This document shows positions 1 through 64,000 of a DNA stretch of 64,000 nt, piece by piece. Origin of the DNA: Candidatus Lucifugimonas marina (lineage in GTDB: Bacteria; Chloroflexota; Dehalococcoidia; Lucifugimonadales; Lucifugimonadaceae). Within the stretch, counting starts at the first letter, position 1, and every line of letters starts with the position of its first letter. The translations under genes were made by a program, and so were the position numbers. Where the stretch lies: positions 2,046,001-2,110,000 of the forward strand of contig CP046147.1 in assembly GCA_029593915.1 (NCBI GenBank), written 5' to 3'. The notes beneath the pieces are model-generated. The model ran no database searches. It was not told where the DNA came from and saw nothing but the letters and a program-made list of their open reading frames with translations.

Positions 1-41
1 TTTACGGAATATTTATGACTCATACCTACAGTTTTACATAT

Positions 42-114
42 TTGTGGACTTTACACAACACAATTCCATGTGTAGGATATAAACATCAATTTCATGTATA
101 TGTGGTTTTTACAC
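42..114. repeat. TGTG...CACA-type repeats upstream of the DUF378 gene
   Basis: Positions 42-58 form a small inverted repeat (TTGTG, 7-nt spacer, CACAA). A related TGTGG-N4-TACAC-like unit recurs at 101-114, about 55 bp before the first gene. The surrounding sequence is AT-rich and holds no open frame. It could be promoter or operator DNA for the DUF378 gene, but no regulator is identified and short AT-rich repeats arise by chance. Confidence 0.2.
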
Positions 115-169
115 GAAGAGACCAAGAGGCTTCAACCACAAACAGTCTATGAAACTAGCGGAGAAGAAA

Positions 170-373
170 ATGGAAAATCTATACATCGCAGGAATCGTCT
201 TAGCAGTTGTCGGCGCTCTTAGCTGGGGACTAGTCGGCTTATTCAAGTTCGACTTGGTCGCAGCAGTGACCGGATCAAAATTTGGCGAGGTAAACGCTGC
301 ATCAAGAATCGTCTATGTACTCGTATTGATCGCAGGCGGGCTAGCCGCTGCTGCGATCCCAGAAATCGCTTAA
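170..373 (+). CDS. DUF378 family small membrane protein
   Basis: A 67-residue protein of unknown function matching the DUF378 (YuzA-like) family: two hydrophobic segments around the motif LSWGLVGLFKFDLVAA, then RIVYVLVLIAGG. It should sit in the cytoplasmic membrane with two helices. I chose the ATG at 170 because GGAG at 160-163 is ideally spaced from it; an ATG at 149 would add seven residues but has no ribosome binding site. It is followed after 67 bp by a small zinc-ribbon gene. Family assignment is good; function is unknown. Confidence 0.8.
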   Translation: MENLYIAGIVLAVVGALSWGLVGLFKFDLVAAVTGSKFGEVNAASRIVYVLVLIAGGLAAAAIPEIA

Positions 374-440
374 AGAATCCGACATGGCCGGGAAGATATT
401 CCTCCTGTCTCCTCGGCCTTAGTTGGATGGAAGGCCACTA

Positions 441-602
441 ATGCTTCATTTCAAATCTTGCCCCAAATGTATGAACGGTTCGTTATATGAACATCAAGGA
501 CTGGATGGTCCTGAAAAGAAATGTGTGAACTGTGCTTACACCGTTTACATGAGTCACTCAATCGATCAACACGATGCCACTCTCGCAAAGCTTTCTGCTT
601 AG
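441..602 (+). CDS. small zinc-ribbon protein (53 aa)
   Basis: A 53-residue protein with two CxxC knuckles: FKSCPKCM near residues 4-11 and KCVNC near residue 33. It begins MLHFKSCPKCMNGSLYEHQG. A purine-rich GGAAGG lies just upstream of the ATG. The FKSC-x2-CM ... C-x2-C arrangement is shared with the 49-residue protein at 21942, so the two look like paralogues of one small zinc-ribbon family. Such ribbons usually bind one zinc and contact nucleic acid or protein partners, but no function can be assigned here. The paralogy is the main reason for believing it is a gene. Confidence 0.65.
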   Translation: MLHFKSCPKCMNGSLYEHQGLDGPEKKCVNCAYTVYMSHSIDQHDATLAKLSA

Positions 603-643
603 CTATTGGCAACTAGAAAATAATCTCAAAACCGAAAATAATC

Positions 644-1645
644 ATGAAAAAGTACGTAGCTCTCTTATTGATCGGAGCCATCACAATGGTTCTGGTCGCT
701 TGTTACTCAGATGAGGAAAACCCGCCTACTGTCGCACCGACTCCACAACCTGAGCCAACACAAGCTCCCGCATCAAACGATGTGGTTGCATCAACTATCG
801 TTGACATTGCTGTTGAAGATGGACGCTTCGGTACGTTGGTAACTGCTCTTCAAGCAGCAGGTCTAGTCGATACTCTTGCGGGAGAAGGTCCTTTCACGGT
901 CTTCGCCCCTACGGATGATGCATTCGCTGCTCTACCTGATGGTGTAGTTGCTGGACTCCTTGAGGACGTTCCTGCACTTACAGACGTTCTGACCTACCAC
1001 GTTGTTTCAGGATCAGTTCTCGCTGAGCAGGTAGTTGGACTAACTTCAGCTACAACACTTCAGGGCGAAGATGTGACAGTTGCTGTAAACGATGGATCAG
1101 TCATGATTGACGGTGCAAACGTCATCATCACGGACATCATCGGATCAAATGGTGTGATCCACGTGATCGACGCTGTGATCCTGCCCTCCGCAATCGCAGC
1201 TTCGTTGGCAACGCCAGAAGATGCCATGGATTCTATGGTGGTATCTAAGACGATCGTTGACATTGCTGTTGAAGATGGACGGTTCGGCACGTTGGTAACA
1301 GCTCTTCAGGCTGCAGGACTTGTAGATACTCTCGCAGGAGACGGTCCGTTCACGGTCTTCGCTCCGACAGATGACGCATTCGCCGCTCTTCCTGATGGTG
1401 TAGTGGCCGGTCTCCTTGAGGACATTCCTGCACTTACAGATGTACTGACCTATCACGTTGTTGCAGGATCAGTACTCGCAGAGCAGGTAGTTGGCCTAAC
1501 TTCCGCTACGACACTCCAGGGTGAAGATGTTACCTTTGCAGTGAACGACGGCTCGGTGATGATCGATGGTGCAAACGTAATCATCACGGACATCATCGGT
1601 TCAAACGGTGTTATTCACGTGATCGACGCAGTGATTCTGCCTTAA
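644..1645 (+). CDS. lipoprotein with two fasciclin (FAS1) domains
   Basis: A 333-residue exported protein. The N-terminus is a lipoprotein signal with lipobox LVAC (Cys20), followed by a Pro/Thr/Glu-rich linker (about residues 24-45) and two FAS1 domains (about 48-182 and 198-333). Each carries the family hallmarks [14 protein letters not shown] and TYHVV...[15 protein letters not shown]. The domains are nearly identical in protein sequence while their DNA differs at many third positions, so the duplication is not recent. FAS1 proteins mediate adhesion or extracellular matrix contact; this one would be anchored to the outer face of the membrane. No clear Shine-Dalgarno is seen. A hairpin at 1650-1665 (ACTCGC/GCGAGT) follows the stop codon. 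Confidence 0.9.
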
Positions 1646-1676
1646 CTCTACTCGCATGAGCGAGTCAGATTGCGCT

Positions 1677-1742
1677 GATGGCGCAGACCCCCTGTCGATT
1701 CCTAAAGCTTAGTTTAGGGAACCTAGCGGAGGTCTGCGCATC
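1677..1742 (+). promoter_or_regulatory. nested hairpin leader in front of folE
   Basis: A long stem (GCGCAGACC at 1681-1689 with GGTCTGCGC at 1731-1739, extended by GAT/ATC across one bulged G) encloses a second hairpin (CCTAAA at 1701-1706 with TTTAGG at 1713-1718). The structure ends 18 nt before the folE start and just before its ribosome binding site. It is not a simple terminator because no T-run follows. It could be a structured 5' leader or cis-regulatory RNA for folE, or an operator palindrome. Folate-sensing riboswitches precede folE in other bacteria, but I do not recognise their consensus here. Confidence 0.45.
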
Positions 1743-1759
1743 GTACCAGGAGAAAACAG

Positions 1760-2341
1760 TTGCTACAGAGTAAAACTAGAGTTGAGTCGATCGAGCACGC
1801 TATTACTGGTGTATTGGAAGCGGTTGGCGAGGACGCAAGTAGAGAAGGACTTGTAGGTACCCCAAATAGAGTGGCGCGTATGTACGGCGAGCTGCTTAGT
1901 GGGTACAACGTTGATCCGACCGAATTGCTTAACGGTGCGTTATTCGAAGTCGAGCACGAGCAAATGGTGGTGGTCACGAACATAGAGTTCCAGAGTCTGT
2001 GTGAACATCACATGCTCCCGTTCACCGGGATGGCCAATGTTGCCTACATCCCAGACAAACAAGTAGTTGGCCTGTCGAAGATTCCGAGGATCGTAGACAT
2101 GTACGCCAGGCGTCTTCAAATCCAGGAACGAATGACTAAACAGATCGCGGAGACCATCTCAACACTCGTCGAGCCGCTTGGAGTTGGCGTAACGCTGACT
2201 GGCTCTCACATGTGCTCCACGATCCGGGGGGTGCGTAAGCAAAATTCCTTAATGACCACAAGCTGTATGACTGGATCGCTCAAATCCAACAGCTTGCTTC
2301 GTTCTGAATTCCTAACGCAGATTCAAATCGATAAACAGTGA
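1760..2341 (+). CDS. folE: GTP cyclohydrolase I
   Basis: A 193-residue GTP cyclohydrolase I, which opens GTP to 7,8-dihydroneopterin triphosphate, the first step to folate and other pterins. The zinc ligands are present: Cys81 and His84 in CEHHMLPFTG, and Cys152 in the SHMCSTIRGV stretch. The C-terminal MTTSCMTGSL...LRSEFL pattern is also typical, and the length matches short bacterial FolE. The start is TTG at 1760 with AGGAG at 1748-1752. It heads the block of SRPBCC, photolyase and SDR genes. folE beside phr and SDR genes is known from light-inducible gene sets in other bacteria, so here it may supply pterins for light responses as well as ordinary folate. Confidence 0.93.
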   Translation: MLQSKTRVESIEHAITGVLEAVGEDASREGLVGTPNRVARMYGELLSGYNVDPTELLNGALFEVEHEQMVVVTNIEFQSLCEHHMLPFTGMANVAYIPDKQVVGLSKIPRIVDMYARRLQIQERMTKQIAETISTLVEPLGVGVTLTGSHMCSTIRGVRKQNSLMTTSCMTGSLKSNSLLRSEFLTQIQIDKQ

Positions 2342-2437
2342 CCGAGCGAGATAAAAATCAATAGAAGCGAGGGTTATGCCATATCAAAGCGTCAAAAAGA
2401 CATACAGATAGTTAGAAAAGACGATGGTGCTTATTTA

Positions 2438-2869
2438 TTGAAGTCAGAAACTCTAGTTAGTTCATCGTTAGATGAAAGCTTTGAATTCTTTGCTAGCGCA
2501 GAGAACCTAAATCTGATCACACCACCGTGGCTACGTTTCAATGTGGTCTCAAAGCCCCCTATAAAAATGTTTACAGGGGCACAGATTCAGTATCGTTTGC
2601 GTATTCACCGAATACCCGTATCTTGGCGATCCGAAATAGCTATCTGGGAACCACCACTTCGATTCGTGGACCGACAGATTTCAGGACCATTTCGCGATTG
2701 GTATCACTTACACGAGCTTTCGCGAAACCCTTCAGGTGGAACGTTGATCACTGATCAGGTCGAATACAAAGTCCCGTTAGGAAAAATTGCTCACTCTATG
2801 TTCGTGGGTAGAGACCTTTTGAGAATATTTCGATTTCGAAACCAACAGGTAGAAAAAATACTCTCCTGA
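2438..2869 (+). CDS. SRPBCC family (cyclase/dehydrase-like) protein
   Basis: A 143-residue START/SRPBCC-fold protein that would bind a hydrophobic ligand in a helix-grip pocket. Family marks are ESFEFFASAENLNLITPPWL near the N-terminus, GAQIQYRLRIHRIPVSWR, and PPLRFVDRQISGPFRDW. Such proteins often sit beside photolyase and SDR genes. The start is uncertain: TTG 2438 is the only standard start in this frame after the in-frame folE stop (2339-2341), has no good ribosome binding site, and plausible coding sequence (..DIQIVRKDDGAYL) continues upstream. An ATG at 2376 lies in another frame (11 codons). A small 5' frameshift or a non-standard start is possible. Confidence 0.8.
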   Translation: MKSETLVSSSLDESFEFFASAENLNLITPPWLRFNVVSKPPIKMFTGAQIQYRLRIHRIPVSWRSEIAIWEPPLRFVDRQISGPFRDWYHLHELSRNPSGGTLITDQVEYKVPLGKIAHSMFVGRDLLRIFRFRNQQVEKILS

Positions 2870-3086
2870 AAAATCTTCGTTATGCATAGGTTCGGATCAT
2901 TGTTCGGAACGAGTAACGCTAGCGATCAACGGCATATTCGATCTATAAGTCGAATCTTCAAAGGAGTCTTTGGAAAGCAAAATAACAACAATCGATTGCG
3001 GTCGCCGCCCCCCTGATAAGTCAGAAACCGACGAGCCGTAATAACTAATCGTTAATGATTTCATTCTAGTCAATCAGGTGTAAATA

Positions 3087-3263
3087 ATGCCCAAATTCAA
3101 AACATTCACATGGCTGTATTTCATCGCAGCCTTCATGTCATTTTTGCTGTCCGTAGGACTCTGGTTCTTCGGTGAAGATTCACAACTCGAAGCCATATTT
3201 GTCGGACTATGGGTGCCTTCGATCCTAAGCCTGGGTAATAGCCTCGAAAGGAATTCGGAGTGA
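3087..3263 (+). CDS. small membrane protein (58 aa) coupled to photolyase
   Basis: A 58-residue protein starting MPKFKTFTWLYFIAAFMS, with one hydrophobic helix (about residues 9-28), a short acidic loop (GEDSQLE) and a second hydrophobic stretch (AIFVGLWVPSILSLG). It should span the membrane twice. Its last four bases (GTGA, 3260-3263) contain the GTG start of the next small gene, which in turn overlaps the photolyase start by ATGA. This chain of overlaps is the best evidence that all three are translated together. No family name recognised; function unknown. Confidence 0.65.
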   Translation: MPKFKTFTWLYFIAAFMSFLLSVGLWFFGEDSQLEAIFVGLWVPSILSLGNSLERNSE

Positions 3264-3370
3264 GTACCGCAACAATCATCTCGACTATGTTTTTTGTCGT
3301 GCTGGTCCTTATGATCGGTGCCGCAGTTTCTTATGTTCAACTCGAACGTTCAAACAAACCAAGGAAATGA
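3260..3370 (+). CDS. 36-aa single-helix membrane protein coupled to photolyase
   Basis: A 36-residue protein: a short N-terminus, one hydrophobic helix (about residues 6-24, MFFVVLVLMIGAAVSYV) and a basic tail ending NKPRK. It starts at GTG 3260 inside the stop of the preceding gene, preceded by GGAATTCGGAG, and stops at TGA 3368-3370, overlapping the photolyase ATG at 3367. The topology (single helix, positive C-terminus) resembles small regulatory or assembly membrane peptides, but no function is known. The double stop/start overlap supports it as a real gene despite its size. Confidence 0.55.
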   Translation: MSTATIISTMFFVVLVLMIGAAVSYVQLERSNKPRK

Positions 3371-4746
3371 GCCGATACCCAATATCAATCTGGTGGGTTA
3401 GATCCGATTTAAGATTGGAAGATAATCCAGCTCTCTCGGAAGCGACAATTGAGTCTGAGGTGGTGATTCCGGTATTTGTCTTCGATTTGAAATCAGAGAT
3501 GCCGAAATCAAAATCAAGATCCAACTTCCTCAACGGCGGACTTAATGACTTGGATTCACGGTTGAGAGAAATAGGATCCAGATTGTTAATAAAACAGGGG
3601 GATACAGCACAAGAATTAGCAAAGATTATCGACGGGGAAAGCACGATACCTGTGTTCGCAAATGCGGGTTACTCGAGGCACAGCAAATTCGTTGAATCAC
3701 AGGTCGCCAGACACACACAGTTAAGACTTTTCAGTGGTCAGGTAACTATAGACCCGTCCGGAGTCTCAAAAGAAAATGGTGAGCCATTCAAGGTCTACTC
3801 GGCTTTCAGGCGCAAATGGGAACAGGTCTACCAGAAAAAGATATTTAGGACTGACTATCAGTCGCTCGGAATCAAGCCTGAAATTATGAGCTCATGTGAT
3901 TTGCATTCCGGTAAAAACTCTTTGGCACGAAGTTCCACAAGAGCAAACGCAGTTCGTACTCTCAGAAAGTTCACAGGACTTAAAGGTGGAATAAATCGTT
4001 ACAGCGAACTAAGTGATCGAGTCGACCAGAACACGACCTCAGGGATGTCCGAATTTATTTCGCTCGGTCTTATTGGCCCAAATGAACTGTTCGAAGTTGC
4101 TGATTATCTGCGATATTCATCTGACGATAATAGATATTTGGGTTCTGTTAATAGCTGGCGTAATCAATTGATCTGGAGGGAGTTTTTTAAGCATTCGCTG
4201 GATCATTTTCCAGACTCAGAAAACCAGAGCCTGAATCCCAATCTCGAATCTATCGACTGGATCAATCAAAAGGTAGATATTGACGCATGGAATGATGGAG
4301 AGACTGGATACCCCATAGTAGATGCGGCAATGCGACAACTTTCCGAGGATGGCTGGATTCACAATCGACTTAGAATGATCGTAGCCTCATTCCTAGTAAA
4401 GGATTTATTGGTTGACTGGCGAATAGGTGCAAACTGGTTTCACGACAAACTAGTTGATTACGATTCGGCACTCAACTCAGGTAACTGGCAATGGGTTGCG
4501 GGCACCGGCTTCGACGCGTCCCCGTTTTTCAGGGTGTTCAATCCAGTTTTACAGGGCAGGAAATTCGACCCAAAAGGTAATTATGTTCGACGGTGGATTC
4601 CCGAAATAAAGAAACTACCTTCAACAGTCATCCACTCACCTTGGGAACTTCCCCGCCCTCCTAAAAACTACCCCTCCCCGATCATCGACCACAGCTGGGC
4701 GAGGAAGCGAGTACTTTCCGTCTACGCAGATGCAAAATCCTCTTAG
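3367..4746 (+). CDS. phrB: deoxyribodipyrimidine (CPD) photolyase
   Basis: A 459-residue class I photolyase that uses FADH- and blue light to split cyclobutane pyrimidine dimers. The N-terminal photolyase domain opens WWVRSDLRLEDNPAL. The C-terminal FAD-binding domain has WRNQLIWREFFKH, DGETGYPIVDAAMRQL, GWIHNRLRM, DWRIGANWF and NWQWVAGTGFDASPFFR. The electron-transfer Trp triad of E. coli photolyase aligns with W298, W351 and W374. Length is normal. Translation is coupled by ATGA overlap to two upstream membrane peptides. A deazaflavin-type enzyme elsewhere in the window (37960) makes an 8-HDF antenna possible, alongside a folate antenna supplied through folE; the sequence does not decide between them. 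Confidence 0.95.
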   Translation: MSRYPISIWWVRSDLRLEDNPALSEATIESEVVIPVFVFDLKSEMPKSKSRSNFLNGGLNDLDSRLREIGSRLLIKQGDTAQELAKIIDGESTIPVFANAGYSRHSKFVESQVARHTQLRLFSGQVTIDPSGVSKENGEPFKVYSAFRRKWEQVYQKKIFRTDYQSLGIKPEIMSSCDLHSGKNSLARSSTRANAVRTLRKFTGLKGGINRYSELSDRVDQNTTSGMSEFISLGLIGPNELFEVADYLRYSSDDNRYLGSVNSWRNQLIWREFFKHSLDHFPDSENQSLNPNLESIDWINQKVDIDAWNDGETGYPIVDAAMRQLSEDGWIHNRLRMIVASFLVKDLLVDWRIGANWFHDKLVDYDSALNSGNWQWVAGTGFDASPFFRVFNPVLQGRKFDPKGNYVRRWIPEIKKLPSTVIHSPWELPRPPKNYPSPIIDHSWARKRVLSVYADAKSS

Positions 4747-4792
4747 ATTCGCATCTAGCGATAAATCACTTCATTTCGATATAAAAGAGCTG

Positions 4793-6235
4793 ATGAACCA
4801 AATGGTAAAAAACGAATCAACGTTGAAAAACAAGATCATATTGTTGACCGGCGCAACTGGCTACGTAGGCGGCCTGCTACTACCTGATTTATAGCGAAAA
4901 TACCGGCACATCAAATGTATGACCCGGCATCCAGAATCGCTAGATGAAAATCTTGTGGGCAACGCATCTGCTGTCTATGGCGACACATCGAACTTGGAAT
5001 CACTTATCAAAGCGATGGAAGGCGTAGACGACGCTTACTACCTGGTACATTCGATGGCCGATTCAGATGATTTTGAAGAGCTTGAAGCCCAGAGTGCTAG
5101 GAATTTTGGAGAAGCTGCGGCTAAGGCCCAAATCAAGCGAATAATTTTTCTTGGGGCTTTATCACAATCCGAAAACGAAGAATCTTCGAAACACATGTCG
5201 AGCCGTCACAAGACTGGTGAAATTCTTAGAAGTTCTGGTGTGCCCACAATCGAGTTCAGGGCGTCGGTGATTATCGGCGCTGGAAGTATGCCGTTTGAGG
5301 CGGTTCGAGCTCTTGTTGAAAGACTCCCTGTGATGGTCACTCCGAAGTGGGTCAGAGGGGAATTGCAGCCCATCGCAGCTAGGGATTTGAAAGATTTTCT
5401 AGTCAGAGCACTCGAACTTGAGCCTGTCAGCCGAGTGATAGAGATCGGTGGGAGTGAAGTAGTCAGGTATCAAGATTTGATGAAAACTTACTCAGATGTC
5501 AGAGGCCTGAAACGATTCATGATTCCTGTTCCAGTGATAACTCCGAGATTGTCCAGTCATTGGCTAAGACTGGTGACGCCCGCGCACTACAAGATAGGAC
5601 GCAGGATAGTCGAGAGCGCTGTCCACAGGTCAGTCGTAGCTTCGGAAACTGCTTCGAAACTATTCGATATCAAGCCATTAGGTACCAGGGCAGCGACAGA
5701 AGCGGCCATCCGAGACGAAGAATATGCATTTAGCTTTTTGGACCAGGAAGGCAAAGCAAAGGACTACAAAGCTCAGGTAGGTACGAGGTTCGTGGAAAAA
5801 CGCACACGCCGTATTAGAAAGGAACCTATTACCGCGTTTAAAATCGCAAGCCGAGTCGGCGGCGATTCCGGATGGTTTTGGCAATCTTGGTTGTGGACAC
5901 TGCGAGGTTGGATCGATCGAGTAGTAGGAGGAGTAGGAACAAGAAAGGGACGATCTAAACACTTGAAAGTTGGTGAAACCCTCGATTTTTGGAGAGTAGA
6001 AAGAATCTCAGACAACCGTTTGACGTTATCTGCGGATATGCGTCTTCCAGGAGATGCCGTCTTCGATGTGCATGTTTATGAGACTCCCTCGAAGGAGTTC
6101 ATTCTGGAACACACGGTAGCTTTCAATCCTAAAGGCTGGGGTGGATACATTTATTGGTTCGCCCTCTATCCTCTCCATGCTTTGGTGTTCAGGAAAATGT
6201 TGGACAGAATGGCCACAGAGATCGACCGGGGATAG
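4793..6235 (+). pseudogene. SDR (NAD(P)-binding, DUF2867) gene interrupted by an in-frame amber codon
   Basis: From ATG 4793 the frame encodes a Rossmann start with ILLTGATGYVGG, then meets TAG at 4892-4894 (codon 34) where a Leu-rich 'LxxLLERGH' segment is expected. The same frame continues RKYRHIKCMTRHPE and stays open to 6235. The rest fits YbjT-like SDR proteins: VDDAYYLVHSM, RIIFLGALSQ, FRASVIIGAGS, then a C-terminal DUF2867-type domain (FWRVERI...MRLPGDAVFDVHV). Starting at ATG 4919 would give 438 residues but lose the nucleotide-binding glycine loop. It is therefore either a recent nonsense mutant, a sequencing error or an amber-readthrough gene. Downstream coding looks intact, so decay would be recent. 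It belongs to the photolyase neighbourhood. Confidence 0.8.
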
Positions 6236-6478
6236 GGAAATAGACTCCGTAGCTCCATTTTCTGACAGTCTGCTCCTCAATCATAAAATTTTACTAATCA
6301 TGGTGACATCGTAACGACAAAAAATATCGATCCAAAGCCTGGATTAGTCAAACATCCTAGGTTTCGGGGAGTTGTACATCCAATCAGGATTCCAACCTCG
6401 CCATCAGCGTTAGCCAACACCAACCGTCGCCAGTCTTACTCTTGCAACTTCTAATATTTCACGTAAAGAACTTTTCAA

Positions 6479-7252
6479 ATGAACACAACTGACGCTATTA
6501 CGCGAGGCACGTCCAACCGACTTAGGGTCTACAACGCAGCGGCTGCTCTACTCCATCTGCTGCAGGCGGTCACCGTACTGTCACTGACCAATGACTTTTC
6601 AATCCCGGTAACTGCAATGTTCCTTGAAGGACCACCCGGTACAGATCCAGGGACTTTAACAACGTTGTTTGATTTCCGAATCGGGTGGGGAGTTGCGGCG
6701 TTCCTACTGATGTCTGCAGCAGCCCATTTGATTCTCATCATGCCAAGGATCTTCACGTGGTATGTCGGGCAACTTGAGACAAGGCGCAACTACGCCCGAT
6801 GGATCGAATACTCGTTCAGTTCATCGTTAATGGTCGTAATAATTGCGATGCTGCCAGGGATCACAGAAGTTTCTGCGTTGGTTGCTTTGTTCGGCGTCAA
6901 TGCCTCGATGATCCTATTCGGACTTGTCATGGAAAAGTACGAGCAGCCGGGAAGACCGTCTTGGTTGTCATACTGGTTCGGGGTGCTAACCGGTTCAATC
7001 CCTTGGATAGTGATTGCTATCTACCTATGGTCTCCAGGCAGCTCCGCGCAGCCCCCAGCTTTCGTCTACGGAATATTCTTCTCTTTATTTCTATTCTTCA
7101 ATAGCTTCGCATTGAACATGGTCTTGCAGTACAAACGAACGTGGAGATGGCGCAACTACATATTTGGAGAAAATGCGTATATTTTCCTCAGCCTGACGGC
7201 CAAATCACTGCTAGCTTGGCAGGTTTTCGCTGGGACTCTTGTACCAAGTTAA
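6479..7252 (+). CDS. heliorhodopsin
   Basis: A 257-residue seven-helix retinal protein of the heliorhodopsin family. The retinal lysine is K242 in FLSLTAKSLLAWQVF (helix 7), with the Ser four residues before it (S238). The Schiff-base counterion is E110 in YARWIEYSFSSSLM (helix 3). The two buried histidines of the family are at H26 (ALLHLLQA) and H83 (AAAHLILI). NASMILFGLVME and FFNSFALNMVLQY are further hallmarks. Heliorhodopsins have inverted topology and do not pump protons; roles in signalling, transport and stimulation of photolyase have been proposed. It follows the photolyase/SDR block after 243 bp, so it probably has its own promoter. No retinal or carotenoid synthesis gene lies in the window. 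Confidence 0.93.
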   Translation: MNTTDAITRGTSNRLRVYNAAAALLHLLQAVTVLSLTNDFSIPVTAMFLEGPPGTDPGTLTTLFDFRIGWGVAAFLLMSAAAHLILIMPRIFTWYVGQLETRRNYARWIEYSFSSSLMVVIIAMLPGITEVSALVALFGVNASMILFGLVMEKYEQPGRPSWLSYWFGVLTGSIPWIVIAIYLWSPGSSAQPPAFVYGIFFSLFLFFNSFALNMVLQYKRTWRWRNYIFGENAYIFLSLTAKSLLAWQVFAGTLVPS

Positions 7253-7339
7253 GATCAACAGTAGACATAGACTGCTGGTGCTGCCTACAAGATAGGTTCT
7301 GTCAGATCTCAGTGTCGTAACTTCAATATGTTTTGATAT

Positions 7340-7774
7340 CTAGCCTCGAGATCCTGTCTTTCGAGTCTTTAGGTCTGAGATTCTTATTCCAAGAGTGGCG
7401 ATTGCCAATTTCTCGCGATGATTGAGCCTGTTTACCTTCAGACGATTCTTTCGGATCAATGTACTGATCTTATGCCGAATATCTTCTGCGGCATCGTCTC
7501 CTACTTCTGTCAGGGCCTTGAGCACTAGGATGTAGTTAGCTGGAGGTAATCGTCTACGCCGATATCGCAGATCCCTCCGCCCCAACGCTCTTGATACGGC
7601 GGCAACCATCAACAGAAGTAGTAGAGCGAATAGGTACCAGAGAGGATTCGCTCGAATCTCAGCTATCCAATATTCTGCGATTACAGCGAGCGCGGCTAAA
7701 ACGAAAGTGGCGGTCAACGAAGAGTATCCTGTTGAGCTGGTTGATTCTGTAATAAAGCACGGTTGCAGACACAT
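7340..7774 (-). CDS. hypothetical membrane protein with basic C-terminus
   Basis: Unrecognised protein of up to 144 residues. Two hydrophobic helices (TATFVLAALAVIAEYW and PLWYLFALLLLLMVAAV) are followed by an Arg-rich stretch (RRDLRYRRRRL) and a soluble tail of about 60 residues. The longest start (ATG 7774) overlaps the preceding minus-strand gene by 116 bp; a TTG at 7717 would shorten the overlap to 59 bp and place the start just before the first helix. Both genes look genuine in composition. The large overlap could also mean a frameshift that split one membrane protein in two. Part of an accessory region. Confidence 0.5.
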   Translation of the reverse strand: MCLQPCFITESTSSTGYSSLTATFVLAALAVIAEYWIAEIRANPLWYLFALLLLLMVAAVSRALGRRDLRYRRRRLPPANYILVLKALTEVGDDAAEDIRHKISTLIRKNRLKVNRLNHREKLAIATLGIRISDLKTRKTGSRG

Positions 7775-8222
7775 ACACCCACAACAAAGTCAAAATTGAG
7801 ACACCGGCGAAAACGGCTCCTATCAATGTCGTTGGCTCCAGCTCTCTCACCCAACTCGACACAGCCGTTCCGAGATACTCGTCTACAGTCCGCCAGAGCA
7901 GTGCAGTAACAACGAGTCCGATCGTGATGATGACAGCTCGTTTCAATCGCCTGCCAGCTTTGTCCTCATTCAGATGCCCTTTATGGTGAGCTCTCATTGC
8001 ATGACGACCAGCGGTGCCACGTTTCACGGTCCCGAACCCACATCGGACGCACCGGTATCCTCCAGGACCGAACAACGACTTTCTGACTCGGATCCCCAGG
8101 CGCCTGCAAAGAGCGATCAAATCTTGATCGATAAACCACGTTCCTTTTGCAAGACGTTGGCTGTCGTTCGGTCGCTCTACTTTTTTCCGTTTTCTCTTTC
8201 TCTGTTTTCGATTACCTGACAT
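7659..8222 (-). CDS. C2H2-type zinc-finger protein with membrane helices
   Basis: Unrecognised 187-residue protein. A very basic N-terminus (RKQRKRKRKK) is followed by a segment ALCRRLGIRVRK and a finger-like element YRCVRCGFGTVKRGTAGRHA then MRAHH (C-x2-C ... H-x4-H, about residues 57-80). Two hydrophobic helices follow (VIITIGLVVTALLW and LIGAVFAGVSILTLLWVYV), then an Arg-rich tail. A C2H2-like finger joined to membrane helices is unusual in bacteria. The gene overlaps the next minus-strand frame. It sits beside the small basic protein at 8620, which has a homologue in the other accessory locus at 19312. Confidence 0.55.
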   Translation of the reverse strand: MSGNRKQRKRKRKKVERPNDSQRLAKGTWFIDQDLIALCRRLGIRVRKSLFGPGGYRCVRCGFGTVKRGTAGRHAMRAHHKGHLNEDKAGRRLKRAVIITIGLVVTALLWRTVDEYLGTAVSSWVRELEPTTLIGAVFAGVSILTLLWVYVSATVLYYRINQLNRILFVDRHFRFSRARCNRRILDS

Positions 8223-8231
8223 TCAAGTACC

Positions 8232-8642
8232 TCATTCTTGCCTCTCGCGCCCGTTACGCACGCGCGTTACACGCGTATACCGCACGCGAGACCGCACGTG
8301 AGCGGGCGCGCGATTAACACTTCCCACGCAGATGCTTTCGGAGTTGAATACGCAATCCGGCAAAAAAATAAATCGTGAAAAAATCCGAGTCGGTATCGTG
8401 GCCTGGACCGGGGCGGAAACAGAGGGATGCCCGATCGATCTCGACCCGTAATCAGCGGGGTGATCGTCTTCTCTCAACCTCGGTCCGTCCCCGATCCTGG
8501 CTCTTCGACGACCGCTCCCCAACGATTCGACCAGGTGACGTTCTCGAATAGAGTCGTCATCGACTGCGCCGATCTTTTCCAAGGACGGCGTGAGATACCA
8601 CAGCAGCAGCGCAATGACCCTAATTAGAATCACGGCGTTCAC
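8232..8642 (-). CDS. doubtful open frame, hypothetical
   Basis: A GTG-started frame of 136 codons overlapping the end of the small basic-protein gene. Only its first part (VILIRVIALLLWYLTP) looks protein-like, as a possible membrane helix. The C-terminal half is Arg/Ser-rich and runs through a GC-rich inverted repeat (8246-8310), which argues against coding. Kept as a weak candidate because it starts within the end of the upstream gene and fills the gap to 8222. Confidence 0.2.
   Translation of the reverse strand: MNAVILIRVIALLLWYLTPSLEKIGAVDDDSIRERHLVESLGSGRRRARIGDGPRLREDDHPADYGSRSIGHPSVSAPVQATIPTRIFSRFIFLPDCVFNSESICVGSVNRAPAHVRSRVRYTRVTRVRNGRERQE
8246..8310. repeat. GC-rich inverted repeat with ACGCG-rich centre
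   Basis: CGCGCCCG (8246-8253) pairs with CGGGCGCG (8303-8310) around a stretch full of ACGCG/CGCGT units. Base composition differs sharply from the neighbourhood. A similar GC-rich ACGCG/GAGCGC patch occurs near 55435-55462 upstream of dnaE2. It may be a transcription end signal, a dispersed repeat fragment or a protein-binding patch; nothing decides this. Confidence 0.35.
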
Positions 8643-8799
8643 TGCCTGTTTTGTTCAGAGATTTCTGAACGCGTTCAAGCAAGATAGCTTTGGCATGAAT
8701 CTCGGCTATCTTTTGCTCGATGTCTTCTGGAATGGGACCAACCACTGAAACGGAATAGGTGACGTTCCGCTTTCGCCGTTGAGTCTGACCTGTCTCCAA
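8620..8799 (-). CDS. small basic protein, homologue of the one at 19312
   Basis: A frame of about 59 residues, starting at TTG 8799 by my choice (no ATG is available), encoding TQRRKRNVTYSVSVVGPIP then EDIEQKIAEIHAKAILLERV. It aligns with the protein at 19312-19509 (KKRRRRATKIKYVVSISTPI then PRDLERTISAAHARALLAKR): basic cluster, x-Y-x-VS-x-PIP, D/E-x-I...HAxA.L..R. That conservation in two separate loci makes it a likely gene. Predicted short beta strand followed by a helix. Function unknown; the start is uncertain. Confidence 0.5.
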   Translation of the reverse strand: METGQTQRRKRNVTYSVSVVGPIPEDIEQKIAEIHAKAILLERVQKSLNKTGSERRDSN

Positions 8800-8986
8800 C
8801 GCGTTGCTCTCGTTGCTATATGACGAAACGAAGCAATGGCGTCGATTGCTGTTTCTATCATCTGCTGCTACCGAAATAAGCTCCGGGTGTTCAGGAGAGA
8901 AACGCTTACCAGGTTTTGCGAATCAGATCCCGAGCACCCGGTAGCTCTTGCGACGATCAGATGGCCTTCTGATCTACGCTACTTAA

Positions 8987-9172
8987 TCGTGGAGGAGTTC
9001 CTCCGAGAAACGCAAGCAAATTGACTCAAAGGCAAATTTTGAGTTTGATAAATGTTTACCAGCGTCAAGCGTTCCCCGGATGGTTAATCTGGGAGAGCAA
9101 CAATCAGCTCCAAAAACAGGTGTATTAGATCATTGTGGGCAACAAACATTGGAATCGTACTTAATAAAATAA
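8987..9172 (+). pseudogene. remnant homologous to the gene at 19556
   Basis: A plus-strand frame reading IDSKANFEFDKCLPASSVPR then MVNLGEQ, matching IASKAKFELHKTRLRSIVPQ then MTELGER at 19737-19825. The DNA also matches (CTCAAAGGCAAA..TTTGA, CGTTCCCC, CTGGGAGAG). No start codon or intact upstream part is visible: a stop lies in frame at 8984-8986, and the upstream open frame (8836-9024) is in another phase. It looks like a frameshifted or truncated copy of the divergent partner of the small basic protein. Confidence 0.4.
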
Positions 9173-9201
9173 GGGGTGTGACCTGAAGGTCACACCCCTT
9201 A
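9170..9201 (-). terminator. intrinsic terminator of the RRM gene
   Basis: A perfect 14-bp stem (TAAGGGGTGTGACC / GGTCACACCCCTTA) with a 4-nt loop. Read on the minus strand it is followed by TTTTATT. It lies about 40 bp after the stop codon of the RNA-binding protein gene, so it ends that transcript. Confidence 0.9.
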
Positions 9202-9241
9202 TTACTTCCCGGCGTAGCCTTTGAATTCTACTTCGGCTGAG

Positions 9242-9544
9242 TTACCAGCGATCTCTACGATCGGCACCGTCATTTCCGCCACGGTTGCTCCGTGGAGCCT
9301 GCTCTTTGGCTTCGTTTACTACAATCGGTCGTCCATCAAGTTCACTGCCGTTCATTTCTGATATTGCCTGCTGTACAGGACTCTCATCTTTGAACGTCAC
9401 GAATCCGAAACCGCGTGATCGTCCGGACTCACGATCACTAATTACTATAGCCTCTTCGACTTCACCGAATCGTCCAAAAGCTGCCTGAAGCCCAGATGAA
9501 TCTGTCTCCCAAGCCAGGCTGCCAATAAATAACTTCTTACCCAT
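9242..9544 (-). CDS. RRM-domain RNA-binding protein
   Basis: A 100-residue protein with one RNA recognition motif: RNP2 is KLFIGSL near residue 4 and RNP1 is SRGFGFVTF near residue 45. A short Gly/Arg/Asp-rich tail ends in RGGNDGADRRDRW. Proteins of this glycine-rich RRM type in cyanobacteria and other bacteria bind single-stranded RNA and are often cold-induced. It is monocistronic, with a strong terminator behind it and about 400 bp of non-coding DNA in front, compatible with a long leader. Family assignment is secure; regulation by cold is inference. Confidence 0.92.
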   Translation of the reverse strand: MGKKLFIGSLAWETDSSGLQAAFGRFGEVEEAIVISDRESGRSRGFGFVTFKDESPVQQAISEMNGSELDGRPIVVNEAKEQAPRSNRGGNDGADRRDRW

Positions 9545-9939
9545 ACATATGTTCTCGTTCGTGGGAATCCCATTGAATGCTCGAATTCGAACGTATCCAA
9601 CTGCCGTAAAGTACGGTTATCGTCCCACAATCCAATTCTGCACCACACCTCAAAATCAGCCACGGAACATCGCCTTGAGGAAGTTACATAGTGTTCTAGA
9701 TGGGTACCTGTAAAAGGATAACCCCCAAACAGCGTTAGTGGTGGCATTTCGTAAATCAGAAAATCAGATAAAGAGCCAATTCGTATTCCTAAACAGCACT
9801 TTGAACCTAATTAGTCAGTACTACTAAAACTTGTAATCTTTTTCCGAGATCGTCCAGTCCTTGCAAATAGAATCGCTAATTTTGACAACACCCGGAACAC
9901 CAATTCGGTGTCTGGTACTGCATTGCCATGGGACTGTCG
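9545..9939. other. non-coding gap between the RRM gene and the sigma-factor gene
   Basis: About 395 bp with no convincing gene. It must contain the promoter and any leader of the RRM gene. A hairpin ACACC-aattc-GGTGT at 9897-9911 lies 29 bp after the sigma-factor stop codon and could mark the end of that transcript, although no T-run follows it on the minus strand. Confidence 0.5.
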
Positions 9940-11532
9940 TTAAATCAGGAATTCATGGAGTCCAGCTGTAAAAGCGTCGCTCCTTAACTTTGTTAATGCT
10001 TTTCGTTCGATTTGACGAATTCGTTCTCGAGTGAGGTTCATTGAGCTGCCAATCTCTTCAAGCGTTCGTGTCCGTCCGTCGAAGAGTCCAAATCTAAGTT
10101 CAATAATTCTGCGCTCGCGAGATTTAAGTTTTCCGAGAGCTTTATCAACATTTTCACGCATTGAGTCCCGTGTCACTATGTCGCTGTTGAACGTAGTAGA
10201 CGTGTCTTCTATCAGGTCTCCGAATTCGCTCACTCCATCGTCGCCAATCGGCGACGATAGAGAAATTGGAGTCAATGAGACATTGAGGATTTCTGCGATC
10301 CGATCAACCGGCAGTTCGACTTTGGCAGCTATTTCTTCAACACTTGGCTCCCGGTTCAGTTCCTGACCAAGCTGGCGACGCATACGCATGATTTTGTTCA
10401 GTGTCTCCACCACATGAACAGGAACCCGAATCGTCCTAGACTGATCTGCTAGCGCCCTCGTGAGTCCCTGACGAATCCACCAGGTTGCATAAGTGCTGAA
10501 CTTGAATCCTTTACGAAAGTCAAACTTTTCAATGGCACGCATCAGTCCGATATTGCCTTCCTGTACTAGGTCCAACATCGGAAGACCGCGATTAAGGTGC
10601 TTCTTGGCAATGCTGACCACAAGTCTGAGGTTGGCCTCGCCAAGGTGAATCCGAGCTTTGTCACCTTCTTCATGCACTCGTGACGCATGTGCGTTTATGA
10701 CCGCAACAAGTGGCCCGAGGGCGGTGCTAAATGCTGGGGTGGCGCAATCGATGTCCAGATCGTCAAGTCGGGGGTTTATTCCTAGTGCATCGACAATATC
10801 CAAAGGGAGAAGACGGGAGAGTACCGATAATTCCACGACCATCTTGTGTGCTTCGTCTGGTTCAACACCTAGAGCATCTGAGAGGTAATTGATCAGTTCT
10901 TCTTCACGCTTGCTGTCGATAACAGCATGTAAATCGGGGTTTGTGAGTACGTCGTCGAGGGTGATAGGAGTCGGAAGAGCGAGGTACTTAGCAACCGCAG
11001 TCGCCGTCTCAGCGATGCCCGCCAACTTCGTAATGATGCCCGTAGCAAAAGTGACTGGATTTAGGTCATCAATGCCACTCGATCCTTGAATCTCCTTTTC
11101 GATAACTTCTAACCGTTTGGCAAGCTCAACTGCGCGTGCGAGGACTACCTCGTCAGCAGCGGTCAGAAGTGGCACTCGGCCTATTTCACGAAGATACGTC
11201 CGAACAGAGTCTTCCGTGAATTCAGTTTCCTGAACTTCCCGGACAGCCAAATTATTGAGATTGATGGTAGATTCTGAAGTCCTGCCAGCCTCCCACATAT
11301 CCATTTCGGAGCGTGTGACAACCGTGGTACTAACTGCTGTTTCTACGTTAGCTTCATCCTCAGCTCCTTCTATGCGTCTTAGCACGTGGGTATAGGATTC
11401 GTCTCCGAGCGCAGCCGAAACATCATTCGGTTTGGTAACTTGCCGTTTTTGAGCCACAGATCTCTCCAATTTCACAACAAATGCCGATCCGAAGACATGT
11501 CTTTTATCCGTTTGGTGCCCAGCCAGAGTCAT
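9940..11532 (-). CDS. rpoD: RNA polymerase sigma factor, primary (SigA/RpoD) type
   Basis: A 530-residue sigma-70 protein. Region 1.2 is at about 108-140 ([20 protein letters not shown]), a non-conserved insert at about 140-297, and region 2 at about 298-368 ([40 protein letters not shown]). Region 3 includes [10 protein letters not shown]. Region 4 (about 465-530) includes [20 protein letters not shown] and the helix-turn-helix [11 protein letters not shown]. Region 1.2 plus insert and full regions 2-4 mark a primary-type factor. The start at 11532 overlaps the stop of the preceding nucleotidyltransferase gene (ATGA), so it is the last gene of a headgroup-synthesis operon. Whether another primary sigma factor exists elsewhere cannot be seen. 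Confidence 0.93.
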
Positions 11533-12272
11533 TTATCGCTGTTTCCAAATATCCTTTCGGCAGTGTCGTAGTCTTGTCGCGTATCGATCTCAGTCCAGTT
11601 CAGTGCTGTGATGTCCACGGCATGGAAATCTATGTCGTTGGCAATTAGGCGTTCGTAAGCTCCCTCGTAGTATTGCCGGAGATTGTTATCGCTGCGCATC
11701 ATTGTCCTGAGTTCTGCGAAAAGGAGGTTTCCGGTTTCGGCATCGATTTTTTCAATACCGATCGATTCTCCGATCGCAGACGCAGGTGCGATGGTTTTGC
11801 TCACTCTAAGGATCCGTGAGTCGCCAGTAAGTATTACTTTGACTTCTTCTGAATCGAGTGCAATGTTTCGGTCGATACTGAGACAGTTTGCTTTGTCACT
11901 GTCCAACAATCGTTGGAGAACTTCCAATTCGAATACGACATCTCCGTCGAATTTCACGAACGGAAATCCTGATATTAACTCCTCAGCGATCATCAATGAA
12001 TAGCCCGTATTAGTTTCGCGATAACGATTGTTGATGACGAATCGAATGTCCAACTCTGGGAACTTATTACGCACAAAGGTTTGGATCTGCTCGTGTAGAT
12101 AGCCAACGACTATGACGATTTCATCAATGCCAGACGCCCTGATATTCGTGAGCATCCGTTCTAAGATCGGAATACCCCCGATCGTCAGTAGCGTTTTCGG
12201 ACGATCATCGGTAAGAGGGCGAATTCTGGATCCAACTCCAGCTGACAGAATGACTGCTTTGATACAGGTCAT
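11529..12272 (-). CDS. sugar/headgroup nucleotidyltransferase (phosphonate or phosphocholine cytidylyltransferase-like)
   Basis: A 247-residue NTP transferase with the pyrophosphorylase signature [20 protein letters not shown] then KTLLTIGG, and the metal/nucleotide region [11 protein letters not shown]. It resembles LicC/PntC-type enzymes that activate a phospho-headgroup with CTP. Its start overlaps the end of the CDP-alcohol phosphatidyltransferase gene by ATGA, and an aminotransferase resembling 2-aminoethylphosphonate transaminase heads the operon. That context favours CMP activation of aminoethylphosphonate or a similar amino-alcohol phosphate. The exact substrate is inference. Confidence 0.82.
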
Positions 12273-13060
12273 TTCTTGATGTGTACTTGAGAGTTGAGTT
12301 CAATATTTCGTCCGTGCTGCCATGTACGGAATATGCCGTGAAACAGTTGACCTACTGCAAATACCCAAAGCATAGGAATAAGGGTGTCCAATACCAGTGC
12401 CAATGAGAGCATAAAAATTAAGACTCCCTCGTCAAAATAGATAACCTTGCGTTGTTCCCGAATGAACCAAACTGCCACCGATCTAATGTTGAACTGGCAA
12501 CCGACTTCTTCGACCTTTTCGGGGGCAGCAACCTCAGAAGCCAAACGCGCTAGGTAGTTGTAGTCCCGAGACATCTCAACGTGCATGGCGACGTATTTCA
12601 CGTAACCACGGACGGAATACAAGGCCATTCCAATCAATGCAAGAAATACAGGTAATACTTCCGCAGATTGATCGTAGGCCGCATAGCCGACAGCACCAAA
12701 CCAGAGCGCAATTTGTAGTTGATCCGTAGCGCGATCGAAATAGCTGCCTGAGGCACTGGTCGATTTCCGGTAACGGGCCATCTGCCCATCCATACAATCG
12801 AAAACATGGCTTGACTGGATCAGTATTGCGGCGACCACAAAGCCCGTTGTTCCGCCAATGACGATGAATACTGCAGAAACGACGGCGGTCACGAAAGATA
12901 AGAGGGTGATCAAATTCGGCGTTAGCCATCTGAAGTCAACTACGGTGTAGTTGACAAGAATCGCTAGAGGGGCAGTCACAAATGAGGACCACCATTCGTC
13001 ATCCTGTGTTTTTGTAGCCCAGAGTAAGGACATTTTTTCATTCATACGATTAATTGCCAA
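12269..13060 (-). CDS. CDP-alcohol phosphatidyltransferase family protein
   Basis: A 263-residue integral membrane enzyme with the complete catalytic motif D-x2-DG-x2-AR-x8-G-x3-D-x3-D, visible as DCMDGQMARYRKS...GSYFDRATD. Several hydrophobic helices flank it (ITLLSFVTAVVSAVFIVI, GVLIFMLSLALVLDTLI). Family members swap CMP on an activated alcohol or lipid for a hydroxyl group, building phospholipid headgroups. Coupled to the nucleotidyltransferase gene by ATGA, it would attach the activated headgroup to a lipid. The start is TTG 13060; ATG 13045 is an alternative. Confidence 0.88.
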   Translation of the reverse strand: MAINRMNEKMSLLWATKTQDDEWWSSFVTAPLAILVNYTVVDFRWLTPNLITLLSFVTAVVSAVFIVIGGTTGFVVAAILIQSSHVFDCMDGQMARYRKSTSASGSYFDRATDQLQIALWFGAVGYAAYDQSAEVLPVFLALIGMALYSVRGYVKYVAMHVEMSRDYNYLARLASEVAAPEKVEEVGCQFNIRSVAVWFIREQRKVIYFDEGVLIFMLSLALVLDTLIPMLWVFAVGQLFHGIFRTWQHGRNIELNSQVHIKK

Positions 13061-13093
13061 TTGACCGTTGATACAAGTGAGAAATGTTGCCCA

Positions 13094-14389
13094 TCAAATA
13101 CTCGATGTGATCTCACCAGCGACGGGCGCCGAATCTCCCGGTATTGTTCGCGAATGGTCACTTCCCAGGGAATCAACTAATGCGGTCTTACTAAATATCA
13201 CCTCACCGTTAACCACGACTGAAAGAGGTGGCACAGTTGGCAACATCGGAGGATCTGGGACGTGCTGCGAAAGAATTGTTATCCCGGCATCTTCTGGAAT
13301 CCGGAATTTGTTCAAGGTCTCTCTCAGAACAGCTATAAACTGAAAAACGTCAGTATCGGAGAATTCCCCGATGTTTCCGATCTGGAATACTCGATCTTTT
13401 AACGGTCCCTTCCCTGCATAAATAATTATTGATTCCTCTCGTAATCGTTGACGGAACACAGCAATATCTACGTATGGAGGCACAAACACCGTCGTCAGGA
13501 CCGAACTCATATCCTCCGTGTTCAGAAAGAACGTCAGACCTAATTCTTTCATTTCGTGCCGCAGGATCTTCGCCGTTCGAAGTATCTTGGCCCGGCGGTG
13601 CCGGACACCTTCGTTCAAGATATTGGCTAATGCCTGATCCAACGCGAAGAAGAGTGGTATGGCCGGTGTGTTCGGTGTCTGAGACCTACCAATCGCAAAC
13701 TCAAAGAATTTGTAAAGATTTAGGTAGGCAGATCTGGCAGGTATCGATTTGAGCTTCTCATACTCAAGGACCTCACCGATTACAAACGACAAACCGGGAT
13801 AGGAGCCAATCGCTTTCGAGCTTGAACTTGAACAAAATGCAATATTGTCCCGTTCCATATCAATAGATTCCGCGCCTGCACTACTGACGCAATCGACAAG
13901 CAAGGCCGAGCCATTCACCCTAGCAAGAGCACCGATGGTTCCCAACGGATTCAACATTCCCGAACTGGTCTCATGATGCGCTAGCGCAATGAAATCGATT
14001 TGGTGATTTTGCAAATATTCGGCAACCACCTCTAGATTTATCGGTTCCCCCCAAGGGAACTGGATAAATCCTGTGTTCTGATTGTGAACCTGAGAAATTG
14101 CATGAAGTCGGTCCCCAAACTCTCCGTTGGACAATATGAGGATGTTTTGGTCTCCAACGACAGATGACAGCATTGCTTCATTGGCTGCGGTCCCGGAGCC
14201 TGTAATTACTACAGCCTGATAGTCCTGTTCGTTTCGGATCTCGAACAGTTGAAGAAGCCGACCTTCGATGCTGCGAAGCAAATCTTCGAACTCGAGTTCT
14301 CGATGACAAATGTCTTCAAGGCCCACGGCGGCGCGTACATTGGCAGCCACATTAACGGGTCCGGGAGTAAAAAGTAACAACTTTTCCAT
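13094..14389 (-). CDS. class V aminotransferase, 2-aminoethylphosphonate-pyruvate transaminase-like
   Basis: A 431-residue PLP enzyme of the alanine-glyoxylate/PhnW group. It begins MEKLLLFTPGPVNVAANVRA, with the loop ITGSGTAANEAMLSSV, the cofactor aspartate in ALLVDCVSSAGAE and the PLP lysine in SSSSSKAIGSYPGLSF. I start it at ATG 14389 because this is where family similarity begins; the frame stays open further upstream. About 60 residues at the C-terminus exceed the usual length. Followed by a CDP-alcohol transferase and a cytidylyltransferase, it fits a pathway that makes or handles 2-aminoethylphosphonate for lipid headgroups. PEP mutase and phosphonopyruvate decarboxylase are not in the window, so another amino-alcohol is possible. 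Confidence 0.8.
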   Translation of the reverse strand: MEKLLLFTPGPVNVAANVRAAVGLEDICHRELEFEDLLRSIEGRLLQLFEIRNEQDYQAVVITGSGTAANEAMLSSVVGDQNILILSNGEFGDRLHAISQVHNQNTGFIQFPWGEPINLEVVAEYLQNHQIDFIALAHHETSSGMLNPLGTIGALARVNGSALLVDCVSSAGAESIDMERDNIAFCSSSSSKAIGSYPGLSFVIGEVLEYEKLKSIPARSAYLNLYKFFEFAIGRSQTPNTPAIPLFFALDQALANILNEGVRHRRAKILRTAKILRHEMKELGLTFFLNTEDMSSVLTTVFVPPYVDIAVFRQRLREESIIIYAGKGPLKDRVFQIGNIGEFSDTDVFQFIAVLRETLNKFRIPEDAGITILSQHVPDPPMLPTVPPLSVVVNGEVIFSKTALVDSLGSDHSRTIPGDSAPVAGEITSSI

Positions 14390-14563
14390 ACGACATATTG
14401 TCCTGGCTTCGCAGCGTTCATTAGCGGATTTGCTTCGTTCAATCGAACCTTGAACCAGGCTTGCAAGTGCGAGTTCAGCCGGGTGTATTTTGGGAACACG
14501 GATAACGAGTGAACAAGTATTAACCGTAACAGATGCATATAACTTAAGTATTATCACTATTGC

Positions 14564-14660
14564 TTGATATATATTGGTAAGTTGCGGATAATAAGTAAAT
14601 AGACCGCTCACATTCACACCACTATTGATATATATCTATATGAGTACTAGTTGATATGAA
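14564..14660 (+). promoter_or_regulatory. TTGATATATAT repeats in the divergent promoter region
   Basis: Between the divergent aminotransferase and regulator genes (14390-14655), TTGATATATAT occurs at 14564-14574 and 14625-14635, and a shorter TTGATAT overlaps the regulator start at 14651. The two full copies are 61 bp apart, about six helical turns. They may be operators for the adjacent LuxR-type regulator. AT-rich sequence makes chance occurrence possible. Confidence 0.3.
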
Positions 14661-15288
14661 AATTTTGGTCATACACAGCATCCCTGTCGTTTCTCGAGGT
14701 CTGCACTCAGTCCTTGAGTCCGCTGGAATCGAGTGTCTTGAAAGTGCGTGGAATGGCTATCGTGCGTTAACTCCGACGCTGAACACGTTTGAACCCGATG
14801 TCGTACTCGCTGACCATCAGATCCCGGGTTTGCAACTAAAGCGTCTTACATCGACCGTGGCAGCCTGGAGTAAAGAAGCTACCGTCGCGATCATTTCGAT
14901 TGATGATCCGGGCTTCAGCGTAAACGACGCGGTAAATGCTGCGGCGAATGGTTACATCTCACTCAGAGTGAGCAACGAAGAATTGGTAGCTTCATTGCGG
15001 TTGCTCGGAGCAGGGCAAGTCGTGGCGGTTGGTCCAACCATTTCGACACTGGCCGATATTGCATCAGCAAGGACAATCTCTGCGGACGAAAACTTCGCGC
15101 TAACAGACCGTGAGACTCAAATTTCAATACTGGTCGCACAGGGCCTAACTAACGGCGATATCGCAAGTCAGTTGGAGTTGGTGGAAGGCACGGTCAAGAT
15201 CCACATTAGGAACATTTTTCGAAAGCTTGGATTGTCAAATCGTGCAGAACTCACAGGGTTTGCTCTTCGATCCGGCATAACCAAATAG
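14656..15288 (+). CDS. NarL/FixJ-type response regulator with atypical receiver
   Basis: A 210-residue regulator: a receiver-like domain (1-115) and a LuxR-type helix-turn-helix (about 145-205; LTDRETQISILVAQGLTNGD then IASQLELVEGTVKIHIRNIF). The receiver keeps the Asp in the VVLADHQIPG motif but has VIHSIP where the acidic pair is expected, and R in place of the conserved Lys (YISLRVSNEEL). It probably does not use normal Mg-dependent phosphorylation and may respond to another signal. No histidine kinase is nearby. It is transcribed away from the headgroup/sigma operon, with repeats in the shared promoter region, suggesting it controls that operon. The target is inference. Confidence 0.87.
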   Translation: MKILVIHSIPVVSRGLHSVLESAGIECLESAWNGYRALTPTLNTFEPDVVLADHQIPGLQLKRLTSTVAAWSKEATVAIISIDDPGFSVNDAVNAAANGYISLRVSNEELVASLRLLGAGQVVAVGPTISTLADIASARTISADENFALTDRETQISILVAQGLTNGDIASQLELVEGTVKIHIRNIFRKLGLSNRAELTGFALRSGITK

Positions 15289-15540
15289 GCATCGCACATT
15301 TTGCTCAACGGAGTCCCAGAGGCTGACACATGCTTGTTGGAGTAATGATCATATGGTGCCGGACTTCAAATAGCTTGGTGATGGACCATTCATTGGGGCA
15401 CCCGAAAAACAGTTAGGAACATTGCCCAGCTGAACCTGGAATCGTTGCCACAACTGAGAATCTTTGAAAAGAGACAGGATCTTACGCACCAACAGGTGGT
15501 GTGGTGACCAGCTTGATTACTGATTTGATCGGAGACGGTT

Positions 15541-15783
15541 ATGAGTCGTTGTGAATTTTGGAGCTGTGTAGAAGAGGTTTCGATTGGAAGCGCACTTTGT
15601 ATTGATCACACAATCCAGTCTAAAAATAATGAACTGGACGAATGTTTGTCGTGTGAGGAATACAAAGAGAGTGCTTTCACGCTATGCGGTAATTGTGAAT
15701 CACTGAGTCGACAGGGGAATCTCCTTCAATTCAACACCAGTGACTTTTTCTCGGAACAGGAAGAACGTAATTTCACTGATTAA
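15541..15783 (+). CDS. Cys-rich hypothetical protein (80 aa)
   Basis: An 80-residue protein with a patterned set of cysteines: C4, C9, C20-x2-H23, then C36-x2-C39 and C49-x2-C52 (SRCEFWSC, ALCIDH, ECLSCEEY, LCGNCESL). It looks like one or two zinc-binding units. GGAG lies a few bases before ATG 15541. It ends 65 bp before an IS3-type element. No family recognised; it is not related in pattern to the FKSC zinc ribbons elsewhere in the window. Confidence 0.55.
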   Translation: MSRCEFWSCVEEVSIGSALCIDHTIQSKNNELDECLSCEEYKESAFTLCGNCESLSRQGNLLQFNTSDFFSEQEERNFTD

Positions 15784-15877
15784 AAGTGACAAAAGCAACG
15801 ATTACATAATGATCAACCGGGAAAGTACAGCTATGGACGCTGTACGGGTGACCTGCCCCCGATAGCGTTACCACTTA

Positions 15878-16708
15878 TTATCTCGAATTCGCAGCCAGCT
15901 TAAGCCTGGGCATGATCACCTCAGGTGCTGGTGCCCGGTATCCAAGTGAGCTGTGTGGTCGGATCGTGTTGTACTCCCTTCTCCACCGTTCCGTCAGTAT
16001 CTGTACCTCCTTCAACGAATAGAAGAACTCACGGTTTAGCAACTCATCTCTGAACTTTCCGTTGAAGCTCTCGTTGTAGCCGTTCTCCCATGGACTACCC
16101 GGTTCGATAAATAGTGTCTTCACTCCAACTCGCTCCAGCCAGTCTCGAATTGTCTTTGAAGTGAACTCCGGCCCGTTATCTGAACGAATGTGCTCCGGTG
16201 CACCATTAAGAACAAATAGTTCTGTCAGCGCATGGATCACATCGTTTGACCTGATACGCCTCGCCACCTTGATGGCCATGCACTCCCGCGTGTACTCGTC
16301 GATCACAGTGAGCATTCTGACCGCACGACCGTCCTCGGTTCTACAGGCCACGAAGTCGTAAGCCCACACATGTCCTTTACGTTCCGGTTTCAGCTTGATG
16401 ATTGAACCATCGTTCAGCCAGAGCCGTCCTCTTTTCGGTTGCTTCTTCGGAACCTTCAGCCCTTCACGTCGCCATATGCGTTCGACACGCTTGTGGTTCA
16501 CATGCCAGCCACGATCCCTTAGCAATGCTGTGATCCGGCGATAGCCGTACCTGCCGAACCGCACTGCAAGCTTGACGATTTCGGCAGTCAGCGATTCTTC
16601 GTCATCTCTCAACTTCAAAGCTCGACGTTGTGTTGGTCTGGGCTGGTTGAGCACCATACAGGCTCTTCGCTCAGATACTCCAGGAAGTATTCGCTGGACG
16701 TGTTTCAC
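15878..16708 (-). CDS. IS3-family transposase OrfB (DDE integrase core)
   Basis: A 276-residue catalytic part of the transposase. An HTH_21 segment (RFGRYGYRRITALLRDRGW) precedes the rve integrase core with the DDE triad: Asp in VWAYDF, Asp in IRSDNGPEF and Glu in WENGYNESFNGKFRDELL. The frame extends upstream in phase through LSPSRRGKC, so in vivo it is probably made as an OrfAB fusion by -1 frameshifting near the end of orfA. GTG 16708 gives the shortest product. No disruptive mutation is visible, so the element may still be active. Confidence 0.92.
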   Translation of the reverse strand: MKHVQRILPGVSERRACMVLNQPRPTQRRALKLRDDEESLTAEIVKLAVRFGRYGYRRITALLRDRGWHVNHKRVERIWRREGLKVPKKQPKRGRLWLNDGSIIKLKPERKGHVWAYDFVACRTEDGRAVRMLTVIDEYTRECMAIKVARRIRSNDVIHALTELFVLNGAPEHIRSDNGPEFTSKTIRDWLERVGVKTLFIEPGSPWENGYNESFNGKFRDELLNREFFYSLKEVQILTERWRREYNTIRPHSSLGYRAPAPEVIMPRLKLAANSR

Positions 16709-16731
16709 GCACTTACCGCGACGTGAAGGGC

Positions 16732-17010
16732 TCAGAAGTTTCCCTCTGCCGCTTCTTTCAGGATCTGTTTATCCAGAGCAAGATCGGCAACCGTTCGCTT
16801 CAGTCTTGCGTTTTCTTTCTCAAGCTTCTTGAGCTTCTTTGCCTGGTCGAGATCGAGTCCACCGTACTCACGTCGCCACCTGTAATAGGTGTGATCTGTA
16901 ACACCGATCTCTCGTACTGCCTGACCTACGCTCTTGCCACCTGCAACGGCAACCTCGACTTGCCGGAGCTTGTTTAGGACCTGCTCCGGACTATGACCTT
17001 TTCTTGGCAT
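16732..17010 (-). CDS. IS3-family transposase OrfA (HTH)
   Basis: A 92-residue DNA-binding protein starting MPRKGHSPEQVLNKLRQVEV, with a helix-turn-helix (KSVGQAVREIGVTDHTYYRW) and a leucine-zipper-like coil (KKLKKLEKENARLKRTVADL) ending LDKQILKEAAEGNF. This is the standard OrfA layout: terminal-repeat recognition plus dimerisation. It lies upstream of orfB in a different phase, as expected for programmed frameshifting. Confidence 0.92.
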   Translation of the reverse strand: MPRKGHSPEQVLNKLRQVEVAVAGGKSVGQAVREIGVTDHTYYRWRREYGGLDLDQAKKLKKLEKENARLKRTVADLALDKQILKEAAEGNF

Positions 17011-17164
17011 TTCTGCCTCCCTTCAATTCAACCAGTATCTGATTTTTCAACTGGATACGTTTGAGGGGGGCAGGTCACTTCAAGAAGAGTCAGTCGTCCT
17101 ATCTATTACACCACCACCTATCAACTACGTTGGGCGAATTCCGGTACGCAATTTATGGCTACTG

Positions 17165-18202
17165 ATGCTCTACGCCTCCGATAGCTTCAAACACCTCGGA
17201 GATAAAAATGTAGAGGTTGAAGAGAATCCTGAAAACATCCCTGATCTAGTTGCTGAATTACTGGCCGACGCAGTTGAACACCGGATAAGACGGAATCTGA
17301 CTTTCGGTTATCGGCAGAGAAACGAGACCCTGTCAAGAGTTCGTGGACGTATCGACCACCTTCAAACGGCTCGACGTCAACTGATGAGTAAGGGTCAGAT
17401 CGCATGCGTATTCGAAGACTTCACAATCGATACCCCTCGCAATCGGATGGTGTGCGCAGCGCTAACATCGGCCGCTAGAATCGTGCGAAGTACTGCGATC
17501 TCCCGACGCTGCAACTCTCTCGCAAATCGGCTCATATCCATGGGGGTCAGCAGTCGGACTACAAGTAGACATGATTTACAGCTGAATCAGTTCGGGCGTA
17601 ATGACAGAGCTGACCGGCAGATGGTTGAACTCGCCAAGCTTATTTTTGACCTACGTCTCCCAACCGAAGAAGCCGGTCCAACAAAATTGTTTGCGCCTGA
17701 CCGAGAAGAGCACTGGATTCGATCGCTGTTTGAAAAAGCCGTTCTCGGTTTCTACAAACTTAAACTGATCTCCGATAGTTGGAAGGTTTCAGGGGGCACC
17801 CGACTCTATTGGCAAATCGAGGATGCGTCGTCCGGCATAGAGGATATTCTTCCCGGAATGATTACAGACATTGTTCTGGATCTGCCGAACAACCAAGGCC
17901 GGATAATTATCGACACAAAGTTCACTTCTGTTGTGACCTCAGGACGATTCAGATCACAGAGCCTCAAGAGCGGCCACATCTACCAGATATATGCCTATCT
18001 CAACTCTCAGAACGGTAACGGACACCCACTCGCCGAGGTTGCCAGCGGTTTGATGCTTCACCCCTCAATAGATGAAGAAGATGAAGAAATTGATGAGTGG
18101 GTTACGATCCAAAATCACAAAATCCGTTTTGCCACGGTCGATTTAACTCAGGACCCGAGCAGCATCAGCACGCAGTTGCTCAAGATCATTGATGCGCAGT
18201 AG
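17165..18202 (+). CDS. mcrC: McrC-like restriction subunit, 5' end cut off by the IS element
   Basis: The frame continues upstream of ATG 17165 through SITPPPINYVGRIPVRNLWL back to 17081 at the IS edge, with no start codon. The IPVRNLWLLMLYASD segment matches the N-terminus of McrC. The C-terminal PD-(D/E)xK nuclease has GMITDIVLDL then GRIIIDTKF, the acidic residues and Lys expected. McrC is the nuclease partner of the GTPase McrB in modification-dependent restriction. No McrB gene is present in the window. Translation from 17165 would lose the first conserved strand. I read this as an orphan, probably inactive remnant. Confidence 0.8.
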   Translation: MLYASDSFKHLGDKNVEVEENPENIPDLVAELLADAVEHRIRRNLTFGYRQRNETLSRVRGRIDHLQTARRQLMSKGQIACVFEDFTIDTPRNRMVCAALTSAARIVRSTAISRRCNSLANRLISMGVSSRTTSRHDLQLNQFGRNDRADRQMVELAKLIFDLRLPTEEAGPTKLFAPDREEHWIRSLFEKAVLGFYKLKLISDSWKVSGGTRLYWQIEDASSGIEDILPGMITDIVLDLPNNQGRIIIDTKFTSVVTSGRFRSQSLKSGHIYQIYAYLNSQNGNGHPLAEVASGLMLHPSIDEEDEEIDEWVTIQNHKIRFATVDLTQDPSSISTQLLKIIDAQ

Positions 18203-18306
18203 TCAGGCAATCACGCTCTATAGTTCGGTTCTGTCAGAACCTTGATTAGAAAGCCAAACTGGTCTCTGGCTAATCGACTTACGGTTCAGCTAATTTCCTG
18301 AGCGGC

Positions 18307-19209
18307 TCAGAGTAAATTTCTGTAGTACTGAATTACTGATTCTCTTGGTGGTGACTTCCCTTGAATTATGGGAGGAGGAGGTTGGTTTCTCCACCTTTGC
18401 GATTCGATCACTGCCTCTGCAGGGACGCGTTCTTTCCATCTCGTGGAATTCAGCTTTCCTGCGAACCCACCGAACGTCCGAAAGATGTTGTCTTGGAGTG
18501 GATTTGGTTCGTTCGGAGCCGGGCGCCCGCCTAGATAGAAATGTGATATCAGATGACCTTGGGCCCTAGCGTGGTTCTCAACCCCAGCTCGATATCTCTC
18601 ACTGTCTGGCTGCACCAACGTACAGTCGTAATAGCGATTGCGTAGTTGGGCATGGTCAATTGGCTGGTGACACATTAGACAGAAAACAGGTGCAGCGTCT
18701 TCCCAGAAGTTATCAAAAGCAGCTCCAAAACTCGGATCGAAGTTAATTTTCGGGCCGTCCCAAATTACTGCAAGCCCTAACTTAATCCAGGTATCCATAT
18801 TGCCATCCCATCTGTAGAACAAATCGTCGAGTACTTCGTACACCGTCCGAGGAGAGCATGGAACCCTCGCAGCTATTTCGGTTATCGGCCTTCCAACCTG
18901 AAACGAAACCAATACGCGACGGATAGCGGGTAGCGTGCGATCTTTGAGTTCCACCCGATTGACTGTTTTCGCCGGGCTATATGGTTCCTGTCCGAACCAC
19001 CTCAATTGATCTGCAAGCGATGGGAGGGCATCCCAATATCGATTTCCGTGTTCCAAAAAGCGCGGATGCTCGTTCTCGTCAATTACATACGCACGATCAT
19101 CTGTTTCAACCTTGAACGGTGAACTTGGGAGGTTCGATTGGGTATTCGTTTGTTGATTTACGGTGTCGAGCCTACGATTCGACTCTGGTTTCTTCTTGAA
19201 CAATCTCAT
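18307..19209 (-). CDS. hypothetical protein with HTH-like and Cys/His-rich regions
   Basis: Unrecognised 300-residue protein. The first 60 residues are polar. A segment near 103-135 (VGRPITEIAARVPCSPRTVY) reads like a helix-turn-helix. A later CLMCHQPIDHAQLRNRYYDC has a CxxC and further Cys/His that could bind zinc. The C-terminus is Pro/Arg-rich. It lies in the accessory stretch between the IS element and tRNA-Pro, 102 bp after the small basic protein gene on the same strand. It may be a DNA-binding protein of a mobile or defence locus, but nothing shows this directly. Confidence 0.5.
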   Translation of the reverse strand: MRLFKKKPESNRRLDTVNQQTNTQSNLPSSPFKVETDDRAYVIDENEHPRFLEHGNRYWDALPSLADQLRWFGQEPYSPAKTVNRVELKDRTLPAIRRVLVSFQVGRPITEIAARVPCSPRTVYEVLDDLFYRWDGNMDTWIKLGLAVIWDGPKINFDPSFGAAFDNFWEDAAPVFCLMCHQPIDHAQLRNRYYDCTLVQPDSERYRAGVENHARAQGHLISHFYLGGRPAPNEPNPLQDNIFRTFGGFAGKLNSTRWKERVPAEAVIESQRWRNQPPPPIIQGKSPPRESVIQYYRNLL

Positions 19210-19311
19210 TTCGTGTGCTTCCTACGTGCGTCGACAGTGCGTGTTGCGTCTCTCACATGTGCGATTTTTGTTCGACCCAATCCGACAGATCGCTGCCAAT
19301 CAGTGGTTGTA

Positions 19312-19509
19312 CTACTCGCCACCCGACAGCTTTCCTTTCACATCATCTACAGGGGTACGTGAACGCTTGGCGAGTAGCGCTCTCGCATGGGCAGCGCTGA
19401 TCGTTCTCTCGAGATCTCTAGGGATCGGGGTGGATATCGAAACAACGTATTTGATCTTCGTTGCTCGCCTCCGACGTTTCTTGCTATTTGCAGGCATTTC
19501 AGGAAGCAC
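19312..19509 (-). CDS. small basic protein, homologue of the one at 8620
   Basis: A 65-residue protein: MLPEMPANSKKRRRR, then TKIKYVVSISTPIPRDLERT and ISAAHARALLAKRS. It shares the basic cluster, the x-Y-x-VSI-x-PIP strand and the HAxA helix with the frame at 8620-8799. In both loci a divergent plus-strand frame with SKAxFE...VPxM..LGE lies about 230 bp away. The repeated arrangement suggests a two-gene module of unknown function, perhaps a toxin-antitoxin-like or mobile-element accessory pair (inference only). Confidence 0.5.
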   Translation of the reverse strand: MLPEMPANSKKRRRRATKIKYVVSISTPIPRDLERTISAAHARALLAKRSRTPVDDVKGKLSGGE

Positions 19510-19555
19510 CTAAGTGCCGGATCTGATCGCCTTTAGTCAGACGTAGCCGGACGTA

Positions 19556-19828
19556 ATGTTCGAGCGGATACATGTGTCTCCTTCCCAACGAGTTGAAAGA
19601 TTCAAGGCTCATGGAGGAAACCGGGCGACTCATACCCGGATCTTCAGTGAGCTTCGAGTAATCGATCGAATGGAGACAAACATGTCTACGTCCGATGCAA
19701 TAACTTTCTTACCGCTCAGGCTGAATAGCGAGGGAATTGCCTCAAAGGCAAAGTTTGAACTGCATAAAACTCGATTGCGTTCAATCGTTCCCCAAATGAC
19801 CGAGCTGGGAGAGAGATTTATCCGGTGA
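19556..19828 (+). CDS. hypothetical protein, divergent partner of the small basic protein
   Basis: An open frame of 90 codons. Its C-terminal part (SEGIASKAKFELHKTRLRSI then VPQMTELGERFIR) matches the decayed copy at 8987-9172 in both protein and DNA. An internal ATG at 19681 (MSTSDAITFLPLRL..) would give a 49-residue product containing all the conserved sequence and may be the real start. No known family. Confidence 0.4.
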   Translation: MFERIHVSPSQRVERFKAHGGNRATHTRIFSELRVIDRMETNMSTSDAITFLPLRLNSEGIASKAKFELHKTRLRSIVPQMTELGERFIR

Positions 19829-19876
19829 TAATCGTGATCACGATTGTTGTGGCAATGCGGCTAAAAAATTAAATTC

Positions 19877-19903
19877 AAAGACCCAGCGCTAGGCTGGGTC
19901 TTT
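19877..19903 (-). terminator. terminator of tRNA-Pro
   Basis: The stem AAAGACCCAGC/GCTGGGTCTTT with a short loop is followed on the minus strand by a T-rich run (GAATTTAATTTTTT). It lies 16 bp beyond the CCA end of tRNA-Pro. Confidence 0.85.
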
Positions 19904-19918
19904 GTTGGGATTCTATGC

Positions 19919-19993
19919 TGGTCGGGGTGGCAGGGATCGAACCTGCGACCCCTCGCTCCCAAAGCGAGTGCGCTACCGCTGCGCCACACCCCG
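19919..19993 (-). tRNA. tRNA-Pro (anticodon TGG), CCA encoded
   Basis: A complete cloverleaf on the minus strand: acceptor CGGGGTG/CACCCCG, D arm GCGC-AGCGGTA-GCGC, anticodon arm CTCGC-TTTGGGA-GCGAG with anticodon TGG, T arm GCAGG-TTCGATC-CCTGC, discriminator A and an encoded CCA. It is followed by an intrinsic terminator. An exact copy of its 5' half lies 120 bp upstream. Confidence 0.97.
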
Positions 19994-20075
19994 ACGAAAA
20001 ATAAGTCTATCCAAGAAATTTCAAAAATTCCGGAAAAATCCAAAAAATCTTTTGTGCGGTATTGACTACTTCGGT

Positions 20076-20115
20076 CTCCCAAAGCGAGTGCGCTACCGCT
20101 GCGCCACACCCCGAC
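20076..20115 (-). repeat. duplicated 5' half of tRNA-Pro
   Basis: 40 bp identical to 19956-19995, covering the tRNA-Pro 5' end through the anticodon loop (CTCCCAAAGCGAGTGCGCTA and onward to CCCCGAC). The copy breaks off inside the anticodon stem, so it cannot fold as a tRNA. A direct repeat of a tRNA part bordering an accessory region can be an attachment-site scar left by an integrating element, but no integrase gene is visible. It lies upstream of the intact tRNA in its direction of transcription. Confidence 0.9.
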
Positions 20116-20469
20116 TCTGCTGCGTGAACCGTTATCGGAACAAAGCAACCTGACTATTGTAAAACCGTAAACGCGGATTCACATAACCCAATTTGCCCAA
20201 TTATTGACGAACTTTGAAAATTGCCCCCCATAAATACAGCTTTGCGGGTAAGTGAACGACTACTCACTGAAAGTTAAACTTTCGACATATTGCGCGTTTC
20301 GCCCAGATTATTGGTGCCAAATGTATTGTGATTCGTGTCGCCAAATGCGAGCGTTTAATAAGAGAACAGTTTCACCAGCTGATTTTTCACTTATTTCAAA
20401 CTTTTTCTAGATAAAGCGCGGATCTCTTTTTGAGACTGCGACGGAGTTCTAGCTACGGCAACCCTACGA
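20116..20469. other. non-coding gap before the MFS gene
   Basis: About 350 bp with no supported gene. It should hold the tRNA-Pro promoter (minus strand) and the promoter of the MFS gene. It is AT-rich with scattered short repeats; I see no clear operator or riboswitch. Confidence 0.5.
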
Positions 20470-21777
20470 ATGCTCCACCGGCAACGAACGACTCAAGTCG
20501 CCGACGGTTCTAACACTAACGCACGTCCTGTTCGACACCTTCGACGCGGCCACCCATTAGGCGTGCTTCGAAATAGTCAGTACCGTCGATACTGGGCTGC
20601 AGGGTTTGCAACTTTCACCGGCTTCAACATGCAAATGTTGATCCGCGGTTGGATGATGTACGAACTGACGCAATCTCCGTTCATGGTGACCATGGTCACG
20701 GCGGCAATGATGATGCCAATGCTGTTTCTTTCGCTCGTCGGTGGTGCTTTGGCCGACCGTGTTGATCGCAAGATGATCACAATGGCTTCAGACGTTACGC
20801 TGCTTGCCAGTTTCATTGCGTTATTCGGAATTTCAGCTGCTGGCATTATGGCGCCGTGGCACATCATCGCAATTTCAGTGGTGAACGGAATCGCATTTTC
20901 AATGGCAGTATCGGCACGCCAGGCACTGATTTCAGGTCTTGTGCACCGCGAACAAATGCGAACGGCGGTCGGTTTATCTGCAACGACGTATAACTCTGCT
21001 CAAATAATTGGGCCAGCGATCGGTGGCGTTATGCTTCCTATCGTTGGTGCTACATGGGCTCTGGCAGTTAGCGCTATCGTTGTGGTTCCGGCAATTGTTT
21101 TGTACTCATCACTGAAGCCTGTTCATCACGCCAGCGCGAACGATGCGCAAGGTTCTATCGTTGAAAATGTCAAAGCAGGACTTGCTTACGCTTTCCAAAA
21201 TTCAACTCTGCGATTCCTGATGCTTGGTGCGATGGTGATGATTCTCACCGTTGGACCGTTCCAGTCGCTCATGCCTGTTTTCGCAGAAGACGTATTACAT
21301 GTGGGTGCTGGCGGACTCGGAGTTTTGATGCTCGCTGCGGGTGTTGGAGCCCTGGTTGGTTCAATCAGTGTTGTTGCCATTGGCGAAAGCGTTGGTCACC
21401 AGAAACTAGAACTGATATTCGGTTTGCTTGGTGCAGCTGCCCTAGCGGGATTCGCCCTTTCGCCCTGGTACGCACTTTCGATTCCACTTGTGACTGTTAC
21501 AGCTTTCGCAACAACTGGTTTCATGGTTGTGAACATGACGGTGGTTCAAATCTCGACTCCCGACTACATTCGTGGTCGAGTGGTCAGCGTTCGTTTCTTG
21601 GTGATCGGTCTAATGCCGTTCGGTGCGTTGTCGATGGGTGGAGCCGCTGAGTCACTCGGTGCTCCGACTGCCGTTGCGATCATCGCCGTTATCGGAGCTA
21701 TAGGTTTTGCGTTGGTGCAGATCGCTTCTCGCATCTTCTCCACACCAGACTCTCAGCAAACTCCCAGCAATTCGTAA
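20470..21777 (+). CDS. MFS transporter (EntS/MFS_3-like exporter)
   Basis: A 435-residue membrane transporter with about 12 helices. A polar N-terminus is followed by RYWAAGFATFTGFNMQMLIR. The cytoplasmic loop motif between helices 2 and 3 is GGALADRVDRK, typical of the major facilitator superfamily. NSAQIIGPAIGGVML and the ending ALVQIASRIFSTPDS fit the MFS_3 group that includes enterobactin and macrolide exporters. The substrate is unknown. It starts at ATG 20470, stands alone, and is followed by a strong hairpin at 21816. Confidence 0.9.
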   Translation: MLHRQRTTQVADGSNTNARPVRHLRRGHPLGVLRNSQYRRYWAAGFATFTGFNMQMLIRGWMMYELTQSPFMVTMVTAAMMMPMLFLSLVGGALADRVDRKMITMASDVTLLASFIALFGISAAGIMAPWHIIAISVVNGIAFSMAVSARQALISGLVHREQMRTAVGLSATTYNSAQIIGPAIGGVMLPIVGATWALAVSAIVVVPAIVLYSSLKPVHHASANDAQGSIVENVKAGLAYAFQNSTLRFLMLGAMVMILTVGPFQSLMPVFAEDVLHVGAGGLGVLMLAAGVGALVGSISVVAIGESVGHQKLELIFGLLGAAALAGFALSPWYALSIPLVTVTAFATTGFMVVNMTVVQISTPDYIRGRVVSVRFLVIGLMPFGALSMGGAAESLGAPTAVAIIAVIGAIGFALVQIASRIFSTPDSQQTPSNS

Positions 21778-21815
21778 CGTAACCGTAAGCACGAACGCCT
21801 AAAACTATTGTGTAT

Positions 21816-21886
21816 CGAGCAATTGGTGCCGGGTCATCGCCCGTGTCCGGCACCTGTTGCTCGTAATTTACGGGCGATCAGTTTTT
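21816..21886 (+). other. hairpin with possible pseudoknot / terminator element
   Basis: Stem 1 pairs CGAGCAA-TT-GGTGCCGG (21816-21832) with CCGGCACC-TG-TTGCTCG (21847-21863). Nine bases of its loop, ATCGCCCGT (21836-21844), are exactly complementary to ACGGGCGAT at 21870-21878, so an H-type pseudoknot can form. The second stem alone is followed by TTTTT (21882-21886) and could act as an intrinsic terminator. It lies between the MFS stop and the zinc-ribbon gene. It may simply terminate the MFS transcript, or be a structured leader for the small gene. Confidence 0.55.
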
Positions 21887-21941
21887 CGACACGGCGCATT
21901 TCGTGCGTCAGTCCTACCCTCATCACATGAGGAGAACCAAT

Positions 21942-22091
21942 ATGATCGTTTTCAAATCTTGCGTTCGGTGCATGGGTGACGTGCACGTAAAGTCCGACCA
22001 GTTCGGCGAGTACCTCGACTGTCTGCAGTGCGGGGCAACTACCGATGTTCCTGCTCGAATCGAATTTGGTGCACGCGCCGAAATCGCTTAG
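21942..22091 (+). CDS. small zinc-ribbon protein (49 aa)
   Basis: A 49-residue protein, MIVFKSCVRCMGDVHVKSDQ then FGEYLDCLQCGATTD, with two CxxC pairs forming a zinc ribbon. AGGAG at 21930-21934 is well spaced from ATG 21942, which strongly supports the start. It shares FKSC-x2-CM and the second knuckle with the 53-residue protein at 441, so the genome holds at least two members of this family. Function unknown. A possible RNA pseudoknot lies 56 bp upstream. Confidence 0.75.
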   Translation: MIVFKSCVRCMGDVHVKSDQFGEYLDCLQCGATTDVPARIEFGARAEIA

Positions 22092-22221
22092 TGCCTTACT
22101 AGATTCGGCTTGCTCGTCACGGTTTCCGTCACGGGAACCGGGTGTCCCGAACGTCAGGGGCGGGATACTATCTCTGCCTACGACTAGATCTATTCGACTC
22201 TGAGTCACAAGGCACACCCGA

Positions 22222-23268
22222 TTGAAAATCACATCCGTCCACGCTGTTTACCCAAAGTACAAACACACTGTTCCTTCCTGGCGCACACATCTCTGGCAGA
22301 TCGTAGTCAAGATTGAAACCGACACCGGCCAGGTCGGTTGGGGTTACGGCGGCGGCGGTAAGGCTGCGGTCGAGGTGGTCAACGGTCACTTCGCTGAGAT
22401 ATTGACTGGCAAGTCTTTCGACTCGGTTTCAGATATCGGTGATATTTGGGATTTCCTGTACGCCGAGTCGATTCCATACGGTCGAAAAGGCGTGGCGATC
22501 ATGGCACTTAGTGGGGTTGATCTTGCTCTCTACGACGCGCTCGGTAAAGCTGAAAACAAGCCAGTAGCTCTCCTCCTTAGTGACTCTCCCAAACAGCACA
22601 TGCGCTGCTATGCGACTGGTCCCGACACTGACTATTACGCCGATCTAGGTTTCACAGCTCAAAAATTTCCGTTTCGTTGGACTGGTGAAGAGTCGATAGA
22701 CGAAGGTGTTCGTTTAGCCGAAAAGGCTCGATCTGTATTCGGCCCAAAAGCCGAGGTTATGTTCGACGTTTACATGTCATGGGATTCAGTGATAACCCTT
22801 CGAATGCACGAAGCGTTGAAACACGTTGGCATTCACTGGTACGAAGATATTCTCACCCCCGATGACCTCATGGAACTGGGCGAACTACGTCCAAAAATCC
22901 AACCTGTGAACATGGCGGGTGGTGAGCATGAATTCTCGACTCATGGCTTTGCCGATATCGCCCGTGCCGGTGCCTACGACATATGGCAGCCAGACATCAC
23001 CTGGTGTGGCGGAATAACCGCAGGGTCACGAATAGTCGATATGGCGAAAGTCGCCGGTGTCGAGGTTGTTCCGCATCGCGGGGCTGAGACGTGGGGACTT
23101 CATCTTGTTGCGGCTTCGGACTGCGAAGATTTTGCCGAGATTCTGCCGGGGGTTCGAGGTGGTGCGAAAGACGATCTATGGATCGGCGAACCTGAAGTGA
23201 TTGATGGTCACATTGATATTTCTGACAAACCAGGATTCGGTGTTAAGCCAAACGAGGATCTGCTTTAA
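22222..23268 (+). CDS. enolase-superfamily dehydratase, L-rhamnonate dehydratase-like
   Basis: A 348-residue mandelate racemase/muconate lactonizing enzyme family member. Metal ligands are seen in MFDVYMSWD (Asp), WYEDILTPDD (Glu) and GGEHEFS (Glu). The catalytic His is in VPHRGAETWGLHL, a form found in L-rhamnonate dehydratases. It would dehydrate a sugar acid to a 2-keto-3-deoxy acid in the cytoplasm. The neighbouring HpcH/HpaI-type aldolase could cleave that product to pyruvate and an aldehyde, so the pair forms a plausible sugar-acid route. The start is TTG 22222, at the expected N-terminus MKITSVHAVYP. Exact substrate is inference. Confidence 0.88.
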   Translation: MKITSVHAVYPKYKHTVPSWRTHLWQIVVKIETDTGQVGWGYGGGGKAAVEVVNGHFAEILTGKSFDSVSDIGDIWDFLYAESIPYGRKGVAIMALSGVDLALYDALGKAENKPVALLLSDSPKQHMRCYATGPDTDYYADLGFTAQKFPFRWTGEESIDEGVRLAEKARSVFGPKAEVMFDVYMSWDSVITLRMHEALKHVGIHWYEDILTPDDLMELGELRPKIQPVNMAGGEHEFSTHGFADIARAGAYDIWQPDITWCGGITAGSRIVDMAKVAGVEVVPHRGAETWGLHLVAASDCEDFAEILPGVRGGAKDDLWIGEPEVIDGHIDISDKPGFGVKPNEDLL

Positions 23269-23270
23269 GC

Positions 23271-23957
23271 ATTGGAGCGGTCGTATTCGATCTGTTCGGA
23301 ACACTGATCGCTAACTACGATCGACTGCACTATTACGAGGTCATCGAACGAATGGGAGAAGCTGCCGGAGCTGACCCAATCGAATTCCGCAAACGATGGT
23401 ACGAGTGTTATGTCGAACGACTAACTGGTGTGTTTGCGACCGAATCGGAAAATATTCAATGGGTGTGCGATCAGCTGGGCGTAGCCCCCGAACCGGCTTC
23501 TATCGAACGCTCGAATCAGGTCTATCGTGAATTTGCTCTTCCCTTCCTGATGACCCCCAGAACATCGTCAGTTGAAATGCTTACCGCACTGAAATCTCGA
23601 GGTATCAAGACGGGATTATTGTCGGATTGCGGACCATGGGTTCCAGCGAACTGGGCAGACTCGCCATTTGCCGATCTAATCGACTTCCCGGTTTACTCAA
23701 GCATGAGCGGTATGAAGAAACCCAATGCAACGCTCTATCAAAACGCTGCACGCGGACTTGGGGTCAATCCGAGCGAGTGCATGTACGTAGCCGACGGCAA
23801 CGGAGAGGAACTAGTTGTCGCTCGTCAATTGGGCATGCGAGCAGTGAAGATCGAACCGTGGAACGAGCCCGGTTCTGCTCCAGACGCCGACTATTCAAAC
23901 CAGTGGGATGGCGAATCAGTCGACGCCTTGAGCGAACTTATCGAAATGATCGATTAG
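23271..23957 (+). CDS. HAD-superfamily hydrolase
   Basis: A haloacid-dehalogenase-like phosphatase of about 228 residues. Motif I is VVFDLFGTL, motif II lies in TGLLSDCG, the motif III Lys is in MKKPNATLY and motif IV is MYVADGNGEEL. The frame contains no ATG, GTG or TTG before motif I: the first ATG (23352) would remove the nucleophilic Asp. I therefore extend it to ATT 23271, just after the dehydratase stop at 23266-23268 (an in-frame stop lies further upstream). A rare ATT start or an error at the 5' end is possible. It is linked to the dehydratase gene by position. Confidence 0.78.
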   Translation: MGAVVFDLFGTLIANYDRLHYYEVIERMGEAAGADPIEFRKRWYECYVERLTGVFATESENIQWVCDQLGVAPEPASIERSNQVYREFALPFLMTPRTSSVEMLTALKSRGIKTGLLSDCGPWVPANWADSPFADLIDFPVYSSMSGMKKPNATLYQNAARGLGVNPSECMYVADGNGEELVVARQLGMRAVKIEPWNEPGSAPDADYSNQWDGESVDALSELIEMID

Positions 23958-23984
23958 CTGCGGTCAAGCAGCTTTGGCACCGGC

Positions 23985-24755
23985 TTACTTGAGCGCCCGG
24001 GCGATGCCTTCGCACGCCTGCATGTAGATCGTTGCATCGACGTTGATCGACAGGTACTGCACACCGAGATCGATGAGCCATTTACCCATCTCAACGTCTT
24101 TGGCGTAAGAACCGATCACCCTGCCCTGAGCACGAGCCTTCTCGGCTGCCTCTTTGAGTGCATCTTCAACGATCTTTGATCGAACATCACCTGGAACACC
24201 GAGCGACTGTGAGATGTCGTATGGGCCGAGGAACAGAACGTCGATCCCATCGACGGTCATGATCTCTTCGAGATTGTTCAGACCCTTCTGACCTTCGATG
24301 TGAACCACCGTCATGGTCTCTTCGTTCTGGCGCGCCGGGTGGTCTACAGCATCGTCCTTGTAGTAATTTCCGGCTCGGGTGAATACAGAAACGCCACGCT
24401 CGCCCATAGGTGCGTACTTCGCGGCGTGCACGACTTTTTCAGCGTCAGATTTCTGATTGATCTGAGGGACCTGAACTCCGTCAGCTCCGATATCGAGCGC
24501 TCGCAGAATCGGCCATTCTTCATTGCCACCGACTCGAACGATTGGCGCAACGCCTGTACCCTGCGCTGCAATTACCAGGTCGGTAACTGTTTCCATTGAA
24601 AGCGGACCGTGCTCAGTGTCGAGAATGCAGAAGTCCATTCCGGCGTAGCCGAGCGCATCGATCATCGTTGCCGACGGAACGATGGTGAATGGGCCGACTA
24701 CAACTTCGCCTGCCTGTAGCTTTTTCTTTAGTTCGCCGCGAATGGTTTTTGGCAT
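23985..24755 (-). CDS. HpcH/HpaI family aldolase (2-keto-3-deoxy-acid aldolase-like)
   Basis: A 256-residue class II aldolase that would split a 2-keto-3-deoxy acid into pyruvate and an aldehyde using a divalent metal. Motifs: FCILDTEHGPLS, IVRVGGNEEWPILRALDIGA then DGVQVPQI, VVHIEGQKGL (metal Glu) and FLGPYDISQSLGVPG (metal Asp and specificity loop). I chose ATG 24755 (MPKTIRGELKKKL) because family similarity starts there; the frame is open further upstream. It is convergent with the dehydratase/HAD pair, whose product it could consume. Confidence 0.88.
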   Translation of the reverse strand: MPKTIRGELKKKLQAGEVVVGPFTIVPSATMIDALGYAGMDFCILDTEHGPLSMETVTDLVIAAQGTGVAPIVRVGGNEEWPILRALDIGADGVQVPQINQKSDAEKVVHAAKYAPMGERGVSVFTRAGNYYKDDAVDHPARQNEETMTVVHIEGQKGLNNLEEIMTVDGIDVLFLGPYDISQSLGVPGDVRSKIVEDALKEAAEKARAQGRVIGSYAKDVEMGKWLIDLGVQYLSINVDATIYMQACEGIARALK

Positions 24756-24962
24756 TTTCTCTTCTTCGTTTCTTGTACCAGATTCAAACGGATGATCGAC
24801 TCCGGCAGGTAAAAATTTCTTGAACGGCACAAAGTTTACCGTGAGATTTGGTTGGTGGGAGTTCGAGTTTCCTCTGGATCGGTGATGCGGTCCGGACTCC
24901 AAAGTACAGAAAGAATCGGTTCTGCTACCAATTATTCACCACGTAGGCGGTATCCTTCTTCG

Positions 24963-25850
24963 ATGCTTAATTCTGGGTCAGATTCTGGATCAAAATCGCG
25001 AATCGTTTTTTTGGGGACAGGAACCTCTGAAGGGGTTCCGCGGGTGTCGTGTCTGACAAGCCCCGAAAGCGATTGCCCTGTATGTCCTGACGCCATGAAG
25101 CCGGGTTCGCCGAATCGGCGACGCAACACGTCACTACTGATTCAGCGCGAATTCTCCGATGGTCGAATATCTAACGTTGTTATCGACGCTGGAAAGTTCT
25201 TCTACGAGTCGGCGATGCACTGGTTCCCGAAGTACAACGTGCAGACGATGGATGCTTTGGTGATCACTCACGCTCACGCCGACGCTGTAGGTGGTTTAGA
25301 CGATCTTCGAGACTGGACGAACAATAATCAGGAATCGCTTCCAATTTACTTGCGAGAAACCGATCTAGATTCGGTCGAATCTCTATTTTTCTATCTTGTC
25401 GACCGAAACAAGCAAACCGGTGGCGGCGGTGTGGCGAAACTCACCTTCGAGACTATCGATGACTCGCCGTTTGATGCTGACGGGCTGGAGATGATTCCGT
25501 TGCCCGTCGAGCACGGTCGAGGTCAGGAAATTTTCGGATTCCGGTTTGGTGAAGTCAGCTACATTTCCGACGCTTCAGCGATTTCAGATTCGACCACTGA
25601 ACTGATTGCAGGATCAGAATTACTGGTGCTCGATGCGCTTCGCCCTGCCCGCACTCACGGCACTCACTTCACGCTGGAACAGGCTGTCGATGAAGCGCGC
25701 CGACTCGGCGTGAAGCGCACACTTCTGACTGATGCAACCCACGATATCGATCACGTGCCGGTGAACGCCGAATTGGCGAAGCTGAAAGAATCAGAAGGTC
25801 TGGATATTCAATACGCCTACGACGGTATGGAGATCAGCGTAGAACTCTAG
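24963..25850 (+). CDS. MBL-fold metallohydrolase (PhnP-like variant)
   Basis: A 295-residue metallo-beta-lactamase-fold hydrolase. It opens RIVFLGTGTSEGVPRVSC, then a Cys pair (DCPVC) and NRRRNTSLLI, as in PhnP-type phosphodiesterases. The metal motif is ITHAHADAVGGLDDLRDW: the usual HxHxDH has Ala as its last residue. The same HAHADA form is known in a related set of MBL proteins, so this is a family variant rather than decay. Later elements are VEHGRG, YISDAS and DALRPARTHGTHF. The substrate is unknown, possibly a cyclic phosphodiester. The ATG at 24963 gives MLNSGSDSG; earlier starts are possible. Confidence 0.82.
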   Translation: MLNSGSDSGSKSRIVFLGTGTSEGVPRVSCLTSPESDCPVCPDAMKPGSPNRRRNTSLLIQREFSDGRISNVVIDAGKFFYESAMHWFPKYNVQTMDALVITHAHADAVGGLDDLRDWTNNNQESLPIYLRETDLDSVESLFFYLVDRNKQTGGGGVAKLTFETIDDSPFDADGLEMIPLPVEHGRGQEIFGFRFGEVSYISDASAISDSTTELIAGSELLVLDALRPARTHGTHFTLEQAVDEARRLGVKRTLLTDATHDIDHVPVNAELAKLKESEGLDIQYAYDGMEISVEL

Positions 25851-26101
25851 ACTGCCAACGTTAGACTTTCCGAGTGCCGCCGAGGGATCACCTGAGCTGC
25901 ACATAAACGTGCGGTCGCGTCCCCGCCCCGGATCCTTCACTCCGAGGACCCTTCGATTAGCTCAGGATGCACTCCGCTCAGGAAATCGATTCGTTCTAAC
26001 GGACGATGAGGGCGGAAAAATCGTCAGAGTTATTACCCATCTAACGAATCTCCCTCATCCCAACCTTCTCCCGATAGGAGAAGGAGTAGACAGCAGGCGA
26101 A
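25851..26101. repeat. intergenic repeat debris including a CTTCTCC/GGAGAAG hairpin
   Basis: The gap between the convergent MBL and RraA-like genes holds fragments of dispersed-repeat type: GGATCCTTC..AGCTCAGGATGC..CTCAGGA and the hairpin CCTTCTCCC-gata-GGAGAAGG near 26063-26085. No gene is seen. The hairpin could end transcription from either side. Confidence 0.45.
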
Positions 26102-26845
26102 CTAGCCGTTCTTCTCGGCGCGTTCCTTGCGGTACATGGCAATCACTTCGTCGTCAGGCGGATAGTACAGACCGGGAGTGAGCTGCTCTTTGTCGAGTCG
26201 TACTCGAATCCACTCTTCAAGATCGTCGTACTCGATAGCCTTGAGTGCGATTTCGGGAGCTACTACTCGCGGAATAACGACCACTCCGTCGTCATCGGCA
26301 ACGATGTAATCGCCGGGTCGAACCAAAATTCCATCGACTGCAACAGTGTCGTTGGTCGAGTAAGGCGTACCTACCCGTGTACCTAGGTTGGAAGTCTTGT
26401 CGAGTCCCCACATTCCAACCCCGTAGTCTTTGACAGTGTGCATATCGCGGATACCGCCGTCGCACACCAGACCGTCGACGCCACGCTGCTTGAGTCGCAA
26501 AAACTTGATATCGCCACCAATGGACATTCGCTTGTTGCGCATCGACTCCATGACGATCACATCGCCGGGTCCCGCAAGTTCGAATGCAGCGAATTCTGGA
26601 GATTCTTCACCGCCGGGTTTTTCAGCCATTCCGTCGGGACGAGCAGGTACGAATCGAACAGTGATGGCTCGTGCGACGAGTCGCTGTCCCGGGTTCATCG
26701 TGCGAACGTTGGGCATGTAGACGTAGTGCGGTTCGTAGCCGTTTCGGGCGAGCACATCGACTACTGCCGTGGTGTTCACCTTTTTGAGCTGTTCGATTGT
26801 TTCCTTATCGAGTACGTGAGCGGGCGTGGGCTGAATTACGGCCAT
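26102..26845 (-). CDS. RraA-like / 4-hydroxy-4-methyl-2-oxoglutarate aldolase family protein
   Basis: A 247-residue protein of the RraA/HMG aldolase family (often called demethylmenaquinone methyltransferase-like). Family marks are NTTAVVDVLARNGYEPHYVY, GDVIVMESMRNK, LKQRGVDGLVCDGGIRD and DYIVADDDGVVVIPR. Members with the GDxxx...RGvxGxVxDGxxRD pattern act as metal-dependent aldolases or decarboxylases on hydroxy-oxo acids. The sugar-acid dehydratase and aldolase nearby suggest a catabolic role rather than RNase E inhibition. ATG 26845 (MAVIQPTPAHVL) is preferred over an extension to 26890. Confidence 0.85.
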   Translation of the reverse strand: MAVIQPTPAHVLDKETIEQLKKVNTTAVVDVLARNGYEPHYVYMPNVRTMNPGQRLVARAITVRFVPARPDGMAEKPGGEESPEFAAFELAGPGDVIVMESMRNKRMSIGGDIKFLRLKQRGVDGLVCDGGIRDMHTVKDYGVGMWGLDKTSNLGTRVGTPYSTNDTVAVDGILVRPGDYIVADDDGVVVIPRVVAPEIALKAIEYDDLEEWIRVRLDKEQLTPGLYYPPDDEVIAMYRKERAEKNG

Positions 26846-26946
26846 GTGCGGCAGCTTTCTCCGGCTGAGGGTGTCTACAAAACGTGACAATGGTACATGC
26901 AGAAGCGAACGAATTCGTCACCCAGTGCAATGCAACCATCGATCCT

Positions 26947-27075
26947 GTCATGCTGAACTTGATTCAGTATCTCGTTCGATTGACTCGACGACGACCACGA
27001 GAGACAACGGCCATATTGGCTGAATCGTCAAATTTTGTCGGGTCGACAGAGATCCTGAATCTAGTTCAGGATGAC
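26947..27075. repeat. 129-bp element with 26-bp terminal inverted repeats
   Basis: The left end GTCATGCTGAACTTGATTCA (26947 onward, to 26972) is nearly the reverse complement of the right end (27050-27075, ending CTAGTTCAGGATGAC). The intervening 77 bp have no open frame of note. It lies between the RraA-like and M20 genes. Related GTCATCCTGA..TTCAGGATCT pieces occur at 50900-50951 and 50998 onward. It looks like a MITE or a hairpin-type intergenic repeat. Confidence 0.7.
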
Positions 27076-27109
27076 AACGATTGAGATCGGGTGCCTACTG
27101 ATGATCGAT

Positions 27110-28480
27110 CTATCCCCAGTCACGGGCAAATCGCTCGATGATCAATGCAGCATGCTTCGCACCAAGCAGAAAATCCTCAACAGTGATGTTCTCGTTTGGT
27201 GCGTGAATCTTGTGCGAAGGGTGGTCGATCCCAGACGTTGCTATCGGCATTCCGAGCGTGTCGCCAAAATCGAACATTGGCCCTGTTCCTGCCATGTTGG
27301 GAGTCATTACTGGCTTCCGACCGTAGATTTCCTCGGCAGTTTCAGCAACCAGCTGAACCCAGGGAGAATTGAGATCGGTGCGATACGGATTCACAGCACC
27401 GAGCACTTCGATTTCGACATCTTCAAAGCCGTGCTTATCGAGATGTTTTCGCAGCTTTTCAACGATGTCGTACGGGCGTTGTTCAGGAACAAGCCGAAAG
27501 TCCATTTTGGCTTTGGCTTCGGCCGGAAGAACGGTTTTGAGTCCAGCGTCCTGATATCCCGAATCGAGCCCAGCGATATTGGCTGTTGGCTGGAACGTCA
27601 GTTGCTTTCGTAGATCTTCGCCATCCAGCCCTTTAACGAATCCGGAAACACCAAACGTATCGAGCCATTCAGGAGCATCATCTGGCAGAGCCTCGACGGC
27701 AGCTATCGCTTCCGGGCTAGGTTCCGTGATGCCGTCATAAAATCCATCGATGAGGATGTTTTCGTCTTCGTCCTTGATCGTCTGAAGTGCACGGAGCAGC
27801 CGCCACGCTGCCGATGGCAATATTGCCGCATAGGATGAGTGTGCATCGCCTGAGAGCATGCGCACGCTAAGGCCAACGCCGAGTACGCCTTTGAGTCCAA
27901 GATACATAAACGGATCGTCGTTGAGATTGCGACCGCCGCCCTCCCAGATGCAGGCGTCGGCTTTGAAATCGTCGCCTCGTTCTGCGATGAGATCGGGGAG
28001 GTTAATCGATCCGGACTCCTCTTCTCCCTCGCAGAACATTTTGATGTTACAAGGGACTCCGCCTCGCTCATCGATAAACGCGCGAATCGCCGCAAGTCGA
28101 GCACCGATGTTGCCTTTGTCGTCGGACATTCCTCGACCGTACAAGCGATCGCCAACCTGAGTGGGTTCGAACGGATCGGTGTCCCATAGATCGAGCGGGT
28201 CTACGGGCTGTACGTCATAGTGGCAGTAGAACAGCAGCGTAGGTGCGGTTTCAGGATTTTCCGAGGCTGCCATATATCCGTATACGGTCGGCAGTCCGTC
28301 GTTCGGGACTGGAACGATTTCGGCGTCGAATCCGTTTCGTTCGAGCAGTTCTTTCATTACGCCCGGTGCTTTGTCGAAGCCGACTTTCTGAGTGGAAATC
28401 GACGGTTGGCGAACCAGTTCAAATAGCTGCTGAATCGATTCATCAACGTGCGATTCGATGTGTGAGTAAATTTCGTTCAT
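27110..28480 (-). CDS. M20 family metallopeptidase (dipeptidase/deacylase)
   Basis: A 456-residue M20 enzyme with two co-catalytic zinc sites. Ligands and catalytic residues are in LLFYCHYDVQPVDP (His, Asp), RGMSDDKGN (bridging Asp), FCEGEEESGS (catalytic Glu and ligand Glu) and the late HPSHKIHAPNE (His). The dimerisation domain lies in between. The group includes carnosinase-like dipeptidases. Its ATG overlaps the stop of the NUDIX gene (28477-28480), so both belong to one operon with the DUF4234 gene. The true substrate is unknown. Confidence 0.92.
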   Translation of the reverse strand: MNEIYSHIESHVDESIQQLFELVRQPSISTQKVGFDKAPGVMKELLERNGFDAEIVPVPNDGLPTVYGYMAASENPETAPTLLFYCHYDVQPVDPLDLWDTDPFEPTQVGDRLYGRGMSDDKGNIGARLAAIRAFIDERGGVPCNIKMFCEGEEESGSINLPDLIAERGDDFKADACIWEGGGRNLNDDPFMYLGLKGVLGVGLSVRMLSGDAHSSYAAILPSAAWRLLRALQTIKDEDENILIDGFYDGITEPSPEAIAAVEALPDDAPEWLDTFGVSGFVKGLDGEDLRKQLTFQPTANIAGLDSGYQDAGLKTVLPAEAKAKMDFRLVPEQRPYDIVEKLRKHLDKHGFEDVEIEVLGAVNPYRTDLNSPWVQLVAETAEEIYGRKPVMTPNMAGTGPMFDFGDTLGMPIATSGIDHPSHKIHAPNENITVEDFLLGAKHAALIIERFARDWG

Positions 28481-29076
28481 GCTGTCGTGTCGTTCACTTT
28501 CAGTTCTTGATGCATCAAATATCGAGCAACGCTGGCAAGAGTTACACCGTCGCTGATTTTTTCGCTGTTTAAGAAATCGAGTAGTTCACGTCGCCCGAGC
28601 AATTTCGCATCGACAATTCCTTCTTCGCCTTGAAGAACAACGTCTTCTAAAGAAATTTCTGGAATCTTGGCGATAAGCGAATGGAACGGCAAGCCAGTAA
28701 ACCCGGCGATGGGAATTTGCGAGCCCATCATCTCGACACTGTTTGGAGTTATGCCAGTCTCTTCAACAAGCTCGCGCCACGCGGATTCAATTGGCTCTTC
28801 ACCGGGCTCCATCACTCCCGCGGGGAATTCCCACAAGTACTGCTTGGAGGGGTGACGATACGACTTGATCAGCAGAAATTTCTCTGATGGCGTAACCGGC
28901 ACTACCATCACAGCACCTTCGCCAGAATGCGACCTAACCCAGGCATATTTGCCGGTTTCGCCGGTGGGATGAACAATATCGTCGTAGTAGAAATTGAGCC
29001 ACGGTGTTTCGTAGACAAGATGCTCAACACCAGGATCTGGAACCCAGTCTCTTGCTGAAAACGGTTCTTTCGGCAT
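28477..29076 (-). CDS. NUDIX hydrolase (ADP-ribose pyrophosphatase-like)
   Basis: A 199-residue NUDIX protein. The Nudix box runs GVMEPGEEPIESAWRELVEE then TGI, matching G-x5-E-x7-REUxEExGU with all metal-binding glutamates. The flanking KSYRHPSKQYLWEFPAG and ITPNSVEMM..IPIAGFTGLP resemble ADP-ribose/NDP-sugar pyrophosphatases. It lies between DUF4234 (adjacent stop/start) and the M20 peptidase gene (ATGA overlap). It probably recycles or cleans up nucleoside diphosphate derivatives. Confidence 0.9.
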   Translation of the reverse strand: MPKEPFSARDWVPDPGVEHLVYETPWLNFYYDDIVHPTGETGKYAWVRSHSGEGAVMVVPVTPSEKFLLIKSYRHPSKQYLWEFPAGVMEPGEEPIESAWRELVEETGITPNSVEMMGSQIPIAGFTGLPFHSLIAKIPEISLEDVVLQGEEGIVDAKLLGRRELLDFLNSEKISDGVTLASVARYLMHQELKVNDTTA

Positions 29077-29427
29077 TTACAGCTCTGTCGCCGATGCTTC
29101 GACAGGGAATGGAGTGCCGGCGACTCGATTGAGCTCGATTTGAAGCAGAATCCATACGACGGGTGAGACGAATATCCACAATACCCACAAAAGAATCGCC
29201 GGATACGTTCTATCGAATGCCTGATCGGCTGCTGCAGAGTGCTTCCACATGGCGAAGAAGTTAGCTATCGGGATAATCATCAGTATCGTCCAGAGCAAGG
29301 CTTCAACTCGCTTGCCCTTCAGCTTCGTCATTTCATCGAGAGTCGAGTAGTACCAGTAGAGCGAATACAGCCCAAAGGTCAGGAAGTACATAACAAACTG
29401 GAAGAGCATATTTCGGCGTTTGACCAT
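29077..29427 (-). CDS. DUF4234 family membrane protein
   Basis: A 116-residue membrane protein with three hydrophobic segments: the DUF4234 hallmark FQFVMYFLTFGLYSLYWYY, then LLWTILMIIPIANFFAMW and AILLWVLWIFVSPVVWILL. Function unknown. It is the first gene of a three-gene minus-strand operon with the NUDIX and M20 genes, its stop directly abutting the NUDIX start. Confidence 0.8.
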   Translation of the reverse strand: MVKRRNMLFQFVMYFLTFGLYSLYWYYSTLDEMTKLKGKRVEALLWTILMIIPIANFFAMWKHSAAADQAFDRTYPAILLWVLWIFVSPVVWILLQIELNRVAGTPFPVEASATEL

Positions 29428-29519
29428 AACCAGCCTCGGTTCGTGAGTTCTAATACTTTTTGATCACCGTTCGACCCGGACATTAGCATATTCGAACGAA
29501 TCGCTAAGCCGGTGCCCGG

Positions 29520-30350
29520 TTACTCGGCGGCGCCGGGCATTCCGGGTTCAAGCGGTGTTGAATCTTGTGGCACGCCACCGGCAAGGAATCCGCCATCAAC
29601 TGTGATGGTCTGACCGTTTACATATTCGCCGAGTTCCGAAGCCAGAAAAACACACGCGCCAGCGATATCTTTCGGCAGTCCACCACGATGATTCGGGATG
29701 AACCCTTTTGCTGAGCCCAAATATTCGTCATCACCTCGTGAGGATTCCTGGTTCTCAGGAAGCACTCGACTATCGATGTAGCCAGGAGCAACGCAATTCG
29801 CAGTGATTCCAGTACCAGCAAGATCATGTGCCATCGACTGAACCATGCGATTGAGTCCAGCTTTCACGATTCCGTAGACACCATCGTGCGGCCAAGCCCG
29901 ATAGCTGTGAACACTGCTGATGTTGATGACACTTCCGCCGTGACCGTGTTCGATCATCCGGTTGACAGCACCCTGCGCAAGGAAGAGGTAGCCCTTGAGA
30001 GCATGGCCAACGAGGTGATCCCAGAATTCTTCAGTGATTTTCGTGAAGTGCATGTCGCGTGAAGCGACTGCGTTGTTCACCAGAATATCGATACGCCCAT
30101 GCTCTTCGACAAACTCGTTGAGCATGCGTTCTCGATCTTCAGTGTTGCCAACATCGGCCTGATGCCACGACGCTTTTCTACCGAGTGATTCGACCTTCGC
30201 AATCGTCTTATCTGCTTCAGCATCACGAACAACGTCGTTGATGCCGACGTCTGCGCCATGTTCCGCAAAGAGCTGTGCTATACCGGCACCGATCCCCCGA
30301 CGGGAACCGGTAATCAGTGCCTTTTTGCCTTCGAGAAGTTGTGTGGTCAT
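29520..30350 (-). CDS. short-chain dehydrogenase/reductase
   Basis: A 276-residue classical SDR. The cofactor loop is ITGSRRGIGAGIAQLFAEHG followed by ADVGINDVVRDAE; the catalytic Ser is in VINISSVHSYRAW and the Tyr-x3-Lys in GVYGIVKAGL. NNAV and the C-terminal VNGQTITVDGGF are also typical. It is closely similar to the next SDR (30387), pointing to a tandem duplication. The substrate is probably an alcohol or sugar intermediate of the neighbouring catabolic genes, but it is unknown. Confidence 0.92.
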   Translation of the reverse strand: MTTQLLEGKKALITGSRRGIGAGIAQLFAEHGADVGINDVVRDAEADKTIAKVESLGRKASWHQADVGNTEDRERMLNEFVEEHGRIDILVNNAVASRDMHFTKITEEFWDHLVGHALKGYLFLAQGAVNRMIEHGHGGSVINISSVHSYRAWPHDGVYGIVKAGLNRMVQSMAHDLAGTGITANCVAPGYIDSRVLPENQESSRGDDEYLGSAKGFIPNHRGGLPKDIAGACVFLASELGEYVNGQTITVDGGFLAGGVPQDSTPLEPGMPGAAE

Positions 30351-30386
30351 GACCGAATACTCTCCGCGGTGTTGGAAACGGTGGAA

Positions 30387-31178
30387 CTAGTTGTCCATCA
30401 CCTTCGTTGCGATCATTCCGCCGTCGACCAAGATGGTCTCTCCATTGACGTACTGTCCCAGTTCTGACGTAAGATACAGCACAGCATTTGCGATATCGCT
30501 TGGAAGCCCGCCTTTAGCGGCCGGAAGTCGGTCGGTGAACCTTGAAGGGTCGTGTGGAGCGCCATCGATCACATCGTCGTCGTCTTCACTCGGCAGTACG
30601 TTCGAGATGGCGCCGGGAGCAATGCAGTTGGCGTTGATGTTGTGGCCTTTGAGGTCGATGGCGAAGCCTTTGACCATTCGCTTTAGTCCAGCTTTGGCTG
30701 TTCCGTAGGCGGTCCACTCTTCGATCGCCACGTACGAGTGAACACTCGATAGACAAACGATGCTTCCGCCCGAGCCTTGAGAAATCATCTCTTTCGCGGC
30801 GCGCTGCGAACCAAAGAAGTACCCCTTGAGTGAAAGGTCCATCATTCGATCCCAGTAGGCTTCGTCGGTGTCGAACAATGGTCGTGATTGGTCAGGGAAG
30901 ATGGCGTTGTTCACCAAGATATCGATCTGACCGTGCTCTTCAAGGAACGAGTCAATTACAGCGTTGATCCCGGCGACAGTGCTCACGTCACCTGCGTGAA
31001 ACGATCCCTTCACGCCTCGTTTTTCAATGAGTTCGACAGCACGCTGTGAAGTTTCATCGTCGACGATATCGTTGACTCCGACGTCGGCACCTTCGTTGGC
31101 AAGAGTGAGTGCGATGCCGCGACCGATGCCCTTGCGCGCCCCTGTAATTAGTGCCTTTTTACCGTCGAGCAGACCCAT
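30387..31178 (-). CDS. short-chain dehydrogenase/reductase, paralogue of 29520
   Basis: A 263-residue classical SDR: ALITGARKGIGRGIALTLAN, ADVGVNDIVDDE, NNAIFPDQ, catalytic Ser in VCLSSVHSY and Tyr-x3-Lys in AYGTAKAGLKR, ending VNGETILVDGGM. It shares the unusual SSVHSY active-site stretch with the downstream SDR, 36 bp away on the same strand, so both are probably co-transcribed products of gene duplication that may have diverged in substrate. Confidence 0.92.
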   Translation of the reverse strand: MGLLDGKKALITGARKGIGRGIALTLANEGADVGVNDIVDDETSQRAVELIEKRGVKGSFHAGDVSTVAGINAVIDSFLEEHGQIDILVNNAIFPDQSRPLFDTDEAYWDRMMDLSLKGYFFGSQRAAKEMISQGSGGSIVCLSSVHSYVAIEEWTAYGTAKAGLKRMVKGFAIDLKGHNINANCIAPGAISNVLPSEDDDDVIDGAPHDPSRFTDRLPAAKGGLPSDIANAVLYLTSELGQYVNGETILVDGGMIATKVMDN

Positions 31179-31268
31179 TATTTGCCTCCGAATTTGGGAT
31201 TAGAAATATTCAGATGCGATCTTATAGCGAGTTGATCGACTTCGGAGGTCAGTGGTTGTTCGCTCTGC

Positions 31269-34200
31269 TCACGTTTTCTGGAGAATTTCGTTCTTGATTT
31301 TGGCCAGCGCTGCGGCCTTGGCTGCTGGCAAATCTGCGACTACATATTCTTTCGCACCGCCGTCTCCGCTACCATCGGCGAACACTAGAACTGCGTCGCG
31401 CACGTTCATTCCCTGCTTTTCAAGCACGAGGGCGTACCCAGCAAGTTGGTTTTCGTAACCACGAGCTCGCTCTTCGAGCAGCGGCCCCGTCACACGATCG
31501 GTTTTGTAGTCGATGATTGTGATCGACTCGTCTTCGTGCTGGACCATAAGGTCGACGGAGCCTTCAATTTCAATCCCGTCTTCCACTTCGGCCGCCACCC
31601 ACGCTTCACTCCAGCTATTCGAACCGGTAGCACTCGAAACAGTCGGACTTTCCAGCACATTCGACACAAGATGTGCGATGTCGTCCACCAGCTCTGGTAT
31701 CGAATACGCTTTGGCAGCCTGGTGAATCAGATCGGGAATGTTTGATTTGTCATCGAAATCAACGTCTTGAAGCACGCCGTGCACTGCGGAACCCACATCG
31801 GTACCGCCTCGACCTCGGCGCGAAGCATTCAACTCTGTAGATTCCGCGTTATCTTCGGGTTTCGGCGCTTCGAACATACTGTGATCAGCCAACTCTGATG
31901 GCGTGACGTACCCTCGATATTTGGCATCTTCAATAGCTGTCAGCAGTTCGCTCTGCCAATGCCTACGTTGATCCATCGAGTACGTTTCGATCAGAGCAGC
32001 CGATGTTTCGTTTCGCTTGCTGATCTGTTCATCAGTCACATCATCAACAGCAAATTCGGTTGATAAATTGCTACCAGCAGTGAGTTCGCCAATTTTGGCT
32101 GCGAGAGTCGATTTATCTCGACCGGAACGATGCACGCTAACAACTAGATGCTCTCTTGCCCGGGTGGCACCAACGTAAGCAAGTCGAACAAGTTCTGCCG
32201 CATCTGCCTCTTTGCTGGCAGTAGCGCGAGCCTCGTAATCTGCGGTTGCCAATCCTTGCTGTTTTGCACCTAAACGAACCGCAAGAATTGGCTCTCCGTG
32301 TTCTTCTTTGGCGATTGAGTTCCCCTTCGGGTTCGAAGCACTGACTTGCAGACCCATTAAGGCAACAATCGGAAATTCCAAACCTTTGGCTGCGTGAACT
32401 GTCATCACTCTAACGGCGTTGACTTCGCTGTTTGCCAATGCGCCTTCGGCAACCCGCACGCTTGCTTCGGCTTGCCTCGATATCCAGCGAACGAAGTCTC
32501 TGAGCGAACCACTTCCAGCGCGTTGAAGTGATCTCGACATTTCGATCAACAGATCCATCAATCGTTCTCGATCACCGCTTGCGTTGGCGAGGGCAGCAAC
32601 TTCACGTAGGCGTCGTTCGCGGACAAATTGCTCGATGAGATACGGCGTTGATATCCGCTGGCGAATCTCGTGATATCGAGCTAGCCCCGCCAACGCGGTC
32701 GCAACTCGCCTTGCTCCGCTTCCTTGTTCGAACTCATCAACCTGATAGGTTTTTCGAGCGTACTCGAACTTCCTTCCCTCACGAGCCCATTCGTATAAAT
32801 CTTGGTCAGAACAGCCCCATGCCAACGACTTCATAGAAGCGACAATCGCTACTTGGTCAGTGGGGTCGTCGATTGCAACTAAGTTGTTTGCGAGTTCATG
32901 CACCGTTTGTGATTCAAAGATCGGTGCTTGCCCCTCAAGTACGTATGGCACCTTGTGTTCGAAAAACGCATCTTCCAGGAACGAGAGTGCCGTTCGACGC
33001 GGCATCAGAACACATAGATCACGGTAGCTCGACTGGCGCATGCCGTCGGCACCATCTGGCAATTGCCATTCGCCAGCTCCAATGCTGCGAGCAAGCTTTG
33101 CGATGTCTTGGGATTCGGATTCCCGCGCCATCTCAACATTTCCGTCAGCAGGCCCGCCAGCGATCATAACCCTCGGTTTATCGCTGGAAAGATATTCGCC
33201 TCGTCCCGGCTCAAGAGCAACATAGGGAGCCTGATTCGGATCTTGCGCAGTTCCTTCAGGACTATTCATCCATGGATCAAATATCGCGTTCACCCAGTTC
33301 AACACACCGGGATTAGAGCGGAAGTTTTTCACCAATGAAAGTCGCTCGGCACCCAGAGACGTCACTAATCCTTTCAGTTGGGTTAGATCAGCTCGACGGA
33401 ATCGGTAGATCGACTGCTTATCGTCACCAACTATGAACAGCGCTCCAGGTGTTGGTGCACCCTTTCCATTCGATCTCGAATTGCGGTCGGCAAGTCTCAT
33501 CGCCAGTTTTAGCTGAAGCGGATCAGTATCTTGGAATTCATCGATCAATACGTGGGTGTAGCGTTCTTGAAAGTAACGCCTGACTTCAGCATCTTCATCG
33601 AGAAGCTCGCAAGAAAGCACCAAAAGATCCTGAAACTCGAGTAAGCCTTCAGCACGGCGCTTTCGGGCATAGCCAAGCACCATTTCTGCAACAGCATTTA
33701 CTAACGGAACCACAGTCGATTCCCCTAGCGACTGCCGACCTGCTTCAAGTCGTTCCTGTGCCTCGCCGAGAAGTGCCCTTACTTCTTCGATACTTGATTC
33801 GCCGCTGTCGAGATCACTCCAGTCGCCTTTTCGTCCACCACCGACTTTGAGCTTTGCAATCTGTGTGAGCGCAAGAATGCACTCCTCGTCTGAATCGGTG
33901 GCAAGAGCTTCATCAATCCATCTCAGAGTTTGCGGGACCAGAGACCCCAAATGTGCCAGCAGTTTGTCGTCTGGGTTTGTGCAATAGCTGCGAAGTTCAT
34001 AGGCTGCCTGAAGATCTGATCGAACGGCTTCAAGAACAAGTGAGGGCTTGTCAGTCTGCGTTGGCTTTGGAAGTGATCCTATTCGTTCGACTAGATCGTA
34101 GTTCGCATGAAGCTCAGCTGCTAAATCACGAAGATCACCGAGCGGATGTTTTAGTCCTAGCCGTTGAGCATTTACGACTGCGTCAGAGAACTCCGTGTCG

Positions 34201-34679
34201 GACAGAGCTTCATCAAGCCACTCCGACCATTCTTCGTCGAATCGCTCGTCGCCCTGGACACCGTCATACACTTCGAACACCGGCGGTAAGCCGACCGACA
34301 GCGGACGCTCACGAAGCAGGCTTTGAGCGAAACTGTGGATCGTCCCTATGAAAGCCGAATCGAGAGCTTCAAGTGCGCTCGCAAGGGCTATCTCATCGAT
34401 TGAATTTCCGGAATCAGAGGCTGCTACCTGCCTGCGTTCCAGTTCCTCACGAACTCTTTGCCGCAGCTCAGATGCGGCTGCTTTCGTGAACGTTACCGCC
34501 GCTATGTTCTCGGGTCGAACATCGGCAAGCATGATCAGATTTGCGATGCGCTCGACGAGTGCTTGAGTTTTGCCAGTTCCAGCTCCTGCTCCGGCGTACA
34601 TCGTTTGCTCAAGTGAGCCATCAGCTCGCCCAACGATTCGATCGCGTACAGGTTCGCTGGCGTAGGGAGAATTTGTCAT
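31269..34679 (-). CDS. addA: AddA-like helicase-nuclease (UvrD superfamily)
   Basis: An 1136-residue double-strand-break resection subunit. UvrD-type helicase motifs in order are Walker A YAGAGAGTGKTQALVERI, VTFTKAAASELRQRV, LIDEFQDTDPLQL, GDDKQSIYRFRRADL, VMTVHAAKGLEFPIVAL and RLAYVGATRAREHL. The C-terminus carries a PD-(D/E)xK nuclease with GSVDLMVQ then ITIIDYKTD. It overlaps addB by ATGA (34676-34679). With AddB it unwinds and degrades broken ends to load RecA. It could equally be labelled RecB-like, but the partner with a nuclease/Fe-S domain indicates AddAB. Confidence 0.92.
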   Translation of the reverse strand: MTNSPYASEPVRDRIVGRADGSLEQTMYAGAGAGTGKTQALVERIANLIMLADVRPENIAAVTFTKAAASELRQRVREELERRQVAASDSGNSIDEIALASALEALDSAFIGTIHSFAQSLLRERPLSVGLPPVFEVYDGVQGDERFDEEWSEWLDEALSDTEFSDAVVNAQRLGLKHPLGDLRDLAAELHANYDLVERIGSLPKPTQTDKPSLVLEAVRSDLQAAYELRSYCTNPDDKLLAHLGSLVPQTLRWIDEALATDSDEECILALTQIAKLKVGGGRKGDWSDLDSGESSIEEVRALLGEAQERLEAGRQSLGESTVVPLVNAVAEMVLGYARKRRAEGLLEFQDLLVLSCELLDEDAEVRRYFQERYTHVLIDEFQDTDPLQLKLAMRLADRNSRSNGKGAPTPGALFIVGDDKQSIYRFRRADLTQLKGLVTSLGAERLSLVKNFRSNPGVLNWVNAIFDPWMNSPEGTAQDPNQAPYVALEPGRGEYLSSDKPRVMIAGGPADGNVEMARESESQDIAKLARSIGAGEWQLPDGADGMRQSSYRDLCVLMPRRTALSFLEDAFFEHKVPYVLEGQAPIFESQTVHELANNLVAIDDPTDQVAIVASMKSLAWGCSDQDLYEWAREGRKFEYARKTYQVDEFEQGSGARRVATALAGLARYHEIRQRISTPYLIEQFVRERRLREVAALANASGDRERLMDLLIEMSRSLQRAGSGSLRDFVRWISRQAEASVRVAEGALANSEVNAVRVMTVHAAKGLEFPIVALMGLQVSASNPKGNSIAKEEHGEPILAVRLGAKQQGLATADYEARATASKEADAAELVRLAYVGATRAREHLVVSVHRSGRDKSTLAAKIGELTAGSNLSTEFAVDDVTDEQISKRNETSAALIETYSMDQRRHWQSELLTAIEDAKYRGYVTPSELADHSMFEAPKPEDNAESTELNASRRGRGGTDVGSAVHGVLQDVDFDDKSNIPDLIHQAAKAYSIPELVDDIAHLVSNVLESPTVSSATGSNSWSEAWVAAEVEDGIEIEGSVDLMVQHEDESITIIDYKTDRVTGPLLEERARGYENQLAGYALVLEKQGMNVRDAVLVFADGSGDGGAKEYVVADLPAAKAAALAKIKNEILQKT

Positions 34680-37600
34680 TCTTGTCCCTCTGCCAAGTTC
34701 AAATATTCAGTTAGTGCGTCATCGGAGTTCTTCTTTGAGTTCCACAGCCTCGCTTTACTCTTTGGGCAAACTCGGGCGTATTCACAGAACATACAGTTTT
34801 CGAAAGATTCGTTGCTTTCGCCCCAGCTCGCAGATCCCCCTGGGCGAGCCGGGAATACGCCACTTTCGATACCTTCAACGATAGTTTCGACTGCCGCAGT
34901 TAAAGCTGTTTCAGCATGCTTGCTGTTGTAGTCATCTGGGGAGGGTTTCAGCTCGGATGACGACTCGCGAACGAACCAGTACGAGGCAAAAATATCGGCT
35001 TCGGGATACTTTTGCGCCACCGCCTTTGAATACAACGGCAACTGGAGTTTCGTGCCCTTTTTCACCGGATCACTGTCGAGTTTGGCGTATGCCGTGTTGC
35101 TGCCCGATTTGTAGTCGTAGACGATAACTCGCTGGTTATCTTTTGAGATATCAACGCGGTCAACCTGACCGCGGAACTTCACGGATTTGCCAGATGCAGT
35201 TCGAACTTCTACTGCGGGTCCACTTTCGGGTGCCGAAGTTCCAAACGAATATTCAGCTTGCACCTGCTTCATCTCTGGCAAGTCTGCTGTATCCGGTTCA
35301 CGTCGTAGCCACTGGCGAAGTATCAGCCAGGCTCGCGACAACTCGATTTTCCATGCGCCATCTGATCTACCCGGAGTTTCTTCTCTGAGCGCATCAAAAT
35401 GTATTTCGGTTTCTGATCGAAGTTTCTTTTCAAGCTCAGTGCGAGAAAGTTCTTCGGCGTTGTTATCCCGACGCCAGATAGAAAATTGTTCCAGCACGTC
35501 GTGAATCAATGTTCCAAAGGTGAGGGCGTCCAACGCCATCTCGGGTTCAGGCGATTCAGTCGGCTCGATGTGAAGTCGACGGGAGAGAAAATACCTATAC
35601 GGACACGCTGCGTAGGTTTCGAACGCTGTCGCTGATCCAATAGTTGACCCTAAAGAAGATTCAGCGTCGGCGGTGAGTTCGATCTTGCCGTCGTACTCAG
35701 TCCAATATTCACTCTCCTGCTTAATCTCGAATTCCACTGACTCGCCGATTAGCGGTTCTTCAACAGACAACGGAAATGACTCCGCGGCGTTCTCGTTCGC
35801 CTTCCAATTACGTGCACCAATAACGTCGTATTCGTGCACGTCCGCGGCTTCTGCGGTAGCGAGATGTCGTGAATCCGATCTTCGTCGAATAGTCAGCCCA
35901 TCGACACCGCCCTTCGCAAGATCGCCGGCAGGTAGCAGCCGTTGTCCTGAAATCTCACGTACCGCCGATAGGAACCAGCGTGCAGGACCGAACTCTCTAG
36001 ACTCTCCCGGAATGCCGCTAGGCCAGTACATGAACACCTGATCGGCGCTCTCAAGAACCGAAACATATGCGAGATGGCTTTCTTCCACCCGGCGTTCAAT
36101 AGTCTTCAAATAATCCCCGCTCGGATCGACCGCTCTTTTCATAGGGTCGGGCAGCAGCGGATCGGTATGACCGTAGCTCGGATAGTTTCCTTCCGACATT
36201 CCTACGAAGAACACAGTGTCGAACGGGCAGCCCGCAGCGGTCCAAACGGGTCCGACATAAACTCCGGCTCCAAGTGACCGAAGACCCGCGGAACGTCGAC
36301 CAAGTTGCTCTCGAAGAACTCCGCCGCAGTGCTCAAACATCGGTATTTGATCGCCGGAGCTTAGCGACTCAAGACGATCAACCAGCGTGTTCAAACGCGC
36401 TGATTGCGATTTCGTCGAGGGCTTACGTTGGTCCGACTCTTTTTCAACATCGAGGTAGTCCTTGATCAGTGACCGAAGCCATTTGCCAAAACCATCCCAG
36501 GTATCTTCTTTGGAACTCGGGCGCCGTTTCGATAACGCAACGATGAAGTCGCTGAGCCAAGCTGCGTACTCAGCGTCCGATTTCGCCGCATCAACCTCGT
36601 TGGCACGCCCCTCATCGCGCTGCTCTGATCGTCTTGCGTGATCCGTCACGCTTTTGGCGAAGCGCTTTAGGCGAGGCACCCAGCTGTCTTTAACAGAAGA
36701 TGTAACCCCTGCTTTTCTCGAAATAGCATCCCACCTTGCTGCGGGTACAGGTCGAGCAGATGCAGGATCTTTTACAGGTGCGCTGGACAGCCACGCTGTC
36801 ACGTCGAGCCGGTTGAAGTCGTTGTGAAAAATATTGAGTAGACCTGTCACAAAGTGACCTTCGGGCGCATCAGACAATGCCGTTCGATCCGGTCCCGATA
36901 CAGGAATACCTGCTAGCTCCAGCGCCTCAGCGATTCTGCTCGCATAGCTGTCGTCTTCAAACACCACCGCCATTCGAGGAAACTTTGTGCCAGAGCGCGC
37001 TTGAGTCACTATCTCACGGACAACACCGCGCACTTCCTCTGCGACATCGGGAACACTCGTTGGGGTGATTCGTGAAGTCGCACCCGCTGGATGAAATTCA
37101 AGTTCAATCTCAGGAGGAGTTTCGATGATCGAAATCGTGATCGAATCAGGGCGTTCGGCCAGTGCATCGAACAACGGGCGCTGAACTGCGGCCACGGTTG
37201 AAGCCTTCACTAGAAGTACTGTTCCGAGGGCGTTGAGACGGTCAGCGTGCTCGCCATTTCGAATGTACTTCGCAGCCTTATCGGCAACAGTAGCGCCACG
37301 ACGATATGGCTCTGCCATTTCCATATATTTACGGAACCGCTTCACCAGTTCCATTTGCACGTCGCTCTGGGCTGCGAGCTGGTTCAGCCGTACTTTATCG
37401 AGCAGTTCGAGCTCTCGAAATGTTGAGTGAAGTGCAGACTGCAATTGAGGTGAGACGATTTCACCGCCAAGTTTGCTGCCAAGAGTTTCATCACGGGCTG
37501 CTTCGAACACAAATTCTGAAGCTTGAAGATCGTGCAAGAGAGCTTGTTGAAAATCACGACCTGCAAGCAATTCGGCAATGTCTTCTAATCGTTTGAAATC

Positions 37601-37777
37601 AACGTTGAAGAGTCCCTCTTTTGCAAGTGCACGACGTATGTAGAACGAGGCCTGATTTGTGGGCGTGACGATTGTTATCCGTTCAAGCCCACGTTTCTTC
37701 CGAACGTCATTGATCAACCGACGTAATACGAAGTGAATGCGTTCGTTTCGGTTTGCCGTTTCAGTTCGAGTAGCCAT
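34676..37777 (-). CDS. addB: AddB-like helicase-nuclease subunit
   Basis: A 1033-residue partner of AddA. The N-terminal helicase-like half is poorly conserved (TPTNQASFYIRRAL). The C-terminal PD-(D/E)xK nuclease has RGQVDRVDISKDN and VIVYDYKSGSN. Cysteines for the AddB-type 4Fe-4S cluster are present: one in YAACPYRYF before the nuclease and a CMFCEYARVC group after it. Walker A is not evident, as in many AddB proteins. It is the first gene of the two-gene operon and is translationally coupled to addA. It probably acts in double-strand-break repair alongside the SOS polymerases further along. Confidence 0.88.
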   Translation of the reverse strand: MATRTETANRNERIHFVLRRLINDVRKKRGLERITIVTPTNQASFYIRRALAKEGLFNVDFKRLEDIAELLAGRDFQQALLHDLQASEFVFEAARDETLGSKLGGEIVSPQLQSALHSTFRELELLDKVRLNQLAAQSDVQMELVKRFRKYMEMAEPYRRGATVADKAAKYIRNGEHADRLNALGTVLLVKASTVAAVQRPLFDALAERPDSITISIIETPPEIELEFHPAGATSRITPTSVPDVAEEVRGVVREIVTQARSGTKFPRMAVVFEDDSYASRIAEALELAGIPVSGPDRTALSDAPEGHFVTGLLNIFHNDFNRLDVTAWLSSAPVKDPASARPVPAARWDAISRKAGVTSSVKDSWVPRLKRFAKSVTDHARRSEQRDEGRANEVDAAKSDAEYAAWLSDFIVALSKRRPSSKEDTWDGFGKWLRSLIKDYLDVEKESDQRKPSTKSQSARLNTLVDRLESLSSGDQIPMFEHCGGVLREQLGRRSAGLRSLGAGVYVGPVWTAAGCPFDTVFFVGMSEGNYPSYGHTDPLLPDPMKRAVDPSGDYLKTIERRVEESHLAYVSVLESADQVFMYWPSGIPGESREFGPARWFLSAVREISGQRLLPAGDLAKGGVDGLTIRRRSDSRHLATAEAADVHEYDVIGARNWKANENAAESFPLSVEEPLIGESVEFEIKQESEYWTEYDGKIELTADAESSLGSTIGSATAFETYAACPYRYFLSRRLHIEPTESPEPEMALDALTFGTLIHDVLEQFSIWRRDNNAEELSRTELEKKLRSETEIHFDALREETPGRSDGAWKIELSRAWLILRQWLRREPDTADLPEMKQVQAEYSFGTSAPESGPAVEVRTASGKSVKFRGQVDRVDISKDNQRVIVYDYKSGSNTAYAKLDSDPVKKGTKLQLPLYSKAVAQKYPEADIFASYWFVRESSSELKPSPDDYNSKHAETALTAAVETIVEGIESGVFPARPGGSASWGESNESFENCMFCEYARVCPKSKARLWNSKKNSDDALTEYLNLAEGQE

Positions 37778-37959
37778 GTATGAAGCTACAACTCCGACTC
37801 TGTACTAATTCGCTCAGGACGAGGAGCACAAGAAGCCTGTCGCCAGGCAGTTCGACACCTAGAATGCCGTGAGCATGCAGGGTAACTTGAATGCAGTATT
37901 AGCGGCTAATCCAAACGTCGGATTACGCGACTGAACGGTTCGTTTTTATCGAACCGCCC

Positions 37960-38394
37960 CTAAACCATCTCTGCCAAGAACACTGGAATTTGGCGGGTGG
38001 TTTTTTTCTGGTAATCGGCGTACGGAGGGTATGCCTCAACCGCGATGTCCCAGAGTCGCTTCTTCTCATCAGCGTCTGAAACTTCACGAACCTTCATCGA
38101 GAAGACTTCGGTTTTGTCTCGGATTTCGACGTTCGTATCGGTGACCAAGTTGTAGTACCAACTTGGGTTTGTTGGTGCCCCACCCTGCGACGCAACCAGA
38201 ATGTAGCTCGACCCATCGACTGCACGCATGAGAGGTGTTTTTCGAATGGCACCTGTCTTGCGGCCACGATGTGTGACGATGATCACAGGCAGACCTGATT
38301 CCTTGAGGGTTGTGCCTTCGGTTCCGTTGCTGCCTTCGTACAGTTCAACTTGCTCACGCACCCAATCGGCTCGACTAGGTATGTAATTGGTCAT
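37960..38394 (-). CDS. deazaflavin (F420)-dependent nitroreductase family protein
   Basis: A 144-residue split beta-barrel protein of the Ddn family. Recognisable stretches are PVIIVTHRGRKTGAIRKTPL then MRAVDG, YILVASQGGAPTNPSWYYNL and VEIRDK. Members use reduced F420 to reduce quinones or other compounds, so the host probably makes F420. It is monocistronic. The N-terminal region before VIIVTH is short, as usual. The substrate is unknown. Confidence 0.88.
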   Translation of the reverse strand: MTNYIPSRADWVREQVELYEGSNGTEGTTLKESGLPVIIVTHRGRKTGAIRKTPLMRAVDGSSYILVASQGGAPTNPSWYYNLVTDTNVEIRDKTEVFSMKVREVSDADEKKRLWDIAVEAYPPYADYQKKTTRQIPVFLAEMV

Positions 38395-38546
38395 CGCTTT
38401 ATCCTCACTGTTACCGGCTGATCACCAGCGGAAATATGATCGGAAATATTACCCCGCCGTTTACTGTGGGTCGACCGGTAAAAATTCATCAATAGGTACA
38501 ATCAGCAGTATTCCATCTTTAACCGCAAGCCTTCGGGTCACCCCAT

Positions 38547-39560
38547 ATGTCTATTCACAGTAGAGTCCAATCAATCCCCACCGTACCGCTCGGAAAGATC
38601 GACTTCCCCCGGTTGACGATGGGCATCCACCCTTACGATGGCGTTTCGTATCAGGATGAGAAACGTGACGCTGAAAATCTGAAGCTTTTCGGCGAAGTGA
38701 ATCCAGTTGCTGATGTGATTGGTCATGCGGTGCAGAATTTCGGATTTTCTGTAGCACAAGTCGACCACATGAATCCTGAGTTGAACCGACTTCATCTTCA
38801 GGCGATATGGGAGACCGAACGCAGACTGCAAACTGATATCAATTTACTTGCCTACATCCTCATTCCGATCACCTTGAACGGCGAGATCGTCTCGTACTCG
38901 GAACGGGCGCACTCAACGCTGTTTGGTTACGACCTCGATGCCGTGGGCGAAGATGCGTACATGGCGCAGATCAAGCAAGACAAGATTCTTGAGTACACAG
39001 TGGGTGGAACACTCGACAATCTCGTAACGCCAAAAACTGTCGAACCTTATAGTCAGGCCGATGCCGAAAATTTCGAGATCGATTACGCAACTCTTGAGCA
39101 ATACTTAGGCTTCTTCGCCGGTTGCAAGATTTTCGTGGCAGACCCCGGAGCCGAAATTGACTTGCTGGCAGCTGTGGGGCGATTCGACCTAATTCAGGAA
39201 TATCTCGAATTTTTACGAGGTCGATTCGACACTGTCATTTCGAGTGTCCACCACGGCGGTATTACGATTCCGCTAATAGAAGAACAAGGCATCGACTTCG
39301 ACGGCTATATCGTACCGATCAACCAACCGGGCATGTACATGTTCCCAACTCAGGATCGAGTCGTAGATGCCGTACGAAACACCAACAAGCCGGTAATTGC
39401 CATAAAGCCAATGGCAGGTGGTCGATATCTCGGCGAGAAGGCGTTCGAGTATGTTCTAAATGATGTCGGAGTGGAATCGGTGATGTTCGGAATGGGTACG
39501 ATCGAACAGGTAACCGAAACCGCGACTGCTGCACGGAACGTACTTGGATTATCGAGTTAG
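38547..39560 (+). CDS. aldo/keto reductase-like TIM-barrel protein
   Basis: A 337-residue protein whose ends resemble aldo/keto reductases: LGKIDFPRLTMGIHPYDG at the start and KPMAGGRYLGEKAFEYVLN then DVGVESVMFGMGTIEQVTET at the end. The middle is unlike typical members, and I cannot identify the usual Asp-Tyr-Lys-His tetrad with confidence. It is probably a TIM barrel, perhaps an isomerase- or lyase-like derivative. It is followed after 24 bp by msrA on the same strand, suggesting co-transcription and a role in oxidative stress or sugar metabolism. Confidence 0.6.
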   Translation: MSIHSRVQSIPTVPLGKIDFPRLTMGIHPYDGVSYQDEKRDAENLKLFGEVNPVADVIGHAVQNFGFSVAQVDHMNPELNRLHLQAIWETERRLQTDINLLAYILIPITLNGEIVSYSERAHSTLFGYDLDAVGEDAYMAQIKQDKILEYTVGGTLDNLVTPKTVEPYSQADAENFEIDYATLEQYLGFFAGCKIFVADPGAEIDLLAAVGRFDLIQEYLEFLRGRFDTVISSVHHGGITIPLIEEQGIDFDGYIVPINQPGMYMFPTQDRVVDAVRNTNKPVIAIKPMAGGRYLGEKAFEYVLNDVGVESVMFGMGTIEQVTETATAARNVLGLSS

Positions 39561-39584
39561 TCGTCTATACGAAGGGCTGAGAGT

Positions 39585-40220
39585 ATGAATTTCTTTCGAA
39601 CAGAACCCGCCGGAGTGATAGCGCCCGAAGACGCATTGCCGGGTCGAGATACTCCTATCCAGATCAGCGGCAAGCATTTCGTAAACGGTTCGTCGATGGT
39701 GGCGCCGTTTCCTGAGCAGATGGAGACGATCATCGTCGGCATGGGTTGTTTCTGGGGTGCTGAGCGGCTCTTTTGGGAAGTACCTGGAGTATTCACGACC
39801 GCAGCCGGTTATAGCGGTGGGACCACACCACACCCCACGTATTCGGAGACGTGCACTTCGAGAACAGGTCACACTGAGGCGGTTTTAGTGGTGTTCGATC
39901 CCGATGTGGTCGATTTAGAGACCCTGTTCAAGGTTTTCTGGGAGAACCACGACCCGACCCAGTACATGGGGCAAGGGAACGACCTCGGAAGCCAGTACCG
40001 AACAGCTATTTACGGTACGACCGAGGCTCAGATGGCTGCGGCGCAGGCAAGCTTGGAGAATTATCAGATGAAGCTGACTGCGACCGGATTCGGCAAGATC
40101 ACTACCGAAATCGCAGAGGCGGGAGAGTTCTACTACGCCGAGGAAGAGCACCAGCAGTATCTGGCGAAGAATCCGTACGGGTACTGCAACCACGGCTTCT
40201 GTCAGGTGGCGTACAGCTAG
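39585..40220 (+). CDS. msrA: peptide-methionine (S)-S-oxide reductase MsrA
   Basis: A 211-residue enzyme that reduces methionine sulfoxide in proteins. The catalytic Cys is in [12 protein letters not shown]; further family marks are [48 protein letters not shown] and GSQYRT. A Cys in [10 protein letters not shown] near the end may serve as resolving residue. The roughly 48-residue N-terminal extension resembles the longer E. coli-type MsrA. It follows the AKR-like gene and ends at a good terminator. Confidence 0.95.
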
Positions 40221-40246
40221 GAACTGTTAGGGCTGTGTCGTTGGTT

Positions 40247-40273
40247 CCCTCTCCCTGAGGGAGAGGATTTTTT
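40247..40273 (+). terminator. terminator after msrA
   Basis: The stem CCTCTCCC (40248-40255), loop TGA and GGGAGAGG (40259-40266) are followed by ATTTTTT. It lies 27 bp after the msrA stop codon and directly abuts the stop of the convergent PPOX gene. Confidence 0.8.
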
Positions 40274-40896
40274 CAGTACAAATTCGCCAGTTTCGATTCG
40301 TCGATAGCTTGTTGCACTTCATCCGCTGACTGGTCCAGATCGGCGTGATCTTTGAGGATTGCCCCGAAATTCGGCACGCCTTCGACTTCGTCGTGCTCCC
40401 AGAGTCCTGATCTGATGATGCACTTGGCGCAGTGGAACAGCGCTTTTTCTACATCGATGACGATAGCGAACATCGGCACGCTACCCTTGTGCGCCATCGA
40501 CTCCAACAGTTCCGGGTCTCGCACTATCCGAGCAGTTCCGCTAACCCGAAGCGTCTCTTGATAACCCGGCGTGAGAAAAATCAGGCCGACCTTAGGGTTC
40601 TGAAGAATGTTCGAGAACGTATCTCCTCGACGATTACCCTTACGGTCGGGAATAACGAGGGTGTGTTCGTCGAGCACTCGAACGAAACCGGCCGGATCAC
40701 CCTTTGGTGACACGTCCATGTTTCCATCAGCATCGGCAGAGGCGATCACCAGAAATGGCGAACTTCCAATCAGCGCTGCGCAGTGATCATCGATGTGATC
40801 GATAACTTTGTCGGCAGCTCGCTTCGAAGGTGTCCCAAGTATCTCTCTGAGACCATCCTCAGTGGTGATTACCTGCTGGAAAGTTTTTTCCGACAT
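40273..40896 (-). CDS. pyridoxamine 5'-phosphate oxidase family FMN-binding protein
   Basis: A 207-residue split-barrel flavoprotein of the PPOX class (DR_2398-like subgroup). Recognisable stretches are SPFLVIASADADGNMDVSPK then GDPAGFV, LVIPDRKGNRRGDTFSNIL, VGLIFLTPGYQETLRVSGTA and a later HCAKCIIRSGLW with a CxxC. Members bind FMN or a related flavin; the physiological substrate of this subgroup is not known. It is convergent with msrA and is preceded by the antiporter gene on the opposite side of its start. Confidence 0.88.
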   Translation of the reverse strand: MSEKTFQQVITTEDGLREILGTPSKRAADKVIDHIDDHCAALIGSSPFLVIASADADGNMDVSPKGDPAGFVRVLDEHTLVIPDRKGNRRGDTFSNILQNPKVGLIFLTPGYQETLRVSGTARIVRDPELLESMAHKGSVPMFAIVIDVEKALFHCAKCIIRSGLWEHDEVEGVPNFGAILKDHADLDQSADEVQQAIDESKLANLY

Positions 40897-40932
40897 TCCA
40901 CAATTCCTTACAGAGCAAGTTCCGACTATCGA

Positions 40933-42246
40933 CTACTCGTCTGCTTCGACTTCGCTGTCCGCCCCGTTCTTCAGACCGCTGCCGCCCTTGAAGGCTGGAA
41001 TCAGGAACACTGGTGCCAACACCGTCGTAACGACTGTCATAACGATTGCCACTCCGAAGATGTCTTGACCGATCACGCCCGATGTTAGACCAATACCGGC
41101 AACGATCAGCGCGACCTCACCACGAGGAAGCATACCCAGTGCTACTCGGGTAGCACCGATTCGGTTGAATCCAACAAACATCGCTGGCAATCCAGATCCG
41201 ACGATCTTGCTGATTACCGCGAAGATCGTCAGTACAACAGCGAAGAGAATCGCAGAGCCGAGTGATGTATCACCTGCTCCGAACGCTGTGAAATCAACCT
41301 GCATGCCGATCACCACGAAGAAGATCGGTACCAGGAAGTTGTTAACCGAACGCATCGACTCTTCAACATGGTGTTTCAGTTCGGTACTCGAAAGAGCGAG
41401 TCCCATCGTGTAAGCACCGATGATCATGGCGAGTCCGAAGTAAATCTCGGCGACGGCTGAAGCGATAAACGCTAGCGCCAATGCCAACACCAACGCTCCA
41501 CCCGCACTCTTGAACCAGAGAATGACGTTCGAGATGTACTTCGAAACAATCGAACCGATAATCATGAGTCCGAGCCAGAATCCAACAGCTTTCAGGAAGA
41601 TGACACCGATCGATCCGGCAGTAACGGTTCCTTCTTCTGCGATCCCCACAACGATGGCAAGGATGATGATTCCGAGCACGTCGTCTACAACTGCACCAGC
41701 AAGAACTGTCACACCCTCAGGCGAATCGAGTCGTCTGATATCAGCCAAAACCCGAGCCGTAATACCGACTGAGGTAGCGGTCATGATTGCGCCCACGAAC
41801 ATCGCGGGAATCATTCCCTGAATCGAATCCATATCGGCGAAGCCGAGCATCACAGTGGCTGCGAACCCCATCACGAACGGCAGGATCACTCCACCGGCTG
41901 CAACAGCAGTAGCTGGCTTCACATACCGCATGAACTGTTCGCGGTTGGTTTCGAGTCCAGCTTCAAACAGCAACACTATTGCTGCCATCTGAGCGACGAA
42001 GAAAAGCTGAGGTTCTACTGGTAATCCGCTGCCGTCGTGGGCAACTTCAAACAAAGCTCCGCCACCGAACCAGTGGATGCCTCCCAGCAGGAAGGGCGAA
42101 ATAAGTATTCCGGCGCCAAGTTCACCGAGAACTGGCGGGATTTTCAGATAACGTTCGGAGACTTCTCCGCCAACTTTGGCGGCAACAAGGATGACAGACA
42201 GTAGAAGAACTAGCTCGGCGACTACTGCCAGCGGACTATCGTGCAA
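40933..42246 (-). CDS. CPA2-type cation:proton antiporter (KefB/NapA-like)
   Basis: A 437-residue membrane protein with about 12 helices. Family marks are VLGELGAGILISPFLLGG, ILLFEAGLETNREQF, ATSVGITARVLADI, LAGAVVDDVLGIIIL (paired Asp of the ion site) and LGMLPRGEVALIVAGIGL. It exchanges Na+ or K+ for H+ across the membrane and helps with pH or salt balance. It lacks the C-terminal RCK domain of KefB/KefC; the end is a short acidic tail. Monocistronic by spacing. Confidence 0.92.
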   Translation of the reverse strand: MHDSPLAVVAELVLLLSVILVAAKVGGEVSERYLKIPPVLGELGAGILISPFLLGGIHWFGGGALFEVAHDGSGLPVEPQLFFVAQMAAIVLLFEAGLETNREQFMRYVKPATAVAAGGVILPFVMGFAATVMLGFADMDSIQGMIPAMFVGAIMTATSVGITARVLADIRRLDSPEGVTVLAGAVVDDVLGIIILAIVVGIAEEGTVTAGSIGVIFLKAVGFWLGLMIIGSIVSKYISNVILWFKSAGGALVLALALAFIASAVAEIYFGLAMIIGAYTMGLALSSTELKHHVEESMRSVNNFLVPIFFVVIGMQVDFTAFGAGDTSLGSAILFAVVLTIFAVISKIVGSGLPAMFVGFNRIGATRVALGMLPRGEVALIVAGIGLTSGVIGQDIFGVAIVMTVVTTVLAPVFLIPAFKGGSGLKNGADSEVEADE

Positions 42247-42390
42247 TTTGGAATCTCGTGAGCGAATTGCTCATTTATGTATTGGTAGAAAGCGTTCCGT
42301 TTGATTGGAACACAGGATTTCTGCGTTCGACTATAGCAAGCACAAGTTTAGTTATGCCCCATAATTTTGGAATATCACCGAGACTCACAT

Positions 42391-43335
42391 CTAAATAGCC
42401 GCAAACACTTTCTCTGGACGCCAACCAAGTTTTTCTGGCTCAAAAATAAGAATCGCCAGTAATTCGTTATCTGGTGTGTACGCACGAATTCGGTCACCGG
42501 ATTTATATTCTCCGGGCTTACCGATATCTCCCACCGCCAACTGTCGACCGTGCTTGACCATTTCGACAAATGCTTCAGTCAGAGTTGTTTGCCCCATGTG
42601 CTGCAGTGTCGTGTCGGTAGGCATTGCGACGTCGCGCCAGTCACCAGATTCAGCAGCGACCGAAACCTGTTCGATGGTCACCGAATCTTCGAGCCTAAAC
42701 GCACCGGCGTGCGTCCGTACTAGGCCCGTTAGATGAGCATGCGAACCGAGTGCTTCGCCGATATCGTGAGCAAGAGTTCGGGCGTAGAAGCCATGCCCAC
42801 ATTCCACATCGATAACGACTTCAGGTGCGTTGAATTCGATCAACTTTAGGCTGAACGTTTCGACCGGGCGTGCTGGTCGTTCGACTTCGATGCCTTTTCG
42901 AGCCAGTTCGTACAGGCGCTTTCCGTTGTGGTGAAGCGCCGAGAACATCGGAGGGATTTGATTGAACTTTCCCTTGAACTGCTCCAGCGATTCTTCGACT
43001 TGCTCGCTAGTTACATCGGTCCACTCAGCTTCGGCAGTTTTATCACCGGTCGAATCGTAAGTATTGGTCGAAGAACCGAGCTCCATCGTAATGCGATACG
43101 ACTTGGTACCCAGCAAAACGGTGTCGGCAAAACGAGTGGCGTATCCAACGCAGATCGGGAGTACACCCGTCGCTAGCGGATCAAGGGTTCCGCCGTGGCC
43201 GATTTTCTTCGACCGAGTAATGCCCTTGAGCTTGCGAACAACGTCGGTGGAGGTCCAGCCCTGCGGTTTATTGATATTCAGGTAGCCGCCTGCACTGAAT
43301 CCTTTACGAACTGAATTCCCTGGCTGGACGGTCAA
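42391..43335 (-). CDS. truB: tRNA pseudouridine(55) synthase TruB
   Basis: A 314-residue enzyme forming pseudouridine 55 in the T loop of tRNAs. The catalytic motif GHGGTLDPLATGVLPICVG contains the nucleophilic Asp. GYLNINKPQGWTSTDVVRKL, YDSTGD and CGHGFYARTLAHDIGEALG are typical, with a PUA-like C-terminus. It is the last gene of the nusA-ylxR-infB-rbfA-truB operon, overlapping rbfA by four bases (43332-43335). Confidence 0.95.
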   Translation of the reverse strand: MTVQPGNSVRKGFSAGGYLNINKPQGWTSTDVVRKLKGITRSKKIGHGGTLDPLATGVLPICVGYATRFADTVLLGTKSYRITMELGSSTNTYDSTGDKTAEAEWTDVTSEQVEESLEQFKGKFNQIPPMFSALHHNGKRLYELARKGIEVERPARPVETFSLKLIEFNAPEVVIDVECGHGFYARTLAHDIGEALGSHAHLTGLVRTHAGAFRLEDSVTIEQVSVAAESGDWRDVAMPTDTTLQHMGQTTLTEAFVEMVKHGRQLAVGDIGKPGEYKSGDRIRAYTPDNELLAILIFEPEKLGWRPEKVFAAI

Positions 43336-43709
43336 CTGCCGTCTCTGTCGGCGAAACGTCGGCTATCTTCGCTCATCACTCGATCAATCAGTTGATCCAT
43401 ATCAGCGCCGGTCTGCATAGTGTCGTCGGAGTAGAACGAGAGTCTGGGCATTTTCCGAATGACAATGCGCTGAGATAATTCCATGCGAAGACGAGTTGCG
43501 GCAGATCGTAACGCTTCGAGAGTATCTTCCCGTTCTTGTTCAGTGCCTAAAACGCTCACGTGCACCTTCGCCATCGATAGATCACGATTTACATCGACAC
43601 TGGTGACAGAAGTCATTGGCGACAATCGAGGATCGCTCAATTCTTCAATGAGCGATCCAAGCTCGCGCTGGATAGTGTGATTAACGCGTCCGCCACGTCT
43701 CTGATCCAC
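43332..43709 (-). CDS. rbfA: 30S ribosome-binding factor RbfA
   Basis: A 125-residue KH-fold protein that assists late 16S rRNA and 30S subunit maturation, also needed in the cold. RVNHTIQRELGSLIEELSDP then RLSPMTSVTSVDVNRDLSMA and the central KVHVSVLG...LRSAATRLRMELSQRI, with MPRLSFYSDDT, match RbfA throughout. It sits between infB and truB, as in many bacteria, and is coupled to truB by overlap. Confidence 0.94.
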   Translation of the reverse strand: MDQRRGGRVNHTIQRELGSLIEELSDPRLSPMTSVTSVDVNRDLSMAKVHVSVLGTEQEREDTLEALRSAATRLRMELSQRIVIRKMPRLSFYSDDTMQTGADMDQLIDRVMSEDSRRFADRDGS

Positions 43710-43782
43710 TGCCTACGTATCTCCCACCGTGTGCGACCGTCGAAATTGTCGACGACCCAAACGACTAATCAGGTGCCGACGA

Positions 43783-45654
43783 TTATCGTCGGGTTACCTG
43801 AACCTCGTAGCCCTCAAGAAGATCGCCTTCCTGATATTCATGGAAACCATCGATCATCAGACCACCCTCGAAGTTGTTCGTAAGTTCACGAACAGAGTCT
43901 TTGAGGTGTCGCATAGAAGTGATCGCACCATCGAAGACTACGTCTCCCTTTCGGATCACTCGCATACGTCCTGATCGTTTCAGGAGACCATCGGTAACAC
44001 GCACACCGGCAATCTGTTCACGTTTACCGTGCTGGAATACTTCGAGAACGTTTGCGTGACCGAGAACAACTTCCTTGCGTTCCGGTTCGAGCAGTCCACG
44101 AGCCGCATCTTCAACTTCATCGATGAGGTTGTAAATGATGTCGTATGTTCGAATTGCGATACCTTCAGCATCGGCCTGTCGACGTGCTCCGGCTTCAACC
44201 GAAGTTTCGAATCCCATGACCATTGCGTCAGATGCTGAAGCAAGAAGAATGTCAGCTTCGTTGATAGCCCCAGACGATGCACTGAGCACACGAACCTGAA
44301 CTTCGTCGTTAGATACCTGCTCAACAGCTCGCTGAACAGCGTCGATTGAACCGTGGCTGCCAGTCTTGATAACAACCAGAAGCTCTTTGGCACCTGACTG
44401 CTGAACACGACGCATGACTTCCGCCATGGTTGTGGCTGCCCGTTGGTCCTTGCGCTTGGAAGCAAGTCGCTCACGGGTGTTTACGAGATCACGACCTTCT
44501 CGGTCGTTCTTCACAACATCGAACTGGTCACCAGCGGCCGGAATGCCGTTTAAACCAAGCACTTCGATTGGAGTGGAAGGGCCAGCTTCTTTTACGACAT
44601 TTCCGAATCCGTCCATCATCGACTTGATACGACCACGGAACGTTCCCGCTACAACGTTGTCGCCTGTTCGAACCGTTCCTGAGCGGACGAGTACGGATGC
44701 TACGGCACCTCGAGTCTTGTCCATGTGAGATTCGATTACTACGCCGATTCCTGCACGATCAGGGTTGGCCTTGAGTTCCTGAATTTCGGCAACCAGAAGA
44801 AGCGACTCAAGCAGATCGTCAATTCCATCGCCCTTGAGAGCTGAAACAGGAACAGCCACGGTGTCTCCACCGTACGACTCAACGATGATCTCGTGCTCTG
44901 CAAGTTGAGCATTGGCACGATCAAGATCGGCTCCGGGAGAGTCCATCTTGTTGATAGCTACGATGATCGGAACATTTGCAGCTTTTGCGTGATCAATCGC
45001 TTCGAGAGTCTGCGGCATCACACCGTCATCGGCTGCGATAACCAGAACTGCAATGTCGGTTACCTGCGCACCGCTAGCTCGCATCTGAGTGAAGGCTGCG
45101 TGACCCGGTGTATCGATAAATGTCAGTCGCTGACCATTTTTGTCGACCTGATAAGCACCGATGCTCTGTGTAATTCCACCGGCTTCGGAATCGACAACTT
45201 TTGCGCCTCGAATTGCGTCGAGGAGAGTTGTCTTTCCATGGTCAACGTGACCCAGAACCGTGATTACAGGGGGACGTGTGACTGAGTTGTCGTCAGTCAT
45301 TTCTTCGTCCATGCCAACCTTTACAGCGGCGGCACTTTCTTCACGATCTTTTGGCTTAAGAACGCCGATTTCGAACGACGCCGCAACTTTGGCAGCAACT
45401 TCGAATTCAACAGTTTCGTTGACGGTTGCCATCACACCCAGCCGCATAAGCGCCTTGATGGTGTCGACGTTCGTCATCTCAAGAATTTCGGCGAGTTCGC
45501 CTACAGTTGCCTGAGCAGGAAGCGCTACTGGTGAGCGTGGAGCCTTGTCTTCGACAACGGCGCGCTGTCCTCCAGGTCCGCCCGGACCATCTGAACGATT
45601 GCGCCTGTTTCCTCGGCCTCTTGGGCCACCTCGTTGTCCTCGACGTTGTGCCAT
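43783..45654 (-). CDS. infB: translation initiation factor IF-2
   Basis: A 623-residue IF-2. A short Arg/Gly-rich N-terminus (RRGQRGGPRGRGNRRNR) and an IF2_N domain (VGELAEILEMTNVDTIKALM) come first. The G domain has GHVDHGKTTLLDAIRGAK, IDTPGHAAF and NKMDSPGAD. Domains II-IV follow to the C-terminal initiator-tRNA-binding domain (FEGGLMIDGFHEYQEGDLLE). It lacks the long N-terminal arms of enterobacterial IF-2, as is common outside Proteobacteria. Place in the operon: between ylxR and rbfA. Confidence 0.96.
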   Translation of the reverse strand: MAQRRGQRGGPRGRGNRRNRSDGPGGPGGQRAVVEDKAPRSPVALPAQATVGELAEILEMTNVDTIKALMRLGVMATVNETVEFEVAAKVAASFEIGVLKPKDREESAAAVKVGMDEEMTDDNSVTRPPVITVLGHVDHGKTTLLDAIRGAKVVDSEAGGITQSIGAYQVDKNGQRLTFIDTPGHAAFTQMRASGAQVTDIAVLVIAADDGVMPQTLEAIDHAKAANVPIIVAINKMDSPGADLDRANAQLAEHEIIVESYGGDTVAVPVSALKGDGIDDLLESLLLVAEIQELKANPDRAGIGVVIESHMDKTRGAVASVLVRSGTVRTGDNVVAGTFRGRIKSMMDGFGNVVKEAGPSTPIEVLGLNGIPAAGDQFDVVKNDREGRDLVNTRERLASKRKDQRAATTMAEVMRRVQQSGAKELLVVIKTGSHGSIDAVQRAVEQVSNDEVQVRVLSASSGAINEADILLASASDAMVMGFETSVEAGARRQADAEGIAIRTYDIIYNLIDEVEDAARGLLEPERKEVVLGHANVLEVFQHGKREQIAGVRVTDGLLKRSGRMRVIRKGDVVFDGAITSMRHLKDSVRELTNNFEGGLMIDGFHEYQEGDLLEGYEVQVTRR

Positions 45655-45679
45655 GTACCAGTTAGTTCCCTTATTAGAT

Positions 45680-45988
45680 CTACAACTCGGTCAAGTGTGA
45701 AGCGATTGCCTCACCGAGCTGTTTCACTGTCGTATCGTCTAAATTCGCTCTTAGTGCGCTCTTAAGTCTACCTCTACCTAATGCATCGATACCGGCGCTT
45801 GGATCACTCATATCCAAGTGGCCTGCATCACCACACACATACGCTCCTCGACCGTTCATTCGAGCGGCCTTATCAAACATAACTAGCCCCTCAGGTGTTC
45901 TAACTATCCTGAGGAGTTCGTTCCGTTGCCGCTTTTTTCGGCAAATTACGCAAGTGCGAATTGGGATGCGCCTTTCTGTATGACTCAC
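45680..45988 (-). CDS. ylxR: YlxR (DUF448) RNA-binding protein
   Basis: A 102-residue YlxR-family protein with the hallmark IRTCVICRKKRQRNELLRIV, then FDKAARMNGRGAYVCGDAGH. YlxR proteins bind nucleic acid, and in Bacillus one acts with RNase P and in regulation. The C-terminal half is longer than the minimal family, with a helical end similar to the ribosomal L7Ae-like partner region. It lies between nusA and infB, as usual. Confidence 0.9.
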   Translation of the reverse strand: MSHTERRIPIRTCVICRKKRQRNELLRIVRTPEGLVMFDKAARMNGRGAYVCGDAGHLDMSDPSAGIDALGRGRLKSALRANLDDTTVKQLGEAIASHLTEL

Positions 45989-46009
45989 CGCACCGCTACC
46001 TGCGCTTAA

Positions 46010-47584
46010 CTAACGACGACGTCGGTTCCGTGCGCTACTACCACCGCGGCGACCGCCACGACGACCAGCGTCAGTTTCACGGAACCCAGCGATATCTTCA
46101 GCGAATCGAATTCCACCGGTGTCTTTCGACTCGCCGGAACTTGAACCGCCATCAACCTGCCATAGATCGTCAGATGAAACATCAAGAGTTTCGGCTTCAG
46201 CCCCAGCCTTGCGTTCCTGCTCTTCACGTTCAAGAGCAGCAAGCTCTTCTTCGAGTGCAAGCAGTTCAGCATCGGCAGCGGCTTTAGCTTCTTCGGGGTC
46301 GACTTCAGGTTCAGCTGGAGCTTCTACCGTTTCGACTTCAGCAGAAGGTGCTTCTGCAGTTTCAGCAGCAGGAGCTTCCTCAGTTGCAGCCTGTGCGACT
46401 TCAGCCGCTGGAGCAGCTTCTGCTTCGGCTGCCGGAGCCTCGGTAGTTGTAGCGGCGGCGGCATCAGCTGCCACTTCACCTTCGGCGGCCTCTGGAGCAG
46501 CAACCGCATCAGCAGCTTCTGCAACTTCGGGAGCCTCAGGTTCTTCTTCAACTACAACGCTTGTGCCTTGGATATCGATTCGCCAGTTGGTCAGCTTCGC
46601 AGCAAGCCGTGCGTTCTGTCCCTCACGACCAATTGCCAGCGAAAGTTGACGGTCTGGAACCAGAACTGTTGCCGATTCTTCTTCCTCATTGAGGTCGACA
46701 CGATCTGCAACAGCCGGGCTGAGAGAGTTTGAAATGAACTTGACTGGGTCTTCATCCCACTCAATTACGTCGATCTTCTCGCCAAGTAGTTCGTTGACCA
46801 CGTTCTGGATTCGAATTCCACGCAGACCAACACATGCACCAACAGCGTCGACACCCTCCTGGTTGGAAGTGACTGCGACTTTCGAACGCGCACCAGGCTC
46901 TCGTGCGATTGCCTTGATTTCAATCACACCACTGAATATTTCAGGTACTTCAACCTCAAATAATCGGCGCAGAAGATCGGGGTGAGTCCGGGAAACAACA
47001 ATTTCAGGTCCGCGAATTGTTCGCCCAACCTGAACTACGAAGAATTTCAGTTGCTGGCCAGGGCGGTACCGCTCGAATGGAGATTGCTCGGCTGGCGGCA
47101 TTACTGCTTCGGCCTTACCGAGATCGACAGTTACCCAGCGTGACTCAACTCGCTGAATTGTTGCGGTGAGTAATTCACCCTCTTTGTCGATGAATTCTTC
47201 AAATACGATGTCGCGCTCTGCCTCACGAAGTCGTTGCATAACGACCTGCTTGGCTGTTTGAGCAGCGATTCGACCGGGGTTGTACTCGAGCTGTCCGGTT
47301 TCGATGATGTCGCCGACCACAGCACCCTGTTGGAGTTCCTGCGCGTCGTCGGCAGTGAGTTCCATGAGTGGATCTTCGACTTCTTCGACAACGTGTCGAA
47401 CCGTACGAACGATTACGTCACCATCGTCCGGGTCCATGTCTACGATCACGTCCTGCCCTTGAGCAGCGGGATCGCGCTTATATGCAGCCGCCAGCGCAGC
47501 CTCGATAGCTTTAACTACGATTGGCTGCGGCAGATTTCGTTCTGCAGCAAGTTGGGTAACTGCGATGAGCAGATCACTCTTCAA
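46010..47584 (-). CDS. nusA: transcription termination/antitermination factor NusA
   Basis: A 524-residue NusA: N-terminal RNAP-binding domain (1-125; LPQPIVVKAIEAALAAAYKR), S1 domain (TATIQRVESRWVTVDLGKAE), KH1 and KH2 (GACVGLRGIRIQNVVNELLG, LSLAIGREGQNARLAAKLT). A roughly 170-residue tail follows, dominated by Ala and Glu, ending RRGGRRGG..RNRRRR. The E. coli acidic repeats are absent. Translation starts at TTG 47584 with GGAG just upstream. A terminator-like hairpin lies only 33 bp before the start, suggesting leader control. RimP, often encoded upstream of nusA, is not found here. Confidence 0.95.
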   Translation of the reverse strand: MKSDLLIAVTQLAAERNLPQPIVVKAIEAALAAAYKRDPAAQGQDVIVDMDPDDGDVIVRTVRHVVEEVEDPLMELTADDAQELQQGAVVGDIIETGQLEYNPGRIAAQTAKQVVMQRLREAERDIVFEEFIDKEGELLTATIQRVESRWVTVDLGKAEAVMPPAEQSPFERYRPGQQLKFFVVQVGRTIRGPEIVVSRTHPDLLRRLFEVEVPEIFSGVIEIKAIAREPGARSKVAVTSNQEGVDAVGACVGLRGIRIQNVVNELLGEKIDVIEWDEDPVKFISNSLSPAVADRVDLNEEEESATVLVPDRQLSLAIGREGQNARLAAKLTNWRIDIQGTSVVVEEEPEAPEVAEAADAVAAPEAAEGEVAADAAAATTTEAPAAEAEAAPAAEVAQAATEEAPAAETAEAPSAEVETVEAPAEPEVDPEEAKAAADAELLALEEELAALEREEQERKAGAEAETLDVSSDDLWQVDGGSSSGESKDTGGIRFAEDIAGFRETDAGRRGGRRGGSSARNRRRR

Positions 47585-47616
47585 GGATTTCTCCGGTTCA
47601 CACTATTGAAAGACAC

Positions 47617-47640
47617 AAAAAAAGCGGGCGGCGCCCACTT
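47617..47640 (-). terminator. terminator/attenuator in front of nusA
   Basis: On the minus strand AAGTGGGC-gcc-GCCCGCTT forms an 8-bp stem (one G-T pair) followed by seven T residues ending at 47617. It lies 257 bp beyond the proS stop and only 33 bp before the nusA start. It may end the proS transcript or act as an attenuator in the nusA leader. The close spacing to nusA favours the second reading, but the promoter positions are unknown. Confidence 0.7.
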
Positions 47641-47781
47641 CTCAATGTCAAGCTCTTGAAATATCTGAGCCCTACCTAGTTAACTTTACCACGTTTAGCG
47701 ATTTATTACCTGTTGGGTTCAGTACGGATTTTCAGGAATACCTAGAAGTGACCATTTAGGCCGTTTTGAGTTAGACACAAC

Positions 47782-47861
47782 AAGTCCTCCCCCGGATAGG
47801 GGGAGTTAGAGGGGGAGACTGCGACGCGGAGCCGAGTCGTTCGACGACGAGTGCGACTAAC
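47782..47861. repeat. 80-bp dispersed repeat, copy 1
   Basis: Begins AAGTCCTCCCCCGGATAGGG and ends GTGCGACTAAC. An inverted copy lies at 50790-50869; 73 of 80 positions agree when aligned by eye. It contains an inner hairpin (CCCCCGGATAGGGGG). It lies in the gap between proS and nusA (47641-47896), which otherwise shows no gene. Confidence 0.85.
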
Positions 47862-47896
47862 GCCAGAGAGATTGCGACGCGCGCGACTAACCCTAC

Positions 47897-49591
47897 TTAC
47901 CCGAGCAGCTTTTTCACTGCTTCGACCACGTTGCTCTCTTCGACGATTTCCGAATCTTTGCTGGTACGCGCTTTTACCTCTGCACCACCGTTTTGGCGGC
48001 TTCGTGAACTGATGACGACACGAGCAGGAATGCCCAGCAAATCGGCATCTTTGAACTTCACACCTGGAGGAGCGTCACGGTCGTCGAACAGCACGTCATA
48101 GCCAGCATCCATCAGATCGTTGTAGAGCTGTTCAGCTTTGCCAGCAATATCAGCATCGTCTAGCCCGAGTCCAGCGAGGTAAACGTCGTACGGAGCTATC
48201 GCCTGAGGAAGAACCATTCCGAAATCATCGTGGTTTGATTCCACTGCTGCCGCCAACATGCGCCCAACACCGATTCCGTAGCAACCCATCAAGATTTCGT
48301 TCTGCTCGCCATCTTCATCAGTGAAGTCGGCACCCATTTTCGAAGAGTAAACGTTACCGAGCTTGAACACGTGCCCAACTTCAATGCCGCGCTTTGCAAC
48401 TAGCTTGCCCTTCCCATCGGGCGAAAGGTAGCCCTTCTTGGCTTCTGCAATATCGGCAAGAATGTCAGCTTTGAAGTCACGATCGATGTTGACGTTTCGT
48501 AGGTGGAAGCCTTCTTTATTGGCACCTGCAAGATAGTTTGACCCCATGGTGATCGAGTCATCTACAACGCTCTTCATGCCTGTAAGACCAACCGCTGAAG
48601 CCGATCCAGATACCAACCCTGCGGCCTTCACTTCTTCAGGGGTAGCTAGTCGTGGTTCCGAGCCACCAAGCACGTTTCGCAACTTGGTTTCGTTGACTTC
48701 GTAGTCGCCTCGAATTGTTACGACTACGATCTCGCCATCGACACTGTAGAAAACAGCCTTGGCGGTTTTCGATTTCGATACACCTTCGGCTTTTGCCAGC
48801 TCATCAATGGTCTTAATTCCCGGTGTGTCAAATTCTTCTACTTCGCCCAGTTCGCCGATTGGGAACTCTTTTTTGATGAACGACGCCTTTTCGACGTTGG
48901 CTGCGTAGTCGCTTTCGTTCGACATCAGAATCGTGTCTTCACCGCTGTCGGTAAGCAACACGAATTCGTTCGAGTCTTTACCGCCGATTCCGCCTGAGTC
49001 AGCTTCGACCATCACAACTTCCAGACCACAGCGCTTAAAAATTCGCTTGTACGCAGCGACCATAGCCTGAAAACTTCGGTCCATACCTTCTTCATCGGCA
49101 TCGAATGAATAGGCATCTTTCATCTCAAATTCACGAACTCTTAGTAGACCTCCACGAGGTCGAGTTTCGTCACGGAATTTCGTCTGAATCTGGTAAATAG
49201 TGAACGGCAAATCGCGGTAGCTGGTTACGCCCGCACGTGCCATTGCTGTAGCCGTTTCCTCGTGGGTAGGAGCGATAACCATATCGCGCTCACGACGATC
49301 TTCGAAGCTTGCGAGCGGCGGTACGAATGTCTCTGCCCTGCCCGATTCTTCCCACAGGCTGCGAGGCTGAACAACCGGCATGTTGATCTCTTGCCCACCA
49401 GCTCGATCCATCTCGTCACGGATGATGTTTCGGATTTTCGTTATTGAGCGATTACCCAGCGGTTGGAGGCTAAATATTCCGGCTGCTATCTGCTGGATGA
49501 ATCCAGCACGGGTGAGCAACTGGTGGCTGATGGTTTCCGCATCGCCTGGTGCCTGCCTGAGGGTTTTTCCGAATAGTTGGGAGCTTCGCAT
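47897..49591 (-). CDS. proS: prolyl-tRNA synthetase
   Basis: A 564-residue class II aminoacyl-tRNA synthetase of the bacterial ProRS form. Motif 2 region: TKFRDETRPRGGLLRVREFE then MKDAYSF. An inserted editing (INS/YbaK-like) domain spans about residues 235-385 (KTAKAVFYSVDGEIVVVTIR, GSASAVGLTGMK), then motif 3 GCYGIGVGRMLAA and an anticodon-binding domain (VYLAGLGLDD...VLFDDRDAPPGVKF). It charges tRNA-Pro, one gene of which is in the window. The ATG start at 49591 (MRSSQLFGKTLRQAP) agrees with the family. Confidence 0.96.
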   Translation of the reverse strand: MRSSQLFGKTLRQAPGDAETISHQLLTRAGFIQQIAAGIFSLQPLGNRSITKIRNIIRDEMDRAGGQEINMPVVQPRSLWEESGRAETFVPPLASFEDRRERDMVIAPTHEETATAMARAGVTSYRDLPFTIYQIQTKFRDETRPRGGLLRVREFEMKDAYSFDADEEGMDRSFQAMVAAYKRIFKRCGLEVVMVEADSGGIGGKDSNEFVLLTDSGEDTILMSNESDYAANVEKASFIKKEFPIGELGEVEEFDTPGIKTIDELAKAEGVSKSKTAKAVFYSVDGEIVVVTIRGDYEVNETKLRNVLGGSEPRLATPEEVKAAGLVSGSASAVGLTGMKSVVDDSITMGSNYLAGANKEGFHLRNVNIDRDFKADILADIAEAKKGYLSPDGKGKLVAKRGIEVGHVFKLGNVYSSKMGADFTDEDGEQNEILMGCYGIGVGRMLAAAVESNHDDFGMVLPQAIAPYDVYLAGLGLDDADIAGKAEQLYNDLMDAGYDVLFDDRDAPPGVKFKDADLLGIPARVVISSRSRQNGGAEVKARTSKDSEIVEESNVVEAVKKLLG

Positions 49592-49794
49592 TGAGTTAGT
49601 TTTCGCTTTGTTGTGCGCCGAGTCCGTTACTGCGGTCGCAGATATTTGATCGACAGTGAATGCTGTCGAAATAACAAGCGTCCAGACTACATCGTGAATG
49701 CTTATGTGTAACGCGAACGGCGTACTTCTTATTGGTTATCGAATCTGCAAATTGCGTTCGTTTAGCCGATTGCTAATCCATCTAGGAAACAACT

Positions 49795-50327
49795 ATGATC
49801 TCGGAGGTTCGATACTTGAAGACCGAACTTATAAAAATTTCTGCAACAGGGGGCTGGAAATTGACTTTGACTGAGATTTTGCTTGCGATTCACATTGTTG
49901 GGGCTGTGTTCTGGGTTGGTGGTAATTTCGCTCTAAACATTTTTGCGTGGCGAGTTGAGAAGTCAGGAAATCAGGAGCAGGCTCTTACCGTTCTAGTCTA
50001 GAACTCGGCGAGTGGATCGGCTTCCGAGTGTTTATGCCGCTTTCGCTTATCGTTATCGCCGCTGGTGCATGGCTGGTTACTGAAGCAGGCTGGGGATACG
50101 ACGCACTGTTTGTTCAACTTGGACTGACAGGTTTCGTTTTGACGTTCTTCGGCGGTGCGCTGCTGATTTCTCCTTCCATAAAGAAGGCTCTCTCAGCTGT
50201 CAGGGAACACAGAATTGATTCAGGCGAAGTAAAATCTGCACTTGGCCGACTGAACCTCATCTCAAGGCTCGATCTTCTGCTGCTGTTCTTAGTTGTGCTG
50301 AACATGGTTTTGAAGCCGGGACTCTAA
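49795..50327 (+). pseudogene. DUF2269-like membrane protein gene split by a frameshift
   Basis: The first part (ATG 49795; TLTEILLAIHIVGAVFWVGG then NFALNIFAWRVEKSGNQEQA) stops at TAG 49999-50001. The same protein resumes in the -1 phase just before it (LELGEWIGFRVFMPLSLIVI) and continues to 50327 with two more helices (LTGFVLTFFGGALLI, LDLLLLFLVVLNMVL). Together they give a four-helix membrane protein of DUF2269 type. Either one base was gained or lost near 49985-49998, or the assembly has an error. It is followed by a good terminator, suggesting it was recently functional. Confidence 0.75.
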
Positions 50328-50370
50328 GCTTCTAGGTTCTCTCGAACCGCTTCATTCCTACGCAATTCAA

Positions 50371-50403
50371 AGCGCCCTCTTCTTAGGAAGTGGGCGTTTT
50401 TTT
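50371..50403 (+). terminator. intrinsic terminator after the DUF2269-like gene
   Basis: The stem AGCGCCC-t-CTTC (from 50371), loop TTAG, then GAAG-t-GGGCGT is followed by TTTTTT up to 50403. It lies 44 bp after the end of the split membrane-protein gene on the same strand. Confidence 0.9.
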
Positions 50404-50610
50404 GCATGAACTGTTTCACCGAAGCCTCATCGACACTTCATAGTCGTTAATACTCGGCCTCTCAGAGAATGTGCCACAGGCACTCTCAGCAAACTCAAAG
50501 CTGACTGTAACCGTTTTGTAATGTTCCGCATCCAATAATTAGATCGCAGGAAACAAACAACCGTCGTCCTTTCGCTTTTTATGGGACGCACCCGAATGGA
50601 GGACTGTTAC

Positions 50611-50871
50611 ATGGCAATGAAAAAGTTCATAGCAGGTGCGGTAGCAGCCTCTGCGGTTGCTGCGATTTTGCTCAATGCACGCAAGAGTGCATACGAATGC
50701 GTGAAGCCACCTGACCAATGGCTAGAACCTCCGAAGCATAGCCCGGGCGCAAAGCTCGGGCTTTTGCTTTTAGAGGTGTTAGTTGTGGCGTTAGTCGCGC
50801 TCCTCATCGAACGACTCGGCTCCCCGCTGCAGTCTCCCCCTCTAACTCCCCCTGTCCGGGGGAGGACTTGA
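50611..50871 (+). CDS. small hypothetical protein with N-terminal membrane helix, doubtful
   Basis: From ATG 50611 the frame reads MAMKKFIAGAVAASAVAAIL then NARKSAYECVKPPDQW, a possible signal or membrane anchor. GGAGG lies shortly upstream. A terminator hairpin at 50740-50765 sits inside the frame, and the last 27 codons are encoded by the 80-bp dispersed repeat. A transcript ending at the hairpin could not encode the stop codon, so either the terminator is leaky, the frame is not coding, or the locus makes a short RNA instead. Confidence 0.35.
   Translation: MAMKKFIAGAVAASAVAAILLNARKSAYECVKPPDQWLEPPKHSPGAKLGLLLLEVLVVALVALLIERLGSPLQSPPLTPPVRGRT
50740..50765 (+). terminator. terminator inside the small frame at 50611
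   Basis: AGCCCG (50740-50745) pairs with CGGGCT (50757-50762) and is followed by TTTGCTTTT. It resembles an intrinsic terminator for a short transcript starting near 50520-50600. Confidence 0.65.
50790..50869. repeat. 80-bp dispersed repeat, copy 2 (inverted)
   Basis: Reverse-complement copy of 47782-47861, starting GTTAGTCGCGCTCCTC and ending GGGGGAGGACTT. The two copies flank proS and the split DUF2269 gene in inverted orientation about 3 kb apart. Confidence 0.85.
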
Positions 50872-51319
50872 TTTCGCCTAAGGCAACTATTTCAGCGTTG
50901 TCATCCTGATTTCATGCCTGCCCTGAGCAACGCCGAATGGGTTCAGGATCTATTTACCGACCGCCTTCCACAAACGAATCAGCGCCGACCTCCCCTGTCA
51001 TCCTGAGCCCCGTCGAAGGACGACAGACAAGCCGAAATCATCACCATGCCCTGCCATCACTCTGTAAAAACCAGCATGACATTCCGGCTATTGCTTTTTA
51101 GAACAGATGTTCTATTATTGGTCTTCCAGTCGATATTTGCTTCTTAAAAACAAGATCAGCAAACAGTCCAAAAGTTGGATCGACTGTCGAAATAGCCGGG
51201 AATTTGGCAACCCCAAGCCCGTCTCGCCCGCAGCGTCGATTCCTGCTTATTTAGTCGTCGCTGATTGATTCTCAAGTCCGGTTTACGGCCTTCACCCTCC
51301 TTCACGTAACGCGCCATCT
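50872..51319. other. non-coding region with repeat debris upstream of imuB
   Basis: About 450 bp without a supported gene. 50900-50951 (GTCATCCTGATTTC...GGGTTCAGGATCT) and 50998-51027 (GTCATCCTGAGCCCCGTCG..) resemble the inverted-repeat element at 26947-27075. The right part contains the LexA-type palindrome at 51100-51113 and the imuB leader. Confidence 0.6.
51100..51113. promoter_or_regulatory. LexA/SOS box upstream of imuB
   Basis: AGAACAGATGTTCT is a perfect palindrome of the form GAAC-N4-GTTC, the Gram-positive (DinR) type LexA operator. It lies about 205 bp upstream of the imuB start, in front of a gene that is SOS-controlled in other bacteria, which makes a chance match less likely. 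The promoter itself is not resolved. Confidence 0.7.
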
Positions 51320-52720
51320 ATGAGACGAGCCATAACTAAAATCAAAGCGCAAACTGCGGTCGTGACCCCGCGGCGAGCAACACGCGCCCCTTCCCAAAAA
51401 GCGCCATCGGCACCAAAAAACGCGCCTAAATCACTTGCATGCTTACGGATACCCAACTTTCCGTGGCAGGTCGAAGTAATGCGCAAGCCCGAGCTTAGTG
51501 ATCGCTCGGCGATAGTTGCTGGCAAGGCACTAGACCTTTCCGAAGAGCTAACCGTTTCAACTGGCACCGGCGGCACTACAGCATCTAAAACCGCAGCAAA
51601 AAACTCGCTTTCAAGCCGTGTAGTTCTTGCTGCATCGCCGGATCTAACCGATGTAATGCCTGGCATGCCGCTCACAGAGGCAACTTCGCGCCACCGCGGC
51701 GTGCTAATCATCGAAGCCGATACACCGCTCTATGCATTGGTATTCGATGAAATTATCGAGAACCTCGAACAGCTCGTACCCGATATAGAAGCAGCAGCTC
51801 CGGGTCTTGCCTATGTAGGCATATGGGGGCTTGAGAACCTCTATGGCGACGATGCACACGTCGTCAGATTACTCGCAGGTGCTATCGACGATTTTGATCT
51901 GCGCATTGGCGTTGGCGATAACAAGTGGCTGGCGTACGCAGCATCGCTATTGAGCCGGGCTAACAGCGGTCGAAAAGTAACTGGTGAACCGGGACGATTC
52001 CTCGACCAGTTCCCGGTCGATTCATTGCCAGTTCCCTACCCTCTCATTAAGAGACTTCATGCTTTTGGGCTAACGACTATGGGACACATTGCCGACATCC
52101 CCCGAGGTCCGATGGAGGCGCAATTTGGGCAGGCGGGTGGAACGGCCTGGGATCTGGCGAACGGCATAGATGATCGTCCGCTAATGCCGAAACGAAGCGT
52201 GCCTGGAGTTTCAGAGCACCTCGACTTCCCCGACCCCACAGTAAGCATGGCGACTATCGTCCCAGCCATAGAAAGCTTGCTCGGGCGCGCATACGGACGC
52301 TCGCAGCTTTCACGACGTTTTGCCCGTCAAGCGAACATTCAGTCGCAAGTTTTCCAACATGCACCATGGACGATGCGTGTGTCGTTCAAAGATCCTGCGG
52401 GGAACAAGAATCAGGCGTTATTTGCCATCAAATCGAAGCTCGATATGGCCGAGATTCCAGGACCACTGGAAGACATGCGGATAACGCTTTCAGGCATCAC
52501 TGGCGAGGCGGGTCGGCAGGAATCGATGTGGAAGGAAGTGAAGCGAGATACCGATCTACAGGAAACGATTAGCCAGCTTCGATCACGCTTGCGAATGGCT
52601 CCACCGATTTACCAGGTACGAGAGCTAGAGCCGTGGTCAAGAATCCCGGAACGCCGGTATGCGCTGGTCCAGCTAAGCAGCAGCGGGAGTGGCGAAGAAG
52701 AGGCGGTAAAAGTTGGCTAG
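51320..52720 (+). CDS. imuB: ImuB-like Y-family polymerase homologue (SOS mutasome)
   Basis: A 466-residue protein of the ImuB type. A basic, Ala/Pro-rich N-terminus (1-38) precedes the polymerase-like core beginning LACLRIPNFPWQVEVMRK. AAAPGLAYVGIWGLENLYGD, LRIGVGDNKWLAYAASLLS, LPVPYPLIKRLHAFGLTTMG and the little-finger region follow. The Y-family catalytic acidic residues are not evident, as expected: ImuB is a non-catalytic adaptor linking DnaE2 to the sliding clamp. A LexA-type box lies upstream. The next gene overlaps its end by 8 bp. ImuA is not in the window. Confidence 0.87.
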   Translation: MRRAITKIKAQTAVVTPRRATRAPSQKAPSAPKNAPKSLACLRIPNFPWQVEVMRKPELSDRSAIVAGKALDLSEELTVSTGTGGTTASKTAAKNSLSSRVVLAASPDLTDVMPGMPLTEATSRHRGVLIIEADTPLYALVFDEIIENLEQLVPDIEAAAPGLAYVGIWGLENLYGDDAHVVRLLAGAIDDFDLRIGVGDNKWLAYAASLLSRANSGRKVTGEPGRFLDQFPVDSLPVPYPLIKRLHAFGLTTMGHIADIPRGPMEAQFGQAGGTAWDLANGIDDRPLMPKRSVPGVSEHLDFPDPTVSMATIVPAIESLLGRAYGRSQLSRRFARQANIQSQVFQHAPWTMRVSFKDPAGNKNQALFAIKSKLDMAEIPGPLEDMRITLSGITGEAGRQESMWKEVKRDTDLQETISQLRSRLRMAPPIYQVRELEPWSRIPERRYALVQLSSSGSGEEEAVKVG

Positions 52721-53099
52721 AACCAATAGTGGAATAAAACCTTTGAACGCCCCTCGAATCGTTCACGTCCGAACCGATTCAAACGGCAATCCGACTTCGA
52801 TACAAGCTCCACCGGCTATCGATTCACCTCGCGCTCGACGAACCGCCAACAGACGCAAGCAAAACCCGCGCCGCAACGTTCACAAGGAACAGAGTAAATC
52901 TCAGCAAAATCTGCTTTCCGACGGGAAATGGATGAAGGTCACAGAAATTGAAAATATCTGGAAGGTGAACGACGAGTGGTGGCGAGGACCCGAAGAGGAG
53001 ATCGCCAGACTTTACTACGTACTACGACTCGGAAGTGGACAGCAGATAACTGTGTATCTCGACCTAATTGCTAACAGGTGGTTCCGACAGGCTGGTTAG
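52713..53099 (+). CDS. DUF6504-type protein coupled to ImuB
   Basis: A 128-residue protein with a variable basic N-terminal half (RARRTANRRKQNPRRNVHK) and a conserved C-terminal domain: WMKVTEIENIWKVNDEWWRG, RLYYVLRLGSGQQITVYLDL and ANRWFRQ. This matches the small DUF6504 domain found at the C-terminus of ImuB or just after it in Actinobacteria and relatives. It starts at TTG 52713, eight bases before the imuB stop, so the two are translated together. It probably belongs to the mutagenic polymerase complex. Confidence 0.72.
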   Translation: MARTNSGIKPLNAPRIVHVRTDSNGNPTSIQAPPAIDSPRARRTANRRKQNPRRNVHKEQSKSQQNLLSDGKWMKVTEIENIWKVNDEWWRGPEEEIARLYYVLRLGSGQQITVYLDLIANRWFRQAG

Positions 53100-53118
53100 T
53101 AACCGCAAGTAACCACAG

Positions 53119-53840
53119 TTACCAGGTTAGTGCTTCATCCAGAAGAGGTTTGATCTTAGAGAACGTACGAGCAACACTGTCGACAGTTGTGTCGAACAAG
53201 TGCATTCCATTTGCATGAGCCACTTCCGCCCCCTCGTCTAGCAGTTGCTGGTAAGCGTTGGATTCGATATCGAAAGCTCGGTTATTTTCGAGCCTGTGGA
53301 ATCTATCTACAGCAACTTCTGCATTTGCGAACAGGTGTATCGAAAGATCAGGCTTAACTAGAGTTTCAGCGAGATCCCTGAACCAGGGTCGATTATGAAT
53401 AGCGTCTTGAACTACCGTTGCCAGCTCAGGAGCCCTGATAAGAAGTGCCCCAATAGAAGACAAAAGATAGCGGTCGGCTACAACAATTTTGCCCTGTTCT
53501 AATGCTGGCAGAATGACATTGTGGCTAGTGTGCAGTTTGTCGGCCATGTATGCGACTTCGTATGCCAGCGGGTCATCTCAGAACGACGGTTTTGCCTGTG
53601 AAAGACCTGAAACATCGACGATCGCTTTAGCCGATCCGATGGAAGCTTAACCCGAAGAACGTCGTAACCGTCAGATTCAAGCTCGCGACACACCTTGCGA
53701 ACTATCGTGCTTGCACCGCAACCGTTCATACCCTCAACAGCAATGAACCGGCCAGAAGTGCCGTGACTAACGAGATTAAATGGTTCGTTTACTGCTGCGG
53801 AACCACTTTTCTGATTGGCCAATCGATCTCCAAATTTCAT
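53119..53840 (-). pseudogene. thymidylate kinase-like gene, frameshifted and with altered P-loop
   Basis: The first frame (from 53840) has GRFIAVEGMNGCGASTIVRK, where the P-loop Lys is replaced by Ala, and continues to VFHRQNRRSEMTRW. The protein then resumes in another phase with LAYEVAYMADKLHTSHNVIL then EQGKIVVADRYLLSS (the kinase DR-x-x-x-S motif), and NRPWFRDLAETLVKPDLSIH to the end at 53119. Together they form a dTMP kinase-like protein. The frameshift near 53550-53590 and the lost Lys indicate a decayed or divergent paralogue rather than the essential Tmk. Located between imuB and dnaE2 on the opposite strand. Confidence 0.7.
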
Positions 53841-53989
53841 CCACTAACTTGCTAAGCGAAATACCACCACCAAGCTAAAGAGATGGGTTACAAGAATTTG
53901 CCCCATCACAGCCATACCCACACAACACAACACCACAAATCTATACCACCACAAAACTAATACGCTGAGAAATCAAACGCTAAATATCA

Positions 53990-55153
53990 CTAAAAAACAT
54001 CTTTATTGAGCTCAATCACAGTTTTCATCGAGCGCACGCCATCGCCGCGCCCCAATGCCCAATCGATACTATTCCCAATGGCTGAAACTGCTTTATCCAT
54101 CGCTACAACATCGGTGATCAAGCTCTTAAACAGTTGTGAATTACCCGTCAGCAGTTCGATACCCGCATGCAAATCTGATGATGAAACGCCACGTTGACCA
54201 GAGATGTTCACCAGCTTTCCTGCTGAAGAGACAAATTCTTCAAACGCCCCTGCGCTCGGTAACCCGCTGCTGTTCCGACGTTGTAGTTCTGAAAGATTCA
54301 CATCGCCTCCTGACAACGAGATCACAGGTGGAAATGAAGAAGAAACGAAATTAATCAGACCACCTGGTTTGAGATAACCCAAAGCATCATTTGCCGATTG
54401 TTCTGTCGCTTCAGCCGGGACACAAACGATCACCGCTTCAGACTCCATGCCACCAAAATTTCGCTTCACCGACTCCGCTACTAAACCCGTACGAGGGATC
54501 ACGTTGGAAGGTTCGAAATACCCGTTGCCAACAGCCCATCTATATCGACTCGATGAGCCATGGATCATCTGCACTGATCTATATACCGAAAGACGCAAGA
54601 CAATCGAGTTGATCAGTGCGATAGGTCCATCACCAACTACCACTGCACGGCGCATACCCAACGAGCCCGCCACAGTACTCGCGAGCCGTGCTGAATAGAT
54701 AGCCGTGGCAACAGGCACTATCAGTGTGCCTATAGGTTTCAACATCCGGTGTGATATTCGATGAATCAGCCATGAAACCGACTCAGCATTTTGAATCAGC
54801 ACTCGCTCTTGAAATAACCCATCGTAACTGAGTCCTAACACCTCGTCGGGGTCCACAGGGTTCACAGGATTAAAGACGACGGCATCACCCTGTTTCCAAC
54901 TGGTAACCGCCCTACCTACCTCGACAACAATCCCAACTCCTTCATGACCCAGGATATTCGCAACCGCTTCTTGCCCTCTCCGGCACACCTGAACATCGGT
55001 ACCGCACAGACCGACGAATCTGGGAGCAATCAGAACGTCGTCAGGTCCACATTCTGGCGTGATCGCTGTCGACAAATCTGCACCTGAATACCGATTACGA
55101 GTTAGTGCCAGGTGCTTTTTAGTTCTTACAGATGAAATTTGCGGAGCCCTCAA
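53990..55153 (-). CDS. zinc-dependent alcohol dehydrogenase (MDR family)
   Basis: A 387-residue medium-chain dehydrogenase. Catalytic zinc ligands are in FVGLCGTDVQVC (Cys) and LGHEGVGIVVEVG (His-Glu). The GroES-like barrel ends near 130, and the Rossmann part begins RRAVVVGDGPIALINS. The Cys cluster of the structural zinc is not visible, so it may bind only the catalytic zinc. It resembles sorbitol/threonine dehydrogenase-like members, but the substrate is unknown. It stands upstream of the decayed kinase gene on the same strand (149-bp gap). It separates imuB from dnaE2. Confidence 0.82.
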   Translation of the reverse strand: MRAPQISSVRTKKHLALTRNRYSGADLSTAITPECGPDDVLIAPRFVGLCGTDVQVCRRGQEAVANILGHEGVGIVVEVGRAVTSWKQGDAVVFNPVNPVDPDEVLGLSYDGLFQERVLIQNAESVSWLIHRISHRMLKPIGTLIVPVATAIYSARLASTVAGSLGMRRAVVVGDGPIALINSIVLRLSVYRSVQMIHGSSSRYRWAVGNGYFEPSNVIPRTGLVAESVKRNFGGMESEAVIVCVPAEATEQSANDALGYLKPGGLINFVSSSFPPVISLSGGDVNLSELQRRNSSGLPSAGAFEEFVSSAGKLVNISGQRGVSSSDLHAGIELLTGNSQLFKSLITDVVAMDKAVSAIGNSIDWALGRGDGVRSMKTVIELNKDVF

Positions 55154-55505
55154 CTATTGCAATGATTTTGGTCACGCGAAATCTCTAGCGACAGCAAGAC
55201 ACAACACGCGTGATTACCTTTTTGCATTTTACGAAAGAGCAACCCAGCATACCACTCAAAAGACCACGGCTAATAACGATATTCCATTCTTAATATCCAT
55301 CATATTCCTATACAGCATTTCGCACTGAGTAAATCCTGTATTTCCGTAAAACAACTTACAGCCCGGCTTCCACAAATACGACATACACGCTGGGAGCTAA
55401 CGAGCGACTAAGGCACCATGTGCAGTCCAGTTCGCGCGCTACGCGCACGCGAGCGCAGGCGTGCCCCCTACAGCAACCCAACGCTGTTCGAACAGAAATA
55501 ACTCG
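55154..55505. other. non-coding gap with GC-rich patch and palindrome upstream of dnaE2
   Basis: About 350 bp without a supported gene. It includes the divergent promoter region of the dehydrogenase and dnaE2, a GC-rich patch near 55435-55462 (CGCGCGCTACGCGCACGCGA), and a perfect 12-bp palindrome CTGTTCGAACAG at 55484-55495, eleven bases before the dnaE2 ATG. The palindrome does not have the GAAC-N4-GTTC spacing of the LexA box upstream of imuB. Confidence 0.5.
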
Positions 55506-58500
55506 ATGGACAAGTTCACAGAAATAGAAAAAGCCTTACCGGCTAAAGAAGTAATCGGATCACCCGGTCGAACATCTGAAACTGTAGAGACTACCGACCC
55601 GCGCTACGAAACAAAATCACGTCGACGTCAGGCAAATTCCAAGTCGAAAAAAGTTTCCTCGCCAGATCAGACAGCAGACCGAAGCGACAATCCCGCACAC
55701 GCCGGGTGGATCAGTGGTGGACGAGGCATCACGGGAGTTCTCAATGATGAGCATGCCGAGCTTCTAAAAAACCGTGGAGCAGAACGCAAGCACCGGCTCG
55801 ATGCGGTCAATTCGACCATCCCAAAACCCACCGTGCCAACAGCACGCTATGCAGAACTGCACGCTCACAGCAATTATTCCTTTCAAGAGGGAGCTTCCGA
55901 AGCCTGGGATTTGCTACTCACAGCCAAGCAGTTGGGGCTTCACGCTCTCGCGATCACTGATCACGATAATGTCAGTGGTGTCATGGAGTTCGCACAAGCA
56001 GCTAAAGAACTCGGCATCAAGCCGATCATCGGCATCGAACTCACCCTCACTCGCGGGCTCAACGAACCTGTTGGAACGGAACATGAGCCATCAGAACGCC
56101 CCCACATAACCCTTCTCGCCGAAACAGCCGCAGGCTATCGAAACATATCGCTACTCACGACACGAGCGCACGTTGATGCCGAAGAGCGAAACGACCCGCA
56201 TCTCGACCCAGCCCTGCTAGCTGATCATGCCGAAGGAGTCATTTGCTTATCAGGTTGCAGACGAGGAGAAATTTCCAAGCTTGTATCAGCAGGAAATGTC
56301 GATTCGGCACAGCTCGCAGCCAGCAAATACATCGAGGTTTTCGGTAAACGAAATTTCTTTCTGGAACTGCAACAAAATCTCGTTATGGGCGATGTGCAAC
56401 GTAACGGGCATATGGCGGCGATCGCTAAAGATTTAGGCGTGGGAGTTGTTGCTACTAATAACGCTCACTATCACGTTCGTGACAGGCATCGACTCAACGA
56501 TTCGCTGGTTGCGATCAAGCACAACAAATCGCTCGAAGCCAGCCACCGAGAACGTCGACCCAACGATCAATTCTTTTTGAAATCACCCGAAGAAATGAGC
56601 GTTCTTTTCAGTAAGCACCCAGAGGCGATATCGAACACCATCGAAATTGCCGACAGATGCGAGTTCGATCTCACTTCTGACGCTATTTACGACTTCCCTT
56701 CTTACGATTTCTTACCACCCAGGCACACCGAATCGACTTACCTGAGGAAGATATGCGAAGAGGCGGCGGTGCGTCGATACGGCAGCGTTACGCCTGAAGT
56801 AACCGCACGGCTCGATAAAGAATTCGACCTCTTAGAAAAGCACGGACTGGTCGGATTCTTGCTGCAGTACTACGACATCATCCGAATCGCTCGTGAAGTG
56901 CAAGAAGATCTGGGGCTTGTCGAAACAGGACTACCAATCGAAGAGAATCCGCCGGGGCGCGGACGTGGATCGTCGGTTGCTCTGCTAATCGGCTACCTGA
57001 CGGGCCTATCGCATATCGACCCACTGAAATTCGGACTCCGGCTTGATCGCTTTCTACCCGAAACAACCGATGGCGAAAAACTGTCGCCACCTGATATCGA
57101 TCTCGACTTTCCACGTGAAATTCGTGCTGAGCTAATTCTGAGAATTCATGAACGGTGGGGATACGAACGCGCCGTACTAACAGGCATGATCTCCACATAT
57201 CGAATACGGGGTGCAGTGCGTGATCTGGGTAAGGCACTCGGCATAGCTGAAGATGATCTGGGGCGGCTGAACAAACGACTCGACGGGCACAGTTCCATTC
57301 CAGCTTTGGCGAAAGAAATGGCAGAACTTCCCGAGTTCAGAGATAGAGTCGATGCCCCCGTGTGGCAGATGCTCATCGAGCTAGCCCAGCAGCTCAACCA
57401 CTTCCCAAAATATCTCGCACAGCACCCGGGCGGTATGATTCTTTCAGCACGCCCTCTTTCAGAAACCGTTCCTCTTCAGCGCAGCGCCATCGATGGTCGA
57501 TACATCTGCCAGTGGGACAAAAACGCCTCCGAAGACGCCGGCTTTGTGAAGATAGATTTCCTTGCGCTTGGCGCACTTTCGCAGCTTTCTGAGGCGTTAG
57601 AACTCATCAAGAAGCAAACAGAAAAAAGAGTCGACATATCTCGAATCGATTTCGAAGATCATGCTGTCTACACCGATATCCACAACGCCGACACCATTGG
57701 CGTGTTCCAGATCGAATCAGCGGCACAGATGCAGACAGTCACCCGTTTACGGCCACGCAACCTGACCGAAATGGCGTGGGAGGTCGGAGCAGTTCGCCCC
57801 GGCGTTGGAGTAAACGATGGAGTGACACTGCTCATCAGACGCCACATGGGTAAAGATCCTGACTGGAAGTACGATCATCCGCTGGAAGAACCGGCTCTGG
57901 GTCGAACCTACGGTGTGCCGCTTTATCAAGACCAGCTTGGCGAATTAGCAATGCACGTCGGCGGCATGAGTGCGGTTGAAGGCGATCAGATGCGCCGTGC
58001 GTTTACGCGCCGTAACAACGAACGACACATCGCTCATTGGAAAGACAAATTCATTGCCGGTGCGCTGGCGAAAGGCGTCCCGCCCGATGCCGCCGAACGT
58101 GTCTTCGGAAAATTCCACGGCATGTACCAATTTCCAGAAGCGCACGCATTCGCATTTGGCGTGACGGCGTATCAGATGTCGTGGCTCAAGCATTACTGGC
58201 CTTTGGAATTTTTCGTTGGCTTGTTCAACAACCAGCCAATGGGCTTTTACAACCTCGAAACGCTGAAAGAGGATGCCGTTCGTCATGGCGTGAAAGTGCT
58301 CGGTCCAAACGTAAACCTAAGCAATGAAAAGGCGGTTATCGAAAACGGAGCGCTGCGCATGGGGCTCACTCATGTGGCGAAACTTCGAACTGCAACGGCG
58401 GCACCGATTATTGAAGAACGAGCAGAGGCTGGTGAGTTTCGTTCTTTGGCGAATTTCATGTCGAGAACCGGAGTTCAGCAGGAAATTCTCGATCTCCTGT

Positions 58501-59096
58501 CGGCAGCAGGTGCGCTCGACCAGTTCGACGAAATTGCCGACCCCGACCGTATCCCGCCGACAGTCGCTGATCGAAGGCATCTACGCTGGGAATCAGGCTT
58601 ACGATATCGACCACGTGGAGAGAAGAAAGACGGCTCACGCCAGCTGGCATTTGAAATGCCTGTCGAGCAGGACGTTGTGGCCCTGCCAAGCGAATCGGGC
58701 TGGGATCGCATGATCGGCGAATACTCGGCGACAGGCGTGTACCCGCAGGGGCATCTTATGGCGAAGATTCGACCACATTTGCCATCGAACGTCATACGCA
58801 GTGAGGAAGTTCGTAACTACGCTAATGGCGATAGGATTTCGGTGGCAGGGCTTGTGATCAGACGCCAAAAACCGAACGGCAAAACCGTTTTCATTACGCT
58901 CGAAGACGAATTCGGGCATTCGCCTCTAATCATCTGGCCAGCGATGTACGAACGCTTCAAACTAGAGATCAAAGAATCGCTGCTACTCGCCACAGGCACA
59001 GTTTCACGACGCGAAGGAACGATGAATATCGTCGTCGAAACGATCACTCCTATCCCAGAGTCGGTTCCAGACTTCCATTCGAGGGATTGGGGTTAG
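55506..59096 (+). CDS. dnaE2: error-prone DNA polymerase III alpha subunit DnaE2
   Basis: A 1196-residue C-family polymerase. After a polar N-terminal extension of about 115 residues comes the PHP domain (YAELHAHSNYSFQEGASEAW, ALAITDHDNVSG, GIELTL). The polymerase core has GRGSSVALLIGYLTGLSHID and the catalytic PPDIDLDFPREIR, then HPGGMILSARPLSE, VKIDFLALGAL, VGAVRPG and YQDQLGELAMHVGG. A helix-hairpin-helix and an OB domain (VAGLVIRRQKPNGKTVFITL) finish it. It performs mutagenic translesion synthesis together with ImuB. The replicative DnaE is presumably elsewhere. I start it at ATG 55506. Confidence 0.92.
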   Translation: MDKFTEIEKALPAKEVIGSPGRTSETVETTDPRYETKSRRRQANSKSKKVSSPDQTADRSDNPAHAGWISGGRGITGVLNDEHAELLKNRGAERKHRLDAVNSTIPKPTVPTARYAELHAHSNYSFQEGASEAWDLLLTAKQLGLHALAITDHDNVSGVMEFAQAAKELGIKPIIGIELTLTRGLNEPVGTEHEPSERPHITLLAETAAGYRNISLLTTRAHVDAEERNDPHLDPALLADHAEGVICLSGCRRGEISKLVSAGNVDSAQLAASKYIEVFGKRNFFLELQQNLVMGDVQRNGHMAAIAKDLGVGVVATNNAHYHVRDRHRLNDSLVAIKHNKSLEASHRERRPNDQFFLKSPEEMSVLFSKHPEAISNTIEIADRCEFDLTSDAIYDFPSYDFLPPRHTESTYLRKICEEAAVRRYGSVTPEVTARLDKEFDLLEKHGLVGFLLQYYDIIRIAREVQEDLGLVETGLPIEENPPGRGRGSSVALLIGYLTGLSHIDPLKFGLRLDRFLPETTDGEKLSPPDIDLDFPREIRAELILRIHERWGYERAVLTGMISTYRIRGAVRDLGKALGIAEDDLGRLNKRLDGHSSIPALAKEMAELPEFRDRVDAPVWQMLIELAQQLNHFPKYLAQHPGGMILSARPLSETVPLQRSAIDGRYICQWDKNASEDAGFVKIDFLALGALSQLSEALELIKKQTEKRVDISRIDFEDHAVYTDIHNADTIGVFQIESAAQMQTVTRLRPRNLTEMAWEVGAVRPGVGVNDGVTLLIRRHMGKDPDWKYDHPLEEPALGRTYGVPLYQDQLGELAMHVGGMSAVEGDQMRRAFTRRNNERHIAHWKDKFIAGALAKGVPPDAAERVFGKFHGMYQFPEAHAFAFGVTAYQMSWLKHYWPLEFFVGLFNNQPMGFYNLETLKEDAVRHGVKVLGPNVNLSNEKAVIENGALRMGLTHVAKLRTATAAPIIEERAEAGEFRSLANFMSRTGVQQEILDLLSAAGALDQFDEIADPDRIPPTVADRRHLRWESGLRYRPRGEKKDGSRQLAFEMPVEQDVVALPSESGWDRMIGEYSATGVYPQGHLMAKIRPHLPSNVIRSEEVRNYANGDRISVAGLVIRRQKPNGKTVFITLEDEFGHSPLIIWPAMYERFKLEIKESLLLATGTVSRREGTMNIVVETITPIPESVPDFHSRDWG

Positions 59097-59232
59097 GTTG
59101 GAGGTGGTTCGCTTCGGACTTGCAGTCCACAAGACGAGCAAGATGCTGATTCCATATCGGAATGACCATTTGCACCCGGCTTAGTTACCATCAGTGCACG
59201 ATGATTCGTGCGGCGGACAGAGCGGAGTTGAA

Positions 59233-59889
59233 ATGGCAAAAGTAAAAATCACGGAAACCAAAGACGGCCCGCTTGTTGTCGAGGGCAAAATCCAGCTCAT
59301 CGACGCACGCCGAAACGAAGTTCAAACTCGTGCTAGAGTTCGACTCTGCCGATGCGGAATGTCGAACAAAAAACCGTTTTGTGACAACTCTCATGAGCCA
59401 TCTCATTTTGGTGCAGAGAGTGGACAATCCGAAGAAGAATTCCTTAGTCCAAAACCGGTTTCACGACGACGTGAATACACCGGCGATGGGATAAAAGTCA
59501 GCTTCGACGCATCCGTCTGTATCCATGTAGCCGAGTGCCTCAAGCTCATGCCAGAAACGTTCGATCTGCGAGCACGTCCATGGATCAACCTTCAAGATGC
59601 CGACCTTCAAAAAGTTGTCGATACGGTGCGCAACTGCCCAAGCGGCGCGTTACGGTACGAGCTAGAGCAAGAAGACTCCGTCGAGATCGAACCAGACCCT
59701 GCTGAGCCCGTAGTAAGAGCATGGCGCAACGGCCCCCTTCGCATCAGAGGCGAAGTCAAAATCGTCAACACAAAGGGGGAAACTGTTCTCGAAGGCGATA
59801 GAGCTGCACTGTGTCGATGTGGAGCATCCAGAAACAAGCCGTTCTGCGACAACACTCATCAGATGATCAAGTTCGCAGCTACCACTTAG
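59233..59889 (+). CDS. double CDGSH iron-sulfur protein with central ferredoxin-like domain
   Basis: A 218-residue Fe-S protein of three parts: a CDGSH-type domain (LCRCGMSNKKPFCDNSH, about residues 38-54), a divergent 4Fe-4S/mono-cluster domain (DASVCIHVAECLKLMPETFD ... VDTVRNCPSGAL, about 92-138) and a second CDGSH-type domain (LCRCGASRNKPFCDNTH, near the end). Each CDGSH unit has the C-x-C-x..-C-x3-H ligands of a 2Fe-2S cluster. Such proteins act in redox or iron handling; the exact role is unknown. GGAG at 59224-59227 supports ATG 59233 over an earlier ATG. It converges on DUF1643 with overlapping stops. Confidence 0.87.
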   Translation: MAKVKITETKDGPLVVEGKIQLIDARRNEVQTRARVRLCRCGMSNKKPFCDNSHEPSHFGAESGQSEEEFLSPKPVSRRREYTGDGIKVSFDASVCIHVAECLKLMPETFDLRARPWINLQDADLQKVVDTVRNCPSGALRYELEQEDSVEIEPDPAEPVVRAWRNGPLRIRGEVKIVNTKGETVLEGDRAALCRCGASRNKPFCDNTHQMIKFAATT

Positions 59890-60392
59890 TCGCTAAAAGG
59901 AACTTCTCGAACGAATGGCATTAGCTCAGCATCAGCCGGCAAATACAGCGGATGCTTTGGCTGCCCTTTAGCCGTCAGACCGAAGCACATCACAGGCTTG
60001 CCAGAATCGGTGATCAAATCCAACACCACATCGGTTCTAACCTTACCGACCGCGCCATGATTGCCCCAAGCGACGATCACTACATCGACTCGAGTTAACG
60101 CCCGCACGATCTCGATATCGCTATCAGACCCCACTGGATCGACAGCAGCAAATAGCACCTTAGGCTCAGTCGCCATAAACCCGTAAAGATTTACTATTTC
60201 GAGACGACCGAATCCCTCACGCTGCGCGAAGCCCAGACAACGTTTGATCGTTGGATCATCATGATCCGCATCGGCAGTCGAAGGGTTCAGCATCACAAAA
60301 ACGCAGGTAGAAGAGCCACCAAACTCACGCGTCAGCAAATACCGATATCGAAAATCTTCGGAAAAACGAGCGGTATTAGCTTCAGGACTCAT
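59886..60392 (-). CDS. DUF1643 family protein
   Basis: A 168-residue protein with the DUF1643 hallmarks YRYLLTREFGGSSTCVFVML, NPSTADADHDDPTIKRCLGF and VIVAWGNHG, ending KGQPKHPLYLPADAELMPF. The biochemical role of the family is not established; it is common in mobile and accessory contexts and may act on nucleotides. Its stop overlaps the end of the CDGSH gene on the opposite strand by four bases. It is separated from the UspA gene by only 9 bp but transcribed in the same direction, so it may be co-transcribed with it. Confidence 0.85.
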   Translation of the reverse strand: MSPEANTARFSEDFRYRYLLTREFGGSSTCVFVMLNPSTADADHDDPTIKRCLGFAQREGFGRLEIVNLYGFMATEPKVLFAAVDPVGSDSDIEIVRALTRVDVVIVAWGNHGAVGKVRTDVVLDLITDSGKPVMCFGLTAKGQPKHPLYLPADAELMPFVREVPFSD

Positions 60393-60401
60393 GTCCTGAG
60401 T

Positions 60402-61247
60402 CTAGTGAATAACGGACCCGAGCAACGCATGCTGTCGTGGTGAAACGATCATAATCGGCCCCGGTGCTCTATGAATCAGCCAGTCGGCGACACTACCACG
60501 CATCCAACGAGTCAGACCGCCAGCCCCACGTGTGGTCATGACAACCACACTGCCCGGCCGACGATTCATTGAGCGAATAATCGACTCACCCGCGTGACCA
60601 CACATCAGTTCAGGAATCGCCAATACTTTTTGTTTTGCCAATTTTTCAGACAAACGATCTAGGTATGTACCGGCGACGTCTTTAGATTCCACGCTGGCAT
60701 TTTCGTCGATAACCCGTAAAAGATAGATCGGTGAAAGTGCCGACTGTGCAAACAAAATCGCGGTATCCAACGCTGTTTCCGCAAGTTCAGAACCGTCCAA
60801 TGGCACGATGATGCTTGAGTCGGTGTCGAGGTTAGTTTCAGCGTTCTTGGCGTTATCAGAACGCACGACATAAACAGGAATTGAGACTTCTGAAATAACA
60901 GCATCCGTCACACTGCCGAGAATTCCTCTCGCTATGCCAGAACGTCCTCGTGTGGTCATCACAATGAGATCGACTTGCTCTTCTTCAACGACTTGAACTA
61001 TCGTGTCGGCCGCTGCTCCCGTTCCGACGTGAAAACACGAATCTAACCCGCTCTGCCGAAATGATCCAGAAACCTCTTCGAGGTATAACTCTGAATCGTC
61101 GTAACTCAAATCGCCGGGCTTTCCGCCCGCAACTGTGACGAGACACAGCACAGCTCCAGATTTTTCAGCGAGTGAAACAGCGATTGGCAGTGCCATCTCG
61201 GCTAACTGAGAACCATCCAACGGAACCATTATTTTGTTTAGTGTCAC
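60402..61247 (-). CDS. universal stress protein with two UspA domains
   Basis: A 281-residue tandem UspA protein. Domain 1 (1-130) begins KIMVPLDGSQLAEMALPIAV and ends with the ATP-binding signature TTRGRSGIARGILGSVTDAV. Domain 2 (about 148-275) begins SIIVPLDGSELAETALDTAI and ends TTRGAGGLTRWMRGSVADWL. Both have the G-x2-G-x9-GS motif, so both should bind ATP. These proteins accumulate under stress and starvation. It is the last or second-last gene of the minus-strand run that begins with the GlpA-like gene (32-bp gap to DUF1667). Confidence 0.92.
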   Translation of the reverse strand: MTLNKIMVPLDGSQLAEMALPIAVSLAEKSGAVLCLVTVAGGKPGDLSYDDSELYLEEVSGSFRQSGLDSCFHVGTGAAADTIVQVVEEEQVDLIVMTTRGRSGIARGILGSVTDAVISEVSIPVYVVRSDNAKNAETNLDTDSSIIVPLDGSELAETALDTAILFAQSALSPIYLLRVIDENASVESKDVAGTYLDRLSEKLAKQKVLAIPELMCGHAGESIIRSMNRRPGSVVVMTTRGAGGLTRWMRGSVADWLIHRAPGPIMIVSPRQHALLGSVIH

Positions 61248-61279
61248 ATCAACCTCCCTCTATGTATGCCAGCCAAGAG

Positions 61280-61645
61280 CTAAGCGGACTTAACGTTTCT
61301 GGTAGCAACCACATCGCAGCCCGTACCAAGTACGTCGGCGATCAAAACATCACCAACCTTGATCGGAGCCTGCACGCGAACACCGGTAATTTCATCCATT
61401 GCCTCAAGCATCATTGCTTTTGGAATGGGAGGGTTAGTTCGAACGCTCACCAGCGGCCAGTCTCCGCCATCTACAGGCATCGAGGTTGTGACAGTTCGAC
61501 GAGGGTCAAATAGCTCAGAAGCGACGTAGTCGTTGGCAAGTTTGCAGAGGTGATTTTTCACCCCAGTCACGCCATCTTCCTTGGTCCACTCCACATCGAC
61601 GGGGCAGCTCACGGGGCAGACGATACATACGATGGTGGAATTCAA
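61280..61645 (-). CDS. DUF1667 family Cys-rich protein of the GlpA-like operon
   Basis: A 121-residue protein with an N-terminal CIVCPVSCPVDVEW and a later HLCKLANDYV, cysteines that could bind an Fe-S cluster. VRTNPPIPKAMMLEAMDEIT is typical of DUF1667. In many bacteria DUF1667 follows a GlpA-type dehydrogenase and an FAD oxidoreductase, exactly as here (ATGA overlap with the oxidoreductase at 61642-61645). It probably serves as third subunit or electron carrier of that complex. Confidence 0.85.
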   Translation of the reverse strand: MNSTIVCIVCPVSCPVDVEWTKEDGVTGVKNHLCKLANDYVASELFDPRRTVTTSMPVDGGDWPLVSVRTNPPIPKAMMLEAMDEITGVRVQAPIKVGDVLIADVLGTGCDVVATRNVKSA

Positions 61646-62904
61646 TCTTCTATCTCCGCTGTGATCTCGTTATCGACGACGTTCTTGAAACGCCCTTTTG
61701 CAACTCGTACTCGAATCATTCCGGCAGGCTCCATGTGCGGCATTTTCAAGCGCCTCAGCACCTCGCCGCCGCTCTTGAACACAACTGACTTGTCGTGCTC
61801 TTCCTTCCATGGACGCATGGTGAAATCAACGGCGTCGTCGCCACTGATAGTTGCCGGAAGAACGTAGCGCAGACCTTCTCCAGCCTGCATCGTGATCTTC
61901 GGTTCGGGAAGATTTCCGGTCATTGCCCATTGCGCCGCAGCTACGCCAGCTTTCTCAGATTCGAGAGTGGCGAAATCAACTACGTCGTGAACCTGAAGAA
62001 CGTTTCCGCAGGAAAAAATTCCCGGGATCGAAGTTCTGAATGAATCGTCGACGACCGCGCCGTTTGTAGCCCGACTCATCTCGACACCTACGCCCACGGC
62101 AAGTTCAGTCTCAGGAATCAGGCCGACTGAAAGAAGAAGCGTGTCGCACTCGACGAACCGTCGTGTGCCCTTCACTTCACCCATCTTGGGTCCGACCTCG
62201 GCGAGCGTGACACCAGTAACACGTTCTTTTCCGTGAATCTCAGATACTGTCGTGCTGAGATATAGCGGAATGTCGAAATCTTCTAAACAACGAACCAAGT
62301 TTCCAGCGATACCGCTCGGCTGGGGGAGAATCTCAGCCACGCAGACCACTTCTGCTCCTTCGAGCGTCAGGCGACGGGCCATAATCAGCCCGATATCGCC
62401 GGAACCTAAAATTACAACCCTCCGGCCAACCGCCAGATTCCGAACGTTCATATAGTTCTGAACCGACCCGGCGGTATAAACACCTGCAGGCCTTGTTCCG
62501 GCGGTGCCAATTGCACCGCGAGTACGCTCTCGACAACCTGTCGAAATAATTACTGCGCCAGCCTGGATGGTCTGAACACCATCTGAGTTTCGAACCGTAA
62601 TAAGGCGGTCGTCAGTCAGATCGGTAACTGTTGTATTGAGCCAGGTTTCGACACCACGTTCGTTTACTCGATCTTCGTAGATCGCAGCATATTCAGGACC
62701 AGTGAGAGCTTCTTTGAACACTTTGGTGCCAAAGCCATCATGAACCTGCTGATTCAAAATGCCGCCTACTCGGTCGTCACGCTCAAGCAGAATTACTCGT
62801 TTTGCACCGGCGCCTTTTGCCTCGGCAGCGGCCGCCAGTCCTGCTGGACCACCACCGATAACAGCGACGTCGGCGATTTCTGGTGCGCTAGTGGTTGTAA
62901 CCAT
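61642..62904 (-). CDS. FAD/NAD(P)-binding oxidoreductase, partner of the GlpA-like enzyme
   Basis: A 420-residue pyridine-nucleotide-disulfide-type oxidoreductase. The FAD loop is VAVIGGGPAGLAAAAEAKGA and the NAD(P) loop VVILGSGDIGLIMARRLTLE. STGCRERTRGAIGTAGTRPA and IFSCGNVLQVHDVVD are typical of the NAD(FAD)-dehydrogenases related to hydrogen cyanide synthase/opine oxidase subunits. It lies between the GlpA-like gene (TAATG overlap at 62902-62906) and DUF1667 (ATGA overlap). The three products likely form one membrane-associated dehydrogenase. Confidence 0.9.
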   Translation of the reverse strand: MVTTTSAPEIADVAVIGGGPAGLAAAAEAKGAGAKRVILLERDDRVGGILNQQVHDGFGTKVFKEALTGPEYAAIYEDRVNERGVETWLNTTVTDLTDDRLITVRNSDGVQTIQAGAVIISTGCRERTRGAIGTAGTRPAGVYTAGSVQNYMNVRNLAVGRRVVILGSGDIGLIMARRLTLEGAEVVCVAEILPQPSGIAGNLVRCLEDFDIPLYLSTTVSEIHGKERVTGVTLAEVGPKMGEVKGTRRFVECDTLLLSVGLIPETELAVGVGVEMSRATNGAVVDDSFRTSIPGIFSCGNVLQVHDVVDFATLESEKAGVAAAQWAMTGNLPEPKITMQAGEGLRYVLPATISGDDAVDFTMRPWKEEHDKSVVFKSGGEVLRRLKMPHMEPAGMIRVRVAKGRFKNVVDNEITAEIED

Positions 62905-64000
62905 TACTTCGCCCCAACTTTCTGCTTGGCTCTCTTCGCTTTACTCTCGGCACGGAGATCTTCTGTAGTGCCGAGGAACAGCCATGAATCGCCACCGTTC
63001 AGCGTTATCGATTCAGGAGACTTACCGTTCTCAAGCAGCAGATCGACAATTCGAGGACCACAGAATCCGCCCTGACATCGCCCCATCGTTGCTCGCGATC
63101 GATACTTGATGGCGTTGAGCGATGAAGCACCGAGCTTGTTGTTGATGGAATCGACAATTTCGGTTTTAGTCACCATTTCGCAGCGACAAACAATTTCGCC
63201 GTAGCCGGGGTCTTCGGCGATTAGATTGTCGACAGTAGAAATACTTTCTTCACGGGTCCGATGCACTGAAGACCATGTCTTCTGGAAGCTAGAATTTTCA
63301 CCCGCAGGAATTCGATCACGAACCCACTCGGAAACATGCTCTGCGATTGCGGGGGCAGCTGTAAGTCCCGGTGATTCAATACCGACCAGCTGCATAACGC
63401 CGGGCGCCTCTTCAACTTCTTCAACGACGAAGTCGCCGAATCCACCGACCTTGGCAGGAACAAGTTTTGGCCGCATGCCCGAATAGGCAGTGATCACGTC
63501 TCGCGGTGTGAGTCCCGGCAGGAACTCACCAGCTTCCTTGAGGAGTTGCCGACGAATCTTCGCTGTGGTCCGGACATCGTCACCATCGTTGGTGTAGTCG
63601 GCAGATGGACCGAGGAGGATGTTGCCATCTGTCGTTGGTGTGATGTGAATACCGAGACCAGCGCCACCCTTAGGTGGAACTGGATAGACCATGCTGTTGA
63701 TGAGACCACCGACTCGCTTGTCGAGGATCACATACTCACCCCGGCAAGGCCATACGCGCCAGCGATGAACCCCAACCATCCGGGCGATCTTGTCGGAGTT
63801 GAGGCCTGCCGAGTTGACGATCAATCCCGCACTGATCGTCTCGTTTGGGGTCTCGATTTCGAATGCGCCTTCAGTGCCTTTGATTCCGGTCACTGGCGAA
63901 TTCAGTTTTATCTCTACACCGCTAGCCGTTGCGGACTCTGCAAGTGCGATGGTGAGTGAATACGGACAAGCAATCGCAGCCGTGGGCACGTTCAGAGCGC
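62904..64000 (-). CDS. GlpA-like FAD-dependent dehydrogenase with BFD-type 2Fe-2S domain (partial)
   Basis: At least 365 residues; the 5' part, including the N-terminal FAD-binding loop, lies beyond the window edge (the frame is open to 64000). The visible DAO-fold part has ACPYSLTIALAESATASGVE, LIVNSAGLNSDKIARMVG, PCRGEYVILDK and YSGMRPKLVPAKVGGFGDFV. A C-terminal bacterioferritin-associated-ferredoxin-like domain carries IVCRCEMVTKTEI and TMGRCQGGFCGPRIVDLLL, with four Cys for a 2Fe-2S cluster. It resembles anaerobic glycerol-3-phosphate dehydrogenase GlpA, but a related hydroxy-acid or amine substrate is possible. Confidence 0.9.
   Translation of the reverse strand, partial: ALNVPTAAIACPYSLTIALAESATASGVEIKLNSPVTGIKGTEGAFEIETPNETISAGLIVNSAGLNSDKIARMVGVHRWRVWPCRGEYVILDKRVGGLINSMVYPVPPKGGAGLGIHITPTTDGNILLGPSADYTNDGDDVRTTAKIRRQLLKEAGEFLPGLTPRDVITAYSGMRPKLVPAKVGGFGDFVVEEVEEAPGVMQLVGIESPGLTAAPAIAEHVSEWVRDRIPAGENSSFQKTWSSVHRTREESISTVDNLIAEDPGYGEIVCRCEMVTKTEIVDSINNKLGASSLNAIKYRSRATMGRCQGGFCGPRIVDLLLENGKSPESITLNGGDSWLFLGTTEDLRAESKAKRAKQKVGAK

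Follow-up and report, generated by a model that had tools for sequence, protein, structure and literature searches.

A heliorhodopsin in a duplicated light-protection gene block beside a predicted B12-binding light-switch regulator in 'Candidatus Lucifugimonas marina'

The left end of the window, by which the whole analysed stretch of 64,000 nucleotides of the 'Ca. Lucifugimonas marina' genome is meant, carries a plus-strand gene block that ends in a heliorhodopsin (HeR) gene, with the first codons of a divergently oriented regulator at the very edge. By Pfam and open reading frames, the fasciclin gene, the DUF378 gene and the CxxC ORF all lie 5' of folE, and two small membrane-type ORFs sit between the SRPBCC gene and the photolyase gene. 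The features are as follows.

1..23, minus strand: first codons of a B12-binding/HTH_3 regulator (ORF and Pfam); start codon at 23-21, remainder left of the window
48..81, plus strand: promoter-like stretch TTTACA-N17-TAGGAT, pointing away from the regulator; conserved
170..373, plus strand: DUF378 small membrane protein (Pfam PF04070, 2.5e-14); missing in copy 2
441..602, plus strand: small CxxC...CxxC ORF; missing in copy 2, homologues adjoin the regulator in genomes G009 and G012
644..1645, plus strand: two-domain fasciclin lipoprotein-like protein (PF02469, two stretches); 99.4% identity to copy 2
1681..1739, plus strand: folE-leader stem-loop; present too in copy 2 and G009
1760..2341, plus strand: folE, GTP cyclohydrolase I, TTG start (PF01227, 1.1e-71)
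2342..2869, plus strand: SRPBCC/Polyketide_cyc-like protein, open frame; homologues match PF03364
3087..3263, plus strand: small membrane-type ORF, 58 aa; a homologue lies near the G027 regulator as well
3260..3370, plus strand: small membrane-type ORF, 36 aa, GTG start; overlaps the photolyase start codon
3367..4746, plus strand: DNA photolyase (PF03441, 5.6e-82; PF00875, 9.9e-31)
4802..6235, plus strand: SDR/NmrA-like protein, DUF2867 at its C-terminal end; in-frame stop TAG at 4892-4894, copy 2 counterpart intact
6479..7252, plus strand: heliorhodopsin (PF18761, 8.7e-96; K242, E110, H26, H83)

The folE, photolyase and heliorhodopsin genes named in the preliminary description are all present, their products matching the corresponding Pfam profiles, and the photolyase tryptophans W298, W351 and W374 occupy the positions given there. 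Two further genes of that description stand with a reservation each. The SRPBCC protein of the window matches no Pfam family at E<=0.001, but its homologues match Polyketide_cyc (the L116 protein at 7e-10, the L062 protein at 4e-4 and the genome's own paralogue in L067 at 6e-4), so that the label stands by homology. The SDR/DUF2867 domains are found in the part at 4919-6235 (DUF2867 6.8e-26, NAD_binding_10 1.4e-8), but an in-frame TAG splits the Rossmann start (4802-4891) from the remainder, whereas the frame of copy 2 is open.

The HeR, of 257 amino acids, begins 243 bp after the SDR stop and is matched by PF18761 over the full length of the profile (positions 1-242 of 242); alignment to the 48C12 heliorhodopsin, spanning residues 14-257, bears out the proposed retinal lysine K242, the counterion E110 and the family histidines H26 and H83, both of which are kept in 19 of 20 aligned SAR202 HeRs. 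The profile, the lysine, the glutamate counterion and the two histidines place the predicted protein in the HeR family. W166 takes the place of W163 of 48C12 and is replaced by S in copy 2. The absence of a retinal-synthesis gene, reported before for the window, extends to the whole genome as far as profile searches for Blh (PF15461) and the RPE65-type oxygenase (PF03055) go, both being negative; PF15461 exceeded the cut-off in one of 250 genomes of the order (G082), a match which indicates that the profile can pick up sequences of this order, and never in 14 control genomes. Of the blh/brp and crt genes proposed for a search, Blh is negative by PF15461, and a carotenoid-type gene cluster is present in the genome. 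In the available text of PMC8612252, the HeRs with a zinc ribbon (Znf-HeR) of monoderm bacteria lie beside photolyase and carotenoid genes, and the Lucifugimonas HeR likewise lies beside light-protection genes, although it is devoid of the N-terminal zinc ribbon extension.

A second copy of the block lies 0.64 Mb away in the same genome and forms a mosaic of identities with the first, near 100% in the fasciclin and SRPBCC-photolyase parts and about 80% in folE, the C-terminal part of the SDR and the HeR. The dN/dS ratios between copies (0.057 for the regulator, 0.045 for folE and 0.071 for the HeR) indicate, at the level of sequence, purifying selection on these three genes, and each copy of the block has its own adjoining, divergently oriented B12-binding regulator.

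The regulator belonging to the window's copy is a protein of 303 amino acids encoded on the minus strand at genome positions 2045112-2046023. The statement that no LitR-type regulator lies in the window is literally correct, but a LitR-like regulator does adjoin it, overlooked because the gene begins at 23-21 and leaves over the left edge. In both copies Pfam recognizes B12-binding_2, B12-binding and HTH_3, the last a Cro/C1-type domain at the C-terminal end (residues 238-292), and a Pfam match to a MerR-type HTH, which in LitR/CarH is N-terminal, was not obtained. The photoreceptor signature GxxW/EH/GxxH/GxxxP, taken from the accessible part of PMC11796333, is complete in both own regulators and in 39 of 50 sequences, after exclusion of 4 of 52 candidate relatives as partial. 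The best PDB profile matches are the B12 photoreceptors 8j2x, 8j2w, 8jbs and 8j2y, with CarH (5c8a) lower, and the structure model of the regulator of G012 (68% identical, pLDDT 89.7) matches first the B12 domains of photocobilin and CtMerR. By profile and model, the B12 domain is thus closest, among solved structures, to these (8j2w, 8j2x, 8j2y, 8jbs); photocobilins, however, have a bilin domain, for which Pfam gives no counterpart in the Lucifugimonas regulator, whose output is the Cro/C1 HTH. Light-responsive domains with an HTH at either end are described in the SignatureFinder paper, and the domain order as such is therefore not new. The regulator is, by prediction, a probable vitamin-B12 light switch.

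Between regulator and block, the pattern TTTAC(A/G)-N17-TAGNAT occurs in seven of nine upstream regions compared, those of G002 and G016 having no such stretch. Three genome sites match at up to 3 mismatches, against 0 for the reversed control, the perfect match of the own regions being by construction since the pattern was drawn from them. A palindromic operator for the regulator was sought by eye, and no inverted repeat is kept across the upstream regions, only the promoter-like stretch; a separate promoter for the HeR was also discarded, the 243-bp SDR-HeR gap being unconserved between the copies or with G001. The folE-leader stem-loop gave z values of -3.4, -4.1 and -4.4 (window, copy 2 and G009) and the G001 stretch one of 0.6; 8 of 33 pairs are changed on both sides yet kept, and 12 are broken or gapped in one sequence. 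As a known riboswitch the leader was rejected, since it matches no Rfam family at E<=1. Elsewhere, the sole Rfam match in 1-8000 is a sub-threshold Yersinia sRNA at 7594-7684.

In the 250 genomes of the order, with phylogeny controlled at genus level only, regulator and photolyase occur together in 33 genomes against 11.3 expected, and of the 18 genera with photolyase, 17 also have the regulator (p=5e-10). Around 42 Dehalococcoidia-type regulator loci, the neighbours include SDR (9), FAD amine oxidase-like (8), CMAS (8), SDR/DUF2867 (8), photolyase (7), SRPBCC (7), pyrimidine-dimer glycosylase (4) and folE (3) genes, together with the non-light glycerol-3-phosphate acyltransferase (10), ABC ATPase-like (7) and solute-binding protein (7) genes, counts in which related loci share neighbourhoods by descent; the clusters were named from one representative each by Pfam, or by query homology. 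Outside SAR202 this association was not recovered: this regulator family also occurs at six deltaproteobacterial loci, where its neighbour is a gene family common to them, of which the one tested member is DnaJ-like, with no link to light in the loci examined, and nine non-SAR202 loci (L117, L119, L120, L121, L124, L125, L127, L136, L140) gave no match to any block gene. In the available text of PMC9758184, the P. mendocina LitR region holds phrB, SDR, FAD oxidoreductase, ufaM and folE, and the LitR/CarH regulons (class I LitR and T. thermophilus CarH; Pseudomonas class II LitR) share with the present system a B12-binding domain with light-responsive residues and, divergent or nearby, genes for photolyase, folE, SDR, FAD oxidoreductase and a cyclopropane-type methyltransferase. 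The suggested resemblance of the block to a LitR-type light-inducible gene set has thus gained in substance, with a signature-bearing B12 regulator divergent at both copies and tracking photolyase across the order; the difference lies in the HTH, MerR-type and N-terminal in LitR/CarH, Cro/C1-type and C-terminal in Lucifugimonas.

Alternative readings of the regulator and its neighbourhood have to be weighed. That it senses the corrinoid level instead of light, its neighbours answering cobalamin supply or oxidative stress, appears unlikely, although the cobalamin-binding domain, the CobT/CobU-type cobalamin-assembly genes near 3 of the 42 loci, which make a corrinoid sensor fit too, the replacement by W of the G of GxxxP in the regulators of those lineages (L129, L138, L157) and the failure to find a PduO-type adenosyltransferase in the genome are all consistent with it; against these, 47 of 50 regulator sequences, both own copies among them, retain the AdoCbl-capping W, E and H together with the ligand H, the tie between regulator and photolyase is strong, and a pyrimidine-dimer glycosylase lies near four of the loci. 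Chance clustering of surface-ocean adaptation genes, free of any shared regulation, seems quite improbable: ecology would tend to bring photolyase and HeR into SAR202 surface genomes, and phylogeny was controlled at genus level only, but regulator and photolyase are linked (one contig, within 10 kb) in 10 of the 33 genomes with both, for which random placement in 2.2 Mb gives a binomial P near 3e-13, relatedness being ignored, and the promoter-like stretch is conserved between regulator and block.

As regards the HeR, the preliminary description had regarded it as a possible light sensor or helper of the photolyase, a role that proves weak on order-wide co-occurrence and linkage. The two genes occur together in 7 genomes where 3.8 would be expected (p=0.06) and in 5 of 16 genera where the expectation is 3.0 (p=0.14), and 16 of the 23 HeR genomes of the order have no PF03441 photolyase. 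The comparison of gene order in relatives recovered the pair within 10 kb in two of the seven genomes with both, namely the own genome, where the HeR is one gene after the photolyase in both copies, and G066, from another family of the order, where the photolyase follows the HeR after 28 bp, and not in the other five; this exceeds random placement (P 0.0017), though the genomes are few. The nearest solved relatives of the photolyase are 4u63 and E. coli 1dnp, which we take to be class III and class I enzymes, respectively. The only published HeR-photolyase interaction, that of Trichococcus flocculiformis in the available text of PMC9769723, favours a direct partnership and concerns a pair lying close on one strand as in Lucifugimonas, but the partner there is a class II photolyase, whereas in Lucifugimonas one gene separates the two and the pair is seldom kept in relatives. 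Moreover, one homogenised photolyase is set against two HeRs that stay 17% different, and a sensor or direct helper of the Trichococcus kind is distinctly unlikely here. A tentative possibility is that the SDR/DUF2867 protein is the working partner of the HeR, which might, for instance, modulate a membrane-located NAD(P)-dependent reductase when light falls on it, its position in the block following from this pairing. SDR/DUF2867 is the commonest tested HeR neighbour: of 19 genomes whose contig stretch holds a nearly full-length HeR, 9 have it nearby, seven of them within 250 bp (G000, G021, G027, G090, G131, G133, G152) with the two genes codirectional or divergent, and SDR is among ten frequent HeR neighbour groups according to the accessible part of the survey PMC11109279; the other 10 of 19 show none in the stretch seen, several stretches being short, and the SDR frame of the window itself is broken. 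HeR and regulator are linked in 3 of 9 genomes with both, and they occur together no more often than chance would give (p=0.15 for genomes, 0.18 for genera).

The analysis establishes the make-up of the block and its presence in two copies, the domains and signature of the regulator, the association of the latter with photolyase, and the shared promoter-like stretch. The block itself is best read, with somewhat better than even confidence, as a light-protection regulon of a B12 photoreceptor in which the HeR is an accessory member. In the dark, the cobalamin-bound regulator would keep the divergent promoter shut; light would break the Co-C bond and the regulator would release the promoter, whereupon the fasciclin, folE, SRPBCC, photolyase and SDR proteins would be produced, with folE supplying pterin/folate, perhaps for the photolyase antenna. 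The HeR would be an accessory membrane member, probably associated more closely with the SDR/DUF2867 protein than with the photolyase, and its retinal would have to come from outside, barring another route. A wider and more speculative proposal is that the master light switch of SAR202 may be a B12 photoreceptor with a Cro/C1 domain replacing the MerR-type LitR/CarH, and that the HeR may be an output of this switch, leading from a cytosolic B12 sensor to a membrane retinal sensor working with SDR/DUF2867; two paralogous switches, spectrally different HeRs and a gene-converted shared photolyase could then amount to a two-colour response of a light-inhibited bacterium.

The proximity of HeR and photolyase in Lucifugimonas is already in print, the 'Ca. 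Lucifugimonas marina' JH545 paper (PMC10444878, available text) reporting two HeRs, each one gene downstream of a photolyase, 83% identical and differing at the W163 position, the same as here; that text makes no mention of the regulator, the duplication of the whole block with its mosaic of identities, or the stop in the SDR frame. Among the open-access journal papers searched, none mentions heliorhodopsin together with CarH or LitR, and none SAR202 together with a photoreceptor and B12. The isolate represents in culture a clade that is abundant in the ocean, and its light sensitivity is called unexplained by its authors (PMC10444878, available text); the regulator is now a named candidate for it. 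The question about the HeR shifts from the photolyase towards SDR/DUF2867, and towards a regulated and not a regulating role, and the list of optogenetic parts could grow by a B12 light domain whose output is a C-terminal Cro/C1 HTH.

The regulator encoded divergently beside the block of fasciclin, folE, SRPBCC, photolyase, SDR/DUF2867 and heliorhodopsin (HeR) genes has B12-binding_2 and B12-binding domains, then a C-terminal HTH_3 domain (Pfam).

Start at window 23, mostly left of the window, minus strand: regulator gene, pointing away from the block.
Window 1681-1739: folE leader of both block copies and of G009 (another genome of the order), with a stable stem-loop in which several base pairs show changes in both partners.
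L067 4740-11449 (genome about 2.931-2.937 Mb): carotenoid-type cluster with a squalene/phytoene synthase-family gene and two crtI-family genes.
L064 8433-12579 (genome about 2.023-2.028 Mb): third regulator locus, a relic with a regulator of about 47 codons.

PMC11796333 gives GxxW, EH, GxxH and GxxxP as the hallmarks of light-responsive B12 domains; all four motifs occur in both own regulators and in 39 of the 50 sequences in the alignment (the two own copies and those of 48 loci, the 4 partial ones of 52 being omitted), and the W, E, H and H are kept in 47 of the 50. In the regulators of L129, L138 and L157 the glycine of GxxxP is replaced by W, and CobT/CobU-type cobalamin genes lie nearby. 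A PDB profile search ranks B12 photoreceptors first. Foldseek with the structure predicted for the regulator of G012, which shares 68% identity with copy 1 (model mean pLDDT 89.7), places photocobilin and CtMerR B12 domains first, CarH close behind, and corrinoid methyltransferase proteins from rank 10 on. The presence of this B12-photoreceptor-type regulator, divergent from the block, strengthens the proposal of a light-induced LitR-type set made in the preliminary description, whose named genes and residues were all recovered by profile matches and alignments; the SRPBCC label rests on homologues. The folE-leader stem-loop matched no Rfam family.

In a named-contig scan, 52 regulator loci had SRPBCC (16), DUF378 (11), SDR (6) and fasciclin (6) genes nearby, and more rarely photolyase (3), folE (2) and HeR (1). 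Clustering of 610 ORFs around 42 SAR202/Dehalococcoidia loci, one representative per cluster being named, added epimerase/DUF1731 (12), classical SDR (9), FAD amine oxidase-like (8), CMAS (8), MMPL (6), pyrimidine-dimer glycosylase (4) and AhpC-like (4) genes; taken together, the FAD oxidoreductase, cyclopropane-type methyltransferase, SDR and photolyase genes are reminiscent of the LitR region of P. mendocina described in PMC9758184. Against a light role count glycerol-3-phosphate acyltransferase (10), ABC ATPase-like (7), solute-binding (7) and CobT/CobU-type (3) neighbours at the same 42 loci, and the lack of light genes at deltaproteobacterial regulator loci. Six of the latter (L117, L120, L121, L124, L125, L136) adjoin a conserved divergent gene, the tested member of which has a DnaJ domain.

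Among 250 genomes of the order, HeR occurs in 23, a PF03441 photolyase over cut-off in 41 and the regulator (E<=1e-30) in 69. Regulator and photolyase co-occur in 33 genomes versus 11.3 expected, lying within 10 kb in 10 of the 33, and the regulator is found in 17 of 18 photolyase genera versus 5.6 expected (p=4.8e-10), genus-level counts lessening shared descent without removing it. HeR and photolyase co-occur in 7 genomes versus 3.8 expected (p=0.06; genera 5 versus 3.0, p=0.14) and are linked in 2 of the 7; HeR and regulator co-occur in 9 versus 6.3 (p=0.15; genera p=0.18), linked in 3, namely the own genome, G001 and G066. The guess that HeR serves the photolyase is not strengthened. Gene order around HeR, compared in 19 genomes (fragments in 4 of the 23 omitted; short contigs make the counts lower bounds), places SDR/DUF2867 nearby in at least 9, within 250 bp in at least 7, the regulator in at least 3, and photolyase and folE in at least 2 each. 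In L073 (G066, another family), regulator, HeR, photolyase and SDR/DUF2867 share one contig in a different order, photolyase starting 28 bp after HeR, and the L016 HeR (G048) carries Leu instead of each of the two conserved histidines (residues 26 and 83 in the window copy).

Of the retinal sources sought in the genome, neither Blh nor an RPE65-type enzyme was found; the crtI-family genes are present in the carotenoid-type cluster, which also has hydrolase-like and glycosyltransferase-like genes and, just upstream of the synthase-family gene, a gene whose product is paralogous to the SRPBCC protein of the block. On present evidence, HeR would need scavenged retinal.

A second block, at about 2.689-2.696 Mb, has its own regulator, 84% identical to that of copy 1. 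Identity between the copies is near 100% at about 750-1500 and 2400-5250 and about 80% elsewhere; dS is 0.019 for fasciclin and 0.003 for photolyase versus 1.25-1.70 for HeR, folE, the SDR C-part and the regulator, with dN/dS of 0.045-0.071 in the diverged genes. The simplest account of these sequences would be an old duplication, then recent gene conversion of two tracts, selection keeping both copies. The SDR/DUF2867 frame, open in copy 2, is interrupted in the window by an in-frame TAG at 4892-4894, in a tract otherwise near-identical between the copies; as this tract would be converted, the stop may be either a recent pseudogene or a sequencing error. The two HeRs (82.9% identical; W in the window copy and S in the other at the 48C12 W163 position) are placed as sister sequences inside the genus, the support being modest (0.71). 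The relic locus adjoins IS3-type transposase genes and retains the promoter-like stretch plus DUF378 and CxxC remains, an MMPL transporter gene lying downstream.

The window covers 2046001-2110000 of a single contig of 3,094,136 bp. PMC10444878 reports for 'Ca. Lucifugimonas marina' genomes of 3083-3094 kb, two closed PacBio genomes, inhibition of growth by light, and the proximity of HeR and photolyase, which is already in print; the own HeRs sit after photolyases, and their position, identity and W/S difference fit what that paper describes. What can be said most firmly is that light-protection blocks across SAR202 are marked by a regulator of the B12-photoreceptor type that has a Cro/C1 HTH, and that two such blocks in this genome include HeR.
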